DNA of 64,000 nt from Halioglobus sp. (GTDB taxonomy: Bacteria; Pseudomonadota; Gammaproteobacteria; Pseudomonadales; Halieaceae): assembly GCA_029246385.1 (NCBI GenBank), contig JAQWNG010000023.1, positions 1-64,000 on the forward strand, written 5' to 3'. The position numbers and the translations under genes were made by a program. The notes beneath the pieces are model-generated. The model was not told the origin of the DNA and made no database searches. It saw only the letters and a program-made list of their open reading frames with translations. Position 1 is the stretch's first letter. Every line of letters begins with the position of its first letter. Shown here one piece after another: positions 1 to 64,000 of the stretch.

Positions 1-142
1 GAATCGCTTCTCGGCTGGCAGTGATGCCTCGTTCGGCAAGTAGATCTTCGATGTCTCTGTGGCTGAGATTGAAGCGATAGTAGAGCCAGACGGCGTAGGA
101 AATAATTTCTGGAGGGAAGCGATGGCGTTTGTACGTATTCAC
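1..142 (-). CDS. IS6-family transposase, N-terminal fragment (truncated by window)
   Basis: The 47 visible residues read VNTYKRHRFPPEIISYAVWL followed by YYRFNLSHRDIEDLLAERGI. This is the characteristic start of IS6/IS26-type DDE transposases, in which a conserved RH(R/K)F.P.II..AV.WYxR(F/Y)xLS.RD(I/V)xE.LxxRG segment precedes the catalytic domain. The start is a GTG at 142. The DDE core would lie to the left of the window. It is not in the ORF track because it is short and open at the edge. Whether the full transposase is intact cannot be judged from here. Confidence 0.85.
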   Translation of the reverse strand, partial: MNTYKRHRFPPEIISYAVWLYYRFNLSHRDIEDLLAERGITASREAI

Positions 143-184
143 TGTCCGGTTCTAGCAATTTCAGCGAGTTAAGTTGTCAGTACC
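1..184 (-). mobile_element. IS6-family insertion sequence, one end, cut by window edge
   Basis: Positions 1-142 on the minus strand encode the N-terminus of an IS6-type transposase. The sequence reading outward from it ends in GGTACTGACA at 175-184, which starts with GG and ACTG as IS6-family ends often do. I therefore place the probable IS terminus at 184. The other end lies outside the window, so neither the inverted repeat nor an 8-bp target duplication can be confirmed. The element ends 16 bp from the 3' end of the tmRNA gene. The family call is firm; the exact boundary is inferred. Confidence 0.65.
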
Positions 185-200
185 CTGTTGAATAGTGAAA

Positions 201-592
201 TGGTGGAGGCGGCGGGAATTGAACCCGCGTCCGCCAGTACTCTGCCTTTGGCTCTACATGCTTAGATTCCGTTAATTAATTTAACCGCATACAGCCCAAC
301 GGGCAGGACGTAGTTGGCGAGTCTTGTTTAAGTTTAGCAGCGCGGTCCAAGACAGTCCTTGCAGCGATCCAGTTCTAGATGACAGTCAGTAGCGCGGGGC
401 TGGCACCTTGCTAAAGACCGCTGGCAGACGAATCCGCCAGAAGTGCAACAAATAACTGCTTACGCAGCTAGTTGAGCACCGTAGTTGTCGTCATTGGCAA
501 CTAATAGTTTGCAGCTTTGGATTTACGTGATTGGCTACCATCACGGCATGCACCTCAGGGTTCGCAACCGTCGTCGAATCCAAATCGCCCCC
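201..592 (-). ncRNA. ssrA: tmRNA (transfer-messenger RNA)
   Basis: The minus strand from 592 begins GGGGGCGATTTGGATTCGAC, the hallmark tmRNA 5' end, and finishes with a T-arm (GCGGG TTCAATT CCCGC), acceptor strand CGCCTCC, A and encoded CCA at 201. GGGGGCG pairs with CGCCTCC to close the alanine-tRNA-like acceptor. The mRNA-like part has a GCC resume codon after TAGTT and encodes the tag A-NDDNYGAQLAA followed by TAA. The RNA rescues stalled ribosomes with SmpB, and the tag ends in the LAA degron recognised by ClpXP/ClpAP in known systems. Length is about 392 nt including flanks trimmed in the mature RNA. Confidence 0.97.
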
Positions 593-598
593 TTTGTG

Positions 599-611
599 AA
601 GCCCTAGTATA
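599..611 (-). promoter_or_regulatory. Probable -10 element of the tmRNA promoter
   Basis: On the minus strand TATACT lies at 611-606, about 13 nt upstream of the tmRNA 5' end, in the short gap between the AsmA-like gene stop and ssrA. A good -35 is not visible; the best candidate, TTGCCC, is 20 nt away. The position and the match to TATAAT make it a likely start of tmRNA transcription independent of the upstream gene. Confidence 0.45.
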
Positions 612-621
612 GCGCAATTCT

Positions 622-3600
622 TTAGGCTTTGGGGCAAACCATTTCTGAAGAGGCAGCGAGCGCATTTTTAGGGCACAAGTCTTTGACGATATGCTTGTTG
701 ATGGCTGGACAAGGATTTTCGCTGGCCAGAACGCGTTTGACCATACTTTCGCCCAATACAGACAACCCGGCTGTCATGACGGCCGCCCAACCGCGCACCA
801 GAATACTGGCAGCATTGGGCACTATCGATGGATCGGTGAGAGGGCCTTTGATGTCGACCGTATTAGAAAAGACGCTGCCGACAGAAATGCCCACTCCCTG
901 ACGCCCGCGCGAGTCTAGGCTCATATCCATCGTTTCTTTGCCAAGGTCTACCTGAATATTGCCGAGCAAATTGGCATCATTGGTGCGCAAAGCAAAGCCA
1001 TACGGTGTGATGCCTTTACCGTCCTCGAACAGTGCTAGTATAACGCCACACTCCACCTCTGGCTCCTCACGTTCGATACCGGGTATTAGGGTAGTGAAAA
1101 TAGAACTGACTAGGTCAGCCGTAAACAGCGTTGAGCTGGAATAGTCGAAGGGCCCCTTGCCCAGTTCTGCATACAACAATCCACTGGTGCTGGCAGCAAG
1201 TTCAGCTTCGCTGCCACCTTGGCTTTTGATCGAAATAAATCCGCTGCGTGGGTAGGTGTTTCGGTCCGCTAGCCCGCGCATGTTTTTGAAGTTACTGGTG
1301 AAGCTCAATGATGCGGGCACCGTGTTGATATCTAAATTCACAGTGGCCTCTGCGTTGCCCCCGCTGGCTTGGCCAAGGCTGGCTTTTACTAGCCATTTCC
1401 CATCGATAAGGTTGCCTTTCAAACTCAGCGCTTTTGCGCTGATCACGTTGCTCTCCAGCGAATCTAATTCTACATCCAGTCGCAGTTTCAAATTCTTTGT
1501 GGCTCCTATCGGTAACGGCTTAGCGCTAAATAACTTCGCACTCGGAGTGTCACCTTCTACGCTTGTGTCAGAAAGGAATCGCAGCGGGCTGAGCAGTATA
1601 TCGCCTACGAGTTCGCTACTTGTAGTAATGGCATAATCAAGCGTGTCGGGGCTTTTCGTTTCCTGAACGTTGGTTTTATGAGGTTTAGTTTTAGTAGTGT
1701 TGGCTTTGTGGATTTTAGCTTTGGCACTGATCTCAGCGTTTTCCCAAGGCAGCAAGGATAGCGTGCTACTGCGTATGCTGACGTCTAGTAACCGTGGGGC
1801 TGTGCGGCGATAAACGATACTGCCCGCAAGGTCACTGTCTCCCCACTGCAGGGTCGTTATTTCCGCCTGTATACCGTCACTGAGCTGCGTTGCATTCATC
1901 TCGAGCTTGCGGCGTCCCTGCAGTGATTCTCCCTGCTGTGCATCAGTGGCCTGCAGGTTGACGTAACCGGAGATGCTGCTGACCAGTTCCCCAATAGTAG
2001 TCCCTTGGCTGGCCAGCTTGGCCGAACCAGAAACCGGAACATGTTCATCGTCCATCCTTTGAATCAGGAACTGGTCCAAATCAATGTCAGATAGGTCCGC
2101 GGTGGCCTCAAGTATTGCCTGCTGACCTTTCCAGATGACTTTTCCCTGACTTTTGGCGGTGCCGTTGTGACTACTAAAATTCAATGCTTTTATATCAAAA
2201 ATATCAGCATCTGATGAAACCTGAAGCATTACGTTTGATAACGCTATGTCATCAAAGATCAACGATTCCACATCGAGCGATAACTGCGTCTGACCAAGGT
2301 TTTTTAAGGGGGAAAGCAGATCTGATGCATCAGCATTATCTGCATCTTTTGGAATCAGCTTACGCAGCGTCGACACGTTGAGCTTTTTTGATTTCAGATT
2401 GGCAGTGAACCATGGGTTTTGGCTAGATAAAATTGAGATATTGCCGGTCAGATCCTGATCGAAAGAATCTACACGAATGCGGTCAACCTTTACGCCTACA
2501 ATTCTGTCGCCGTCTGTCAACATGTAGGCTTCTCCGGAGAGAAGAATTTTTTCTGTTGTTGCAGATGGCCTCTGCCAATCCTTGTCGCCTCTGAGTTCCA
2601 GAGTTAAGGCGGAATCGCCATGCAGGGCTTTAAACACCTCGCTTATCCCCTTGCCACTGCCTTCAAAATTCATGTTGCCAGAGGTACGACTGATGCCGGC
2701 ACCTGGCTGTCGGAATAGGGAGGATAAATCGAGCCTGTTGAACACGCTGCTAACTCGGAAGTCTGCAACTTCGCCGGTTTTGTTTGTAACTTCTAAACTT
2801 AGTTTGAAGGTTCCGCCGTTCCTGCCAGTACCCATTGCTGACAACGTGCCACCTTTTGCATTGCGCTGCAGTGTTGTCGTGCTCTTTATCAGGTGCATCC
2901 CTGGTGCTTCCAATCCTTCAACAAGTAGGCTGATATCCATGTTGATGTCGGGAAAGATGTTCAAATATTTCGGTATGGCTACCCCAGGTTGCGTTTCTCC
3001 AGCGTCGTCAACTAGCAAGAAGTCCAGATCCAGATTTTTAGCTTTAAGGTCCATGGTTAGCGTACGTGGCTCATTTTCGGATAACGAGGCCGATCCGGTA
3101 ATTTGGCCTTGGTCCAATTCGATTATCAGGTGGTCGAGCAGAAGCTTCCCAGAGGCGTTATCCAGTCGCGCGTCGATAGACACGGGCGTGGCTTCTTTGT
3201 TGTTGTAATGTCCCTCCAGTGAAAGATCACCGGTCAGCGAATTGAGTAAGGTTGCCCAGGTATCGCCGCTGCCATCAAGCGTTGCATGCCCAGTGCTCCA
3301 TAGCCAATCTGTGCCGATGTATTTTGAACCTAGGCCCGTGTTAATGGCGCGCTCCTGCACGGCAGCATCTGCTGTCACTGTCCAGCCCTGAGGTCCACTC
3401 TTGACGCCCAGTTCACCCGTCAGAATGCCAGTTGAGCCGGTGCTGGACAGAGAGTTAATTTGTACTCCTTGCTCACTGCTGGCAAATGTAAAGGAGGTGT
3501 TGGTGTTGACCTCATCCATTAGCCTGAGCTCGTTTATGATGACGTTGCCCTGATGCGCCGGCAGCGACAATAGTGGCACTTTAGAGGCGAGCACCTCGGC

Positions 3601-4443
3601 AACGGCGGTTTGTGGCGGCTTGGAGTCGCTGTAGGCGTCTATGAGTGTCAATACCTGCTCTACGTTCAGCAGAGCAATGGTGGTGTCTGAGCGGTTTGGA
3701 AGGCTCCATTTCTCTTGTCCACTGGCACTGATCTGTGCACTCATGTCTGCCGTGCGAACCGACGCCGACAGGGAATAGGCAGCCGTTTTTGAGGGATGGA
3801 TATTAGCCGTTAAAGAAACCTCAGAGTCGGTTTTTCCGACAACCTCCACTGTCATATCGATCTCAACCGGCGCTAGCAGCAGTAAATCGTTTAACGATTT
3901 TAGCTCTGCAGCCAGGGTGACCTCTCCTGCCTCACGCTGCTCCCACCATCGCGCGCTTGCGCCACCGAGCAAGTGACGCCGCCAATGGAATTCATTGACC
4001 GCGTAGTCCTCGCCGCCGGCACTGACATAGCGTCCTGTGGCGGCCTGCACATCGGCGGGAAGCCACTGATCGAGAAATTGGTAATCGGTAGGTGCCGGGG
4101 TGCTGGAACTCGGCCAGCGCGACGCACGTATTATTACATCGTCGGCACTGGCATGTCGCAGCCGTATCTCGCCGCGCAACAGAGCGGACAGTACCAGTGA
4201 TACTTCAACGTTGGTTGCCACGACAGCGGGGTCGCCCTTATTCCCCATCATCAAGGTCTCGCTTTCTGCCGTAAGCCGCAGCAGATGTGCCTTGATCGGG
4301 GCAAACTGCACTGGCAGCCCGAGGTTATCGGCGAGCAATGGCCCCAATTTGGCATCCAGTATGCGTCCCGCTAGCTGATTACCGACGAACATCAGGGTAA
4401 CAACGAGTAGGGTGACAACAAGGGCGAAGATACGTCGTTTCAA
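622..4443 (-). CDS. Large AsmA-family envelope protein
   Basis: The 1273-residue product has one N-terminal membrane anchor (about residues 5-28) followed by a very long periplasmic region rich in short beta strands, with repeated segments of the type 'L.G.....G.A..' and 'DL.L..L'. Near residues 1100-1215 there is an AsmA-like C-terminal region (D..ECG....F.DG, D.ANLLGN...DL, IKGPL.DPS). AsmA-like proteins are thought to form membrane-spanning lipid-transfer bridges or to act in outer-membrane assembly. It lies between smpB (87 bp upstream) and ssrA (30 bp downstream), so these two trans-translation genes are separated by an envelope gene. The exact subfamily (AsmA, YhdP, TamB-like) is not clear. 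The start is a normal ATG with a basic n-region. Confidence 0.75.
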   Translation of the reverse strand: MKRRIFALVVTLLVVTLMFVGNQLAGRILDAKLGPLLADNLGLPVQFAPIKAHLLRLTAESETLMMGNKGDPAVVATNVEVSLVLSALLRGEIRLRHASADDVIIRASRWPSSSTPAPTDYQFLDQWLPADVQAATGRYVSAGGEDYAVNEFHWRRHLLGGASARWWEQREAGEVTLAAELKSLNDLLLLAPVEIDMTVEVVGKTDSEVSLTANIHPSKTAAYSLSASVRTADMSAQISASGQEKWSLPNRSDTTIALLNVEQVLTLIDAYSDSKPPQTAVAEVLASKVPLLSLPAHQGNVIINELRLMDEVNTNTSFTFASSEQGVQINSLSSTGSTGILTGELGVKSGPQGWTVTADAAVQERAINTGLGSKYIGTDWLWSTGHATLDGSGDTWATLLNSLTGDLSLEGHYNNKEATPVSIDARLDNASGKLLLDHLIIELDQGQITGSASLSENEPRTLTMDLKAKNLDLDFLLVDDAGETQPGVAIPKYLNIFPDINMDISLLVEGLEAPGMHLIKSTTTLQRNAKGGTLSAMGTGRNGGTFKLSLEVTNKTGEVADFRVSSVFNRLDLSSLFRQPGAGISRTSGNMNFEGSGKGISEVFKALHGDSALTLELRGDKDWQRPSATTEKILLSGEAYMLTDGDRIVGVKVDRIRVDSFDQDLTGNISILSSQNPWFTANLKSKKLNVSTLRKLIPKDADNADASDLLSPLKNLGQTQLSLDVESLIFDDIALSNVMLQVSSDADIFDIKALNFSSHNGTAKSQGKVIWKGQQAILEATADLSDIDLDQFLIQRMDDEHVPVSGSAKLASQGTTIGELVSSISGYVNLQATDAQQGESLQGRRKLEMNATQLSDGIQAEITTLQWGDSDLAGSIVYRRTAPRLLDVSIRSSTLSLLPWENAEISAKAKIHKANTTKTKPHKTNVQETKSPDTLDYAITTSSELVGDILLSPLRFLSDTSVEGDTPSAKLFSAKPLPIGATKNLKLRLDVELDSLESNVISAKALSLKGNLIDGKWLVKASLGQASGGNAEATVNLDINTVPASLSFTSNFKNMRGLADRNTYPRSGFISIKSQGGSEAELAASTSGLLYAELGKGPFDYSSSTLFTADLVSSIFTTLIPGIEREEPEVECGVILALFEDGKGITPYGFALRTNDANLLGNIQVDLGKETMDMSLDSRGRQGVGISVGSVFSNTVDIKGPLTDPSIVPNAASILVRGWAAVMTAGLSVLGESMVKRVLASENPCPAINKHIVKDLCPKNALAASSEMVCPKA

Positions 4444-4530
4444 AGGCGTGGACCGCAGTCAGTGGGAGCGCACATGTTACCAGCGTAGCCTTACGCTTGT
4501 CACGATGGCGACAGGTTTGGAAAAGATAGT

Positions 4531-5013
4531 TTATTGTTTGACGTTATCGCGCACGATGCGTTGTTTTTGGCGGTTCCAGTCGCGATCTTTTTCAGTATCA
4601 CGCTTGTCATGATCCTTCTTGCCCACAGCCAAAGCGATCCTTGCCTTAACCAAGTGCCCCTTCCAGTACATTTGCGTACACACGCAGGTCAGGCCTTTTT
4701 GTGATGTGGCCTCGACAATTTTTGACAGTTCCTTTTTGTGTAAAAGTAGCTTGCGGGTGCGGGTCGGGTCAGTAACGGAATGCGTTGAAGCCGTATTCAA
4801 TGGGATGATATGCGTGCCCAGTAACAAAGCTTCGCCGTCTTTCATCAGCACGTAGGAGTCGGCCAGATCTGCCTTTCCCATGCGCAGACTTTTGACTTCC
4901 CAGCCGGTCAGTGCAACGCCTGCTTCGAACGTGTCCAACAACTGATAGTCGAAGCTCGCTCGCTTATTTTGGGCGATGACATTACTCGATTTTTTAAGTT
5001 TCTTCTTGGCCAT
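4531..5013 (-). CDS. smpB: SsrA-binding protein SmpB
   Basis: This 160-residue protein begins [10 protein letters not shown] and carries the SmpB core N..A.F.Y...[21 protein letters not shown] and the tail [15 protein letters not shown], whose basic helix enters the ribosomal mRNA channel. It binds tmRNA and is required for trans-translation. The ORF track extends 41 residues further upstream, but the ATG at 5013 gives the family length and conserved start. It is transcribed divergently from the sodium symporter gene and lies upstream of the AsmA-like gene and ssrA on the same strand. Confidence 0.97.
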
Positions 5014-5120
5014 GGCGGGCATTATACGGAGAAGGCTCAGAGGGGAAACGTGAATCCTCCCCTTTTCACATCTGACGGCCTGAGTCATCCTAAGATCATA
5101 GCTAAAGGGCGATTTTTCGC

Positions 5121-6485
5121 ATGAACATTGCTGCATTTAATGCTTCAGATAGATGGAGTTTGCGCACCACATTTGTACTGGCGCTATCCGCGTCTGCCGC
5201 GGGGATGGGCAGTCTGTGGCGCTTTTCGTACCTGACCGGCGAACATGGAGGCGCAGCCTTCGTCATTTCCTATGTCCTGTGTTTATTTTTAATTGCAGTG
5301 CCGGTCTTGGTAGCTGAGGCCGCTTTGGGTCGTTACGGTGGCCCCAGCGTTGTGATGGCCATTACCCTCGCCAGCGATCGCTCTGGGCTTTCACGGGAGT
5401 GGCGTCTGATAGGTGTCCTAGTCTGCCTGACGGGAGCCCTCATCCTTACTTTTTACATTGTAGTCGCTGGATGGAGCCTGGCATATGCGGGGTTTGTATA
5501 TGAGGGTACTTTTGCCGCGGCGCCTGCAGTAGAAGTAGGAATGCACTTTGAGCAGTATCTGACGGATACGCCAGCGCAAATCTATTGGCAAAGCCTATTT
5601 TTGCTGGCGGCAGCAGGCACCGTGACGTTGGGTGTTCAGCGTGGGCTTGCCATGCTGGTCTGGGTTGCGGTGCCACTTATGCTTGTCATGTTGGCATTTC
5701 TGCTCAAGTTCGCATTCGACTATGGTGATATGGATGCTACTCGTGATTATCTGTTTTCTGCCAAACTGGCTGATTTCACGCCGCAGTCAGCACTGGTGGC
5801 GCTGGGACATGCTTTCTTTACACTGGGTGTGGGTGTTGGTATCGGCATTACATATGGCGCTTATGCTCCGCAGCAGACGCCGATTGGGCGTTCGGTCATC
5901 GTTGTAGCGCTAATTGATACCCTTATTGCTATGCTGGCTGGCGTGGCAATTTACTCGGTTGTGTTCGCCAATAATATGGATCCGACGGCAGGTCCCGGTC
6001 TTTTGTTCATTAGTCTTCCTTATGCGTTCGGTAATCTCGACCAAGGAGACTTAGCGGGCACGGTATTTTTTGCGCTGTCGGGTCTCGCCGCGTTGGGTTC
6101 AGCTGCAGCCATTTTAGAGCCCATTGTCGCCACGGTGAAACGTCAGTTTCGGGTGGCGCGCTTGACGGCGACCGTCGCCGTTGGCGCGACAGTGTGGCTA
6201 GTAAGTCTGGCAGTGATAGATTCCTTTAGTCCGACAACTGAGATGATCTGGTTTGGCCAACCGAACCTGATGGTTTTACTGGATAGCATTACGACAAATC
6301 TATTGTTGCCTTTGGCAGCATTACTCATCGCATTATTGATGGGTTGGGGCCTGCGGCCTGAGATCCTAAGGCCAGAATTGGCTCAAGGTTCTGACCTATT
6401 TTTCTCGCTCTGGCGCTTCTTGTTGCGGTATATTGCCACACCTTCAATTGCGCTGTTATTGCTTGCACCGTTTTATTGGCGGTGA
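5121..6485 (+). CDS. Sodium-dependent transporter, NSS/SNF family
   Basis: This 454-residue integral membrane protein has about 11-12 hydrophobic helices. The N-terminus ([21 protein letters not shown]) matches the first helix of neurotransmitter:sodium symporters, where the unwound G.G..WRFPY-like motif binds sodium and substrate. Here the motif reads [10 protein letters not shown]. Bacterial relatives import amino acids with Na+. The substrate cannot be read from the sequence. The gene sits between smpB (divergent, 107 bp apart) and ratA, splitting a gene pair that is usually adjacent and divergent in gammaproteobacteria, so it is probably an insertion in this lineage. Confidence 0.85.
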
Positions 6486-6540
6486 GAATCATGGACAGAG
6501 GTTGGGTAGTAGTTGGCCTTAACAGGACAAAATCGTAAAC

Positions 6541-6972
6541 ATGACCGTTATCAATCGTAGCGCCTTGCTGCCCTTCAGCGCTTATCAGTTGTTCGAGTTG
6601 GTGAGTGATGTGGAATCTTATCCACATTATATGGAAGGATGTGTCGGTGCCTGCGTTCTGCGTCGTGACGAGCATTGCGTTGAGGCCCGCTTGGACTTGT
6701 CACGGGCTGGCATCATGCAAAGTTTTAGCACGCGCAATCGAATGTCGAGGCCACGAGAAATCACGCTGGAATTGATCGATGGCCCGTTTGATTGCTTTAC
6801 CGGGCGTTGGGGCTTTCACGCTCTGGGAGACTCGGCCTGCAAAATAAGCTTGAATCTGGAATTTGAGATTAACGGGGCGTTGCTTGGTGCTGCCGCGTCC
6901 CGATTATTCGACAAAGCCACAAATAATCTGGTGGACGCCGTAGGTCGCCGCGCCAGCCAAATATACGGTTGA
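6541..6972 (+). CDS. ratA: RatA/Coq10-like SRPBCC (START) domain protein
   Basis: The 143-residue single-domain protein matches the RatA/YfjG family: a START-like fold with L.PFSA.QLFELV.DVE.YP at the N-terminus and an amphipathic C-terminal helix ending F..AT..LVDA...RA. The eukaryotic homologue Coq10 binds ubiquinone. E. coli RatA was reported to interfere with 70S ribosome assembly, so its role is debated. It is followed after 4 bp by rnfH, which is the usual arrangement, and the two are probably co-transcribed. Confidence 0.92.
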   Translation: MTVINRSALLPFSAYQLFELVSDVESYPHYMEGCVGACVLRRDEHCVEARLDLSRAGIMQSFSTRNRMSRPREITLELIDGPFDCFTGRWGFHALGDSACKISLNLEFEINGALLGAAASRLFDKATNNLVDAVGRRASQIYG

Positions 6973-6976
6973 TCTA

Positions 6977-7294
6977 ATGAGCGAAAACACCACGATAAAG
7001 GTTGAAGTGGCTTACGCCTTGCCGCATAAGCAGGCACTTCTTGAGGTTGAATTACCCGCTGGCTCAACGGCTTTGGAGGCCGCGCAGTTGTCGGGTATCG
7101 CCACTCGCTTTGACGGGGTAGATTTGGATAATGCCAAGTTTGGCATTTTTGGACAGGTGATTATACCGGCGCAGGTTTTGCGCGGTGGAGACAGGGTAGA
7201 GATTTATCGGCCACTCACCGCCGATCCCAAGGAAGTGAGAAAAGCGCGCGCTGAGCGTGCTAAAGAACGCCGGCAGCAGGACGCATCAGGCTGA
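6977..7294 (+). CDS. rnfH: RnfH family ubiquitin-like protein
   Basis: This 105-residue protein has the RnfH pattern: I.VEVAYALP.KQ near the start, then G.TALEAA..SGI, FGIFGQ and DRVEIYRPLTADPKEVRKARAERA. RnfH has a beta-grasp fold, is partnered with RatA across gammaproteobacteria and is named for its linkage to the Rnf complex in some species; its biochemical role is unknown. The start codon is 4 bp after the ratA stop. Confidence 0.95.
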   Translation: MSENTTIKVEVAYALPHKQALLEVELPAGSTALEAAQLSGIATRFDGVDLDNAKFGIFGQVIIPAQVLRGGDRVEIYRPLTADPKEVRKARAERAKERRQQDASG

Positions 7295-7309
7295 GCCCCG
7301 CAGGCGTTG

Positions 7310-7702
7310 CTACTGGTAGGTGGCGAGTTCTGAATCGGGCTCTGCTGATGGCGACGTTTTCACTGCAGCACCGTCTGTTGCGGCCCAGTCTGCGGCAACA
7401 AAGTCCCCAAACACGTTAACGAGAGTGTCCCCTTTAAACTCAACCGTCAGTCGAGATTGATCGAGAACCGTTGAGCCATTGCGTAACATAAACACATAAT
7501 CCCAACGGTCGCGGTTAAAAGTGTCTTTAATCAGTGGTGTCCCCATAATGAAGTTCACCTGACGCCGACTCATGCCAGGTTTGAGTTTGTTGACCATTTC
7601 TTGGGTGACGATATTGCCTTGCTCAATATTTATCCTGTAGACGCCGGGAAAGCCGCAGGCGCTAATTAAAACGAGAGTCAGGGAGATCAACAGAATCCGC
7701 AT
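7310..7702 (-). CDS. bamE: Outer membrane assembly lipoprotein BamE
   Basis: From the ATG at 7702 the 130-residue product starts MRILLISLTLVLISACGFPG, a lipoprotein signal with the lipobox L-I-S-A-C. The SmpA/OmlA domain follows, with the conserved L..GM...QV...MGTPL..D.F...RWDYVF. BamE stabilises the BAM complex that inserts beta-barrels into the outer membrane. The longer ORF-track start adds 13 residues before the signal peptide and is unlikely. It converges with rnfH and is divergent from fur. Confidence 0.95.
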   Translation of the reverse strand: MRILLISLTLVLISACGFPGVYRINIEQGNIVTQEMVNKLKPGMSRRQVNFIMGTPLIKDTFNRDRWDYVFMLRNGSTVLDQSRLTVEFKGDTLVNVFGDFVAADWAATDGAAVKTSPSAEPDSELATYQ

Positions 7703-7775
7703 GGGATAATACTTCCACTTCCAATATGGGAATGGCATCATACCCTCACTAGACAGTACAGAGAAGCCCTAGGTT

Positions 7776-8195
7776 ATGGTTGAGCAAAATCAGGAACTAC
7801 GCGACGCGGGTTTAAAAATCACTTTGCCGCGGGTTAAGATTCTGCAGTTATTGGAATCTTCAGAGCTAAACTCACAGCATTTGAGCGCCGAGGAAGTCTA
7901 CCACGCGTTGCGCGACGCTGGAGAGGACGTGGCGCTGGCAACGGTTTACAGGGTTCTAACTCAGTTCGAGAGCGCGGGTTTGGTTTCTCGTCATCACTTC
8001 GAGGCTGGTCATTCCGTGTTCGAGCTAGCCAAGGGTGAGCATCACGATCATATGGTATGTGTCAGCAGCGGAGAGGTCGTGGAATTTACCGATGCGGTGA
8101 TCGAACAGCGTCAGCATGAGATTGCTGCAGAACGTGGTTACGAGCTAATCGACCACTCCTTAGTGTTGTATGTCCGTAAAATCGAGTCGAGTTAG
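7776..8195 (+). CDS. fur: Ferric uptake regulator Fur
   Basis: The 139-residue protein has the winged helix (residues about 10-85, ATVYRVLTQFE recognition helix) and the metal-binding dimerisation domain with HHDHMVC and VLYVRK. Fur represses iron uptake genes when bound to ferrous iron. Only the first cysteine of the CxxC pair seen in E. coli Fur is present (MVCVSSGEVVEF), as in Pseudomonas Fur, which suggests a Pseudomonas-like form without the structural zinc cysteine pair. The bamE-fur divergent arrangement and the following recN are typical. Confidence 0.95.
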   Translation: MVEQNQELRDAGLKITLPRVKILQLLESSELNSQHLSAEEVYHALRDAGEDVALATVYRVLTQFESAGLVSRHHFEAGHSVFELAKGEHHDHMVCVSSGEVVEFTDAVIEQRQHEIAAERGYELIDHSLVLYVRKIESS

Positions 8196-9841
8196 TTCCC
8201 TAGCATTTCCCTAGCGTGCGCTAGTGTCTGCGATGTGATTTTGACCCCGCCAAGCATGCGGGCTATCTCCTGCACCTTTGCGTCGTCATCTAACTTCTTC
8301 AGACTCGTTTCGACAGCCTTGTCGCTACTGGTCTTGGCCACCTGCAGGTGATGAGTCCCCTGTGACGCTACTTGGGCAAGGTGGGTGACGCATAACACTT
8401 GGGTGCGATCCGACAATGTACGCAGTAATGTGCCTACGACCTCAGCGACGGCACCGCCAATGCCAACATCCACTTCGTCGAACACCATGCTTGCGACGGG
8501 GGCGGTGTTCGCTGTCACCACACTGATGGCGAGGCTGATGCGCGAAAGTTCGCCACCCGATGCAATCTTGCCTAGCGCTCGCGCGGGCGCGCCGGGGTTG
8601 GTGCTAATAAGAAATTCGACTTCTTCGCTGCCGTGCGGGTTCGGGTCTTCACTTTTTAAGGGTATGAGAGCGATTTCAAACTGACACCCATCCATGGCAA
8701 GTGAAGCAAGCACCGAAGAGGCGTTTTTAACCAGCTTTTTCGCAGCGCTGCGTCGCTTTTTACTCAGGCGTGCAGCATCAGCACCATACTGTGCAGCCAA
8801 ATCAAGCATCTCCAGCTTCAGCTGCGCGATCCGCTCGTCACCGCTGGCCAAGCCCTGCAACTCGTCTCGCAGTGCCTGATGCAGCTCAGTCAGTTGCTCG
8901 GGCATCACTTTGTGCTTGCGAGCGATATCATAAATACCTTCTAAGCGTTTTTGCACTTCGCTTAGGCGATCCGGATTAACCTCAACACTATCGATATGTC
9001 GCTGAATCTCACCGCAAGCTTCGCCCAACTGAATGACCGTAGATTCCAATAGGTTTCTGGCGTTAATGACAGCGGCGGTAGCATGGACATCCCCCACGAG
9101 TAATTTCAGAGCCTGACGTGCACCTGTTTCCTGGTCATCACAAAGCGCCAGCGCTTGATAGGCGTCCTCTAAAATTTCTTCTGCATTGGCCAGTGTATTT
9201 TGCTCTTGCTCCAGCGCGACCAGCTCACTCGGTTGCAGACTCAGCACATCTAGCTCGTCCACCTGATAAGTGAGCAGTTGTATGCGACTTGTGTGTTCAT
9301 CGGCAGACCCAGCCAACAACTCCAGCTCGCGGCGCTTGTCCAGCCAACCCGAGGCGCATTGCTCGACGTCTTGGGTGAGGCTTTTGTGCCCCGCATAGGC
9401 ATCCAGTAATGCTCGTTGTATCGGTTTTTGCAATAATGATTGGTGGGCATGCTGGCTGTGTATATCAATCAGTAATGCGCCCAACTCTGCGCAGTCCTGA
9501 AGGGTGGAAACACTGCCATTGATGTAGGCGCGACTGCGCCCATCAGCGGTGACAAGGCGGCGCAGCAGGCATTCGTTGCTGGTGTGCAACTCACGGTCTT
9601 GCAGCCAGGCAATGGCCAGTGGTATGGCCGTGACGTCAAAATTGGCGATAATCTCTGCTCGATCACAGCCATGACGCACGGTCTTTGAATCAGCTCGGTC
9701 GCCTAGGCACAGCCCCAATGCGTCCAGCATAATAGACTTGCCCGCACCTGTTTCGCCGGTAATCACAGTCATTCCTGAAAAAAAATCCATATCCAAGGAA
9801 GAGACAATCGTGTAGTTGCTGATGCTTAATTGGGCGAGCAT
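8192..9841 (-). CDS. recN: DNA repair ATPase RecN
   Basis: This 549-residue SMC-like protein starts MLAQLSISNY.IV and has Walker A GETGAGKS at about residue 30, a central coiled-coil region (about 150-370), the signature LGKIASGGELSRISLA and Walker B MVFDEVDVGIGG. RecN acts in recombinational repair of double-strand breaks. It overlaps fur by 4 bp tail-to-tail and is divergent from hrcA. I saw no clear LexA box in the upstream 248 bp, although RecN genes are often SOS-controlled. Confidence 0.96.
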   Translation of the reverse strand: MLAQLSISNYTIVSSLDMDFFSGMTVITGETGAGKSIMLDALGLCLGDRADSKTVRHGCDRAEIIANFDVTAIPLAIAWLQDRELHTSNECLLRRLVTADGRSRAYINGSVSTLQDCAELGALLIDIHSQHAHQSLLQKPIQRALLDAYAGHKSLTQDVEQCASGWLDKRRELELLAGSADEHTSRIQLLTYQVDELDVLSLQPSELVALEQEQNTLANAEEILEDAYQALALCDDQETGARQALKLLVGDVHATAAVINARNLLESTVIQLGEACGEIQRHIDSVEVNPDRLSEVQKRLEGIYDIARKHKVMPEQLTELHQALRDELQGLASGDERIAQLKLEMLDLAAQYGADAARLSKKRRSAAKKLVKNASSVLASLAMDGCQFEIALIPLKSEDPNPHGSEEVEFLISTNPGAPARALGKIASGGELSRISLAISVVTANTAPVASMVFDEVDVGIGGAVAEVVGTLLRTLSDRTQVLCVTHLAQVASQGTHHLQVAKTSSDKAVETSLKKLDDDAKVQEIARMLGGVKITSQTLAHAREMLGN

Positions 9842-10089
9842 GCGAGACCATATAAGGATTTTTTGCCAATCTTAGCATGGAATATTAGGGGTCTAAACCC
9901 TCATTTCTCAGGGCGTGCAAGCCGGATGTTGGTTTGCAGCGTCAGACTCTTTAACCCGAATTCCTCGTGTCTGTGCGACTGGTGCGCCGGCCAAAATGTC
10001 AACGAGACATAACTTATGTTGTGTGTATGTCTTTGTAATTTCTGCCTCCTGTGATAAATATATAGGCGTGTCATTTTCGGTGGGAACCT

Positions 10090-11130
10090 ATGGCGGCAGG
10101 AGTGATTTCAGAACGCGCCAGCATTCTGTTAAAAACGTTAGTTGAACATCATATTCAAGATGGTCAACCGGTTGGATCCGGCACGTTGCTCAAGGTGGCG
10201 GGATTGCCCGTGAGTGCGGCTACGATTCGCAATGTAATGTCTGATCTGGAAGAGCGCGGCTATTTGCAGTCGCCCCATACGTCTGCGGGCCGGGTGCCGA
10301 CCGCTTTGGGTTATCGCTTGTTCGTGGACACCCTGTTGCAGATCCAAGCTCCGGAAGACGACGCTGTGTCTGCCCTGCGTGCTGAGCTTAACCCGGATAA
10401 GTCTGCGACCGAGTTGGTGCAGGCTGCCTCGTCCTTGTTGTCAAATATCACGGCTCAGGCGGGACTGGTAACCGTGCCGCGCCAGGAAGCGAGCCAGCTG
10501 CGGCAGGTGGAGTTTCTGCCGTTGTCCGGCAATCGAGTGCTGGTCATTCTGGTGGTGAATGAGCGCGAGGTACAAAACCGTATCATCCACACCCAGCGAC
10601 CCTTTACCGAGGCACAGCTGCGCGATGCGGCGGCGATGGTCAATCAACGCTACGCCGGTCAGGCCCTGATTCAGGTCCAGGACCGGATTCTGCATGAAAT
10701 GCAGGAGGCTCGCAGCCAGATAGATAGTTATTTAGAGGATGCTCTGCAGTTAGCTAGTAAAGCGCTGGATCAGGAATATGAGGCAGAGGAGTGCATGATG
10801 GTCGGGGAATCCCGACTTCTAGGCAGCGCCAGTGCTAGCGCTGAAGAAATGTCCACACTGCGTGATCTATTTGAGTCCTTCGAGCAGAAAAAGGATTTGT
10901 TGCACCTGCTGGAGCGCTGCACTCGGGCTGATGGTGTGCAGATCTTCATTGGAGAGGAGGCCGGATACGACGTATTTGGCAATTACAGCGTGGTTACTGC
11001 GCCATACACTGATGGTTTCCGAACACTGGGCGTTCTCGGGGTTATCGGTCCGAAACGCATGGAGTATGCTAGGGTCATCCCCATTGTCGATGTGACAGCC
11101 CGAATGCTTAGCTCAGCGCTAACAGTCTAG
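10090..11130 (+). CDS. hrcA: Heat-inducible transcription repressor HrcA
   Basis: The 346-residue protein shows the HrcA layout: N-terminal winged helix (SERASILLKTLVEHHI.DG.PVGS, AATIRN.MSDLEE.GYL..PHTSAGR.PT) and a GAF-like dimerisation domain ending GVLGVIGP.RM.Y..VIP.V. HrcA binds CIRCE operators, and its folding by GroEL couples repression to chaperonin availability. The operator is seen at groES (33286-33312), not upstream of grpE or dnaK. It precedes grpE on the same strand by 183 bp that contain a separate sigma32-like promoter. RBS GGTGGGAA precedes the ATG. Confidence 0.97.
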   Translation: MAAGVISERASILLKTLVEHHIQDGQPVGSGTLLKVAGLPVSAATIRNVMSDLEERGYLQSPHTSAGRVPTALGYRLFVDTLLQIQAPEDDAVSALRAELNPDKSATELVQAASSLLSNITAQAGLVTVPRQEASQLRQVEFLPLSGNRVLVILVVNEREVQNRIIHTQRPFTEAQLRDAAAMVNQRYAGQALIQVQDRILHEMQEARSQIDSYLEDALQLASKALDQEYEAEECMMVGESRLLGSASASAEEMSTLRDLFESFEQKKDLLHLLERCTRADGVQIFIGEEAGYDVFGNYSVVTAPYTDGFRTLGVLGVIGPKRMEYARVIPIVDVTARMLSSALTV

Positions 11131-11211
11131 CTACTTCTATTACTCTTATTCCTCTCCCGATCGGCAGTCTGGCGCGTGCTGAGCAATTCTTGTAAATTCC
11201 GCTGGACACAC

Positions 11212-11240
11212 CTTGAAATGCCCTTGGCCGACCCCATATT
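11212..11240 (+). promoter_or_regulatory. Sigma32 (heat-shock) promoter of grpE
   Basis: CTTGAAA at 11212-11218 and CCCCATATT at 11232-11240 are separated by 13 nt, an almost exact match to the sigma32 (RpoH) consensus CTTGAAA / CCCCATNT. It lies 74 bp before the grpE start. This indicates direct heat-shock sigma control of grpE and possibly of the downstream dnaK. Confidence 0.85.
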
Positions 11241-11313
11241 TTGCTAAACAACTCATAGTGTGCGACTTCGCAGAGTTGCCGATCAGCAGTAATCACTTAT
11301 ACGGAGTGTTAGC

Positions 11314-11898
11314 GTGGGGACAAAAGACCCGAATCAACCAGTGAACGATGATCCGCTTGATGGACATGCGGATGACGGCGTAGCGCCTGAAGTTGCCGAT
11401 GGCGGCCACAGTGATGAGATGGTATCGGCGGACGAACAGGTCGTGAGACTCGAAGAAGAGCTCGCTAGCGCCAGGGATACGGTACTGCGAACCAAGGCAG
11501 ACGCCCAGAATGTAACCAGAAGAGCCGAACAAGACGTAGAGAAGGCGCGTAAGTTTGCGCTAGAGCGCTTCTGTGGTGAGTTGTTGCCGGTGGTGGATAA
11601 CCTGGAGCGGGCTTTGGAAGCAGCTGCGGGTGATAATGACATCATAAAACCCATCGCCGAGGGTGTGGAACTGACCCTCAAAAGCCTGCAGGAAGTGCTG
11701 AAGAAATTTCATATTGAGGCTTTAGACCCGCAGGGCGAACCCTTTGACCCGCAGCTGCATCAGGCCATGAGCATGGTGGAGAATGGCGATGTGGAACCCA
11801 ATACCGTGATAGCAGTGATGCAAAAGGGTTACACCCTTAATGGTCGTTTGGTAAGGCCTGCTATGGTGATGGTCAGTAAAAGTCCGGCGGCACCGTAA
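11314..11898 (+). CDS. grpE: Nucleotide exchange factor GrpE
   Basis: The 194-residue product has an acidic N-terminus, a long helical coiled coil (about residues 35-95, with AD.QN..RR.EQ.V..ARKFA.E.F) and the beta-wing domain ending HQAMS.VE...VEPNTV..V.QKGY.L.GR..RPAMV.VSK. GrpE releases ADP from DnaK. The start is GTG, preceded by CGGAG at the right distance. Cluster hrcA-grpE-dnaK-dnaJ. Confidence 0.97.
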
Positions 11899-11955
11899 TT
11901 TGGCGGAAAAGGCGATTTTTTGCGCCCTTTATGGCCTTGTAGAGTGCTTTTAGCC

Positions 11956-11984
11956 CTTGAAATGGGTTTATTAGGGCCAATATA
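11956..11984 (+). promoter_or_regulatory. Possible sigma32 promoter of dnaK
   Basis: In the 144-bp grpE-dnaK gap, CTTGAAA at 11956-11962 repeats the grpE -35 element exactly, followed after a similar distance by GGCCAATATA, a weaker match to the sigma32 -10 (CCCCATNT). It would give dnaK its own heat-shock start in addition to read-through from grpE. The -10 is imperfect, so this is a candidate only. Confidence 0.5.
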
Positions 11985-12042
11985 TAGAACAACGTAATTG
12001 ATAGCAGCGGGTCAGCCCGCGACAACACACTGGAGATACAGA

Positions 12043-13962
12043 ATGGGTAAAATAATTGGAATTGACCTTGGGACCACTAACTCCTGCGTATCCGTCATGG
12101 AGGGTGGTAATGCTAAAGTTATTGAAAATGCCGAGGGCGATCGTACGACTCCCTCGGTGGTCGGCTATACCGACGACGGTGAGATTCTGGTCGGCCAGAG
12201 TGCCAAGCGCCAGGCCGTTACCAATCCGCAAAATACGCTGTTTGCGGTGAAGCGGCTGATCGGCCGCAAGTTCAAAGACGATGTCGTGCAAAAAGACATT
12301 TCTATGGTGCCCTACAAAATTATTGAGTCTGATAACGGTGATGCTTGGGTGCAGGTCAAAGACGATAAAATGGCGCCGCCGCAGGTGGCTGCTGAAGTCT
12401 TGCGCAAGATGAAAAAGACGGCCGAGGACTACCTTGGCGAGCCGGTCAGTGAGGCGGTGATTACGGTGCCTGCCTATTTTAATGATTCACAGCGACAGGC
12501 TACTAAGGATGCCGGAAAAATTGCTGGACTAGAAGTTAAGCGCATTATTAACGAGCCAACGGCAGCTGCACTAGCTTATGGCATGGATCAGGGCAAAGGC
12601 GATCACACTATCGCAGTGTATGACCTCGGTGGCGGTACCTTTGATATTTCTATTATCGAAATTGCCGAGGTTGATGGCGAGCACCAGTTCGAAGTGCTGT
12701 CGACTAATGGTGACACATTCCTCGGTGGTGAAGACTTTGACATGCGTCTGATTGAATACCTCACTGAGGAATTCAAAAAAGAGAGTGGCATTGATCTGCA
12801 CAGTGATCCACTGGCTTTGCAGCGTCTTAAGGAAGCAGCAGAGAAGGCCAAGATTGAGCTGTCCAGCGCACAACAAACAGAGGTCAATCTGCCGTATATC
12901 ACTGCCGATGCCACTGGGCCCAAGCACATGGTGGTTAAGCTGAGTCGCGCTAAACTGGAATCGCTGGTGGAAGATCTGGTGACTCGCTCTATGGAGCCTG
13001 TAAAGCAAGCATTGAAAGACGCTGGCCTGAATCCGAGTGAAGTCAACGAAATCATTCTGGTTGGCGGGCAGACCCGTATGCCGATGGTGCAAAAAGTTGT
13101 AGCGGATTACTTCGGCAAAGAGCCGCGTAAGGATGTGAATCCTGATGAAGCTGTGGCTGTGGGTGCTTCTATTCAGGGTGCGGTACTGTCTGGAGATGTG
13201 AAAGATGTCTTGTTGCTGGATGTAACCCCTCTGACCCTCGGTATCGAGACCATGGGCGGCGTGGCTACGCCGTTGATTGAGAAGAACACCACGATTCCGA
13301 CCAAGAAATCGCAAATCTTTTCCACCGCGGATGACAATCAGTCAGCGGTCACGATTCATGTGGTACAGGGTGAGCGTAAACAGGCTACCGGGAATAAATC
13401 ACTGGGTCGCTTCGATCTGGCTGACATTCCTCCAGCACGACGCGGCACGCCTCAGATCGAGGTGACCTTCGATTTGGACGCCAATGGTATCTTGAACGTG
13501 TCAGCCAAAGACAAAGCAACCGGCAAAGAGCAGTCGATTAGAATTACCGCATCGGGTGGTTTGAGCGATGATGATATCGAGAGCATGATAGCGGATGCCG
13601 AGGCTAACGCTGAAACAGATGCGCAGTTTGCTGAATTGGTAGATGCGCGTAACACCTGTGATGGACTCGTCCATGCGGCGAGGAAGACAGTCGAAGAGGC
13701 CGGCGAACATGCCACAGATGAAGAGAAGGCCGCCATTGAGGCTGCTATTGCTGAAGCCGAGGAGGCGTTAAAAGCAGATGACAAAGCGGCGATTGATGCA
13801 GCGGCTACTAAACTGACTGAGGTGACCGGTTCTGTCGCACAAAAGATGTATGCTGCACAGTCTGAGGACGCCGCTGGCAGCGAAGAGCAGCCAGAAGCGG
13901 CGGCTGCAGGGGACGATGCAGTCGATGCGGAGTTCGAGGAAGTGAAGGACGAAAAAAGCTAA
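12043..13962 (+). CDS. dnaK: Molecular chaperone DnaK (Hsp70)
   Basis: From the ATG at 12043 (after TGGAG) the product is 639 residues, starting [16 protein letters not shown] and ending [12 protein letters not shown], close to the E. coli form at both ends. The ATPase domain shows [17 protein letters not shown] and the DLGGGTFD phosphate-binding loop; the substrate-binding domain and helical lid follow (about 390-605). The ORF track start 15 codons upstream lacks an RBS and the conserved start. It works with DnaJ and GrpE. Confidence 0.98.
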
Positions 13963-13984
13963 AAACAGGTGTCCTTTTTCCAGC

Positions 13985-14048
13985 GTGATGGGCGGTAAGT
14001 CCATCACCTAACAATACTTCGATTACGCGGGACATCAGTGCCCGCGTA
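13985..14048 (+). other. Two successive hairpins between dnaK and dnaJ
   Basis: In the 125-bp spacer GTGATGG (13985-13991) pairs with CCATCAC (14001-14007) around a 9-nt loop, and TACGCGGG (14024-14031) pairs with CCCGCGTA (14041-14048) around another 9-nt loop. Neither is followed by a T run, so they are not typical terminators. They may act in mRNA processing, attenuation, or translation control of dnaJ. Structures are read directly from the sequence; the role is inference. Confidence 0.55.
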
Positions 14049-14087
14049 GTCATTTCAGAAAGCGCTGTAAAAGAGCTATAAAAGTTT

Positions 14088-16012
<1,925 letters not shown>

Positions 16013-16090
16013 AGGGCATACTAGGACGAACCCGCGCACCCACGCCGCCGGCGTTGTTTCGCAAGTTATCAATTGAGCGCAATCAAACGC

Positions 16091-16096
16091 TATAAT
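16091..16096 (+). promoter_or_regulatory. Candidate -10 before the thioredoxin-TPR gene
   Basis: A perfect TATAAT lies 23 bp before the GTG start. No convincing -35 is found at 16-18 nt, so this may be a promoter that relies on other contacts. Confidence 0.35.
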
Positions 16097-16118
16097 CGGA
16101 CATGCACAAGGAGAGCAA

Positions 16119-16973
16119 GTGACTGACTATATAGTTAACATAGATGAAACCAATGCCTCTGCGCTGCTTATTGAAGAGTCTCATAAACGCCCGGTAGTGG
16201 TAGATTTCTGGGCTGAATGGTGTGAACCCTGTAAGGTGCTGACTCCGCTGCTCGAAAAGATTGCCACGGAATATCAGGGCGCTTTCTTGTTGGCAAAGGT
16301 GAATGGCGATGAGCAGCAAGGGATTGCCCAGCAATTAGGCGTGCGCAATCTACCGACTGTAATGGTGATTAAGGACGGTCAACCGGCGGACGGTTTTGCT
16401 GGTGCGCAAACAGAATCCTTTATTAGAGAAATGTTGGCAAAGTATTTGCCTAAGCCTTGGGATGCACTAGTAAAAGTTGGCCTGGAGTCAATGGAAAAGG
16501 GCGAGTTTAATGAGGCGCTGGCGCCGCTGCGGCAGGCATGGACTGACTCTCAGCAGATGCATGAAATTACGATTACCTACGCCCATGCCTTGATTGAAAG
16601 TCTGCGATTGGATGAGGCACAGACATTATTAGACGGTGTGCGCAAGGCAGATCAGGATGCCGCGTATGAGCAATTGTTAGCGCAGTTGGATATTAAGCGG
16701 GAGGCGGCAAAGTCTCCGGAGATTGAGGCATTGGAGCAACAGTTGGCGAACAACCCAGATGATCTCGATGTGCGCTATCAGTTAGGTGTGCAGTATACAA
16801 ATAACGGACAATTTCGCGATGGGATGGAACATTTCGTCAGCATTTTGCGCAACAACCTTGATTACAAAGAGGGAGCGGCCAAACGGATGTTGTTGGAGTC
16901 TATTGCATCGCTGGGTAAAGGTGACCCACTGGCGGCAGAGTATCAACGTAAACTCTACAGCCTATTGCATTAA
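16119..16973 (+). CDS. Thioredoxin-TPR protein, CnoX/YbbN-like chaperedoxin
   Basis: The 284-residue protein joins an N-terminal thioredoxin fold (DFWAEWCEPCK active site at about 30-36, cis-proline in NLPTV) to C-terminal TPR-like repeats (about 120-280). This is the layout of CnoX/YbbN, a holdase that protects proteins from oxidative stress and hands them to DnaK and GroEL. Unlike E. coli CnoX, which lacks a full CxxC, this protein has both cysteines and could be an active thiol oxidoreductase. Its start is GTG after AAGGAG. It lies near the dnaK operon, which fits a folding role. Confidence 0.85.
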   Translation: MTDYIVNIDETNASALLIEESHKRPVVVDFWAEWCEPCKVLTPLLEKIATEYQGAFLLAKVNGDEQQGIAQQLGVRNLPTVMVIKDGQPADGFAGAQTESFIREMLAKYLPKPWDALVKVGLESMEKGEFNEALAPLRQAWTDSQQMHEITITYAHALIESLRLDEAQTLLDGVRKADQDAAYEQLLAQLDIKREAAKSPEIEALEQQLANNPDDLDVRYQLGVQYTNNGQFRDGMEHFVSILRNNLDYKEGAAKRMLLESIASLGKGDPLAAEYQRKLYSLLH

Positions 16974-17051
16974 CACCGCTGTCGTGCGAGATGTGCGCCT
17001 AGGCCATTAGTTAGATGTTTTTTTAGCAAGAGACGGCGAATTTTTTTGCTA

Positions 17052-17065
17052 ATGACAGCTGTCAT
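17052..17065. promoter_or_regulatory. 14-bp perfect palindrome, candidate operator
   Basis: ATGACAGCTGTCAT is a perfect inverted repeat 85 bp upstream of the LLM oxidoreductase gene. Perfect palindromes of this size in a promoter region often serve as dimeric repressor sites. The cognate regulator is unknown. Confidence 0.45.
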
Positions 17066-17150
17066 GAGGCACAATTCCGTGCATTATTCTGTGGTTAAAT
17101 AATCACACTAATTAGAGCGGGCCACCTAGGGCCGTTATTGGAGAGTATCT

Positions 17151-18191
17151 ATGAAACTGGGCTTTCTGCTGGGTTATTCTGGCAAGCAAATTCATATACC
17201 GATGGAACTGATACAGCAGGCAGAATCAATGGGCTTCGATTCCGTGTGGACAGCCGAGGCCTATGGTAATGATGCCGTGTCGACTGCCACTTGGATATTA
17301 GCGCAGACTAAAAAGATTAGAGTGGGGACTGCCATTATGCAGATGCCAGCACGATCCCCTGCGATGTGTGCGATGACTTCAATGTCTCTGCACCAGTTGT
17401 CAGACGGCCGGTTTATCGCCGGCCTTGGTGCCTCCGGACCGCAGGTGGTTGAGGGCTGGCATGGAGTGCCCTACGGCAAGCCGGTCACCCGCACTCGCGA
17501 ATACATTCAGATCATGCGTAAAATAATGGAACGCGATGGGCCGGTAGAATTTGATGGAAAAGTGTATCAAATGCCCAATCAAGGCCCTGGCACTACTGGG
17601 CTTGGCAAGCCGCTAAAATCTATTCTGCAAAGTAGCCCCGATATACCTATTTACACTGCGTCTATTACGCCTGCCGGACTAGCGTGTGCCGGCGAAGTTG
17701 CCGACGGGGTATTTCCGGTTTGGATGGACCCGCAAAAATTCAATATTCTGGGTGAGCACCTGGACAAGGGCTTCGCCAAAGCAGGCAATGGTAAGAGTTT
17801 AAAAGATTTTGATGTTGCGCCCTTTGTCATGGTCGCTGCCAATGATGATCTGAACGCGGCCTTTGACTCCCTGCGTCCGTGGTTGGCGCTGTATATTGGT
17901 GGCATGGGTGCCAAGAATAAGAATTTTTACCATGATTATGCGACGCGCCTGGGTTATGGCGACGTTGCTACGCGGATACAGGATCTGTATCTCAGCGGAA
18001 AGAAGGAAGAGGCTCAGGCGTTGGTGCCAGATACGTTGATTGACGAAGTGGCACTGGTTGGATCACACGGAAGAATCATCGAGCGACTGGCGGCCTGGAA
18101 AGAGGCGGGTAAACGTGGTGAGGTTGGCTCCATGCTTCTCAGTGTCGCCAACCCTCAGATCCTAGAGCTATTTGCAAAGGAAATGCTGTGA
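17151..18191 (+). CDS. LLM-class flavin/F420-dependent oxidoreductase
   Basis: The 346-residue protein has the luciferase-like TIM barrel: MKLGF.LGYSG, AESMGFDSVWTAEAYG, TKKIRVGTAIMQ, LSDGRFIAGLGASGPQVVEGWHG and the later PIYTAS..P.GL..AGE.ADG. It most resembles the F420-type LLM proteins abundant in actinobacteria and also found in marine gammaproteobacteria that degrade lipids or steroids. Cofactor (FMN or F420) and substrate cannot be told from sequence alone. It appears single, with a palindromic candidate operator upstream. Confidence 0.85.
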   Translation: MKLGFLLGYSGKQIHIPMELIQQAESMGFDSVWTAEAYGNDAVSTATWILAQTKKIRVGTAIMQMPARSPAMCAMTSMSLHQLSDGRFIAGLGASGPQVVEGWHGVPYGKPVTRTREYIQIMRKIMERDGPVEFDGKVYQMPNQGPGTTGLGKPLKSILQSSPDIPIYTASITPAGLACAGEVADGVFPVWMDPQKFNILGEHLDKGFAKAGNGKSLKDFDVAPFVMVAANDDLNAAFDSLRPWLALYIGGMGAKNKNFYHDYATRLGYGDVATRIQDLYLSGKKEEAQALVPDTLIDEVALVGSHGRIIERLAAWKEAGKRGEVGSMLLSVANPQILELFAKEML

Positions 18192-18250
18192 AGCAATGGT
18201 CAGTGTTAGTAGTGGCTGTGCTATGCGCGCAGCCGTTGCTGTCAGTCTGA
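18188..18250 (+). CDS. Very short signal-peptide-like ORF, possible remnant
   Basis: A GTG overlapping the LLM stop (GTGA) opens a 20-codon frame, VKQWSVLVVAVLCAQPLLSV, then TGA. It has a basic start and hydrophobic core like a lipoprotein or secretion signal, but nothing follows before aceK (38 bp later). It may be a decayed exported protein gene or chance. Too short for the ORF track. Confidence 0.2.
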   Translation: MKQWSVLVVAVLCAQPLLSV

Positions 18251-18288
18251 GCCTCAGATCACGCCAACAGAGGTTTTTATAGCCCAAA

Positions 18289-20028
18289 GTGGATAAAACA
18301 GAGCGCTTTGCGCGCACAATACTGAATGGATTCGAATCTTATTTTGCAGAGTTCCAAAACATCACACTGGCAACTCGAACTCGCTTTGAAAATGCCGACT
18401 GGGCTGGAATACGCCAGTCTTCAATTCAACGCACCGATCTGTATAAAGTTAAAACGCATCAAATTTATCAGTATGTCGAGCTGATCGCCGGCGAGGATCT
18501 GCACGACTTTGAATTTTGGCGGGAAGCGCGAAAACTGTATGCGAAGTTAATTGTTGGACACCATAATTTCGAAATAGCCGAGACCTTTTTTAATTCAGTA
18601 TATTGCGCGGTGTTCAAGCATCGTAAAATCCGTGATGAATATGCCTTTGTTTTTTCGCCTCATGGCGATATGCCATCTGTCGATCTGAAGAATGTTTACC
18701 GTACCTATAAAATTCAAGGATCTCTCAGCGACGTTCTCGAAGATTTACTGAACGACTATGCTTTCTCTATCCCTTATGAAGATAGGCAGCGGGATATAGA
18801 CAATATCGGACAAGCAATGATGAAAAGTCCTGAGCTGTCTCTCGGTGTGACGCAAGAGTCAGAAATTCAGGTTCTCGAACATCATTTTTTTCGTAACAAG
18901 GGCGCCTACATAGTTGGACGAATACTATCGGGCGACCAAACGACGCCCTTTGTGTTGCCTATTTTGCATAATCAGTCGGATGCGGTTTTTGTCGATACCG
19001 TTCTTTTCGGTTCGGATAGGGTTAGCGTCCTGTTTAGTTTCACTCGATCCTATTTTCTGGTCCATGCCACCAGGCCTGCTCAGTGTGTCTTATTTCTTCA
19101 AGAACTAATGCCGGCAAAACCTATCTCCGAGATCTACAGTGCCATGGGGCACAATAAGCACGGCAAAACGTATTACCATCGATGCGCTTTTAGGCATATG
19201 ACAAGTACCAGCGACCAGTTTAATATCGCTCCTGGGATCAAGGGAATGGTGATGAGTGTCTTTACACTGCCGTCATACGACTTTGTCTTTAAGATTATAA
19301 AGGATAAGTTTACGCCACCCAAAGATATGACCCGTGAGCAAGTAAAGGCTAAGTATGCATTAGTCAAGCGATGGGATCGTGCCGGTCGCATGGCAGACAC
19401 CCAAGAGTTTACCAATCTAGCTTTTGCGCGAGAACGTTTTTCCGATGAGTTGATGGAGGAATTACGCGAAGTCGCACCTTCGGTGATAGAGGAACACGGC
19501 AAGGCGTTGATTATAAAACATGTGTACGTGGAGCGTCGCATGACTCCGCTAAACCTGTATCTTCGCAGTGCAACCGATGAGCAGGTAGAGGAGGTCATGG
19601 ATGAATACGGTAATGCTATTAAGCAGCTTGCTGCCGCCAATATCTTCCCTGGTGATATGCTGCTTAAGAATTTTGGCGTAACGCGGCACGGGCGAGTGGT
19701 TTTTTATGATTACGATGAAATTGTCCCGCTGACGGATTGCAATTTTCGTGTGCTGCCGCAACCCCGCACGGAAGACGAGGAAATGGCTAGCAAACCTTGG
19801 TATACGGTAGGCCCCAACGATATTTTTCCTGAGGAGTTCTCGTTATTTTTCTCTGGTAACCAGCGCGCGCGCAGAGTGTTTGACACGCTTCACAGTGATA
19901 TCTACGAGGCGTCATTTTGGATTGGGTTGCAGGATAAGATACACACTGGCCACGTTGAGGATTTCTTTCCATATCGCCGGGAGCTTCGGTTTCACCGTCA
20001 ACCTAAACCCGTCTTGGAGAGTGCCTGA
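18289..20028 (+). CDS. aceK: Isocitrate dehydrogenase kinase/phosphatase AceK
   Basis: The 579-residue length matches AceK (578 in E. coli). The C-terminal kinase-like half contains NKHGKTYYHRCAFRHM, the catalytic-loop-like GDMLLKNFGV and the metal-binding FYDYDEI. AceK phosphorylates and dephosphorylates isocitrate dehydrogenase, switching carbon between the TCA cycle and the glyoxylate bypass during growth on acetate or fatty acids. aceA and aceB are not adjacent. GTG start. The stop overlaps the next ATG by one base, so aceK heads a three-gene set with two histidine phosphatases. Confidence 0.96.
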   Translation: MDKTERFARTILNGFESYFAEFQNITLATRTRFENADWAGIRQSSIQRTDLYKVKTHQIYQYVELIAGEDLHDFEFWREARKLYAKLIVGHHNFEIAETFFNSVYCAVFKHRKIRDEYAFVFSPHGDMPSVDLKNVYRTYKIQGSLSDVLEDLLNDYAFSIPYEDRQRDIDNIGQAMMKSPELSLGVTQESEIQVLEHHFFRNKGAYIVGRILSGDQTTPFVLPILHNQSDAVFVDTVLFGSDRVSVLFSFTRSYFLVHATRPAQCVLFLQELMPAKPISEIYSAMGHNKHGKTYYHRCAFRHMTSTSDQFNIAPGIKGMVMSVFTLPSYDFVFKIIKDKFTPPKDMTREQVKAKYALVKRWDRAGRMADTQEFTNLAFARERFSDELMEELREVAPSVIEEHGKALIIKHVYVERRMTPLNLYLRSATDEQVEEVMDEYGNAIKQLAAANIFPGDMLLKNFGVTRHGRVVFYDYDEIVPLTDCNFRVLPQPRTEDEEMASKPWYTVGPNDIFPEEFSLFFSGNQRARRVFDTLHSDIYEASFWIGLQDKIHTGHVEDFFPYRRELRFHRQPKPVLESA

Positions 20029-20735
20029 TGGCTATTATCTACCTCATACGCCATGGTCAAGCGTCTTTCGGGTCTGAAAATTACGACAAGCTATCAGAGT
20101 TAGGATGTCGTCAGGCAACGATTACAGGTGAATATTTTCGTGATCAGGCCATTCACTTTGATGCTGTCTACAGTGGTGATCTGTCGCGGCAGCGCAATAC
20201 AGCTCGGCTAGCGATAGCCAGCCAGCCTGCTGTCGTAGCTCACCATATTGATCCACGCTTCAATGAGATCAACAATGACGAGCAATTGAAATATCTCACG
20301 CCTGAGGTGATAAAAATTAATGCAAAGATTGAGGCGATGGTTAATAAGGGGTTGAGTTCAAGCAAGGATTATCAGAAGGTGATCGAAGCCGTATTCAATT
20401 ACTGGGTGTCTCCTGCCTGTAATGATCTTCGCCTCCAGAGTTGGGCGGAATTTTCCGGAGGTGCACGTCAGGCCATGGTAGATGTGATGCAGGAGCAAGG
20501 GGCGGGTAAAACCATCGGTATTTTCACCTCTGGCGGTACGTTGGCCACTATCGTTGCTCAGGTACTAGGTCTAGATGGTGCAAAAACCTATCAGCTTTAT
20601 GAGCCTATCGTCAATTGCTCTGTTACCCAGCTGTTTTATAGTGGCTCTAAAATTTCACTGTCATATTACAATGACAGCTCCTTTTTGCAGGTGCTGGGTC
20701 AGCAACAGGGCGAAGCACTTATCACCTATCGCTAG
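20028..20735 (+). CDS. Histidine phosphatase family protein
   Basis: The 235-residue protein has the RHG catalytic motif at residues 8-10 (IYLIRHGQASFG), SGDLSRQRNTARLA with the second phosphate pocket arginine, and a late FTSGGTLATIV segment in place of the usual second catalytic 'THG'. It belongs to the phosphoglycerate mutase-like branch 1 superfamily. Substrate unknown. It overlaps the aceK stop by one base (TGATG). Confidence 0.85.
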   Translation: MAIIYLIRHGQASFGSENYDKLSELGCRQATITGEYFRDQAIHFDAVYSGDLSRQRNTARLAIASQPAVVAHHIDPRFNEINNDEQLKYLTPEVIKINAKIEAMVNKGLSSSKDYQKVIEAVFNYWVSPACNDLRLQSWAEFSGGARQAMVDVMQEQGAGKTIGIFTSGGTLATIVAQVLGLDGAKTYQLYEPIVNCSVTQLFYSGSKISLSYYNDSSFLQVLGQQQGEALITYR

Positions 20736-20742
20736 AGACGCT

Positions 20743-21291
20743 ATGGACTTATTTCTCATAAGGCACGGTGAGGCGTCTGCGACTTGGGGAGAGTCTTCTG
20801 ATCCCGGTCTCAGCCGTCTCGGTCAGCAGCAATCTGAGGAGGCTGCCGAAGCATTACAACAGCATGTCTGTAGCGATACACTTCTGTTAAGCAGTCCTTT
20901 GCAGCGTGCGCGTGAGACAGCGATACCGCTGGCTAGAATGTTGCGGCGGGACGTGGCCATTGAGGATGTATTTCGAGAAATTCCTTCACCTGTACCTGTA
21001 GCTCAACGTCAGATATGGCTTCGTCAATTTATGCATCAGCAGTGGGGGGAGCAGGGAGACGAGCTCCTTGCCTGGCGAACCGCGGCGCTGCATCGGCTTC
21101 TGTCACTGACTCAGCCGGCGGCAGTCTTTACCCACTTTTTGGTTATAAATGCGGTGGTCGGACAACTGCTTGATCGGCCTGACACAGTTTGCATATGGCC
21201 AGCCAATGGCTCTATTACTCGATTGCGTCACAACGGTTCTCATCTAGAGTTACTCGCTCTTGGAGCGCAAATGGAGACAACTGTTAATTAG
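20743..21291 (+). CDS. SixA-like histidine phosphatase
   Basis: From the ATG at 20743 the product is 182 residues, MDLFLIRHGEAS, with SPLQRARETAIPLARML and FTHFLVINAVVG (second catalytic His). The ORF track begins 56 codons earlier inside the previous gene, which is not credible. Only 7 bp separate it from the upstream histidine phosphatase. SixA dephosphorylates phosphohistidine on phosphotransfer proteins, but broader substrates are possible. It ends 8 bp inside tesB, tail-to-tail. Confidence 0.8.
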   Translation: MDLFLIRHGEASATWGESSDPGLSRLGQQQSEEAAEALQQHVCSDTLLLSSPLQRARETAIPLARMLRRDVAIEDVFREIPSPVPVAQRQIWLRQFMHQQWGEQGDELLAWRTAALHRLLSLTQPAAVFTHFLVINAVVGQLLDRPDTVCIWPANGSITRLRHNGSHLELLALGAQMETTVN

Positions 21292-22141
21292 GCTTCCGCA
21301 CGCGCTGCAAAGATTCTTGGGCACTGGACGCCACTAGAACCCCATCACGCGTATAGAAAGAGCCTCGGCTGAAGCCGCGTGCGCCCGCTGCCATTGGGCT
21401 GTCCAGACAATACAGCAAGTAGTCGTCCGCTTTAAACGGTTGATGAAACCACAGCGCGTGGTCGAGGCTCGCCGCCTGCACATCCGAGCTCATCCCGGAA
21501 TAAGGGTGGGGTAGTAGCGCGGTACCGAGCAAACCAAAGTCTGACATAAAAGCCAGTATGGTCTGATGCCGCGCAAGATCGTCGCCAAGGTCGCCTAGCG
21601 CGCGAAACCAAATTTGTTGTTGAGGGTCTTGTGGTTGAGGATTGCCGTGATCTCGCGGCTGCACAGGCTTGCGTTCAATGGGTTGTAGTGACGGGGCGTC
21701 TATGGTGCCTGGGTTCTCCTTCGCTAACCTAGACCAGCGATTAAAGTCAGATTCAAGCTCTTCAGGTGGTGGTACTTGCAATGCCTCGAGCTGATGCGAT
21801 AAACCGGGTTCTTCAATGTGAAATGAAATAGATGTACTGAAAATAGCAATGCCACCCTGTCTGGCGATGACATTCCTAGTCGTGAAGCTTTTACCGTCGC
21901 GAATTGGATCCACTTCATAAATGATATTCTTTTTGGGATCCCCGGGGCGCAGAAAGTAGGCGTGCATAGAGTGCGCCGAAAGACCTTTCTCTACAGTCCT
22001 TGTTGCGGCATTAAGTGCCTGCGCCAGGACCTGTCCACCGAAAACTCGCGATGGACGCTTTGGGCTATTCCCTCTAAACAGGTATTTATCCATTTGTTCA
22101 ACTTCAAGAAGTTTGACCAGCTTATCTAGATCACTTGCCAC
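21284..22141 (-). CDS. tesB: Acyl-CoA thioesterase II TesB
   Basis: This 285-residue double hot-dog protein has YLFRGNSP....RVFGGQVLAQAL, HSMHAYFLRPGDP, PI.YEVDPIRDGKSFTTR and late SLDHALWFHQPF with YCLDSP..AGARGFSRG. TesB hydrolyses medium- and long-chain acyl-CoAs. GTG start after GGAG. The tandem TetR gene lies 25 bp upstream on the same strand, so both are probably on one transcript and the regulator may sense acyl-CoA or fatty acid. Confidence 0.95.
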   Translation of the reverse strand: MASDLDKLVKLLEVEQMDKYLFRGNSPKRPSRVFGGQVLAQALNAATRTVEKGLSAHSMHAYFLRPGDPKKNIIYEVDPIRDGKSFTTRNVIARQGGIAIFSTSISFHIEEPGLSHQLEALQVPPPEELESDFNRWSRLAKENPGTIDAPSLQPIERKPVQPRDHGNPQPQDPQQQIWFRALGDLGDDLARHQTILAFMSDFGLLGTALLPHPYSGMSSDVQAASLDHALWFHQPFKADDYLLYCLDSPMAAGARGFSRGSFYTRDGVLVASSAQESLQRVRKPN

Positions 22142-22166
22142 AAAAATACTCCATAAGATTAGTCGT

Positions 22167-23462
22167 TTAAATTTTTTTACGCGGTGCTAAGCCGTTAAAG
22201 AATACGTCGAAGTAGTCAATCGCGGCATCATCGATGTTGTCGACTTTACGCCATCGCTTGATATCCATCGCAGCGTTACGAGCGCCTGTAATAAGATGCT
22301 GCGCTATCAATGTATTGATCGGACGTATACTGCCATCTGTTATTCCCTCGTTTAAAAATGCGCCAAAATTTTCATTGTTCTTATCGGTGCGCTTGAGTAT
22401 CTGGCGTCTGCGCTTCATCGGCAACGCAGTGATGGTGTTGTAGCGTATTAGGGGGCCTTCATCAGAGTTTTGAATATAGAAAATACGGAGGCATGTCATC
22501 TCTGCTTTTTGCAACCCTGTCCCTGCAAACTGCGGAGACTGCGCATGAATTTCCTCGATAATATCTAGAGAAAGGTTATAGCAGTGGAACAGCAGATCTT
22601 CTTTGTTTTTGATCTGGTAGTAGAACGCACCTTTGGATACATGTAGATGTTCTGCAATCTCATCCAGAGAGGTGCCGGTAAAACCTTGTGTATTGAAGAA
22701 GCGGGTGCCTGTTCTAAAGAATGCCTGCTGCTTCAGGCGATTTTTCTCCTCGCGACTAAAGTCCTGTGGATACACTGATTCTTTGTTCTCGTGAAAAACT
22801 TTTGCAGGAGAGTGAGGCGCATTACCGGCACATATGCCGTTGGTAATTATGTCCAGTGCCTCGTTAGCATTGGTTCTTACCTTTTCTCTAGGAATACTAT
22901 GTAGCCAGGAGAACGTCCACTCTACAGAGCCCAAGATTGCGCGGGTGGTGGATGTGGGTTCGCAGTCTCTAATACAGCCTTCTGCGATACCTTGTCGTAT
23001 ATACTCTCGTAGGCGTTTGAATAGTCGTATGTAGCTGGACTCAACGTGTTTGCGATAATCACCCTTGAGTGCAGCAATTTCTAGCAGGGCCGCGACATGA
23101 GGTGCCCTATCTTCCTGCGCCGCAAGCCAGTTTTCGAAATGTTGGAGGAAATAACTTGATGCCCGCTCCAGCGCCCCCGCATGTTGCTTCTCAATCTCAT
23201 CCAAGTTTTTGTGGTGAAGTTCGAGCGCAGCGATGTAGCACTGGTAAATAAGGTCTTCCTTATTTTTTACATAGTAATATAGGCTTGTTTTAGTTAGGCC
23301 TAAGCTTTTCGCAACATCGTGCAACGTGGTGGCGCGCGAGCCCTTGTAATTGAACAGTCTCGCCGCTTGCGACAGAATTGCGATGCGTTTTAAATCGCGC
23401 TGCGCACTCCGGTTAAATGGTGAAGTGCTGCTGCCGTTTGCGGCAAGTATGTCTGGTTTCAT
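22167..23462 (-). CDS. Tandem TetR-family regulator (two TetR units in one chain)
   Basis: The 431-residue product from ATG 23462 contains two complete TetR units. The first HTH is T.LHDVAKSLGLTKTSLYYY.KNKEDLIYQCY (about residues 35-65); the second is SLDEIAEHLHVSKGAFYYQ.KNKEDLLFHCY (about 255-285). Each is followed by a helical ligand-binding-like region of about 140 residues. Normal TetR proteins are about 200 residues and act as dimers, so this is a covalent dimer. The track start ten codons earlier is also possible. Downstream tesB is a likely target or partner. The two halves are similar but not identical, so they may bind an asymmetric operator. Confidence 0.85.
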   Translation of the reverse strand: MKPDILAANGSSTSPFNRSAQRDLKRIAILSQAARLFNYKGSRATTLHDVAKSLGLTKTSLYYYVKNKEDLIYQCYIAALELHHKNLDEIEKQHAGALERASSYFLQHFENWLAAQEDRAPHVAALLEIAALKGDYRKHVESSYIRLFKRLREYIRQGIAEGCIRDCEPTSTTRAILGSVEWTFSWLHSIPREKVRTNANEALDIITNGICAGNAPHSPAKVFHENKESVYPQDFSREEKNRLKQQAFFRTGTRFFNTQGFTGTSLDEIAEHLHVSKGAFYYQIKNKEDLLFHCYNLSLDIIEEIHAQSPQFAGTGLQKAEMTCLRIFYIQNSDEGPLIRYNTITALPMKRRRQILKRTDKNNENFGAFLNEGITDGSIRPINTLIAQHLITGARNAAMDIKRWRKVDNIDDAAIDYFDVFFNGLAPRKKI

Positions 23463-23546
23463 TTGCGGATTCCGGCGAGATAGGACGATCACCTACCCTT
23501 TATTCTATGCTTCCAACTTTAAGTATTATTTTGGATGCTGTCTACA

Positions 23547-24926
23547 CTAGTGTCGAATCGGCTCAGCTGCCAAGTCCATTTGTATATCAAGCCACTTGCG
23601 GGAGCGATAGCGATAAAACAGCAAGATCGCTTTAATGGCGTAGTCTAAAACCATTACTGAGAATATCCAGTAAACCGAAAATTCGAGCCACATAAAGGTC
23701 AGTGCTGGGATCAGCCGGCCAAAGATAATACCGCAAAAGGTCGCAATAAGTGGAAATCTGGTGTCGCCTGCGCCTCGCAGGGCGCCCCCAAGAGTGAACT
23801 CGCAGGCCATCAGCGGTTGAGCCAGAGCTATGAGATACATAAATATTATCGTCAGCTCAATCACCTCAGGGTCGTTAATCATGAAGCTCGCCAGTTCTTC
23901 CGCAAAGGTCGCGAGCACAATGGATAATAGAATCATTGACGCCAGTGCCATACGCAGCGATCGAGCGACAGCCAGTATGGCCAGGTCTGGTTCCCCCGCG
24001 CCCATTTGCTGACCCACAAGAGTGGCAGTGGCGATACCGAAGCCAAAGCCTATCACAATTGGGAATGCAACTAAGGTGATACCAATGCCGTAAGAGGCGT
24101 AAGCCGCGGTTCCGTACTGTGCCACAATGGCAAAAAATGCGAGAAACGCGAGCTGAACGATACCTTGTTCTGCAACTGGCGGTAAGCCGATTTTGATCAT
24201 TTGCTTTGATATTGCCCAGTCGATGCTTTTTCGTTTTGTCGGTTTTAGATTAAAGTGGCCGCGCCACCAAGCGAAAAAGAAGACCATGGTAATAATTGAG
24301 GCGCCAAAACTGCCGCCAAGGGAGACACCAGTAACCCCAAGTTTAGGCAGAGGGCCGATGCCAAACGCCAACAGGTAAGCAAAGGTTATATTGAAAATGG
24401 AACTGAACAACAGAAACCACAGGGGCGTGATGACGTTTCCTGTCGCTCGAAGCGCGGTACTTAGCATCATGCTGATGGCAGAAAAAATGTTGAACAAGCC
24501 GAGCCAAAAAATGAAGCTAGCCGCAAGAGCCGTAGTCTCTTCATCCAGACCGAAGATGCCTGCGATGGCCTCTGGCGCCATCAGTATCGGTATGCTCAGC
24601 ACAGCCGCGAGTGCCACTGAGATTACAAGAGATGTCCATGTGACGATTTCAGCCTGCTTGACTTGCTGTGCCCCCCAGCTGCGCGCGACCATAGCTGTGC
24701 TGGCCACCGATACACCCATTAAAATCGCCTGAATTAGAAAAAATACGCGGTGGCCCGTAGTCACCGCTGCGACGGAGGTCGCACCCAGCTGAGCAACTAT
24801 TTTGATGTGCAGTAAACCCACTGTAGTAAACAGCAGGTTAGAGAGAATATTGGGCCATGCCAGACGCCAGACGGACCGGTTTGTCGAGGTTGGCTTCTTG
24901 GGTGGGGAAGTGGACACGTGACGCAC
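23547..24926 (-). CDS. MATE-family efflux transporter
   Basis: The 459-residue protein has 12 predicted helices in two repeats. Typical MATE segments are visible: WPNILSNLLFTTVGLLH near the N-terminus, LR..GN...P, a second-half start with KIGLPPVAEQGI and GAGEPDLA (VGQ.MGAG). MATE proteins export cationic drugs or metabolites using Na+ or H+. The substrate is not predictable. It lies 85 bp upstream of the tandem TetR gene on the same strand. Confidence 0.93.
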   Translation of the reverse strand: MRHVSTSPPKKPTSTNRSVWRLAWPNILSNLLFTTVGLLHIKIVAQLGATSVAAVTTGHRVFFLIQAILMGVSVASTAMVARSWGAQQVKQAEIVTWTSLVISVALAAVLSIPILMAPEAIAGIFGLDEETTALAASFIFWLGLFNIFSAISMMLSTALRATGNVITPLWFLLFSSIFNITFAYLLAFGIGPLPKLGVTGVSLGGSFGASIITMVFFFAWWRGHFNLKPTKRKSIDWAISKQMIKIGLPPVAEQGIVQLAFLAFFAIVAQYGTAAYASYGIGITLVAFPIVIGFGFGIATATLVGQQMGAGEPDLAILAVARSLRMALASMILLSIVLATFAEELASFMINDPEVIELTIIFMYLIALAQPLMACEFTLGGALRGAGDTRFPLIATFCGIIFGRLIPALTFMWLEFSVYWIFSVMVLDYAIKAILLFYRYRSRKWLDIQMDLAAEPIRH

Positions 24927-24974
24927 TCATCGGCAGGTATTGCAGTTTAGCATCTCAAAGGGGTATTGAGCAGC

Positions 24975-25556
24975 TCAACTCGTGCCGGAGCACTCAGTAT
25001 GGCGAAAACAATCTCCTATATGGTCGTTTACCATACCAGTGGCTTGCATATACGCATACATGATGGTGGGCCCGACAAAAGTGAAACCACGTTTTTTCAT
25101 GTCCTTGCTGATCTGCTCAGAAATGCTACTGGTCGAGGGCACATCAAGTATCGAGTTCCAATTATTTTGTATTGGCTGCCCATCGACGAAGCCCCAGATG
25201 TAATCAGAAAAGCTTCCCAGCTCTTGCTGAACACTCAGAAAGGCTCTAGCGTTCGTCCGCGCACCATGCACTTTAAGCCGATTTCGGACTATTTTTGGAT
25301 TGTGTGAAAGTGTATCCAATTTTTTGTCGCTGTAACGAGCAATTCGCTCGGCATTAAAGTGGTCAAAAAGGTCACGGTAACCAGCCCTCTTGCGAAGTAT
25401 GGTTATCCATGAGAGACCTGCCTGAGCTCCCTCGAGAACAAGGAATTCGAATAGAACAGGGTCATCATACTGGGGCACGCCCCACTCTTTATCGTGATAG
25501 GCAACATAGAGCGGGTCATCGCCACACCAGGTGCAGCGTTTTTGCTTTGAATTCAT
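24975..25556 (-). CDS. tag: DNA-3-methyladenine glycosylase I
   Basis: From ATG 25556 (after GAGG) the protein has 193 residues with the TAG signatures: RCTWCGDDPLYVAYHDKEWGVP (zinc Cys and substrate pocket), FEFLVLEGAQAGLSW.TIL.KR..YR, and the C-terminal TGMVNDHI.DCFRH supplying further zinc ligands. It removes 3-methyladenine from DNA. The 17-residue extension in the ORF track is not supported by an RBS. Confidence 0.96.
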   Translation of the reverse strand: MNSKQKRCTWCGDDPLYVAYHDKEWGVPQYDDPVLFEFLVLEGAQAGLSWITILRKRAGYRDLFDHFNAERIARYSDKKLDTLSHNPKIVRNRLKVHGARTNARAFLSVQQELGSFSDYIWGFVDGQPIQNNWNSILDVPSTSSISEQISKDMKKRGFTFVGPTIMYAYMQATGMVNDHIGDCFRHTECSGTS

Positions 25557-25674
25557 AGCCTCATTATACCAACTATTATCTGTCGTGAAATGCGTATCCA
25601 CAGTCATACAGTGATGGTGGCGAGCACTGCGCAGCTATGCGAGACTATCGTCTTTAACTAGCGGTGACAATCGA

Positions 25675-26433
25675 ATGACAGAGACTATTTTGTACAGTCG
25701 CACTGGCCACATAGGCCGCCTGATGCTCAATAATCCGCAAAAACATAACTCATTGGGTCGTGAGCAGTTAGAGGGCATTAAGAACTGTTTGACGGAGGTG
25801 GCGTCTGACAAATCAGTGCGCGTGTTGATTGTATCTGGCGCAGGGACAAAAACATTTTGTGCAGGCGCGTCTTTGCAGGAATTAAGCACGGGCAGAATCA
25901 GTCATGATGCTTTTCAAGAAATGACATGCCAGCTGGCTGACTTGTCAATTCCTACCCTCTGCGCGATGAATGGTGATGTCTTCGGAGGAGGGGCAGAGCT
26001 TGCCATGAGTTGCGATTTTCGTATCGGCGTAGAGGGGAGTCGAATGCGAGTACCCGCCGCAGCGATTGGTCTTTGTTATCCCATAGCCGGCATCAATCAT
26101 TTTATTCGCTGCCTTGGCGTAAGAGTAACGAAGCGCATACTCGTTGCTTCTGAAGAGTTCAAAGCGAGCGCTCTATTAGAGATCGGTTTTTTCGATCACC
26201 TGGTGTCACCGAGCAGCCTCGAGCTGTTTACGAATGACGTCGCTGAGCATATCGCAGGTCTAGCACCCTTAGCCGTTCAGTCGATGAAGCGCATTATCGG
26301 GCTTGAGGCTGAAGGTTTCGTCGATCCCGACATCGCGTTGGGGTTGTCGAAACTGTGCCTAGCGTCGCGAGACCTACAGGAGGGCTTTGCGGCCAAACGA
26401 GAAAAACGCACCCCAATATTTACTGGCCACTAG
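25675..26433 (+). CDS. Enoyl-CoA hydratase/isomerase (crotonase) family protein
   Basis: The 252-residue protein has the crotonase fold: GRL.LNNPQKHNSLGR, SGAGTKTFCAGASLQEL (CoA loop) and GDVFGGGAELAMSCDFR, the oxyanion loop with the first catalytic glutamate position (GAEL). The second glutamate of hydratases, normally in a P-E motif, is not found; the segment reads VPAAAIGLCYP. This points to an isomerase-type or other crotonase activity rather than a standard hydratase. It overlaps the next gene's end by 4 bp. Confidence 0.85.
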   Translation: MTETILYSRTGHIGRLMLNNPQKHNSLGREQLEGIKNCLTEVASDKSVRVLIVSGAGTKTFCAGASLQELSTGRISHDAFQEMTCQLADLSIPTLCAMNGDVFGGGAELAMSCDFRIGVEGSRMRVPAAAIGLCYPIAGINHFIRCLGVRVTKRILVASEEFKASALLEIGFFDHLVSPSSLELFTNDVAEHIAGLAPLAVQSMKRIIGLEAEGFVDPDIALGLSKLCLASRDLQEGFAAKREKRTPIFTGH

Positions 26434-27332
26434 CCCTTTGCCGCCAGCGGGCCGTGACAATTCAGCTGTCTATCTACTGCCATCCAAGGCAAGCCCAATG
26501 ATTCCAGCCATTGTATGCCGACAGCTTCGGTTTTTAGGCGCGCAATACTGGCCACGCTGCAGGCGGTCAGGCAGTTATCAGCTATGACAATAACACTGAG
26601 CAGGCCTGCGATAGCTTGCCCATCCACTGGACTCAGTGCGCGCCCAAAACGCTCTCCGTTGTGCAGCGTGATTTGCTCAAAGTCGCCACGCAAGGCAAAG
26701 CCTCTATGGTTCAGCTTGAGTCGTATTATTGCTGCGCTGGAGCCCTGAGGAATGCGCACCCCGACCAGCCAATTAGCGCCATCGAGTTGCTTGCCAATGG
26801 TTACAACGTCTTGGTCCATTTCAATTAAAGCATTTTGAACGCCGTGTTTGAGCAGAATTTTTCGCAGCGAATCGAGCGCGTACGGGCGAACACAGTTGTT
26901 TAAATCAATTAGCGTGCCAGCGCTGGTTAAATATGCGCCTTCGGCGCTGATTTCAAGGTTACGCCAGCCAACGAGCTTTAGTACCTGCTCGAGATGGCCT
27001 TGAGAAGCAATGAGTTTGCCGCTGCTGTCGTAGCAACCGCTGATAATGCGTGTGGTGGGATCAAAGATATGCTCACTCTCTTCCCAGAGTGCGTCTACAA
27101 AGTGAAAGAGGCTGCGCGCCTCGGCATCCAGCGGGGTGCAGGATCCTGTGCCGCTGCTTTGGTTGATCTGACTAGGAATGCTGTCCGGCAGATGTGTACT
27201 GAACTTTGCTTCTAGTCGAGCTAGCTCAGCCTGACAGAGTGCGAGGAGATCAGCGCTTCCGCCGTTGTTATCCCCTATAGCGATGCGGCATGCTTTGCCG
27301 AAACATCGAAACCGAATTTCGTTTTTCTTCAC
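26430..27332 (-). CDS. ApbE-like protein with degenerate active site
   Basis: The 300-residue product (GTG at 27332; the track's TTG 27 codons upstream has no clear RBS) follows the ApbE/FAD:protein FMN transferase outline: CFGKACRIAIGD start, LARLEAKFSTHLPDS.I, a middle D..NN..RPYALD and a late IVIADNCLTACSVASIARLK. But the canonical DLGGIAKGYAVD reads DLNNCVRPYALD, losing the lysine and glycines, and the GG motif in the next strand reads EMDQD. Flavin transfer seems unlikely; it may bind flavin or a partner only. No flavoprotein target is adjacent. Confidence 0.65.
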   Translation of the reverse strand: MKKNEIRFRCFGKACRIAIGDNNGGSADLLALCQAELARLEAKFSTHLPDSIPSQINQSSGTGSCTPLDAEARSLFHFVDALWEESEHIFDPTTRIISGCYDSSGKLIASQGHLEQVLKLVGWRNLEISAEGAYLTSAGTLIDLNNCVRPYALDSLRKILLKHGVQNALIEMDQDVVTIGKQLDGANWLVGVRIPQGSSAAIIRLKLNHRGFALRGDFEQITLHNGERFGRALSPVDGQAIAGLLSVIVIADNCLTACSVASIARLKTEAVGIQWLESLGLPWMAVDRQLNCHGPLAAKG

Positions 27333-27711
27333 TATTCTCTGCCTAATCTCAAGGAAATACCTCCAGCTAGCGCTCAGCGGTAATAGGATAGATAACTTTT
27401 CAAGCTGGGACAATCTATCGTTACGGGAAATAGATCGGCTAGCATGCGGTTGTCATTATTATCAGCATCCGAAATGTTCAGAATTGAACAATTGTAGAGA
27501 AACTGCGGTACTGCGCTTCGGCGAATATTACATAAATTCGATGTTTTTCACTATTGAGAGACGACAGCGACACCAGAATGTAAAGCGGAGATGCATTTAA
27601 TGTTGTCGTTTTCATAAATGTCGCGGACGGTATTACCGCCGTGTCTTTTTTTCAGCGGTTTCTTGAAGATCAAATTTGATCGCCAAATATTCCCCCATAG
27701 GTAATTATGGT
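27333..27711. other. Intergenic region with palindromes, no gene
   Basis: About 300-380 bp (depending on the ApbE-like start) separate the ApbE-like gene from the end of the hybrid kinase gene. GATCAAATTTGATC at 27668-27681 is a perfect 14-bp palindrome, and CGGTATTACCG lies nearby at about 27627-27637. Short frames listed in the ORF track here have no support. It should hold the kinase terminator and the promoter of the ApbE-like gene. Confidence 0.5.
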
Positions 27712-30700
27712 TTAGCTGGTCCGCAGAATGTTGGTGTCAAATTCCTCAATAAATTCTTGGTAGGCATTAGTGAGTTCAGCGACAGCCTCGGTAAGGCCAG
27801 TGAAGTCTCTAGCTTTAGATTTCTTCTCGATGTGAGAGCTGATGGTACTCACCCTTTCGGCGCCTACATTAGCGCTCATAGATCTAATGGCGTGCGCTGT
27901 GTGGTAAATGGTTGCAGCGTCGGGATATAAGATATCTCCTCTAAGTTCTGTAAGCTTTTCCTCCATTTGAGCAACATAACCTGAGAAGATTGATGGGAGC
28001 AAAAGCTTTCCGGTCTGTCGTTCAAGGTCCCTGATATTTTCGATAGCCTTTGCGTTGACTATTTTCAACTCAATAGAATCGTCGATATTTAGTACTGTTG
28101 CCTGTGAGCCGCTTGAGTTAGCCACAGTAAGACTGGAGCGGTCTAAAAGGTACGGATCTAGGTGTGACTCGATCGATTTTTTAATGTTAGAGATGGAGAA
28201 CGGTTTGGTGAGATAGCCATTCATGCCCGCGTTATTACAGCGGTCTCTGTTTTCTTCGTCTGAGGCCGCCGTTAACGCAATAATAGGCACCGAAATATTA
28301 TTGCGCTTTAGCTCAATTTTTCGAATTTGTTTTGCAGCTTCATACCCATCTATTATGGGCATTTGACAGTCCATGAAAATAAAAGAAAAATGGCCTGACA
28401 AGTACTTCGCTATGGCGACCCGGCCATTTTCTGCGATTTCGACGTCGTGGCCAAGCAATTGCAACATTTCTGCGATAATAACTTGATTAGTTTTGAGGTC
28501 TTCGGCAACGAGAATTCGAATTTTTGTAATGCTTGGTGTTTTTGTTGCTGTTTGCCTAGTTGCGTTAACTGATTGAGTGGCGACTGAAATCCCGGCAAGA
28601 GATTCGCGAAGAGCAATGGAAGTCAGCGGCTTGGTTAGGGTCGTCCAATGAGAGAATATGCTCGGCGGAGTATCATTATTTAGCGGGGTTAACACAATGC
28701 GAGCTAATGGATTTATGTCGTTTAGTTTTCTGTAAAGTTCGGCTGAAGATCGATCATCATAATCGACTACTAAAATAATATTGTCCCAGTTCAGCTTAGA
28801 CGCCAAGTCTTTTTCATGAATCGCTGATGACCTGACACCCTGCCTGGTCAAATGGCTTGAAACCATACTGTATGTGTCTTTATTTTTCGATAATATTTTC
28901 GCGGTAAACGCTAGACGAGCAGGTGTAGGCAGCTTATTAGAAAGGTCAACTTCCATTGGGATGAACAAGACTATCTTTGTTCCCTCACCTACCGCTGACT
29001 GAATTGTGATGTCACCCCCCATAACCTCTATGTAGTTGCGTGAAATTGCGAGCCCCAAACCAGTACCCCCATACTCGCGGGTAGTGCTAGCATCTGCTTG
29101 AACAAATGGCTCAAATACACGCTGCTGCGTATCTTGATTCATGCCTATGCCATTGTCATCTACACAGATCTCTAAAATCAGTTGCTCTGGATTTGACTGG
29201 CTGAATACCGGTTCGACGCTGATGTTGATGTTTCCATCGGCAGAAAATTTTATCGAGTTGCTAATGAGGTTCATGACAATTTGTCGAACTTTGGTCGGGT
29301 CTCCTATCAAGATGTTTGGTGTTTTTGGATGGCAGATATTGTTTAGCGTTAGGCCTTTTCGACTTGCTGGCTCAGCCTGCAGATAACATATGTCATCCAA
29401 AAGCTCTGTGAGGTTGAAGCTAACCAGTTCTAATTCGACCTTAGAAGCTTCGGCTTTGGAGAAATCCAGTATGCTGTTAATTAATTTTAGGAGTGATTCT
29501 CCGCTGTTGCGGGCGGAGCTCGCGAATTGCTTTTGCTGGCCGCTCAGGTCCGTGTGCAGAAGCAGCTCTGTCATGCCAATGATTCCATGCATTGGCGTTC
29601 GGATCTCATGGCTCATGGTCGCTAGAAAATCTGATTTCGCTCTAGTAGCTTGCTCAGCAATTTTTCTGGCTTCGAGTAAATCACGGGTGCGATCTTCCAC
29701 ACGAAGCTCTAGTTCTCGCTGTCTTTGCATTGCAACCCGCGCTAATCCAGCTTGTCGATAAAAGTAATACGCAATAATAGCTGCTGCGAAAAGTATATAA
29801 CCTGCATAAGCATAGGGGCTGCGCCATGGCGGCGGAGCGACGTTAATGGGTATACTAAAAGCATCCCAGTTCCAGGTCCCATCCGGACTTGCCGCCGCCA
29901 GTTTAAGGTCATATTTTCCAACCGGAAGGGTTGTAAACGATGCAATTCGTGATTCTGGAGAGACAACCCAATCTGGATTTATGCCCTCAAGTTTGTAGGC
30001 ATAACTGAGCAAGTCAGGGTTGGCATAGTCGGCTGCATAAAACTCCACCGAAAGCATTCGATCTTGATAGTCGAGACTGATTTCTGTCAGGTCTTCATAT
30101 GGCTCATCGAACTGACGCCGAACATTCATTACTTTGATGTTAGAAACGGCTACCTGCGGTAGAACACGATCAGTCGTCAAAAAATCGCTATTTATAGTGT
30201 TAAATCCGTTGGTTCCACCAAAATAGAGTGTTCCGGACGTTGATTTAAAGGAAGCTCCGAGAGTAAATTCTTTAGCTTGTAGGCCGTCTCTAACGCCATA
30301 GTGATGGGACTCTAAGGTCAGTGGGTTTACGCGCGTCAATCCTTTACTGTGAGACATCCAGACCCAGCCGGTATCGTCGCCTTGAATGCCGTAGATGTTA
30401 GAACTTGGCAAAGAGATATTTTCATAAAGATGTTGAATATTGACACGAGAATCTAGTCTATCGTCGGCTGGCCAAAGGTTTAAGCCTCCACCTGCGGTGC
30501 CTATCCATAGTGTGCCGCTGTTGTCCTCATAAAAACACCAGGGTACATCGCTGGAAAAGCTATTCGGCTTATCCCTTTGGGTAAAGTAACGTTCAAATGT
30601 GAGGGCATTTACATCGAAGCGATTCAGGCCTAATTCAGTCCCAATCCAAACAAACCCTAAAGAATCTTCAAAAATTGCCAAGACTCTGTTGTTACTGATC

Positions 30701-32217
30701 GTTGTGTTGTCGTTTGCATCGTGTCTCAGATTCAAAAATGTGTTGTCTTTTTCTTGGTACAGGCTCAGGCCTCCGCCATAGGTCCCGATAAGTAGCTCAC
30801 CTGTCGATAGTCTCAGTATTGAGGTAATACCATTGGCGCCAATACTGAATTCTCGCAAAGTATTGTGCCGATACACCGTCGTTTCACCACTGGTAAGATC
30901 GATTCTATTGAGACCCTGGTCATAGGTTCCTGCCCACATTGCATCGTCATCGCTGTATAGGCTCATCACCCTCGGATCTGAGATAGCAGGGTCAGTCGAC
31001 TCGTTAACCCAAGAAAAGTCTGTCTCGTCTGGTCGGAGTATATTGACCCCATCGTCTGTGCCGACCCAAAGACTCCCATCGTTAGACTCTGCAAATGCGT
31101 TGACAGAGTCGTTGGACAGATTGCCTCGTGATCGGTCAAATTTTTGGAAGTCTGTTTCCATCCCTGACACCAAGCCTGATTGTGCTCCGACCCAAAACTT
31201 ACCCTCGCGCGTTTGATAAATACTGATTATAAGATCTTCATGCAGGCCAGTATTTAAGCTGTTGTATGCGACAAATGAATCTGTTTCGGCTATGAATCGG
31301 TTTAATCCGTTATTCGTGGCCACCCATATTCTGCCGTCGTTATCTTCGAAGATGTCAGACGTTATATTTGACGATAGAGAGCTGGGATCTTCATCAGAGT
31401 AAACGTAATTTTGCATTACGTTATCGTTTGGGTTGTATCTGCTTATTCCGGAGTTTTCGGATGTAATCCAGATGTCACCGTCTCGGTCAACGATTAGATT
31501 GGTAAGCCTACCTGATACTAGTGTGCCCTCTTTACCCGTTTCATGACGATATACGCTGATTACTTCTGTAACGGGCTCGATTCGCAGCAATCCACTCAAC
31601 TCGGTTGCTGCCCAGATCACTCCATCGGCTGTTTGGGCGAAGCTGCCCACCTCTCCTGTATACGGGATGCCATCAGAGCCAGAGATATAGTGGTGGAAGG
31701 AGTGATTCGAAGGGTTGAAACGGCTGAAACCATTTGAGTAGCCCAGCCATATCATGCCTGAACTGTCGCAGAATATGGTGAGGATATCATTCGAGAAAGG
31801 TGTGTTTTTATCGTTTGGATTGGCATAGAACTTTTTGAAGCTATTGGTCATGGAATTGTAGAGCACTAAACCCGCGCCGCGAGTCGACATCCATATTTGA
31901 CCATTATTGTCCTCGGCAATTCTTGTAATATTATTGAGAGGCAGTGAATTTGGGTTGGCGGCGGAGTGCTGATAGGTCTCTAGTTCGTGCCCTGTATATT
32001 TGTTCAGTCCTTCTTGAGCAACAATCCACAAGGCACCTCTAGAGTCCTGAAATGACTGCTGTACCGTATGTTGTGTAAGTTGATCAGAGAATGCCGCATG
32101 ATTGAGGTCAAGGTTGACGAAGGGTAACTCTGCGCCGTGTGCCCCAGAGGCATGGGCCAGCCATGCGATAGAAACTAAAATGAGTCGTTTAATACAGTGG
32201 CGAGAGTGTGTGTTCAT
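27712..32217 (-). CDS. Hybrid two-component sensor kinase with 14 propeller repeats
   Basis: The 1501-residue protein has a signal peptide (about 1-28), 14 Reg_prop repeats of the G.(I/L)W(I/V)GT..GL.R(F/Y) type (about 45-690, two seven-blade propellers), a Y_Y_Y domain (about 700-795), one membrane helix (about 798-820), a coiled coil, HisKA ([15 protein letters not shown], His near 869), HATPase ([17 protein letters not shown]), a divergent receiver-like segment (about 1105-1215), a true receiver (FMDCQMP, Asp near 1282) and C-terminal Hpt ([12 protein letters not shown], His near 1440). This resembles Bacteroides HTCS sensors but ends in Hpt instead of a DNA-binding domain. No response regulator is adjacent. 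It probably senses a periplasmic ligand, perhaps a carbohydrate. Confidence 0.93.
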
Positions 32218-32306
32218 CGCTGATTAGTCTAGTTGATATATTCATTGTGATCTAGCGACCTTTTGATGGGTCACTGTCGCGCGCAGATAACCGATGAGGT
32301 GTGCGT

Positions 32307-32618
32307 TCACCAGCCATAGCGCTTTAAATCGATGCTATTGTTCGCTCGAAACACAATGCCTTCAGCCTCCAGACGCGTCCGCTGTGCTGCCTGCGCAGCG
32401 CGGCGATTAGAAAGCGATAATTGCCCTCGAGCGTTGATTACGCGGTGCCAAGGTACAAGGCTAGCTTCAGGCAATAGCCGCAGCGCAAGCCCGACTCTGC
32501 GGGCTGCGTGACCTAATCCGGCTTTGCTTGCAATGCTTCCATAGGTGGCGACCTTGCCGCGGGGAATAGCCGCGACGACCTGCCAGATTTGGTGGTTAAT
32601 ATCTGGTTCGTAACGCAT
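32307..32618 (-). CDS. Alkyltransferase-like protein (ATL, MGMT family)
   Basis: The 103-residue protein has the MGMT DNA-binding core IPRGKVATYGSIA, ARRVG.ALR and the active-site region PWHRVINARG, where tryptophan replaces the methyl-accepting cysteine of PCHRV. This defines ATL proteins, which bind O6-alkylguanine without removing it and recruit nucleotide excision repair. ATG 32618 is chosen; the GTG one codon upstream is also possible. Confidence 0.93.
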   Translation of the reverse strand: MRYEPDINHQIWQVVAAIPRGKVATYGSIASKAGLGHAARRVGLALRLLPEASLVPWHRVINARGQLSLSNRRAAQAAQRTRLEAEGIVFRANNSIDLKRYGW

Positions 32619-32770
32619 CACCTATTTGAAGCCGATGACGCTGTAGCAACGGGAGATGTGTCAGGCCGTGAAATATCTGTCGAGCAAGCTTTGTTGCTGG
32701 TTGCTTCCTCGGGTCTTGAAATATCTGCCACTGTCGCCATACTTGCACCATTATTTGCGGAGAATTTTTT

Positions 32771-33196
32771 ATGCGCTTTGCGATTATGCTACTTCCGTGG
32801 CTGGAACTGCTAACACTGATTGAACTGGGTATCCTCACTAGCGCTCTGACGGCTTTGGCCTATGTGTTTGTGACAGTGGTTTTGGGCCTAGCAATATTGC
32901 GGCGTCAGGGCAGAGGTATGTTTGAGCGTCTAAGGCAGGCGCAGGACGGGCGAATTATTGGCCCTGAACTTTTGCTGGACGACATGGCGTTAGGATTTGC
33001 GGGTCTTTTGTTGATCTTTCCGGGGATGATTTCTGATTTTGCTGCCCTAATCGTGGTGATCGGCCCGTTGCGCAGGCGTGTGGCGAAGGCGATTATGGGG
33101 CCACAGCCCGAGGTTTATAGTGCAGGACGGGACAGCAGTGGCCATGAAACGATTGAAGGTGTCTACCGGCAGGTAGACGACGAAAATAATCTGTAA
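32771..33196 (+). CDS. fxsA: FxsA family membrane protein
   Basis: This 141-residue protein has several hydrophobic helices and the FxsA core: LTLIELGILTS, L.RRQGRGMFERLRQAQ, LL.DDMALGFAGLLLIFPGMISD. E. coli FxsA, when overproduced, relieves F-plasmid exclusion of phage T7. Its normal role is unknown. Location directly upstream of groES is typical of gammaproteobacteria. RBS GCGGAG. Confidence 0.93.
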   Translation: MRFAIMLLPWLELLTLIELGILTSALTALAYVFVTVVLGLAILRRQGRGMFERLRQAQDGRIIGPELLLDDMALGFAGLLLIFPGMISDFAALIVVIGPLRRRVAKAIMGPQPEVYSAGRDSSGHETIEGVYRQVDDENNL

Positions 33197-33258
33197 CCCT
33201 CTGTAATCAAGAAAGAATAAGTAATCCTTGTCGACCATTGCGAAACCTGCGACGGCGC

Positions 33259-33286
33259 TTGACTCTGAAGCTGTCTTGACTAGAAT
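33259..33286 (+). promoter_or_regulatory. Sigma70 promoter of groESL
   Basis: TTGACT (33259-33264) and TAGAAT (33281-33286) with a 16-nt spacer lie about 125 bp upstream of groES. The last base of the -10 is the first base of the CIRCE repeat, so HrcA bound at CIRCE would block this promoter directly. Confidence 0.75.
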
Positions 33287-33312
33287 TAGCACTCTTGGGA
33301 AAAGAGTGCTAA
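33286..33312. promoter_or_regulatory. CIRCE operator for HrcA
   Basis: TTAGCACTC at 33286-33294, a 9-nt spacer, and GAGTGCTAA at 33304-33312 form a perfect match to the CIRCE inverted repeat. With hrcA in the same window, groESL is very probably repressed by HrcA and induced by heat through loss of HrcA activity. Confidence 0.97.
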
Positions 33313-33409
33313 TTGAACCTTGAAATCAAGATTCACGCCCCAATACATCATATCAAGCCCCGATTAGGGTCATTTTAACGTCACATTTTTACTTTGGAGA
33401 GCAACACAA

Positions 33410-33700
33410 ATGAAAATCCGTCCGCTGTACGATCGCGTGGTCGTTCGTCGCAAGGAAGAAGAAACAGCCTCCCCCGGCGGCATCTTGCTGTCAGGATCCG
33501 CCATAGAAAAGCCTAACCAGGGCGAAATCGTTGCAGTAGGCGACGGTAAAGTACTGGACAATGGTGAACTGCGCCCCCTGACCGTGAAGGTCGGCGATGT
33601 GATCGTATTCGGCCAGTATGCTGGCAGCAATACCATTGAAATTGATGGTGAAGAATTGATCATGATGGGTGAAAGCGAAATCTTTGCAGTGGTCGAGTAA
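33410..33700 (+). CDS. groES: Co-chaperonin GroES
   Basis: The 96-residue protein begins [14 protein letters not shown], has the mobile loop [12 protein letters not shown] and ends [11 protein letters not shown]. It caps the GroEL ring. It is 60 bp upstream of groEL in one operon under CIRCE control. RBS GGAGAG. Confidence 0.98.
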
Positions 33701-33748
33701 GACCCCAAAGTTAATGCATTTCACGAGTTAATAGCAGATTAAACCTAA

Positions 33749-35422
<1,674 letters not shown>

Positions 35423-35444
35423 GCCAACGCCGATTTTACCGATG

Positions 35445-35473
35445 AAAACCTCACCCTCGGGTGGGGTTTTTTT
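35445..35473 (+). terminator. Rho-independent terminator after groEL
   Basis: AACCTCACCC pairs with GGGTGGGGTT around a TC loop, followed by seven Ts. It sits 23 bp after the groEL stop and should end the groESL transcript. Confidence 0.92.
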
Positions 35474-35567
35474 GGTTTTGGGGATATTCCATTAATATTA
35501 GTAAGGCTATATCAGCGTTTTTTATGTACACTTGGAGCGTTAAAAAAAATTAATTAAGGAGTAGCAG

Positions 35568-36194
35568 ATGGAACAAGCTCTTGGATTTGGTTTTCGCTGG
35601 GCGCATGTGATTTTCGGTATCACGTGGATTGGCATGCTTTACTATTTCAACTTTGTACAAACGGAGTATTTTAAGGAAGCCGAGCCAGAGGCCAAAGCTG
35701 ACGCGATGAAAAAACTGGCACCACGAGCCCTCTGGTGGTTCCGTTGGGGTGCTATGTTCACCTTCCTGACCGGACTGTATCTGCTGCATTACCTTAACGC
35801 GCATGCGAATTTTGTGGCTTTTGGTTGGATTTGGATTGGCGCCTTGGCTGGCACCTTCATGTTCCTTAATGTTTGGCTGGTTATTTGGCCTAAGCAGCAA
35901 ATCGTTTTGGGTATGAAGGAAGGTGATGGCCCGTCAGCGGCGGCTAAGGCAGGTCTAGCCTCAAGAACTAATACGCTGTTATCCGGCCCTATGCTGCTTG
36001 GCATGTTTGGTACTGCGCATTCCGGTATTGCGCCTAGTAGCACTGCCGTTGGAATCATGATTGGCGTGGTAGTTTTGTTGGAACTCAATGCCCTATTCGG
36101 GAAAATGGGTCCTATGGCCTCTGTGAAGGGCGTTATTCATTGTAGTCTTGCACTCGTTGCGATTATGTGGGCACTGATGGCGTTCGTGCACTGA
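35568..36194 (+). CDS. Standalone urate-oxidase N-terminal (PuuD-like) membrane protein
   Basis: The 208-residue protein has about five or six membrane helices and matches the integral membrane part of PuuD, the cytochrome-linked urate oxidase (RWAHVIFGITWIGMLYY, LAPRALWWFRWGAMFTF, HSGI, conserved His that could bind heme). The C-terminal cytochrome c domain of PuuD is missing, and no CxxCH is present. It may be an electron-transfer or heme protein of unknown function. Single gene with its own terminator; RBS AAGGAG. Confidence 0.85.
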   Translation: MEQALGFGFRWAHVIFGITWIGMLYYFNFVQTEYFKEAEPEAKADAMKKLAPRALWWFRWGAMFTFLTGLYLLHYLNAHANFVAFGWIWIGALAGTFMFLNVWLVIWPKQQIVLGMKEGDGPSAAAKAGLASRTNTLLSGPMLLGMFGTAHSGIAPSSTAVGIMIGVVVLLELNALFGKMGPMASVKGVIHCSLALVAIMWALMAFVH

Positions 36195-36214
36195 CGTCTG
36201 AAGTTGGTTAAAGA

Positions 36215-36239
36215 AGCCGGGGTTTCCTCGGCTTTTTTG
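36215..36239 (+). terminator. Rho-independent terminator after the PuuD-like gene
   Basis: AGCCGGGG and CCTCGGCT form an 8-bp stem (one G-T pair) with a TTT loop, followed by TTTTTT, 20 bp after the stop codon. Confidence 0.92.
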
Positions 36240-36251
36240 TGCGACGCTATG

Positions 36252-36257
36252 TATAAT
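36252..36257 (+). promoter_or_regulatory. Candidate -10 of the coiled-coil gene
   Basis: A perfect TATAAT is 32 bp before the ATG at 36290 and just after the preceding terminator. The -35 is not clear. Confidence 0.4.
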
Positions 36258-36289
36258 CTGTGTTTGTGTTTACACGGTGCGGTTCACTA

Positions 36290-37057
36290 ATGCCTGATGA
36301 CGATATAGACCATATTCCTCCCATCGTCCCTACTCGTGACGGCGATCATCAGGGTAATGCGTATAGCGTTGAGCCTGGCGGAGGGCTCAAAAACCCGCGT
36401 GCCAGTCATTCAAGCCAGCCTGATACTATGAATACAGCAGGTGTCGTGACGCGTTCGACTGCGATCATCGCACTGGTTGCTGCCTGCATAGCTTGTGCTT
36501 GGGGCTGGCAGTTGCAGCGGCAGCTGCAGCTGGCAAATGACCAAGTGGCCGACTATGCGACCCGCATAGCCGATCTCGAGGCTCGGTTGTCCGACACGGA
36601 TGAGGGCATGAATCAGAGTGCGGCGGTGCAGGCAGTTAAGATTGCACAGCTCGAAAGTGAGGTCCGCAAACTCTGGGACAATGTGTGGAAGCAGTCGAAA
36701 CTGCGCTTGAGTAAGCTAGAGACTTCAACCGCTGCTCAGACCAAAAGTATAGCGGGGTTGGAGGCCGGGCTTGCCAGTGCCGAGTCGCAATTGACGGAAT
36801 TATCCGGTGATGCGGACAAGCTAAAAAGTGTTGCTGATGAGCTTGAGCGCATGATTACCAGCACTAGCCTGACACAGGCGGAAGTGGAGCGCGTAGCAGA
36901 TAGCCTTAATCGAATCGATTTGGCAGCAACGAAGCTGAATAAGGAAGTGGCCGCCAATCAGGAAGCGGTGCGGTCTATTGATGCTTTTCGTAAGCAAGTC
37001 AACGCCAGTTTGAGTCAATTACGGTCCACTTTGAGAGCGATTCAGGCGAGTCCTTGA
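36290..37057 (+). CDS. Membrane-anchored coiled-coil protein, function unknown
   Basis: From ATG 36290 the protein has 255 residues: a polar, proline/glycine-rich cytoplasmic N-terminus (about 1-50), one membrane helix (STAIIALVAACIACAWGW, about 56-73), then a long predicted coiled coil with several heptad stretches to the C-terminus. No enzyme motif. It may be a periplasmic scaffold or division/envelope factor; I do not recognise the family. It lies upstream of fumarase. Confidence 0.7.
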   Translation: MPDDDIDHIPPIVPTRDGDHQGNAYSVEPGGGLKNPRASHSSQPDTMNTAGVVTRSTAIIALVAACIACAWGWQLQRQLQLANDQVADYATRIADLEARLSDTDEGMNQSAAVQAVKIAQLESEVRKLWDNVWKQSKLRLSKLETSTAAQTKSIAGLEAGLASAESQLTELSGDADKLKSVADELERMITSTSLTQAEVERVADSLNRIDLAATKLNKEVAANQEAVRSIDAFRKQVNASLSQLRSTLRAIQASP

Positions 37058-37150
37058 GTCCGGTTGATGCATGGCTGAAGCGGCATAATTTTGCCTTTTA
37101 CGGGCTAAATGGCCCAACATTTTTGCCTTAATATGACAAGGAAGCATAGC

Positions 37151-38674
37151 ATGAGTGTTATTCGACAGGATGATTTTATTGATAGCGTCGCCGATGCTTT
37201 ACAATTTATTTCGTACTACCATCCGCTGGATTTTGTGCAGGCGGTGAACGAAGCGTATGAGCGGGAGCTGAATCCTGCTGCCCGCGATGCCATGGCGCAA
37301 ATCCTGATTAATTCAAGAATGTGCGCTGAAGGCCATCGGCCTATTTGCCAAGACACGGGGATTGTTACCGTGTTTCTTAAAATCGGTATGGATGTGCAGT
37401 GGGATGCTGATATGTCTGTGTCTGATATGGTAAACGAAGGTGTGCGTCGGGCGTACACTCACCCTGATAATGTGCTGCGGGCTTCTATTCTCGACGATCC
37501 TGCGGGCGGGCGCAGGAATACGAAGGACAACACGCCCGCCGTTATTCACATGGAGGTCGTGAAGGGCAATACCATAGATGTGCAGGTGGCAGCGAAGGGT
37601 GGCGGCTCCGAGAATAAATCCAAGTTGGTCATGTTGAATCCTTCCGACAGCGTTGTGGATTGGGTCGTGAAGACGGTTCCCACGATGGGTGCGGTCTGGT
37701 GTCCTCCCGGCATGCTGGGTATTGGTATCGGTGGCACCGCAGAGAAAGCAGCTGTGATGGCAAAAGAGGCGCTTATGGATCCGATCGATATTCATGAATT
37801 GCGTGAGAGAGGGCCTTCAAATCGTTTGGAAGAATTGCGTTTAGAGATTATGGAGGCAGTGAACAAGCTGGGTATTGGTGCCCAGGGTCTCGGTGGTCTC
37901 ACCACGGTGATGGATGTCAAAATCAAGGATTATCCTACACATGCGGCGTCGCTTCCGGTTGCCATGATTCCAAATTGTGCGGCCACGCGTCATACACACT
38001 TTGTCCTTGACGGTAGCGGCCCTGCCTTGCAGGTGCCACCCGATATCAGTGACTGGCCGAGTATTACGCGGGAAGCCGGGGCTGATGTTCACCGTATAAA
38101 TTTGAACACTGTGACCCGGGAGGCAGCAGCCCAATGGCAGCCCGGTGACACGTTATTGTTGTCAGGAAAAATGTTAACCGGACGCGATGCGGCCCACAAA
38201 AAAATGAAGGAATTGATCGAGAGTGGCGAGGGTTTGCCGCCGGAAGTCGACCTTAAAGGCCGCTTTATTTACTATGTGGGCCCGGTGGATCCTGTGGGTG
38301 ATGAGGTTATGGGGCCTGCCGGTCCTACCACGGCCACGCGTATGGACAAATTCACCGACTTTATTCTCGAGTATACGGGTTTATTGGGTATGATTGGTAA
38401 GGCAGAGCGCGGGCCCGCTGGTGTCGCGGCGATTAAAAAGCATAAAGCGGTTTATCTGATGGCGGTGGGCGGTGCGGCGTATCTGGTATCGAAGGCGATC
38501 ACGTCCGCGAGAGTAGTCGCGTTCCCTGAAATGGGGATGGAGGCTATCTACGAATTTGAAGTGAAAGATATGCCCGTGACCGTGGCAGTAGATGCCACTG
38601 GTGCCTCAGTACATGAGATCGGACCAAAGATCTGGCGGGCAAAAATAGCAGAGCAGACTATCAACGTTGTCTAA
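37151..38674 (+). CDS. Class I (iron-sulfur) fumarate hydratase
   Basis: The 507-residue protein (ATG 37151 after AAGGA) matches FumA/FumB-type fumarases: Cys in GHRPICQDTGI, Cys in IPNCAATRH and a later region with GPTTATRMD and KAERGP. The alpha part (about 1-300) precedes the beta part with KGRFIYYVGPVDP. It converts fumarate to malate with a 4Fe-4S cluster. One of the three usual cluster cysteines is less obvious; candidates are in VWCPPGM. The sbcB start overlaps its stop. Confidence 0.93.
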   Translation: MSVIRQDDFIDSVADALQFISYYHPLDFVQAVNEAYERELNPAARDAMAQILINSRMCAEGHRPICQDTGIVTVFLKIGMDVQWDADMSVSDMVNEGVRRAYTHPDNVLRASILDDPAGGRRNTKDNTPAVIHMEVVKGNTIDVQVAAKGGGSENKSKLVMLNPSDSVVDWVVKTVPTMGAVWCPPGMLGIGIGGTAEKAAVMAKEALMDPIDIHELRERGPSNRLEELRLEIMEAVNKLGIGAQGLGGLTTVMDVKIKDYPTHAASLPVAMIPNCAATRHTHFVLDGSGPALQVPPDISDWPSITREAGADVHRINLNTVTREAAAQWQPGDTLLLSGKMLTGRDAAHKKMKELIESGEGLPPEVDLKGRFIYYVGPVDPVGDEVMGPAGPTTATRMDKFTDFILEYTGLLGMIGKAERGPAGVAAIKKHKAVYLMAVGGAAYLVSKAITSARVVAFPEMGMEAIYEFEVKDMPVTVAVDATGASVHEIGPKIWRAKIAEQTINVV

Positions 38675-40115
38675 TACATTTTATTGGCATGACTATGAGA
38701 CTTTTGGCGCTAATCCCGCGATCGATAGGCCGGCACAGTTTGCGGGTTTGCGAACCGATGCGCAGTTGAATGTTATCGGTGACCCGCTGGTGATATTTTG
38801 TCGCCCTGCGGATGATTTTTTGCCCCAGCCCCAAGCCTGTCTGGTGACAGGTATTACACCGCAGCAGGCGCTTTCTCAGGGTGTTCCAGAGTGCGAGTTT
38901 ATCGCCAGTATTTACCAGCAACTGGCTACTCCTGGCACCTGTGGGGTGGGCTACAATTCTCTGCGTTTTGATGACGAAATCACTCGGCATACTCTGTATC
39001 GAAACTTTTATGACGCCTACGCGCGCGAGTGGCAAAACGGAAATTCACGCTGGGACATTATCGACATGGTGCGGACCACCTGCGCGCTCAGGCCAGAGGG
39101 TATTGAGTGGCCAATGCGCGCGGACGGGTTGCCCAGCTTCCGGCTTGAAGACTTGACCGCAGCCAATGGTATTAGCCATGAGGGTGCTCACGAGGCCCTT
39201 GCAGACGTGCACGCTACGATTGCGTTGGCTAAGCTTATAAGGGAGAAGCAACCTCGCTTGTATGACTATGTGTTGAATCACAGGGACAAACAGTCGACAC
39301 TGTCGCAACTGGATGTGGCTGGAATGAAGCCGCTTCTTCACGTGTCTAGCATGTTCGGTGCGCAGCGTTATAACATTGCGTTGATTGCACCTCTAGCCAA
39401 GCACCCTACTAACAGCAATGAAATCATTTGTTTCGATCTGGGCGCAGACCCTCAAGTGCTTTTTGATCTGGAGGTACCGCAGCTGCAGGAGCTACTCTAT
39501 ACTCGGGCAGAGGATTTACCTGAGGGGAAACAGCGGCTCGGCCTTAAATCGGTCCATATCAACCGCTGTCCAATACTGCTCACCCCCAAAATGGTTGATC
39601 CGGCAACCGCATCGCGCCTTGGAATTAGCGGCAGTAAGTGTCGCAAGCATTTAGAGTCGTTGAAGGCTTATCGTGACACAGATGAAAAGGGTTTTATTGC
39701 TAAAGTTCAGGCTATTGCTCAGGGGCGTAAATTTGAGGCGCGCAATGATCCAGATCAAATGCTTTACAGCGGCGGATTTTTTAGTGCGCAGGATAAGCGC
39801 GTGATGGATCAGGTGCGTGCGCAAACGTCGCAAGAGCTTGCGGCTGCAAGTTTTGTTTTTGAAGATCAACGTCTGCCCGAAATGTTGTTTCGTTACCGCG
39901 CCCGCAATTACCCAGACAGTCTTACTTCGCAGGAATACGCCGAGTGGGAAGAATTTCGCTTTCAACGGCTAACCGATCCCGATTCTGGGCCTAGTTACTG
40001 TATGGAGCAATTTCAGGCAGAGATCGAAGCATTAATGGCGGGTGATACTCTCTCAGAAGCGCAGCAGACACTATTGGAGCAACTTCTGGCGTATGGTGAT
40101 TCTTTGCTGGCCTGA
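38667..40115 (+). CDS. sbcB: Exodeoxyribonuclease I
   Basis: The 482-residue protein has DEDDh exonuclease motifs: FYWHDYETFG (Asp, Glu), GYNSLRFDDE..R and HEALADVHATI (His, Asp), then the SH3-like and helical C-terminal domains (Y.GGFF...D...M). It degrades single-stranded DNA 3'-5'. Start is TTG overlapping the fumarase stop by 8 bp, giving the family N-terminus. Confidence 0.95.
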   Translation: MSNTFYWHDYETFGANPAIDRPAQFAGLRTDAQLNVIGDPLVIFCRPADDFLPQPQACLVTGITPQQALSQGVPECEFIASIYQQLATPGTCGVGYNSLRFDDEITRHTLYRNFYDAYAREWQNGNSRWDIIDMVRTTCALRPEGIEWPMRADGLPSFRLEDLTAANGISHEGAHEALADVHATIALAKLIREKQPRLYDYVLNHRDKQSTLSQLDVAGMKPLLHVSSMFGAQRYNIALIAPLAKHPTNSNEIICFDLGADPQVLFDLEVPQLQELLYTRAEDLPEGKQRLGLKSVHINRCPILLTPKMVDPATASRLGISGSKCRKHLESLKAYRDTDEKGFIAKVQAIAQGRKFEARNDPDQMLYSGGFFSAQDKRVMDQVRAQTSQELAAASFVFEDQRLPEMLFRYRARNYPDSLTSQEYAEWEEFRFQRLTDPDSGPSYCMEQFQAEIEALMAGDTLSEAQQTLLEQLLAYGDSLLA

Positions 40116-40228
40116 GCAGGGATCAAATTTCTTTGGTATTACGCACATGGGCAGAACCTGCCATCGCCCGTATACTAAATCCTGAAACGAGCAGCGTTAT
40201 TAATGCGGCCAATCAGGGGAGAAGCAGC

Positions 40229-41242
40229 GTGAATTTTGCCGGCAGTCACATTCTTTCGGTCCAGCAATTTGAGAAAGAAGATGTTGAGCGTATATTTTCT
40301 GTGGCTGATCGGATGGCGCCGTACGCCCATCGCCGTCGTGTCACGAATGTGCTCGATGGCGCTATTCTTGGTTCCATGTTTTTTGAGCCCAGCACCCGCA
40401 CCCGGGTCAGCTTTGGCAGTGCCTTTAACTTGCTCGGTGGTCAAGTGCGAGAAACGACGGGCTTTGAAAGTTCTGCTATTGCCAAGGGCGAGTCATTATA
40501 TGATACCGCAAGAGTACTCAGCGGTTACTCTGATGTGATTGCGATGCGTCACCCGCAGGAGGGTTCTGTGGCCGAGTTTGCCGCGGCAAGTCGCGTGCCT
40601 GTGATTAATGGAGGTGACGGCAGTAACGAGCATCCCAGCCAGGCTTTGCTGGACCTGTACACCATCCGGAGTGAGATCGGTGCAAGCGGTCGCAAGCTAG
40701 ATGAACTGCGCATCGCAATGGTGGGAGATTTGCGTCACGGCAGGACAGTGCATTCACTGTGCAAATTGTTGTGTCAGTTTAGCGGGGTACAGGTTGTCTT
40801 GGTTGCGCCCGAAGCTTTGAGAATGCCGCCAGAGATTGTAGAGACACTGCGCAGCACCGGGCACAAGGTCCTGGAATCTGATCAATTGGAGGAGAGCATC
40901 TCTGCTGTCGATATTGTTTACTCTACTCGTCTTCAGGAGGAGAGATTTAGTACGCAGGAAGAGGCTGACCAGTATCGGGGCCGCTTTTGTCTCAATCAGA
41001 GTATCTATACCCGTCACTGTGAGCCTAATACCGTCATCATGCATCCACTGCCGCGAGATTCCAGGGCAAGTGGCAGAGAATTGGATGATGATCTCAATGA
41101 TAATCCCAACCTGGCCATTTTCCGGCAGGCTGATAATGGTTTGCTATTGCGTATGGCTTTATTTGCACTGATTCTTGATGTCGTTGAACAGGTCGACACG
41201 CATGCGCGCGACGTCAATTGGTATACCGATGGTCGCTTCTAA
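40229..41242 (+). CDS. pyrB: Aspartate carbamoyltransferase
   Basis: The GTG at 40229, preceded by AGGGGAG, gives a 337-residue protein with FAGSHILSVQQF at the start, the carbamoyl-phosphate motif FFEPSTRTRVSF, HPQEGS, NEHPSQALLDLYTI and HPLPRDSR. It catalyses the first committed step of pyrimidine synthesis. The track start 32 codons upstream (TTG) has no RBS and extends beyond the family start. The form is the longer type found in marine gammaproteobacteria; no pyrI is adjacent. Stop overlaps the nudF ATG (TAATG). Confidence 0.93.
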   Translation: MNFAGSHILSVQQFEKEDVERIFSVADRMAPYAHRRRVTNVLDGAILGSMFFEPSTRTRVSFGSAFNLLGGQVRETTGFESSAIAKGESLYDTARVLSGYSDVIAMRHPQEGSVAEFAAASRVPVINGGDGSNEHPSQALLDLYTIRSEIGASGRKLDELRIAMVGDLRHGRTVHSLCKLLCQFSGVQVVLVAPEALRMPPEIVETLRSTGHKVLESDQLEESISAVDIVYSTRLQEERFSTQEEADQYRGRFCLNQSIYTRHCEPNTVIMHPLPRDSRASGRELDDDLNDNPNLAIFRQADNGLLLRMALFALILDVVEQVDTHARDVNWYTDGRF

Positions 41243-41859
41243 TGTCGTTTGAATTGAAATTTGGAGCGCAAGACGTCAGGGTGCTTGATGACCAGACGGT
41301 GTGGTCTGGGCACTATTCAATGCGTAAACTAACGCTGCAACATCGACGGTTCGATGGCGGCTGGAGTGATCCGCTAGTGCGCGAGTTGTTTGAGCGGGGC
41401 GATGCTATTGCGGTTTTACCCTACGACCCAGAGACGGACAGTCTAGTGCTGATTGAGCAGTTTCGCCCGGGTGCATTGCGTGGCGATGACAGCCCGTGGA
41501 TGCTCGAGCTGATTGCTGGCGTCGTCGAGGCTGGCGAGTGCGATGAAGACGTCATTCATCGGGAGGCCCTTGAAGAGGCGGGCTGTGAGCTGTCAGAGCT
41601 GGTCCCCATTGCTACTGTATTTCCGAGCGCGGGTGGGTGTACTGAGCAGGTCCGCTTGTTTTGCGGTCGTGTGCTTAGTGCCTCTATTGGAGGGATGCAT
41701 GGCTTGCAGGACGAAGGTGAAGATATTCTGGTGCACTCAGTGGGGCGCACAGAGGCTTTGACAATGCTCGCTGAAAACCGGATTCCTAACGGACACACAT
41801 TGATCGCATTGCAGTGGCTGCAGATTCACGGTGAATCATTGCGGGAGCACTGGTGCTGA
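41242..41859 (+). CDS. nudF: ADP-ribose pyrophosphatase NudF (Nudix)
   Basis: From ATG 41242 the protein has 205 residues and a full Nudix box GVVEAGECDEDVIHREALEEAG (GX5EX7REUXEEXG), preceded by LIEQFRPGAL and the proline-containing loop after the box (TVFPSAGGCTEQV), typical of ADP-ribose pyrophosphatases. It hydrolyses ADP-ribose to AMP and ribose 5-phosphate. Coupled to pyrB by a TAATG overlap. Confidence 0.92.
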   Translation: MSFELKFGAQDVRVLDDQTVWSGHYSMRKLTLQHRRFDGGWSDPLVRELFERGDAIAVLPYDPETDSLVLIEQFRPGALRGDDSPWMLELIAGVVEAGECDEDVIHREALEEAGCELSELVPIATVFPSAGGCTEQVRLFCGRVLSASIGGMHGLQDEGEDILVHSVGRTEALTMLAENRIPNGHTLIALQWLQIHGESLREHWC

Positions 41860-41885
41860 GGCGTATCGCCTGCACTTGACTGCAT

Positions 41886-43481
41886 ATGGCTGACGGTAGC
41901 GTACAGAGTCCCTTACAAACTGGTCCCGGCCTGCTGCGGTCTAGTGCTGTGGTAGGCGTCATGACGACGATATCGCGTGTATTGGGTCTGTTGCGCGATG
42001 TGGTGATTGCGGCTTTTATTGGTGCCAGTGCCAATGCGGATGCGTTTTTCATAGCTTTTAAAATCCCCAATTTTCTGCGTCGCTTGTTTGCAGAGGGGGC
42101 TTTTTCTCAGGCCTTTGTACCTGTGTTGGCTGACTACAAAAAAGCCGGCAGCGCCGCGGCGGTAAAAGCGCTTGTCGATAGAGTGGCTGGGGTTCTGGGC
42201 GGTTCCCTGTTATTCATTACTGCGCTATCCATGCTTGCGGCTCCTCTTGTCACTACGATTTTCGCCCCTGGTTTCGTCGATCAGCCAGAGAAATTTCGCC
42301 TGACTTCAGAGATGATCCGCATCACCTTTCCCTATCTTTTTCTTATTTCGATGACCGGATTTTGCGGTGCAATACTCAACAGTTATGGTCGATTTGCGGT
42401 ACCTGCCTTCACGCCAGTATTTCTTAATCTCTCACTCATTTTTGCGGCTTTGGTGGCGGCTCCTTGGTTTGAGGACCCCGTTTTCGCTTTGGCATGGGGC
42501 GTGCTCTTGGCGGGCGTTGTTCAACTTTTATTTCAACTGCCGTCGCTCTACAAACTGGACCTGGTACCTCGACCCATCTGGGACAGTTCAGACGAAGGCG
42601 TGAGGCGCATCGTCAAATTGATGGTGCCTGCGCTGTTCGGCGTTTCAGTGAGTCAAATCAATCTGCTGTTAGATACGGTGCTGGCCTCTTTTCTACCCAC
42701 CGGCAGTATTTCCTGGTTGTACTACTCAGATCGACTCGCAGAATTACCTCTGGGCATTTTTGGCATTGCCATTGCAACGGTAATCTTGCCGAATCTCTCT
42801 GCCCATCGTGCGGCGGCCCGGGAGACTTCATTTAGTGCCACTCTCGATTGGGCTCTGCGTTGGGTGTTGTTGATCGGAGTGCCCTCGGCGCTCGCGCTAG
42901 TGCTGTTGGCAAAGCCTATATTGATTACCCTCTTTAAGTACGGCGCACTGACACCAATGGATGTAGAAATGTCGGCCTTGAGTTTGCGGGCCTATAGCTT
43001 GGGCTTGATGGCCTTCATGTTGGTAAAAGTCTTGGCGCCAGGATTCTACGCTCGCAAGGATACGGCTACGCCGGTGAAGATTGGTATCATTGCCATGGTG
43101 GCAAATATGGTGATGAACTTATTGTTTACTTTACCGCTGATGTACCTTTGGAACATTGGGCATGTGGGGCTTGCACTGGCTACCAGTGTCGCTGCCATGC
43201 TGAATGCTGGTTTATTACTACGAGGGTTATTGCGCGCCGGTTTCTATCAATTCCAAGCCGGGTGGATGATTTATATGTTGCGTTTAATAGTTTCCACTGC
43301 GTGTATGGGCGCCGCGCTGTTATTGATGTCGCCGGATAGCACTGCGTGGTCCGGTTGGCAATGGGACCAGCGGATTTTCGAATTATTGCTCCTGTGTGGC
43401 GCCGGTGTTGGCGTCTATTTTACCTGCCATTTACTGTTGGGTACTCGAATGCTGCACCTGCTGCCCCCTTCAAGTCGTTGA
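41886..43481 (+). CDS. murJ: Lipid II flippase MurJ
   Basis: This 531-residue protein with about 14 helices has MTTISRVLGLLRDVVIA, FFIAFKIPNFLRRLFAEGAFSQAFVPVL and the second-half FPLPTGSISWLYY.DRL.ELPLGIF.IAI.TVILP. It flips lipid II across the inner membrane for peptidoglycan synthesis. It begins the murJ-ribF-ileS-lspA-fkpB-ispH block. rpsT, often next to it, is not present in the window. Confidence 0.97.
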   Translation: MADGSVQSPLQTGPGLLRSSAVVGVMTTISRVLGLLRDVVIAAFIGASANADAFFIAFKIPNFLRRLFAEGAFSQAFVPVLADYKKAGSAAAVKALVDRVAGVLGGSLLFITALSMLAAPLVTTIFAPGFVDQPEKFRLTSEMIRITFPYLFLISMTGFCGAILNSYGRFAVPAFTPVFLNLSLIFAALVAAPWFEDPVFALAWGVLLAGVVQLLFQLPSLYKLDLVPRPIWDSSDEGVRRIVKLMVPALFGVSVSQINLLLDTVLASFLPTGSISWLYYSDRLAELPLGIFGIAIATVILPNLSAHRAAARETSFSATLDWALRWVLLIGVPSALALVLLAKPILITLFKYGALTPMDVEMSALSLRAYSLGLMAFMLVKVLAPGFYARKDTATPVKIGIIAMVANMVMNLLFTLPLMYLWNIGHVGLALATSVAAMLNAGLLLRGLLRAGFYQFQAGWMIYMLRLIVSTACMGAALLLMSPDSTAWSGWQWDQRIFELLLLCGAGVGVYFTCHLLLGTRMLHLLPPSSR

Positions 43482-43590
43482 GAGCATGCTCCGCATGGCA
43501 TATTACCCTCTTGAGGCTGCTGCGGAATTAGGCTGGAGCGCGCATTTTCGCTATACTCTTGGGATTAGTCTGACTGGGTTTCCCTAGCGC

Positions 43591-44544
43591 ATGGAACTGA
43601 TTCGAGGCTTGCATAATCTGCGGCCCAGACATCACGGTTGTGTTGCAACGATCGGTGCTTTTGATGGCGTTCATCTGGGCCATCAGGCGGTTATTCGCCA
43701 TCTCCTTGATAAGTCGAGAGAGCTGTCGCTGCCGTCGCTGGTTATTGTCTTTGAGCCCCTGCCTCGAGAATATTTTTCTCCGCTTAAGGCGCCCGCTCGA
43801 ATAATGAGTTTTTGGGAGAAGACGCGTGCGATGGAGGCGATTGGCGTAGACCGCCTGTTGCGCATCCGGTTCAATGAACAGCTCCGAGGCATGTCGGCAC
43901 AGCGTTTTGTTGACGACATATTTGTGGCGGGTCTGGGTGTGCGCTATGTTGTGCTAGGTGACGATTTTCGATTTGGCGCTGATCGTCAGGGAGATATCAA
44001 CTTTATCCAGCAGCAAGGACTGCGCTATGGTTATTCTGCCGGATCGACGCCGACGTTTGCAATCGACGGTGAGCGAGTCAGCAGTACCCGTATTCGGGAG
44101 GCACTGGAGAGAGCAGATTTTTTAGAAGCGGAGGCCCTGTTGGGGCGGCCCTACAGTATTTCTGGTCGAGTGATTTACGGTCGGCAGTTGGGACGAAAAA
44201 TTGGGACGCCTACGGCTAACCTAGAATTGCGTAGGCTGCGAGCACCCTTGTCTGGCGTTTATGTGGTGGAAGTCACCGGTGGCGGTCTGCGAAACGCTCC
44301 GGGCGTGGCCAACGTTGGCGTCAGGCCTACGGTTGATGACAGCATCAAAGCTAATCTTGAGGTGCATTTGTTGGATCGCAGCATTGATTTATACGGCAAA
44401 TACATTGAAGTCACGTTTCGCCACAAAGTACGCGATGAAAAAAAGTTCGATTCGGTAGCAGAGTTACAAGAGAACATAGCGAGGGATATAGAGAAGACGC
44501 GGGCCAGGTATCGCCAGGACTCGAATTCGATAGAGATATTATGA
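43591..44544 (+). CDS. ribF: Bifunctional riboflavin kinase/FAD synthetase
   Basis: The 317-residue protein has the FAD synthetase nucleotidyltransferase half ([39 protein letters not shown]) and the riboflavin kinase half from about 185 ([39 protein letters not shown]). It makes FMN and FAD. Overlaps ileS by 4 bp. A TATACT at 43552-43557 may be part of its own promoter. Confidence 0.97.
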
Positions 44545-47345
44545 GCAATTACAAAGACACACTGAATTTGCCGCGCACGGATTTTCCAATGAAGGCGAGT
44601 CTGGCCCAGCGAGAGCCGGAGCGCCTGAAACAATGGCAGGAAATGGGTTTATACGAAAAAATCCGTCAACAGTGCTCCGGGCGCCCTAAATTTATTTTGC
44701 ACGATGGCCCTCCATACGCCAATGGAGATCTGCATGTAGGACATGCGGTCAACAAAATTCTGAAAGACATAATAGTCAAATCCAGGACATTGGACGGTTT
44801 TGATGCCCCTTTCGTGCCCGGCTGGGACTGCCATGGCTTGCCGATAGAGCTTAATGTTGAAAAAAAAGTTGGCAAGCCTGGGGTGAAAGTGTCTGCGACG
44901 GAGTTTCGTCAGAAATGCCGCGAATACGCCAAAGGTCAGATTGATGGGCAGCGCACGGACTTCATCCGCATGGGGGTTATCGGTGACTGGTCTAAACCCT
45001 ACTTGACTATGGATTTCGAATTTGAGGCAAACATTGTTCGTGCATTGTCACAGATCGTAGACAACGGCCATTTGCACAAGGGCTTTAAACCGGTGCATTG
45101 GTGTATGGACTGCGGTTCAGCTCTGGCTGAGGCAGAAGTGGAATATCAAGACAAAGATTCTATCGCCATCGATGTAGCTTTCATTGTGGCTGATCCTGCG
45201 ACGTTTAACACGGCCTGCGGCGCCGACTATGAAGGCGAAATTGCAGTGGCTATCTGGACCACGACGCCTTGGACACTGCCGGCTAACATGGCCGTATGTG
45301 TTCATCCTCAGTTGGATTACGTATTGATTGAAGGGCATGGTAGGGCCTTGTTGGTGGCTGAAGAATTAGCTGAGGCCTGTGTTTCCCGCTTTGGCTTAGG
45401 GTCGCTCAAAATCTTGGGACGATGCAAAGGTGCAGCCTTGGAGCATCAATTGTTGCGTCATTGCTTCGTGGATCGAAAGGTGCCGATCATTCTCGGTGAT
45501 CACGTCACGATGGAGGCAGGCACTGGAGCGGTGCATACCGCTCCGGCACATGGTCAGGACGATTTCATGGTGGGCAAGCAATACGATCTTGAAGTGTATA
45601 ACCCAGTGGGTGGGAACGGCGTATACCTTCCAGACACTGAGCATTTTGCGGGTCACCACGTATTGAAGGTCCACACCGCTATTATTGCGTTATTGCAGGA
45701 ACGCGGTGTGCTCTTACATAGAGAGGACATTCAGCACTCTTATCCTCATTGTTGGCGTCACAAGACGCCGATTATTTTTCGAGCGACACCGCAGTGGTTT
45801 GTGAGTATGCGCAAGCAGGGCTTGCTAACGGAAGCATTGGCTGCCGTAGAAGGGGTGCAGTGGCTGCCTGAATGGGGGAGAGCACGCATCGAAGCGATGC
45901 TGGTGAGTCGGCCAGACTGGTGTATCTCTCGACAGCGCACCTGGGGCGTTCCTATCGCTTTATTTTTGCACAAAAAAACGGGCGAACTGCACCCGCAGAC
46001 TCCGCAGGTGATGGAACAGGTCGCCCAACGGATAGAACAGGAGGGGGTAGATGCTTGGTTTGATCTGGATACTGCCGACCTGTTGGGTGAGGAATCGCAC
46101 GATTACGAGAAGGTCACAGATACACTGGATGTGTGGTTTGATTCAGGCGTGACGCATGCCTGTGTGCTGGGTCAGCGGGATGAGCTGCGTAGCCCCGCAG
46201 ATCTCTATCTAGAGGGCTCTGACCAGCATCGCGGTTGGTTTCAGTCCTCGCTGTTGACCAGTATTGCGATCGACGGAGTGGCGCCTTATCAGACAGTCCT
46301 GACTCATGGTTTTACGGTAGACGGTGACGGCCGTAAGATGTCTAAATCTCTTGGCAACATTGTCCCTGCCAAAAAGGCGATGAACGAGCTTGGTGCCGAT
46401 ATTTTGCGTCTGTGGGTCGCCGCTACCGACTACCGTGGTGAACTGGCGGTCAGTGAAGAAATATTTAAACGTACCGCCGATTCTTATCGAAGAATTCGTA
46501 ATACCGCGCGGTTTCTTTTATCTAACCTCGACGGCTTCGATCCAGATACGGACGTTATAGCTTTTTCTGACATGTTGTCTCTTGATCGCTGGGCGGTGGA
46601 CAGAGCAGCTCAGTTGCAGCAAGAGATCGTGGAAGCCTATCGCAGCTATAATTTCCATCAGGTCTATCAGATGCTACACAATTTTTGTGCGAATGATTTA
46701 GGTGGGTTTTATCTAGACGTGATCAAAGATCGTCTTTATACGACGCAGTCAAAAAGCTTAGCGAGGCGGTCTGCGCAAACTGCAATGTACTTCATTGGTG
46801 AGGCACTGGTGCGCTGGATTGCACCCATACTCAGCTTTACGGCGGAAGAGATTTGGGAGAACCTGCCAGGAGAACGAGGCCCGTCGGTGATGCTGACATT
46901 GTGGAGTGATAATTTGCAAAGACTTTCTGGTGATGAATCGATGGGAGAAGATTTTTGGCAACAGGTCATTTTAGTCCGGGCCGCGGTAAATAAGGCCATG
47001 GAGGCACAACGTGCAGCGGGTGTGCTACGAGGTTCGCTGGATGCTGCCGTCACACTCTACTGCGCCACTGAGTTGAGCCGAAGCTTGGAGGCATTGGGGA
47101 ATGAGTTGCGGTTTGTATTAATTACGTCATACACAACGTTGATGCCTTTAGACGCCGCAGGTCCCGATGCGATGAGCACCGATCTTTCCGACCTGCGCCT
47201 GCAGATCAACGTTGTCGAAGACGAGAAATGTGAACGTTGTTGGCATCGCAGTTCAACTATCGGCAATAGTATGCTTCATCCGACGTTGTGCGACCGCTGT
47301 AATGACAACATTGCAGGTGAAGGGGAGCAACGTCGGTATGCGTAA
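44541..47345 (+). CDS. ileS: Isoleucyl-tRNA synthetase
   Basis: The 934-residue class I synthetase has [16 protein letters not shown] (HIGH-type), the editing domain ([24 protein letters not shown]), the KMSKS loop [10 protein letters not shown] and a C-terminal zinc region with C..CW..... C..C ([17 protein letters not shown]). Overlaps both ribF and lspA, as usual. Confidence 0.98.
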
Positions 47346-47847
47346 TGGAATTTCCTCTCTGCCATGGTTTGGTATGGCATTGCTGATTGTTCTGCTAGAC
47401 CATTATACCAAGGGGCTTGCGAGCAGTGGCCTTGAATATGGTCAGCCGGTGTCTGTGTTCTGGTGGCTGAATTTTACGTTGTTGCACAACACCGGAGCAG
47501 CCTTTAGCTTTTTGAGCGATGCCGGCGGATGGCAGCGTTATTTTTTTAGTGCGGCTGCGGCTGGGATAAGCGCAGTACTGGCTATTTGGTTGTATATCAT
47601 GCCGCGGGGGCAGTTACTGTTGGCGCTAAGCCTCGGCATGATTTTGGGCGGCGCTTTGGGTAATCTGTGGGATCGGGTCGCGCTGGGCTATGTGGTGGAC
47701 TTTGTCTCGGTCCACTATGAGGACCACTACTTTCCCGCTTTTAATGTTGCTGACGCTGCGATATCGCTTGGGGCGATTGGTATGGTAATTGACAGCTTTT
47801 TGCATCGGGACAGACCCATTTCAGGTGAACGGAAGGCTGATCAATGA
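47338..47847 (+). CDS. lspA: Lipoprotein signal peptidase II
   Basis: The ATG at 47338, inside the ileS end, gives 169 residues with four membrane helices, [39 protein letters not shown] (first catalytic Asp) and FNVADAAI (second catalytic Asp). It cleaves lipoprotein signals such as those of BamD and BamE. The longer ORF-track start is internal to ileS. Confidence 0.97.
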
Positions 47848-48293
47848 CACAAGTAACCGTAAGCGAAGGAACTCGAGTTTTCTTGAACTTCTCCGTCAGT
47901 TTAGAGGACGGGTCAGAGGTGGACACTAACTTCGGCGGAGACTCGGTTCAACTTGTTATAGGTGATGGCAGTTTGTTGCCTGGTTTCGAGCGGCGGTTGT
48001 TTGGGATGGCTCCAGGTGATCGGCAGATGTTCGTCGTGCCGCCGGAGGATGCGTTTGGCCAGCCCAATGACAATAACGTACAGTATTTGCCGCGTAAGCA
48101 GTTTGATGATGGCACAGACCTGGAAATTGGTCTCATATTTTCTTTTGCTGACGCCAGTGGTGGTGAGTTGCCGGGTATGATTGTTGCTTTTGATGACGAC
48201 GAGGTGACGGTAGATTTTAATCATCCATTGTCTGGCCGCAATATTCTGTTTGAGGTCATGATTCACAGAGTGCTGCCTGAAGAGGTACACTGA
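47844..48293 (+). CDS. fkpB: FKBP-type peptidyl-prolyl isomerase SlpA
   Basis: The 149-residue protein has the SlyD/SlpA form of FKBP: SLEDGSEVDTNFGGD, GDGSLLPGFE..L.GM.PGD, the IF-domain insert, VDFNHPLSGRNILFEV. It lacks the His-rich tail of SlyD. Start overlaps lspA (ATGA). Confidence 0.95.
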   Translation: MTQVTVSEGTRVFLNFSVSLEDGSEVDTNFGGDSVQLVIGDGSLLPGFERRLFGMAPGDRQMFVVPPEDAFGQPNDNNVQYLPRKQFDDGTDLEIGLIFSFADASGGELPGMIVAFDDDEVTVDFNHPLSGRNILFEVMIHRVLPEEVH

Positions 48294-48368
48294 CGATGCG
48301 TAAGTCAATAGGTCGTTCCGTGTCCGAACAGACATATGTGAGTTATTTTTTATGAGAAATGTTGGGTA

Positions 48369-49319
48369 ATGGAAGTTCTGTTGGCGAATCCACGAGGTTT
48401 CTGCGCTGGCGTTGATCGTGCAATTGATATTGTCAATCGCGCGCTGGAAGTATTTGGCGCCCCCATTTATGTGCGCCACGAGGTCGTTCATAACAAGTTT
48501 GTAGTCGATGATTTGCGAGACCGAGGTGCAATATTCGTAGACGATTTGCAAGAGGTGCCCGATGACTGCATCGTTATTTTTAGCGCTCATGGCGTGTCTC
48601 AAGCAGTGCGCACGGAGGCGGCGCAGCGTCTCCTCAAGGTGTTTGATGCCACATGCCCGCTGGTCACTAAAGTACATGTTGAAGTCGTTGGCTACAGCCG
48701 TCAGGGTCGAGAATGTGTCTTGATTGGCCATCGCGGACACCCCGAGGTTGAGGGAACCATGGGCCAATATGATTGCAGCGCAGGTGGTGAAATATACCTA
48801 GTAGAAGATGAAGAGCAGGCCTCATTACTGCAGGTTAAAAATCCCAGCAGCTTGTCTTATGTTACTCAGACGACCCTATCGGTGGATGACACGGCGAAGG
48901 TCATTGACACGCTGCGCGTGCGTTATCCGAATATTGAAGGACCGCGGAAAAATGATATATGCTATGCCACGCAAAATCGTCAGGATGCGGTAAAAGCACT
49001 GGCGGCAAAATGTGACCTTGTGCTGGTCGTAGGTTCTCCTAATAGCTCCAACTCCAATCGACTAGCGGAGCTGGCCCAACGGATGGGGGTGGAAGCTTAT
49101 CTTCTCGATGGTGCCGACGACATTGATCCGGCTTGGTTACAGGGTAAGTCCTGCATCGGGGTCACCGCCGGTGCTTCTGCTCCCGAGGTGCTGGTGCAGG
49201 AAGTGCTAGGCGGCCTTATTGCTCTCGGTGCTAATGTCGCGGTTGAGTTGGCGGGACGCTCCGAAAATATTACATTTTCGTTGCCGCGTGAATTGCGCAT
49301 CGACGCAATCAATATCTAG
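48369..49319 (+). CDS. ispH: 4-hydroxy-3-methylbut-2-enyl diphosphate reductase
   Basis: The 316-residue Fe-S enzyme has [15 protein letters not shown] (first Cys), [23 protein letters not shown] (second Cys), [20 protein letters not shown] and ICYATQNRQ (third Cys), and the SNS motif NSSNSNRL. It performs the last step of the MEP isoprenoid pathway. Confidence 0.98.
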
Positions 49320-49394
49320 CGCCTCCTAATACGCATTGATCAGGCCCTCTCGGGCATCCAATGAGGTCGTTTTCCAGCAAAAGTCGCCAGCAGC

Positions 49395-49410
49395 TGGCAT
49401 CTTTTTCGCT
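49395..49410 (+). promoter_or_regulatory. Candidate sigma54 promoter of minor pilin operon
   Basis: TGGCATCTTTTTCGCT keeps the GG and GC doublets 10 nt apart and nearly matches TGGCAC-N5-TTGCA (one change in the -12 element). It lies 36 bp before the pilin start. PilR, a sigma54 activator, is encoded at the far end of the same cluster, which supports the call. Confidence 0.5.
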
Positions 49411-49445
49411 GTATTCCTATGCTTGTTTTCAACAGGAGGGGTGCG

Positions 49446-50009
49446 GTGAGGAAAGTGTCGCTTTATCGCCGCGTCAGGGGTCTTACTCTGATCGAATTGA
49501 TGGTCGCGCTGATGGTTATTACGATTACGCTGTCCTTGGGCGCTCCGTCAATGCAGGGCTTGTTGCAAGGTAATCGGCTGCGCTCTGAGTCAATTCGCTT
49601 TCTGCGAGCAATTAATCTCGCACGCAGTGAGGCGGTCATGCGCAACCGACCTGTCAGTATCTGCCCTTCAGCGATGGCTGTGAGCGGCAAAGCGCAATGC
49701 TCTGGTGCGTATGTCGATGGCTGGATTGTGTTTGCAAATATTAACAAGGATAAGGTTGTCGACACGGGTACCGATGAGGTGCTTCAGGTGTTTGAGGGTC
49801 TGCCGTCGGGCTACCGGTTAACCAATCGGAATGGGACCAGAGCAGCGTTTACAATCATTAACTTTCTCCCCAGCGGGTTTTCCCACAGTAATCGTACGCT
49901 GTTGTTCTGTCCTTCTAACGATGCAGATGCAGAGTCGTTGAGTATCGTTATCAATAATGTCGGTAGAGCGCGCTTGATGAAAGGTCGTGGGAAATGCCAC
50001 GTGATGTAA
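49446..50009 (+). CDS. GspH/FimT-type minor pseudopilin
   Basis: GTG 49446, preceded by AGGAGGG at the ideal distance, gives 187 residues. The class III prepilin signal R-G/LTLIELMVAL is cleaved after Gly with Glu at +5. The rest matches the GspH/FimT/FimU domain (RSE.IRFLRAINLARSEAVMRNRPVSIC). It is a minor pilin likely to sit at the pilus tip and prime assembly. First gene of the operon; pilV overlaps its end. Confidence 0.88.
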   Translation: MRKVSLYRRVRGLTLIELMVALMVITITLSLGAPSMQGLLQGNRLRSESIRFLRAINLARSEAVMRNRPVSICPSAMAVSGKAQCSGAYVDGWIVFANINKDKVVDTGTDEVLQVFEGLPSGYRLTNRNGTRAAFTIINFLPSGFSHSNRTLLFCPSNDADAESLSIVINNVGRARLMKGRGKCHVM

Positions 50010-50644
50010 TGTGCAATAGCCTGTTGTATGCCCTGCTAAATCGGCATGCTCGAGCGCAGCTAAAATACGCAGTGTCTGTTGAGAGAGGCATGGGCATGCT
50101 GGAGTATCTGTTGGCATTACTAATTTTTTCGACGGGAGTAATGGGCCTCATGTCAGTACAATTGACGGCGAAAAAAATCGTCTCTGAGGCGAGTCAGCGC
50201 TCGACTGCAACGGCGTTGGGGCGTGACATTGTTGAACGTATGCGGGCAAACCCTGAACAGCATGAGGCTTATCGGGCGGTGGAAATCGGAGACACTACAC
50301 AGTTACTGCCGTTGCCAGACGTTGATTGCAATGTCTCTATCTGCACTGCGCCACAGATTGCAACGTTTGACTTATGGCAGTGGGAGTCCAGGCTGTTGGG
50401 ACGCGCTGTGGTAGGCAGCAGCGCGAACTCAGGTGGACTGATATCACCTCGGGCGTGTATCTCAAATAATGATGGGGCAGTGGCTGTAACCATAAGCTGG
50501 GGCGTCTCCACGGTTGTTCAACAGTCCATGCTGATGGTCTGCGGTACAGAGGGTTTTAGGGCCAATATGATACAGCATACAGCGCTTGATTACAGTGTGA
50601 GACGACGGCGCCTCTTTTTGTCTACTTACATAGGAAGCCGTTAA
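50009..50644 (+). CDS. pilV: Type IV pilus minor pilin PilV
   Basis: The protein (211 residues from ATG 50009 in a TAATG overlap; an ATG five codons earlier is also possible) has an unusually long leader ending ERGMG before MLEYLLALLIFSTGVMGLMSVQ, the type IV prepilin helix with Glu at +3 or so. It then follows the PilV pattern RSTATALGRDIVERMRANP. It acts with PilW, PilX and the GspH-like protein in priming pilus assembly. Confidence 0.88.
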   Translation: MCNSLLYALLNRHARAQLKYAVSVERGMGMLEYLLALLIFSTGVMGLMSVQLTAKKIVSEASQRSTATALGRDIVERMRANPEQHEAYRAVEIGDTTQLLPLPDVDCNVSICTAPQIATFDLWQWESRLLGRAVVGSSANSGGLISPRACISNNDGAVAVTISWGVSTVVQQSMLMVCGTEGFRANMIQHTALDYSVRRRRLFLSTYIGSR

Positions 50645-50646
50645 GC

Positions 50647-51651
50647 ATGGCTGCTACCATTCGAAATCTTGGTGCTGCGTCAGGGCACGGGTTTTCCTTG
50701 GTTGAGCTTATGGTGTCAATGTTCTTGGGGGTTATTCTCACTGCAGGTTTTGTCAGCACCTATCTGGGCGCTAAACGGAGTGCCGTCTACGATGAGGAGC
50801 TGGCGCGAATGCAGGAAAGCGGACGTTATGCGATGCGCCTGTTGTCACGAGAGTTGGCGATGGTAGGATTTTATGCTGGCGTTCCCTCAGTGAGTGAGGT
50901 TGTCGCAGTGCCGGTGGGCGAAGATTGTAGTCATCAAAATTGGAGTTTGGATGTAGAAAATGCCTTGGAATTCGTAAATAATTATCCTGGTAATGCCGTG
51001 CCGACTTCCCAAAAAGGTACGGCATTTACCTGCCTAGATGCGGACGCGATACAGCTAAATACCGACCTTTTGGCGATCAAACGCACGGCGAGTGACGCAA
51101 GTTTGCATCGAGGCGTGGTCGCTGGCGGACTTACCGCGTCTACAGGTGAAATCTGGTATTTTCGACTAGCGTCGGATGCATCGGCTGAGTGGCAAAAGTT
51201 GCGCCCCATTGATTTGCTTGATCCATCTATAGACATGTCTTTGTACAGCTACTGGGAGGCGGTTTCCAAGATCTTTTTTATCCGCAGGTACTCTGTGTCT
51301 TCGAGTGACGGCATCCCGACACTTTGTATGGAGACACTTGCTGGCCACAGGATGACCTTGCGATGCCTTGCAGAGGGGGTGGAAGATCTGCAGTTTGAAT
51401 TTGGTATTGATACTGACGCCGATGGGGTTCCAAACCAGTATAAAGCTGCCCCGACCGGTGATGAAATGCAGTATGCCGTTGTGGCGAAAATTCACATCCT
51501 GCTGCGCAGTGTCAGTAGGATTCCGGGTCATAAGGATCAAAATTCGTATGCCTTGGGCCAGAAGATTCTTTTGCCCCGTCACGATTTCTATTTGAGGCGC
51601 GTAATGAGCTCATCAATCCTCCTCAGAAACCGATTGCAATTTCGAGGTTAA
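50647..51651 (+). CDS. pilW: Type IV pilus minor pilin PilW
   Basis: The 334-residue protein has the prepilin motif G/FSLVELMVSMFLGVILTAG near residue 16 and the PilW pattern (ESGRYAMRLLSRELAMVGFYAG), with the large C-terminal beta domain. Two bp after pilV, consistent with an operon. Confidence 0.9.
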   Translation: MAATIRNLGAASGHGFSLVELMVSMFLGVILTAGFVSTYLGAKRSAVYDEELARMQESGRYAMRLLSRELAMVGFYAGVPSVSEVVAVPVGEDCSHQNWSLDVENALEFVNNYPGNAVPTSQKGTAFTCLDADAIQLNTDLLAIKRTASDASLHRGVVAGGLTASTGEIWYFRLASDASAEWQKLRPIDLLDPSIDMSLYSYWEAVSKIFFIRRYSVSSSDGIPTLCMETLAGHRMTLRCLAEGVEDLQFEFGIDTDADGVPNQYKAAPTGDEMQYAVVAKIHILLRSVSRIPGHKDQNSYALGQKILLPRHDFYLRRVMSSSILLRNRLQFRG

Positions 51652-51663
51652 ACTAACACAGCT

Positions 51664-52335
51664 ATGACGATTCAGCTGAACCCTGCAATTAAAAAAAGCC
51701 GCGGAGTGGCGCTGTTTCTCGCACTTATTTTTATGCTGATGCTAGCGATCATCGCGACGACGACAATGCAAACTGCCTTGCTGCAAATGCGCATGGCTGG
51801 CAATGACCAGTTTTTGGAAGAGGCTTTTCAAAGAGCAGAAGCTATTGCCGATGAGTTGTCCCAGAGTCCGAGAAACTTCTTGCTTGATACAGAAGTGGGG
51901 GATTCAAATTGCCCACTGGATCCGAAGGTCCTGGATTGCGAAATCAGACTTTTAAGGCTGCCGGTATCGGCTGCTACCTCGAAAGGTTACGAACTCGACT
52001 ATCGTATCACCAGACAAGATCCGCTGTTATGGCAAAACTTTCCGGTTCAGGGGTCACAAGCCAAAGTACTGAGTAGCAACCGCTTTGATGCGGCAATTTT
52101 TGAGGTGGATGTGCGGGTGGATGGCAGTGCGACGCGTCGTGGTAGCGCCCACGTTATTCAGGGAGTTGCCGCACGCATGGTACCTGTGGGAGGAGTTGTT
52201 CCTCCGTCAGCTGAGAGCCCCGAGTTGTATGATGCTGATATGGTTGAGGTGCCCAACATCAGCACACTAGCGTCCTCGTCTGCAACAGCAGTATACCGAA
52301 TCTACTGGCGGCAACCTGGCATTGATTCCTTATAG
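51664..52335 (+). CDS. pilX: Type IV pilus minor pilin PilX
   Basis: The 223-residue protein has the PilX N-terminus SRGVALFLALIFMLMLAII followed by TTMQTALLQMRMAGN and AEAIADEL. PilX lacks the usual Glu-5 and works with PilY1 in Pseudomonas. Here pilY1 is absent; the next gene is pilE after 18 bp. Confidence 0.88.
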   Translation: MTIQLNPAIKKSRGVALFLALIFMLMLAIIATTTMQTALLQMRMAGNDQFLEEAFQRAEAIADELSQSPRNFLLDTEVGDSNCPLDPKVLDCEIRLLRLPVSAATSKGYELDYRITRQDPLLWQNFPVQGSQAKVLSSNRFDAAIFEVDVRVDGSATRRGSAHVIQGVAARMVPVGGVVPPSAESPELYDADMVEVPNISTLASSSATAVYRIYWRQPGIDSL

Positions 52336-52353
52336 ATATTCTGGCGTGAAGCG

Positions 52354-52797
52354 GTGAAGAGCACCTATTATAAAGGCTTCACTTTAATGGAGCTCATTAT
52401 TGTGCTCTCAATAGTATCAATATTACTTGTTCTGACATTACCCTCGTATCAGCGGCAGCTAATTAATGCGCGACGAAGTCTAGCCACTGCTGAATTACAA
52501 GATATTATGATCAGGCAGGAGGAATATTTTATCGCCCACAAGCAGTATGCCGAGACTCTTTTGGACTTAGGTTTTACTGCCAGCCCTTATGCTATTGACT
52601 CGAGTGGGGGGGATATTTCTGTACTGGCAAAGAACAGAGTCTATATCATCGATATAGCAACAGCTGAATATACCTACACGCTTTACGCTAAGCCGCAACT
52701 CCATCAGATTAAAGATCAGCTGTGTGCCACGTTGAGTCTAAACTCAATGGGCGTCAAGTCGGTGACAGGTGATGGACTTGCCAAACTGTGCTGGTAA
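52354..52797 (+). CDS. pilE: Type IV minor pilin PilE
   Basis: The GTG-started 147-residue protein has prepilin site KG/FTLMELIIVLSIVSILL with Glu at +5, then YQRQL..ARRS.A.AELQDIM.RQE.YF......YA, and two Cys near the C-terminus (QLCATL, LAKLCW) likely forming the pilin D-loop disulfide. Last gene of the operon; converges with pilR 6 bp later. Confidence 0.9.
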   Translation: MKSTYYKGFTLMELIIVLSIVSILLVLTLPSYQRQLINARRSLATAELQDIMIRQEEYFIAHKQYAETLLDLGFTASPYAIDSSGGDISVLAKNRVYIIDIATAEYTYTLYAKPQLHQIKDQLCATLSLNSMGVKSVTGDGLAKLCW

Positions 52798-52803
52798 TGC
52801 AGA

Positions 52804-54183
52804 TTAACTGTCCAGTCCGAGTTTTTTTTGTTTATATCGCAGGCTCCTAAAGCTGATTCCCAAAAGTTTTGCTGCTGCGGTCTTGTTCCAGCGACTGGCT
52901 TCCAGTGCTTCCCTAATAATTTCTCTTTCTATATTTTCCAGATAGCCCTCGAGATCGCCGTGGGCATCATGTTGCTGCTGCGCTTTGACACTGTCTTTAT
53001 GTTTTTCTTCGTTGGATGGGATAGAGCTTTTGTGCAGTATGCTGGGGAGCTGTAGGTCATCGGCACTGATAGTGCCGCCGTCGGATAGTGCGAGTGCGCG
53101 TTCTAGTATGTTTTCCAGTTCGCGCACATTACCGGGGAATGCATAGTTATTTAGTGCGTTCACGGCAGAATCGTCTAGGTGACTATTGACTGCTCCGTGC
53201 TCTATGCCAATGCGAGTTAGAATAGTTTTAGTCAGAGCGGGGACGTCCTCTAGTCGATCGCGCAGACTGGGTACTTTTACGTCGATCACATTGATGCGGT
53301 AGTAGAGGTCTTGTCGGAATCTTCCGACCTCAACCTCGCCAGCGAGATCTTTATGGGTTGCGCTAAGGAGACGGATGTCAGTCTGCTGTTCTTCGCTTGC
53401 GCCCACCGGTCTTACAGTTTTTTCTTGTATCGCACGCAGAAGTTTGACCTGCATGGCAAGCGGTAGATCGGCGACCTCATCAAGGAACAGCGTGCCGCCA
53501 GAGGCTGCTTGAAAGAGTCCTATTTTGTCTTGACTAGCGCCGGTGAAGCTACCCTTGATATGCCCGAATAACTCACTTTCCATTAACTCCGGCGGGATCG
53601 CACCACAGTTAACAGCCACAAAAGCGCCCGTGGACCGTGGTCCGTTGTTGTGAATTAGGCGGGCTACAACCTCCTTGCCACTGCCGGATTCGCCGTGAAT
53701 ATGCACTGGTGCTTGGCTTCGAGCGAGCCTGGATACTTGCTCGCGCAAAGTTTGAATAGCTGCAGCATCACCAATTAGTCCTTCGTCCATTGCATCTTTT
53801 GCACGGCTTGTGTCGGTTTGCAATTGCAAGGCCGAGCTTATGAGTCTGCGTAAATTATCTAGCTCAACCGGCTTGCTTATAAAATCGAAAGCCCCAGCTT
53901 TGAGAGCAGAAATAGCGGTTTCTACGCTGCCATGTGCGGTAATCATAGCAACGGGAATGTGAGGAAATTCCCGCTGGATGTATTGTACTAAGCTGATGCC
54001 GTTGCCATCGGGCAAACGCATATCGGTTAAGCACAGGTCAGGCTGCACCCGCGCGACAAGGTCTCTAGCCTCCGCGAGTGTAGCCGCACTATGGGTTTTA
54101 AGCCCCATGCGGCTTACCGTGATATCCAATAATTCTCTGATGTCAGGTTCATCATCCACGATTAAAACGCTTTGAGTTTCCAT
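52804..54183 (-). CDS. pilR: Sigma54 response regulator PilR
   Basis: The 459-residue NtrC-type regulator has a receiver (LTDMRLPDG, Asp near 54), AAA+ domain with Walker A GESGSGKE, the sigma54 loop GSFTGA, Walker B GGTLFLDEVADLP and a Fis-type HTH at the end (KTAAAKLLGISFRSLRYK). In Pseudomonas it activates pilA. It follows pilS on the same strand with no gap. Confidence 0.95.
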   Translation of the reverse strand: METQSVLIVDDEPDIRELLDITVSRMGLKTHSAATLAEARDLVARVQPDLCLTDMRLPDGNGISLVQYIQREFPHIPVAMITAHGSVETAISALKAGAFDFISKPVELDNLRRLISSALQLQTDTSRAKDAMDEGLIGDAAAIQTLREQVSRLARSQAPVHIHGESGSGKEVVARLIHNNGPRSTGAFVAVNCGAIPPELMESELFGHIKGSFTGASQDKIGLFQAASGGTLFLDEVADLPLAMQVKLLRAIQEKTVRPVGASEEQQTDIRLLSATHKDLAGEVEVGRFRQDLYYRINVIDVKVPSLRDRLEDVPALTKTILTRIGIEHGAVNSHLDDSAVNALNNYAFPGNVRELENILERALALSDGGTISADDLQLPSILHKSSIPSNEEKHKDSVKAQQQHDAHGDLEGYLENIEREIIREALEASRWNKTAAAKLLGISFRSLRYKQKKLGLDS

Positions 54184-55809
54184 TTAAAGAGCTCTTTGAT
54201 TAATAGAGATACGGAAGCAGCTTTCCCCTTTACTCGTAGGTCGATAATCGAGGTTCGCATTATTGATTTCGCAGAGCTCCTTGCAGAGATACAAGCCCAT
54301 CCCGCTACCTTCAGACATTGTAGTGAAGAAAGGTTCAAATAGTTTAGCCCGATCAGCGAAGGCTACGCCACTACCATTATCAATCATATTGATGTGGTAT
54401 TGATGGAGACTATTGTCAACATTAATATAGATGCGCGCTGTTTCCTTGCCTGTCTCTTGCTTGCTGTGGCGCAGCGCATTGTCCAATAAGTTTGCAAAGA
54501 TACGTTGTAGATTTTCCGGGTCGAATTCGATAAGCAATTCTTTATAGTCACAATCAATAGTTACTTGCGCGGGCCGGTTTAGCGCGTTTAGATATTCACG
54601 AACGAAATCATTTAGCCAAGATGCCAGTAGTAGCTGTTCTGGTTTAGGCGGCTCGCGACGAGAGATTTGCATGACGCTTTCAACAATTTGGTTAACACGT
54701 TCGCTGTGATGTTGAATGATATCTGCCATGCGGTGGTCAGAGGGCACAAGATCAGATGATTCCTGCAGTAGTTGGGCGGCGTGACTGATGGCGCCAAGCG
54801 GGTTGCGAATCTCATGGGCGATACTGGCCGTCAGTCGGCCCAGAGAGTTGAGTTTTAGCGACTGCGCGTACTGGGTCGCTGGTGCATAGTCTTCTACTAA
54901 AACAAGTGACTCAAGATTTATATTGGGCTGCAATGCTTGGAAGTTGGCAATCACTGGGTTCCCGCCGTCTGCGACTGAAAATGGCTTGGCGCGATGCATG
55001 CCAGAGCGTTTCCATTGTTTGAACTGGTCTGCCAGTTGTACACAGTAGTCTTCCAACTGTCCTCCTTGTTGTTCTGTCATCTGTGTTTCTGGCTTGAGTA
55101 ATCGAATAGCGGACTGATTCATGACTCGCACAAGTCCCTCATTATTGACCAGCAGGATACCTGTTTGCATATGCTGCACTATTTGTTCGTTGAGTCGTTG
55201 CAGACTATAGAGTTCGCTGGCGCGGTCTCGTGCCAGCGCTTCGGCCCGACCTAGACGGTGGGCGACTGTCTGCACCATAAGTGCCACGCCGAAAATAAGC
55301 AGTCCCAAAAGCCCGGCGGGAAAGAGTGAACCAATGTCGAGGACGTCGCGCAGTATCAACCAAGCCGTATCCAGCAAAATAGCAAGCACACTGATAGCAG
55401 CGACCAGCATCGCAAGCTTTCGATTTGAGATAAGAACCGCGCTGGAGGCGGCTGTAATGACTAACAGCGCCGGTAGTCCGCTGGTCATGCCGCCGCTAGT
55501 GTCAGCGAGTAAGGTGATGGCGACAATATCCACCAGGAAGACCAATAGCATCAGGGCCTGATTTTCGTTGAAGCGCGTAGATAGCGCACCCACAAGTGGA
55601 ATGCTAGTTGCTAGATAGATCAACGCTGCAGTTGTATAAAGATCAGGGTTAAGCGAGCCCACCAGCAGACGGGTGTCGGGGCTTACCAGCAAAATTAGTA
55701 ATACAATGGAGAGTATGGATCGATAGGCCACATAAATACGGAACAGCGCGAGATTTTGATAGCTCTGAGAGTGGACTTCAAATTGGGTAAGTGGGGCTGG
55801 ACGATTCAC
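54184..55809 (-). CDS. pilS: Sensor histidine kinase PilS
   Basis: The 541-residue protein has six N-terminal membrane helices (about 25-190), a PAS-like domain (about 205-310), HisKA (LTASIAHEIRNPLGAI, His near 337) and HATPase (NLLDNALRHS, DNGSGVA, GSGMGLYLCKEL). In Pseudomonas PilS senses pilin in the membrane and controls PilR. The pilR start is immediately after its stop. It is divergent from nadE. Confidence 0.95.
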   Translation of the reverse strand: MNRPAPLTQFEVHSQSYQNLALFRIYVAYRSILSIVLLILLVSPDTRLLVGSLNPDLYTTAALIYLATSIPLVGALSTRFNENQALMLLVFLVDIVAITLLADTSGGMTSGLPALLVITAASSAVLISNRKLAMLVAAISVLAILLDTAWLILRDVLDIGSLFPAGLLGLLIFGVALMVQTVAHRLGRAEALARDRASELYSLQRLNEQIVQHMQTGILLVNNEGLVRVMNQSAIRLLKPETQMTEQQGGQLEDYCVQLADQFKQWKRSGMHRAKPFSVADGGNPVIANFQALQPNINLESLVLVEDYAPATQYAQSLKLNSLGRLTASIAHEIRNPLGAISHAAQLLQESSDLVPSDHRMADIIQHHSERVNQIVESVMQISRREPPKPEQLLLASWLNDFVREYLNALNRPAQVTIDCDYKELLIEFDPENLQRIFANLLDNALRHSKQETGKETARIYINVDNSLHQYHINMIDNGSGVAFADRAKLFEPFFTTMSEGSGMGLYLCKELCEINNANLDYRPTSKGESCFRISINQRAL

Positions 55810-55944
55810 CGTGCGCTGGCCTGTGAGTGCTGCTGAAATAAAGGATAAGGCCCAGTGTAACAGGATTGTTTCAACGAGGGACTGGCTATACGCCGCGCTT
55901 TTCCGGACAATATAGCCCTTGTATTGTCATCACCTGAGAGTTCC

Positions 55945-57576
55945 ATGAGTACCTTGAATATTTTGATGGCCCAGATGAATACCCTGGTAGGTGATTTTGA
56001 AGGGAATACACAGAAAGTTATCGACGCTATAGCGTTGGCTGAACAGGTGCATGAGGCGCCGGTGGTTGTGTGTCCTGAGTTAACTCTCAGCGGCTATCCG
56101 CCAGAAGATTTACTGCTGCGGCCGAGCATCGAACAGCGGGTGACCCAAGCGCTTACTACTTTGTGCGCATCCATGACGGGGGGAGCATATGCAGTGATAG
56201 GTTATCCGCTGTGGGAAGACGGTGTGCTTTACAACGCCGCCGGGGTTCTCCACCGCGGGAAAATAGTGGCTCAATACCGCAAGCAGAGCCTGCCTAATTA
56301 CCAGGTTTTCGATGAAAAGCGCTATTTCAGTGTAGGTAATCAACCCTGTGTTGTTAACATTGAAGGCGTGATGGTGGGTTTGAGTATTTGTGAGGATATT
56401 TGGGAGGCTGCCCCGGCATGCCAGGCGGCAGAGGCTGGCGCGCAGTTGTTGCTGAACATAAACTCCTCGCCTTTTCACGCGGGTAAGCGCGCCGAGCGTT
56501 GGCAAACTGTGGGCTCAAGTGCTAGGCAAGCGAATATTCCCATCGTCTATGTTAATCAGATGGGAGGGCAGGACGAACTGGTGTTTGATGGTGGTTCTTT
56601 TGCTGTCGCCGCAGATGGTGCGGTCGCGGCGGCTGCGCCAGAGTTTAAGGAAGGTGCGTACTGGCTACAATTGGATTTCGATGGCGGTGCAGTGGAGATT
56701 TTTAGCCCTGAGTTTCACGCCCCACTGAACGAATTGGAAGCCACTTGGCAGGCGTTGGTACTCGGTGTTCGTGATTACGTTAATAAAAACCGATTTCCCG
56801 CAGTGATTTTGGGTTTATCGGGCGGCATAGACTCGGCTCTTACTCTCGCGATCGCTGTTGCGGCGCTCGGAGCAGCGCGAGTAGAAGCGGTTATGATGCC
56901 GTTTCGGTATACTTCGCAGATGAGCATAGAGGATGCAGCGGAGCAGGCAAAAATACTCGGCGTGAAATACAAAGTCATTTCTATAGAGCCGATTTACGAG
57001 GCATTCATGAGTAGTCTGGCGCAAGAGTTCAACGGTACTCAGCCTGACACTACGGAAGAAAATCTGCAGGCCCGTTGTCGTGGAATGCTACTGATGTCGA
57101 TCTCCAATAAGCGAGGCGTTTTAGTGCTCACAACAGGCAACAAAAGCGAGATGGCGGTTGGCTATTCAACGCTCTATGGTGATATGGCCGGAGGATTTGA
57201 TGTGCTCAAGGATGTATCCAAAACGTTGGTGTTTGAGTTGTGTCGTTACCGCAACCTTGCGGAACCTTGCATCCCACAGCGTGTCATCGATAGACCGCCT
57301 TCTGCGGAATTGGCGCCGGATCAGAAGGACGAAGATAGCCTTCCTCCCTATGACATTTTGGATCGCATTTTGGCCTTATATGTAGAGGAGGACTGCAGTG
57401 CGGAGGCGATTATTGCCACCGGCCTAGGCCGTGAGCAGGTGATGCGAGTACTTCGCCTTGTGGATATCAACGAATACAAGCGCCGTCAGGCGCCGGTCGG
57501 GGTGCGAATTACCCGGCGAGGCTTTGGGCGCGATCGACGCTACCCCATCACCTCCGGTTGGCGTCTCGGTGATTAG
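55945..57576 (+). CDS. nadE: Glutamine-dependent NAD+ synthase
   Basis: From ATG 55945 (543 residues; track start TTG 7 codons earlier) the protein has a nitrilase-type glutaminase domain with the Glu-Lys-Cys triad (CPELTLSGYPPEDLLLR, YRKQSLPNY, GLSICEDIW) and an ATP-pyrophosphatase synthase domain with LSGGIDSAL and TGNKSEMAVGY. It makes NAD from deamido-NAD. Confidence 0.96.
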   Translation: MSTLNILMAQMNTLVGDFEGNTQKVIDAIALAEQVHEAPVVVCPELTLSGYPPEDLLLRPSIEQRVTQALTTLCASMTGGAYAVIGYPLWEDGVLYNAAGVLHRGKIVAQYRKQSLPNYQVFDEKRYFSVGNQPCVVNIEGVMVGLSICEDIWEAAPACQAAEAGAQLLLNINSSPFHAGKRAERWQTVGSSARQANIPIVYVNQMGGQDELVFDGGSFAVAADGAVAAAAPEFKEGAYWLQLDFDGGAVEIFSPEFHAPLNELEATWQALVLGVRDYVNKNRFPAVILGLSGGIDSALTLAIAVAALGAARVEAVMMPFRYTSQMSIEDAAEQAKILGVKYKVISIEPIYEAFMSSLAQEFNGTQPDTTEENLQARCRGMLLMSISNKRGVLVLTTGNKSEMAVGYSTLYGDMAGGFDVLKDVSKTLVFELCRYRNLAEPCIPQRVIDRPPSAELAPDQKDEDSLPPYDILDRILALYVEEDCSAEAIIATGLGREQVMRVLRLVDINEYKRRQAPVGVRITRRGFGRDRRYPITSGWRLGD

Positions 57577-57599
57577 CGCACTGTGGTAGTGTAGCTCGA

Positions 57600-58469
57600 T
57601 TAAATTTTTGGACGGTTATCGAACTGCGGTGGTTGGGGTGGATCGAGCAAGCCCAGTGATGCCTGGTTTATCCAGGAACGTTGTACACCTTGCAAAGTGT
57701 AGTTACTAATGAACTGTCCATCTTTGCCGATGGCGGGGTAATCGGGAAAGTTAGCGGCTAATACATTGACGGACTCGTCAGCGAGATCATCCATTTCAAG
57801 ATAGATATATCCCTGCGCCATGATGGCCAATCCATCCGCTACTGCCGGGGTTTGCTGAAAATTTTCGACGACATATCTGCCCCGATTAACCGCCGCGAGG
57901 AAAGCGCCACGTCGCAAATAGTAATTGGCGACGATGATTTCGTGACGGGCCAGCAAATTTCGCAAGGAAATCATACGGGCTTCTGCGTCTGCAGCATAGG
58001 GGCTGTTCGGAAATCTGGCCAGCAGTTGTGCAAACTCAGCAAAAGCTTCTTTGGCTTGACTGGTATCACGATTCGTAGGGTCAGTGGGCAGAAATCGGGC
58101 GAAGATGTCCTCGTTGCCGGTATAGGCAGCTAGGCCCTTCATATAATAAGCATAATCGACATTGGGGTGTTGTGGGTGCAATCGAATAAATCGATCTGCG
58201 GCTTCTACGGCTGCCTCGTGCTCGTATGCACTGTAATGCGCATAAATAATTTCCAGTTGAGCCTGCTCAGCATAACTGCCGAAGGGGTAGCGTGCCTCTA
58301 GAAGTTGGAAACTGCGCACAGCGAGGTCGTAGTTGTCGCTGCGCAGGTAACCCTGAGCATCATTGTAGATTTGTTGCTCACCCGCATCGGCAGCAATATC
58401 GGGCAACTGCTCGTTGCTGGAGCAGCCGAGAAGGGCGAGGCTGAATAATAGGACCAAAATGTATTTCAT
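57600..58469 (-). CDS. bamD: Outer membrane assembly lipoprotein BamD
   Basis: The 289-residue lipoprotein (LALLGCSS lipobox) has TPR-like repeats ([53 protein letters not shown]). BamD is the essential scaffold of the BAM complex. It is divergent from rluD, the usual arrangement. Confidence 0.96.
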
Positions 58470-58576
58470 GTTTCCACCTAACGGGCTGTCGTGGGCGTGC
58501 TAAAATGTTAGAGCGCAGAAGCGTCATTGATGCAGTATTTAACCACAGGCTGGCTGGCGCATAAATAGGAATTGTA

Positions 58577-59557
58577 ATGAATGATCGGGTGATACTGCAG
58601 GCAAGTGTGCCGCAGGAACTACACGGTAGCAGATTGGATCAGACGGCGGCCGAGCTTTTCCCGCAGTACTCCCGCTCCCGCCTGCAGGAATGGATTAAAA
58701 AAGGGGCATTATTGGCTGATGGTCAGCAGTGCCGCCCGCGCGATAAAGTGCTGGCTGGTGCCGACCTGCGTATCGATACTGAATTACAAGCGGCAGTCGG
58801 TTGGCAGGCTCAAGACATGGCTCTGAATATCGTGTTTGAGGACGATACCATTCTGGTGGTGAATAAACCTGCAGGATTAGTGGTGCATCCCGCTGCAGGT
58901 CATGTAGAGGGGACGTTGGTGAACGCATTGTTGGCGCATGCCCCCGACCTTGCCCTGTTGCCGCGGGCGGGCATCGTGCACCGTCTGGATATGGACACTT
59001 CTGGCATACTAGTTGTTGCCAAAACCCTGACCGCACACCACCGTTTGGTTGAGCAGTTGCAGGCGCGCTCCGTCAAACGAGAGTATAGTGCACTGTGCAT
59101 CGGCGCAATGACGGGCGGAGGCACAGTGGATGCGCCTATGGGTCGCCATCCGCGGCAGCGTAAGAAAATGGCGGTCCTTGTTGCGGGGGGTAAGCCCGCC
59201 ATAACCCATTATCGTTTGGCGCAGCGTTTTGGCCATCACAGCCGCATCGCTGTGAACCTCGAGACCGGCCGAACGCACCAGATACGCGTGCATATGGCTT
59301 ATCGCCGTTATCCTCTGATAGGAGATCCCACGTATGGCGGGCGTCCTCGTATCCCGAAAGGTGCGTCCGACAGGCTTGTTGATACTTTGCGCAGCTTTTC
59401 GCGGCAGGCGTTGCATGCGCGCACACTGGGGTTTACGCATCCAGGCACCAATGCGTGGGTGGAGTTTGAGTGCCCCTTGCCCGATGATATTCTCGGTCTA
59501 ATCGCCGTACTGGAACAGGAAGATCGTCCTTTTGCGCGTGACACCACTCTTTATTAG
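58577..59557 (+). CDS. rluD: 23S rRNA pseudouridine synthase RluD
   Basis: The 326-residue protein has an N-terminal S4 RNA-binding domain and the RluA-family catalytic motif HRLDMDTSGILVVAKT (catalytic Asp), with GRTHQIRVHMAY. RluD modifies helix 69 of 23S rRNA. pgeF overlaps its end. Confidence 0.96.
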   Translation: MNDRVILQASVPQELHGSRLDQTAAELFPQYSRSRLQEWIKKGALLADGQQCRPRDKVLAGADLRIDTELQAAVGWQAQDMALNIVFEDDTILVVNKPAGLVVHPAAGHVEGTLVNALLAHAPDLALLPRAGIVHRLDMDTSGILVVAKTLTAHHRLVEQLQARSVKREYSALCIGAMTGGGTVDAPMGRHPRQRKKMAVLVAGGKPAITHYRLAQRFGHHSRIAVNLETGRTHQIRVHMAYRRYPLIGDPTYGGRPRIPKGASDRLVDTLRSFSRQALHARTLGFTHPGTNAWVEFECPLPDDILGLIAVLEQEDRPFARDTTLY

Positions 59558-60290
59558 GCCCGATTGGCCGGCCCCGTCCAGTGTCATCGCGCGCTGTACT
59601 ACTCGCCTGGGAGGTTGCAGTGTAGCGCCTTACGAGAACTTTAATCTCGCCTATCATGTGGGCGATGCCGACAGCTCTGTCGCGCAGAACCGCAGCATCC
59701 TCGCGGCTGCACTGCCGCCCAACACTAAGCTTTCATGGCTATCACAGGTGCATGGCACAGCCGCAGTGCAAGCGGGGCAGGACCGATGCGCCTCCACGGC
59801 AGATGCTCAATGGAGCCGCAGTGCAGGCGTGGCTTGCGTAGTGTTGACTGCAGATTGTTTGCCGATATTGCTGTGCTCCCGGTCTGGCGATATTGTTGCC
59901 GCGGCTCACGCTGGCTGGCGTGGACTGCTGTCGGGTGTGCTCGAGACCACAGTGGCAGCCATGAACACAAAGACGGATCAGCTGCTGGCTTGGTTGGGCC
60001 CTGCAATAGGCCCCGACGCTTTTGAAGTGGGTGCTGAGGTCCGCGAGGGATTTTTAGCAGCGGCTCGACCTTGCGAATTCACTGTTGCGCAATGCTTTAC
60101 ACCTAATCTCACTCGCCCTGAGCACTATTTTTGCGACTTATATTCGCTGGCGCGTATCCGATTAACTGCGCTCGGAGTCACCAATGTCTTTGGCGGGGGT
60201 TTTTGTACCTATCGTGATTCAGAACGCTTCTACTCCTACCGACGTGATGGTGAGACCGGTCGCATGGCCAGCCTCATTATGTTGCGCTGA
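59532..60290 (+). CDS. pgeF: Multicopper-polyphenol-oxidase-like protein PgeF (YfiH)
   Basis: The 252-residue protein (TTG start inside rluD; a GTG two codons later is the alternative) has the LACC1/YfiH zinc site: WLSQVHGT, VLTADCLPILLCS, AAHAGWRGLLSGV. Related proteins cleave adenosine/inosine or correct peptidoglycan precursors (removing misincorporated serine). RluD-YfiH-ClpB order matches E. coli. Confidence 0.93.
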   Translation: MRVTPLFIRPDWPAPSSVIARCTTRLGGCSVAPYENFNLAYHVGDADSSVAQNRSILAAALPPNTKLSWLSQVHGTAAVQAGQDRCASTADAQWSRSAGVACVVLTADCLPILLCSRSGDIVAAAHAGWRGLLSGVLETTVAAMNTKTDQLLAWLGPAIGPDAFEVGAEVREGFLAAARPCEFTVAQCFTPNLTRPEHYFCDLYSLARIRLTALGVTNVFGGGFCTYRDSERFYSYRRDGETGRMASLIMLR

Positions 60291-60318
60291 TGTGTCCGCT
60301 CTAGCCTTAGTAACCTTG

Positions 60319-60347
60319 CTTGTAAAAAGGGAAACAGACCCCATTTA
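60319..60347 (+). promoter_or_regulatory. Sigma32 promoter of clpB
   Basis: CTTGTAA (60319-60325) and CCCCATTTA (60339-60347) with a 13-nt spacer closely match the RpoH consensus, 57 bp before the clpB start. The spacer equals that of the grpE promoter. Confidence 0.85.
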
Positions 60348-60403
60348 TATCAGCAAGGATTGGGTATACCTCCCACGAAGATCATTAGGTAGGATCACGT
60401 ATT

Positions 60404-62983
60404 ATGAGAATGGATAAATTGACGAATCAGTTGCAAGGCGCTATGGCTGATGCCCAATCTTTGGCTTTGGGTAGAGACCATAACTTTATAGAGCCCCTGC
60501 ATCTGTTGAGTGCGCTGCTGGATCAGTCTGGCGGGGCCTGCAGTCCATTGCTGCAAAAAGCGGGCGCGAATATTAGCGGCCTCGTTGCAGGCGCAAAAGC
60601 GGCTATTGATGCATTGCCGACCGTTTCGGGTACAGCCGGCGATATACACATTTCGAACGACTTGGACCGTATTCTGAATGTCACTGATAAGCTGGCCCAG
60701 CAGGGCGGCGACACCTACATCTCTAGTGAGCTGGTGTTGCAGGCCATGCTGGAAAGTAACACGCCAGCGGGTAAGTTGTTGCAAGCCAGCGGTCTTAAGC
60801 GGCTGGACCTAAAAGCGGCTATCGATGCGATGCGCGGCGGCGAGTCTGTTGATAATCCAGAGGCCGAGGAGTCACGGCAGGCGCTGGACAAGTATACGAT
60901 CGACCTTACCGAGCGAGCTGAGCAGGGCAAGCTAGACCCTGTTATAGGTCGAGACGATGAGATCCGACGAACCATTCAGGTGCTGCAGCGTCGCACCAAG
61001 AACAACCCCGTGCTGATTGGTGAGCCTGGTGTTGGAAAAACTGCGATTATCGAGGGCCTCGCTCAGCGCGTCGTCAACGGTGAAGTTCCTGAAAGCATGC
61101 GGAACAAGCGCGTGTTGTCACTCGATCTAGGTGCTTTATTAGCCGGCGCCAAATTCCGCGGGGACTTCGAGGAGCGACTCAAGGCGGTACTTACTGAGCT
61201 GTCCAAGCAGGAGGGGCGTATCATCTTGTTCATTGATGAGCTCCACACGATGGTGGGTGCAGGCAAAGCCGAGGGCTCACTGGACGCTGGTAATATGCTT
61301 AAGCCAGCACTGGCCCGCGGAGAATTGCATTGTGTGGGTGCCACCACATTGAACGAATATCGCCAGTATGTTGAAAAAGATGCTGCGTTGGAGCGACGCT
61401 TTCAAAAAGTGTTGGTGGACGAGCCTAATGAGGAAGACACCATTGCCATCCTGCGCGGACTCAAAGAGCGTTACGAGGTGCACCACGGTGTGGATATCAC
61501 AGATAGCGCCATTATTGCGGCCGCGAGATTGTCCGAACGCTACATTACTGATCGCCAATTGCCGGACAAGGCAATCGATCTGGTTGACGAAGCGGCGAGC
61601 CGCATTCGTATGGAGATAGACTCTAAGCCTGAGGTAATGGACAAGCTAGAGCGAAGACTCATTCAGCTCAAGATCGAGCGTGAGGCGGTCAAAAAAGATA
61701 CCGATACAGCTGCGAAAAAGCAGGTACAGCTGCTTGACGAGGAAATTGAAAAAGTTGAACGAGAATTTTCTGATCTAGAGGAGATATGGAAGGCGGAAAA
61801 AGCGTCCGTGCACGGCGCTGCACAGATTAAAAGTGACTTGGAGCAAGTCAAGTTGGACTTAGAGGGGGCGCGTCGAGCCGGTGACCTAACGCGGATGTCG
61901 GAGCTGCAATATGGGCGTCTTCCTGAGTTGGAAAAACAGCTGGAACAGGCACATGAAACGGAGACTACAGAAGCTGTACTGCTGCGAAATAAAGTAACCG
62001 AAGAGGAAATCGCCGAAGTTGTGTCGCGCTGGACCGGTATTCCTATGTCCAAGATGATGGAGGGTGACAGGGAGAAGCTGTCGCGTATGGAGGACGCCCT
62101 GCGTGAAAGAGTAGTGGGGCAGGATGATGCGCTTAAGTCGGTGTCTAATGCCGTGCGACGCTCTAGGGCGGGGCTGTCGGACCCTAAACGCCCCAACGGC
62201 TCTTTTCTATTCTTGGGCCCCACAGGCGTGGGGAAAACTGAGCTTTGCAAAGCCCTCGCAAACTTCATGTTCGACAGTGATGATGCAATGGTGCGGTTGG
62301 ATATGTCGGAATTTATGGAGAAGCACTCAGTAGCGCGCCTCATTGGCGCCCCTCCGGGCTATGTGGGCTACGAGGAGGGCGGTTATCTGACAGAGGCCGT
62401 AAGACGGCGCCCTTATGCGTTACTGCTATTGGATGAGGTCGAAAAGGCGCATCCGGATGTCTTTAACATTTTGTTGCAAGTGCTCGAAGATGGCCGACTC
62501 ACTGACGGGCAGGGGAGGACGGTCGATTTTCGAAACACGGTGGTGGTAATGACTTCTAACTTGGGTTCTCACCTGATTCAAGAAATGGCGGAAGAAGACA
62601 ATTACGAGGAGATGAAGGCTGCGGTGATGGAGGTAGTAGGAACCCATTTTCGACCTGAGTTTATCAACCGGGTGGACGAATCGGTGGTATTTCATCCGTT
62701 GGCGATTGCACAGATTCGTGGGATTGCTAGGATTCAATTGCAGGGCCTGCAGGCTCGTTTGGCAGAACGAGAGTTGACGTTGGAAATTAGCGACGCTTTT
62801 ATGGATCGATTGGTAGTATTGGGCTTTGACCCTGTCTATGGTGCGCGACCCCTGAAGCGGGCGATACAGGAAGCATTAGAAAATCCGCTGGCGCAGCGCA
62901 TATTGTCTGGGGATCTTCAACCGGGAGATGTTGTAGCGGTTGATTACCAGAAGGGCGAATCTAGCTTCACGGTGTTAAAATAA
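60404..62983 (+). CDS. clpB: Disaggregase ClpB (Hsp100)
   Basis: The 859-residue protein has the Clp N domain, NBD1 with GEPGVGKT and [12 protein letters not shown], the middle coiled-coil domain (about 405-525) that binds DnaK, and NBD2 with [15 protein letters not shown] and the GYVG pore loop. It resolves aggregates with DnaK-DnaJ-GrpE. Controlled by a sigma32 promoter. Confidence 0.98.
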
Positions 62984-63008
62984 TAGAAGAGCCAGCACCC
63001 TGCATTGG

Positions 63009-63041
63009 TCTAGAGCCGTAATTTAAAATAAAGACTCTAGA
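63009..63041. other. Inverted repeat between convergent genes
   Basis: TCTAGAG (63009-63015) pairs with CTCTAGA (63035-63041) around a 19-nt AT-rich loop, between the stops of clpB and the DUF4124-type gene. It might be a weak bidirectional terminator, but no T run follows directly. Confidence 0.3.
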
Positions 63042-63060
63042 TCAAATGCTATCGCCGCTA

Positions 63061-63513
63061 TTAGCAGTGCGCTTTGATAACCGCTAGCGTCTTCTCCTGT
63101 TCAGCGGCTTTTTGTTTTTCACTCAAATAGCGCAACTCACCCCGAGCGTTGCGCATTCTAATGCGTGCATGCGTTTCCATCTGTTCGAGGTTAGCTCTAG
63201 CCTGCTCGCAGAAAAGCGCATTCTTTTCCGCCTTGAGCGCCGCCGTGTCCACCGGTCCAAAATCGTCAATGGGAGTGGGCTTACTAGTATGCGGCACAGC
63301 ACCTTGATTGGCGTCGACTTTACGCACCATGCTTGAATCTGTGGAGATCACTTCATACTCAATGCCGACTGGTGGTGGTCGGTCACTATTAACAAGATTG
63401 CCTTTTTCGTTCTGCCAAAGGTAGATAGTTTCGTCAGCAGTGGCGTAGGACACTAGGAGGGCAAATAGCGCCGTTGTTAATGCCGATACACCGACAGTAT
63501 CCATGTTCTTCAC
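63061..63513 (-). CDS. DUF4124-type exported protein
   Basis: From the GTG at 63513 (AAGG 7 nt upstream) the protein has 150 residues, with a signal peptide (KNMDTVGVSALTTALFALLVSYATA/D) and the DUF4124 pattern TIYLW.NEKGNLVNSDRPPP..IEYE. A Lys/Glu-rich coiled-coil segment follows. The ATG three codons later is also possible. DUF4124 proteins are periplasmic and of unknown function. Track start 24 codons upstream lacks a signal. Confidence 0.75.
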   Translation of the reverse strand: MKNMDTVGVSALTTALFALLVSYATADETIYLWQNEKGNLVNSDRPPPVGIEYEVISTDSSMVRKVDANQGAVPHTSKPTPIDDFGPVDTAALKAEKNALFCEQARANLEQMETHARIRMRNARGELRYLSEKQKAAEQEKTLAVIKAHC

Positions 63514-63585
63514 CAGCGTGCCTTTGTGATCAAATACGTTATAGGCCAAAATACGCCACATTAGGGGCTTAAGCAATCTGGTCAT

Positions 63586-64000
63586 GGGCAGCGGTCGACG
63601 ACCGGCCTCAGCGGTGGTTGACTTTCTGGACCTTCAGACGTGACAATAGACGCGTCTTGCAAATGGCAATGGCTATCGCCGAGTACCCTCGGCCACTGGC
63701 CTACTGTATCAATGTGATTATTTGACGCAGCTGCTTGTAAGTCCCTTATTCAATTTGTGCCGCATTGGCTAAATTGAGGGCCAGACACTGCGCTACCCCG
63801 CAGGGCTACCGATGCACAGTTTGTTCGTGATCGTATCCCCTTAGTGGGTGCTGTTGGGCAGTGTATCTAGCTTGTAATTGGGGGTGGTGTAGCTGATCAG
63901 ATACCGATTCAGGTGTCTCTTAAGTGATATCCACACGCTACTTTGGAATGATCCGGCGAGGGCTACGCGCCAGACGTTTTGATATTGGAGATTGATTGTG
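63586..64000. other. Intergenic region without a supported gene
   Basis: About 415 bp with no credible ORF or RNA gene. At the very end GGAG (63987-63990) is followed after 7 nt by GTG (63998-64000), a possible start of the next gene that leaves the window. No tRNA-like cloverleaf was found by eye. Confidence 0.5.

Follow-up and report, generated by a model that had tools for sequence, protein, structure and literature searches.

A probable autoregulated double-TetR repressor of an acyl-CoA thioesterase gene in Halieaceae

We examined a tandem TetR regulator encoded in a stretch of 64,000 nucleotides from Halioglobus sp. (hereafter, the window) and found that it is probably an autoregulated, single-chain double-TetR repressor of the acyl-CoA thioesterase gene that follows it. 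The fusion, the operon, a conserved upstream element and a site shared with the tesB genes of a second family were recognised by comparing sequences, and the fold was predicted; from these we infer that the protein acts as a repressor, also of its own gene, that an acyl-CoA is its ligand and that this ligand relieves repression. Proteins of this kind are already known as double TFRs, a subfamily with 204 predicted members in actinomycetes (PMC11667970), and what is new is the evidence on the target gene. A literature search, with subscription journals mostly outside it, returned no paper describing a double TFR from proteobacteria or one linked to tesB.

Few studies have dealt with double TetR repressors: there is one structure and no known ligand, and the examples come mainly from actinomycetes. 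The regulator family described here adds a proteobacterial case that is intact and conserved in many genomes. Its candidate operator is short, and it has one clear target enzyme, for which the acyl-CoA substrates can be obtained commercially. With this family, the gain of a fused TetR over a homodimer becomes directly testable.

The tandem TetR gene and its tesB partner

The regulator gene (22167-23462, reverse strand) encodes 431 aa from its ATG, or 441 aa if the GTG at 23492 is used. The protein is composed of an N unit (approximately residues 20-210), a linker (approximately 211-234) of low conservation in the orthologue alignment, and a C unit (approximately 236-431). Both TetR_N (E 1.5e-23 for the whole protein, in two stretches) and TetR_C_24 were matched twice in Pfam. 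According to these matches and the AlphaFold2 model, TetR_N is followed by an all-helical ligand domain, as in the TetR family, and two complete TetR units stand within one open reading frame, as in double TFRs. The two halves align end to end, with HTH motifs at approximately residues 26-75 and 244-294. The tandem arrangement lies far outside what chance would give, and the intact frame with each domain present twice bears out the sequence-only reading, which had described two complete TetR units in one 431-residue protein.

Among 29 aligned Halieaceae orthologues, the N-terminal HTH (residues 26-75; 23238-23387, reverse strand; recognition helix TKTSLYYYV) was invariant at 30 out of 50 positions and the C-terminal HTH (residues 244-294; 22581-22733, reverse strand; recognition helix SKGAFYYQI, usually SKGAFYYHI in relatives) at 25 out of 51. 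The two recognition helices are unlike each other, and each is nearly fixed.

The tesB gene (acyl-CoA thioesterase II, 285 aa, GTG start; 21284-22141, reverse strand) lies downstream in a predicted operon, and 25 bp (22142-22166) separate the regulator stop from its start. Its product matched Acyl_CoA_thio and two 4HBT domains (4HBT_3, 4HBT_3C) in Pfam. It belongs to the same family as TesB (TIGR00189), which it matched over the full length (E 1.1e-75), yet its score of 254.7 bits is below the curated cut-off of 292.85; by these profiles it is therefore a thioesterase within the TesB superfamily, but a divergent one.

We found tesB on the same strand 3' of the regulator in all 31 orthologous loci readable that far, with gaps of -4 to 43 bp, and no regulator without tesB was seen in Halieaceae where the contig was long enough to look. 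The pairing was kept while the MATE gene and one histidine phosphatase came and went. Two Halieaceae genomes (G018 and G021) retain tesB without the regulator, which is therefore dispensable for tesB.

The ligands of TetR regulators are often pump substrates, and a MATE gene (23547-24926, reverse strand) adjoins the regulator upstream on the same strand. This neighbour would suit a regulator that acts as an activator, or one whose ligand is a small acid, an alcohol or a drug (e.g. the substrate of the MATE pump) and not an acyl-CoA. We consider this unlikely: many Halieaceae genera have no MATE gene beside the regulator and retain tesB, and the neighbours or sites in other families are acyl-CoA dehydrogenases, short-chain dehydrogenases and tesB. 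Regulation by way of the MATE gene itself was rejected because its adjacency is not conserved. Sensing of acyl-CoA by the regulator is plausible.

Predicted fold and comparison with Mce3R

The one-chain AlphaFold2 model, made from 11 sequences, was confident across both halves (pLDDT 85, pTM 0.82). A Foldseek search against the PDB returned a single full-length match, Mce3R of Mycobacterium tuberculosis (PDB 9b7y), over 424 columns (E 6.5e-8, TM 0.63/0.69, rmsd 6.7) and with 14% identity in the fold alignment, while the similarity recovered by phmmer was limited to the N-terminal HTH. We regard this match of a predicted fold as moderate. After Mce3R only half-length TetRs followed, such as AibR with isovaleryl-CoA, PfmR, KstR2 and FadR. 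By sequence and fold, the closest single-unit matches are AibR, KstR2, PfmR, FadR and DarR, several of which bind acyl-CoA; in contrast to the two units of the window regulator, they have one TetR unit per chain.

Mce3R is the type case of the double TFRs and the only one with a solved structure; its two units together make up a single asymmetric TetR, which has one ligand-binding domain and recognises a 25-bp asymmetric DNA site (PMC11667970). Like the window regulator, it has two TetR units in a chain of similar length, and its operator is non-palindromic and its regulon one of lipid metabolism; the candidate element of the window is not significantly palindromic. The two differ in that Mce3R serves a larger mce3 and lipid regulon through two sites 53 bp apart, whereas for the window regulator each genome shows a single strong site, and the probable target is tesB. 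Since the Mce3R arrangement is known, asymmetric packing and one pocket rather than two independent ones would be expected here. The model and the full-length match to a protein folded in this way support, at the level of prediction, the covalent dimer that the sequence-only reading had proposed. Of the two properties it attached to that dimer, different DNA half-sites are likely, given recognition helices that differ, each nearly fixed, and an element that is not significantly palindromic; two different ligands found no support, as judged by analogy with the shared ligand-binding domain of the Mce3R halves.

Two chains might instead pair N-N and C-C. The assembly would then comprise two symmetric TetR units, offer two ligand pockets and recognise two palindromic operators. 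The completeness of both units, each with a full ligand-binding domain, and the poorly conserved linker would fit such pairing, but Mce3R, the sole solved double TFR, folds otherwise (PMC11667970), the confident one-chain model matches it over 424 columns, and in place of two palindromic operators a single element without significant palindromy was found. We therefore hold this arrangement to be quite improbable.

Distribution and age of the fusion

The regulator was present as a single gene in 30 out of 36 Halieaceae genomes, that of the window included, or in 31 with a contig-end fragment. The 30 are near full-length matches in one open frame, and those in the relatives have 51-87% identity. 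The gene is also carried by a cultured strain, Sediminihaliea albiluteola. The orthologues are single ORFs of 423-445 aa with 50-87% identity to the window protein. This rules out a frameshift or assembly artefact, with two separate genes in relatives, which had been named as what would overturn the fusion. In G009 a contig edge leaves the C-terminal end of the regulator, followed by tesB. G018 has lost the regulator and, next to it, the greater part of the tag gene; there, a 23-residue DNA-3-methyladenine glycosylase remnant (L147 5137-5205) lies just 5' of tesB, where the regulator was deleted. In G021 the MATE gene is followed directly by tesB with no regulator between them, G023 and G027 have neither the regulator nor a close tesB, and the incomplete assembly G002 has just a distant thioesterase and no regulator.

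A tree of the halves also covered the G031 paralogue and distant tandem proteins, found in records of Cellvibrionales, Porticoccaceae, Rhodospirillales and Kordiimonadaceae. In it the N halves all grouped together, and the C halves nearly did so. A recent internal duplication was rejected, with N and C halves grouping apart and not as nearest kin, on a tree whose deepest branches are weak (90/69). One old fusion of units that were already different would be the simplest reading, and on these sequence relationships the double-TetR family is of ancient origin. The N half also resembles many single-unit TetRs, from Woeseiaceae and other bacteria, mostly at 33-39%; these are ordinary proteins of approximately 195-240 aa. 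An order-wide search recovered relatives matching the tandem profile from 19 out of 295 genomes, which belong to at least six families. One Halieaceae genome (G031) encodes a second, distant tandem TetR (L134 6025-7191) with 27% identity, next to genes for a TonB-dependent receptor and an MFS transporter.

A conserved element on the predicted regulator promoter

The Halieaceae loci have in common, upstream of the regulator, the sequence TAGACAGCGACAAAAAAAATACTTAAAGTTGGAATTnTAGAATnnnnAGTA. This element of approximately 40 bp lies on the predicted promoter and has several positions fixed in all 29 loci; in the window, the candidate operator is ATACTTAAAGTTGGAAGCATAGAATAAAGGGTA (23494-23526, reverse strand). 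It overlaps a predicted sigma-70 promoter (TAGACA, 17 bp, TAAAGT; 23516-23544, reverse strand), whose hexamers are conserved in the Halieaceae alignment, in a region where the scan gave no more predictions than in shuffles. Conservation extends downstream of the -10 hexamer (GGAAT...GA...GTA). No palindromic operator was recognised, the best centre being not significant (p ~0.1).

With a model of the element, a site 5' of the regulator was found in the genome of the window as well as in 22 out of 22 tested regulator-bearing relatives (E 2.6e-11 to 0.0025). Extra matches elsewhere were only weak, and no site was found in three relatives without the regulator. Read directly, these matches describe a regulator that acts locally and is dedicated to its own unit. 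In the motif search of genome G000, 150 of 1054 first-look candidates were scored. A second site in the window's own genome (C5:5946, E 0.002) was rejected; it lies inside a GH10 xylanase-like ORF, recurs only in G005, where the stretch is 98% identical, and is no better than the matches of a reversed control pattern, which are just as numerous.

Sites at tesB where the two genes are apart

The whole Halieaceae neighbourhood is syntenic, and adjacency alone is thus a poor proof of a link between regulator and tesB. We rejected it as evidence by itself and used instead the Porticoccaceae-like family f42, with L042, a Porticoccaceae record, as its named member. The f42 regulator is 35-39% identical to that of the window, and tesB is neither directly downstream of it nor in one transcription unit with it. 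The DNA upstream of this regulator carries AGTATGTTATTCTTCTGCAAAGTATAA-like sites. The f42 motif model (A4, R2), trained on seven of these regulator-upstream sites and on no tesB sequence, gave two sites per genome in six out of six genomes, one upstream of the regulator itself and one other. In all six, this second site preceded either tesB itself or a unit made up of a curA-like oxidoreductase gene and tesB, approximately 140-220 bp from the gene start where that start is clear (the curA-like start in G313 is uncertain). It was 0.82 Mb from the regulator in G254 and on a different contig in G234; G331 was overlooked by the model search, and a direct scan shows both of its sites. Individually the tesB sites are weak (E 0.06-0.66), and the weight of the evidence comes from all six falling at tesB. 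Such convergence on a single gene is not due to chance; since these are related genomes, they do not count as six independent events. No such site was found upstream of tesB in two f42 genomes that have tesB without the regulator (G344 and G351), and in most other regulator-less f42 genomes tested this tesB was absent altogether. In the genomes examined, the other side of the f42 tesB site is occupied by a divergent acyl-CoA dehydrogenase gene, followed in G234 by two more and a short-chain dehydrogenase. The coupling to tesB named in the sequence-only reading is supported, and much better than a 25-bp gap could do, by the conserved operon and, in genomes that separate the two genes, by the sites they have in common.

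That the element is a mere strong promoter with an A-tract, the regulator acting elsewhere and tesB being held in place by inherited synteny, would agree with its TAGACA-17-TAAAGT hexamers and the syntenic neighbourhood, but it is made very improbable by conservation beyond the -10 hexamer, by the f42 regulator-upstream model independently reaching distant tesB genes, and by the lack of the element in genomes without the regulator.

The f42 tesB site TTGAACTTACAGTATGTTATTGTGACTTTCAAGTAT (L209 ~11170-11206; L245 5597-5622) contains two direct AACTTnnAGTAT-like half-sites approximately 21 bp apart, and the Halieaceae element, when reversed, contains one AACTTnnAGTAT-like half-site. The elements of the two families have only this core (approximately AACTTnnAGTAT) in common, and their layout differs.

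Proposed mechanism

In the double-TetR repressor that we favour, a single chain would form a ready-made, asymmetric dimer, in which the N and C units pack like the two protomers of an ordinary TetR and present two different HTHs, with one composite ligand pocket by analogy with Mce3R. On its own promoter, the protein would bind the conserved element, which is apparently not a palindrome. Free of ligand, it would cover the promoter and repress the two-gene regulator-tesB unit; when an acyl-CoA or a similar ligand builds up, it would leave the DNA. TesB would then be made and would hydrolyse acyl-CoA to the free acid and CoA, lowering the acyl-CoA pool.

A wider proposal, to which we give somewhat less than an even chance, is that of a proteobacterial double-TetR family with a fusion of its own origin, which would have served as a dedicated, acyl-CoA-responsive thioesterase switch since before the split of Halieaceae and the Porticoccaceae-like family, with two different HTHs that read a non-palindromic operator (in f42, an AGTAT direct repeat at 20-21 bp).

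Other genes in the window

Two adjacent histidine-phosphatase genes lie at 20028-21291, and one or the other is absent in some Halieaceae. The second of them (20734-21291) is on the opposite strand, converges on tesB and overlaps its 3' end by 8 bp. A distant tandem TetR of family f43 (L216, L218 and L221; 24-26% identical) is followed within approximately 100 bp by a same-strand histidine phosphatase, 31-36% similar to that at 20734-21291. Finally, a luciferase-like protein (17151-18191), encoded next to aceK, exceeds the TIGR03559 cut-off for the F420-dependent Rv3520c subfamily, in a gammaproteobacterium.
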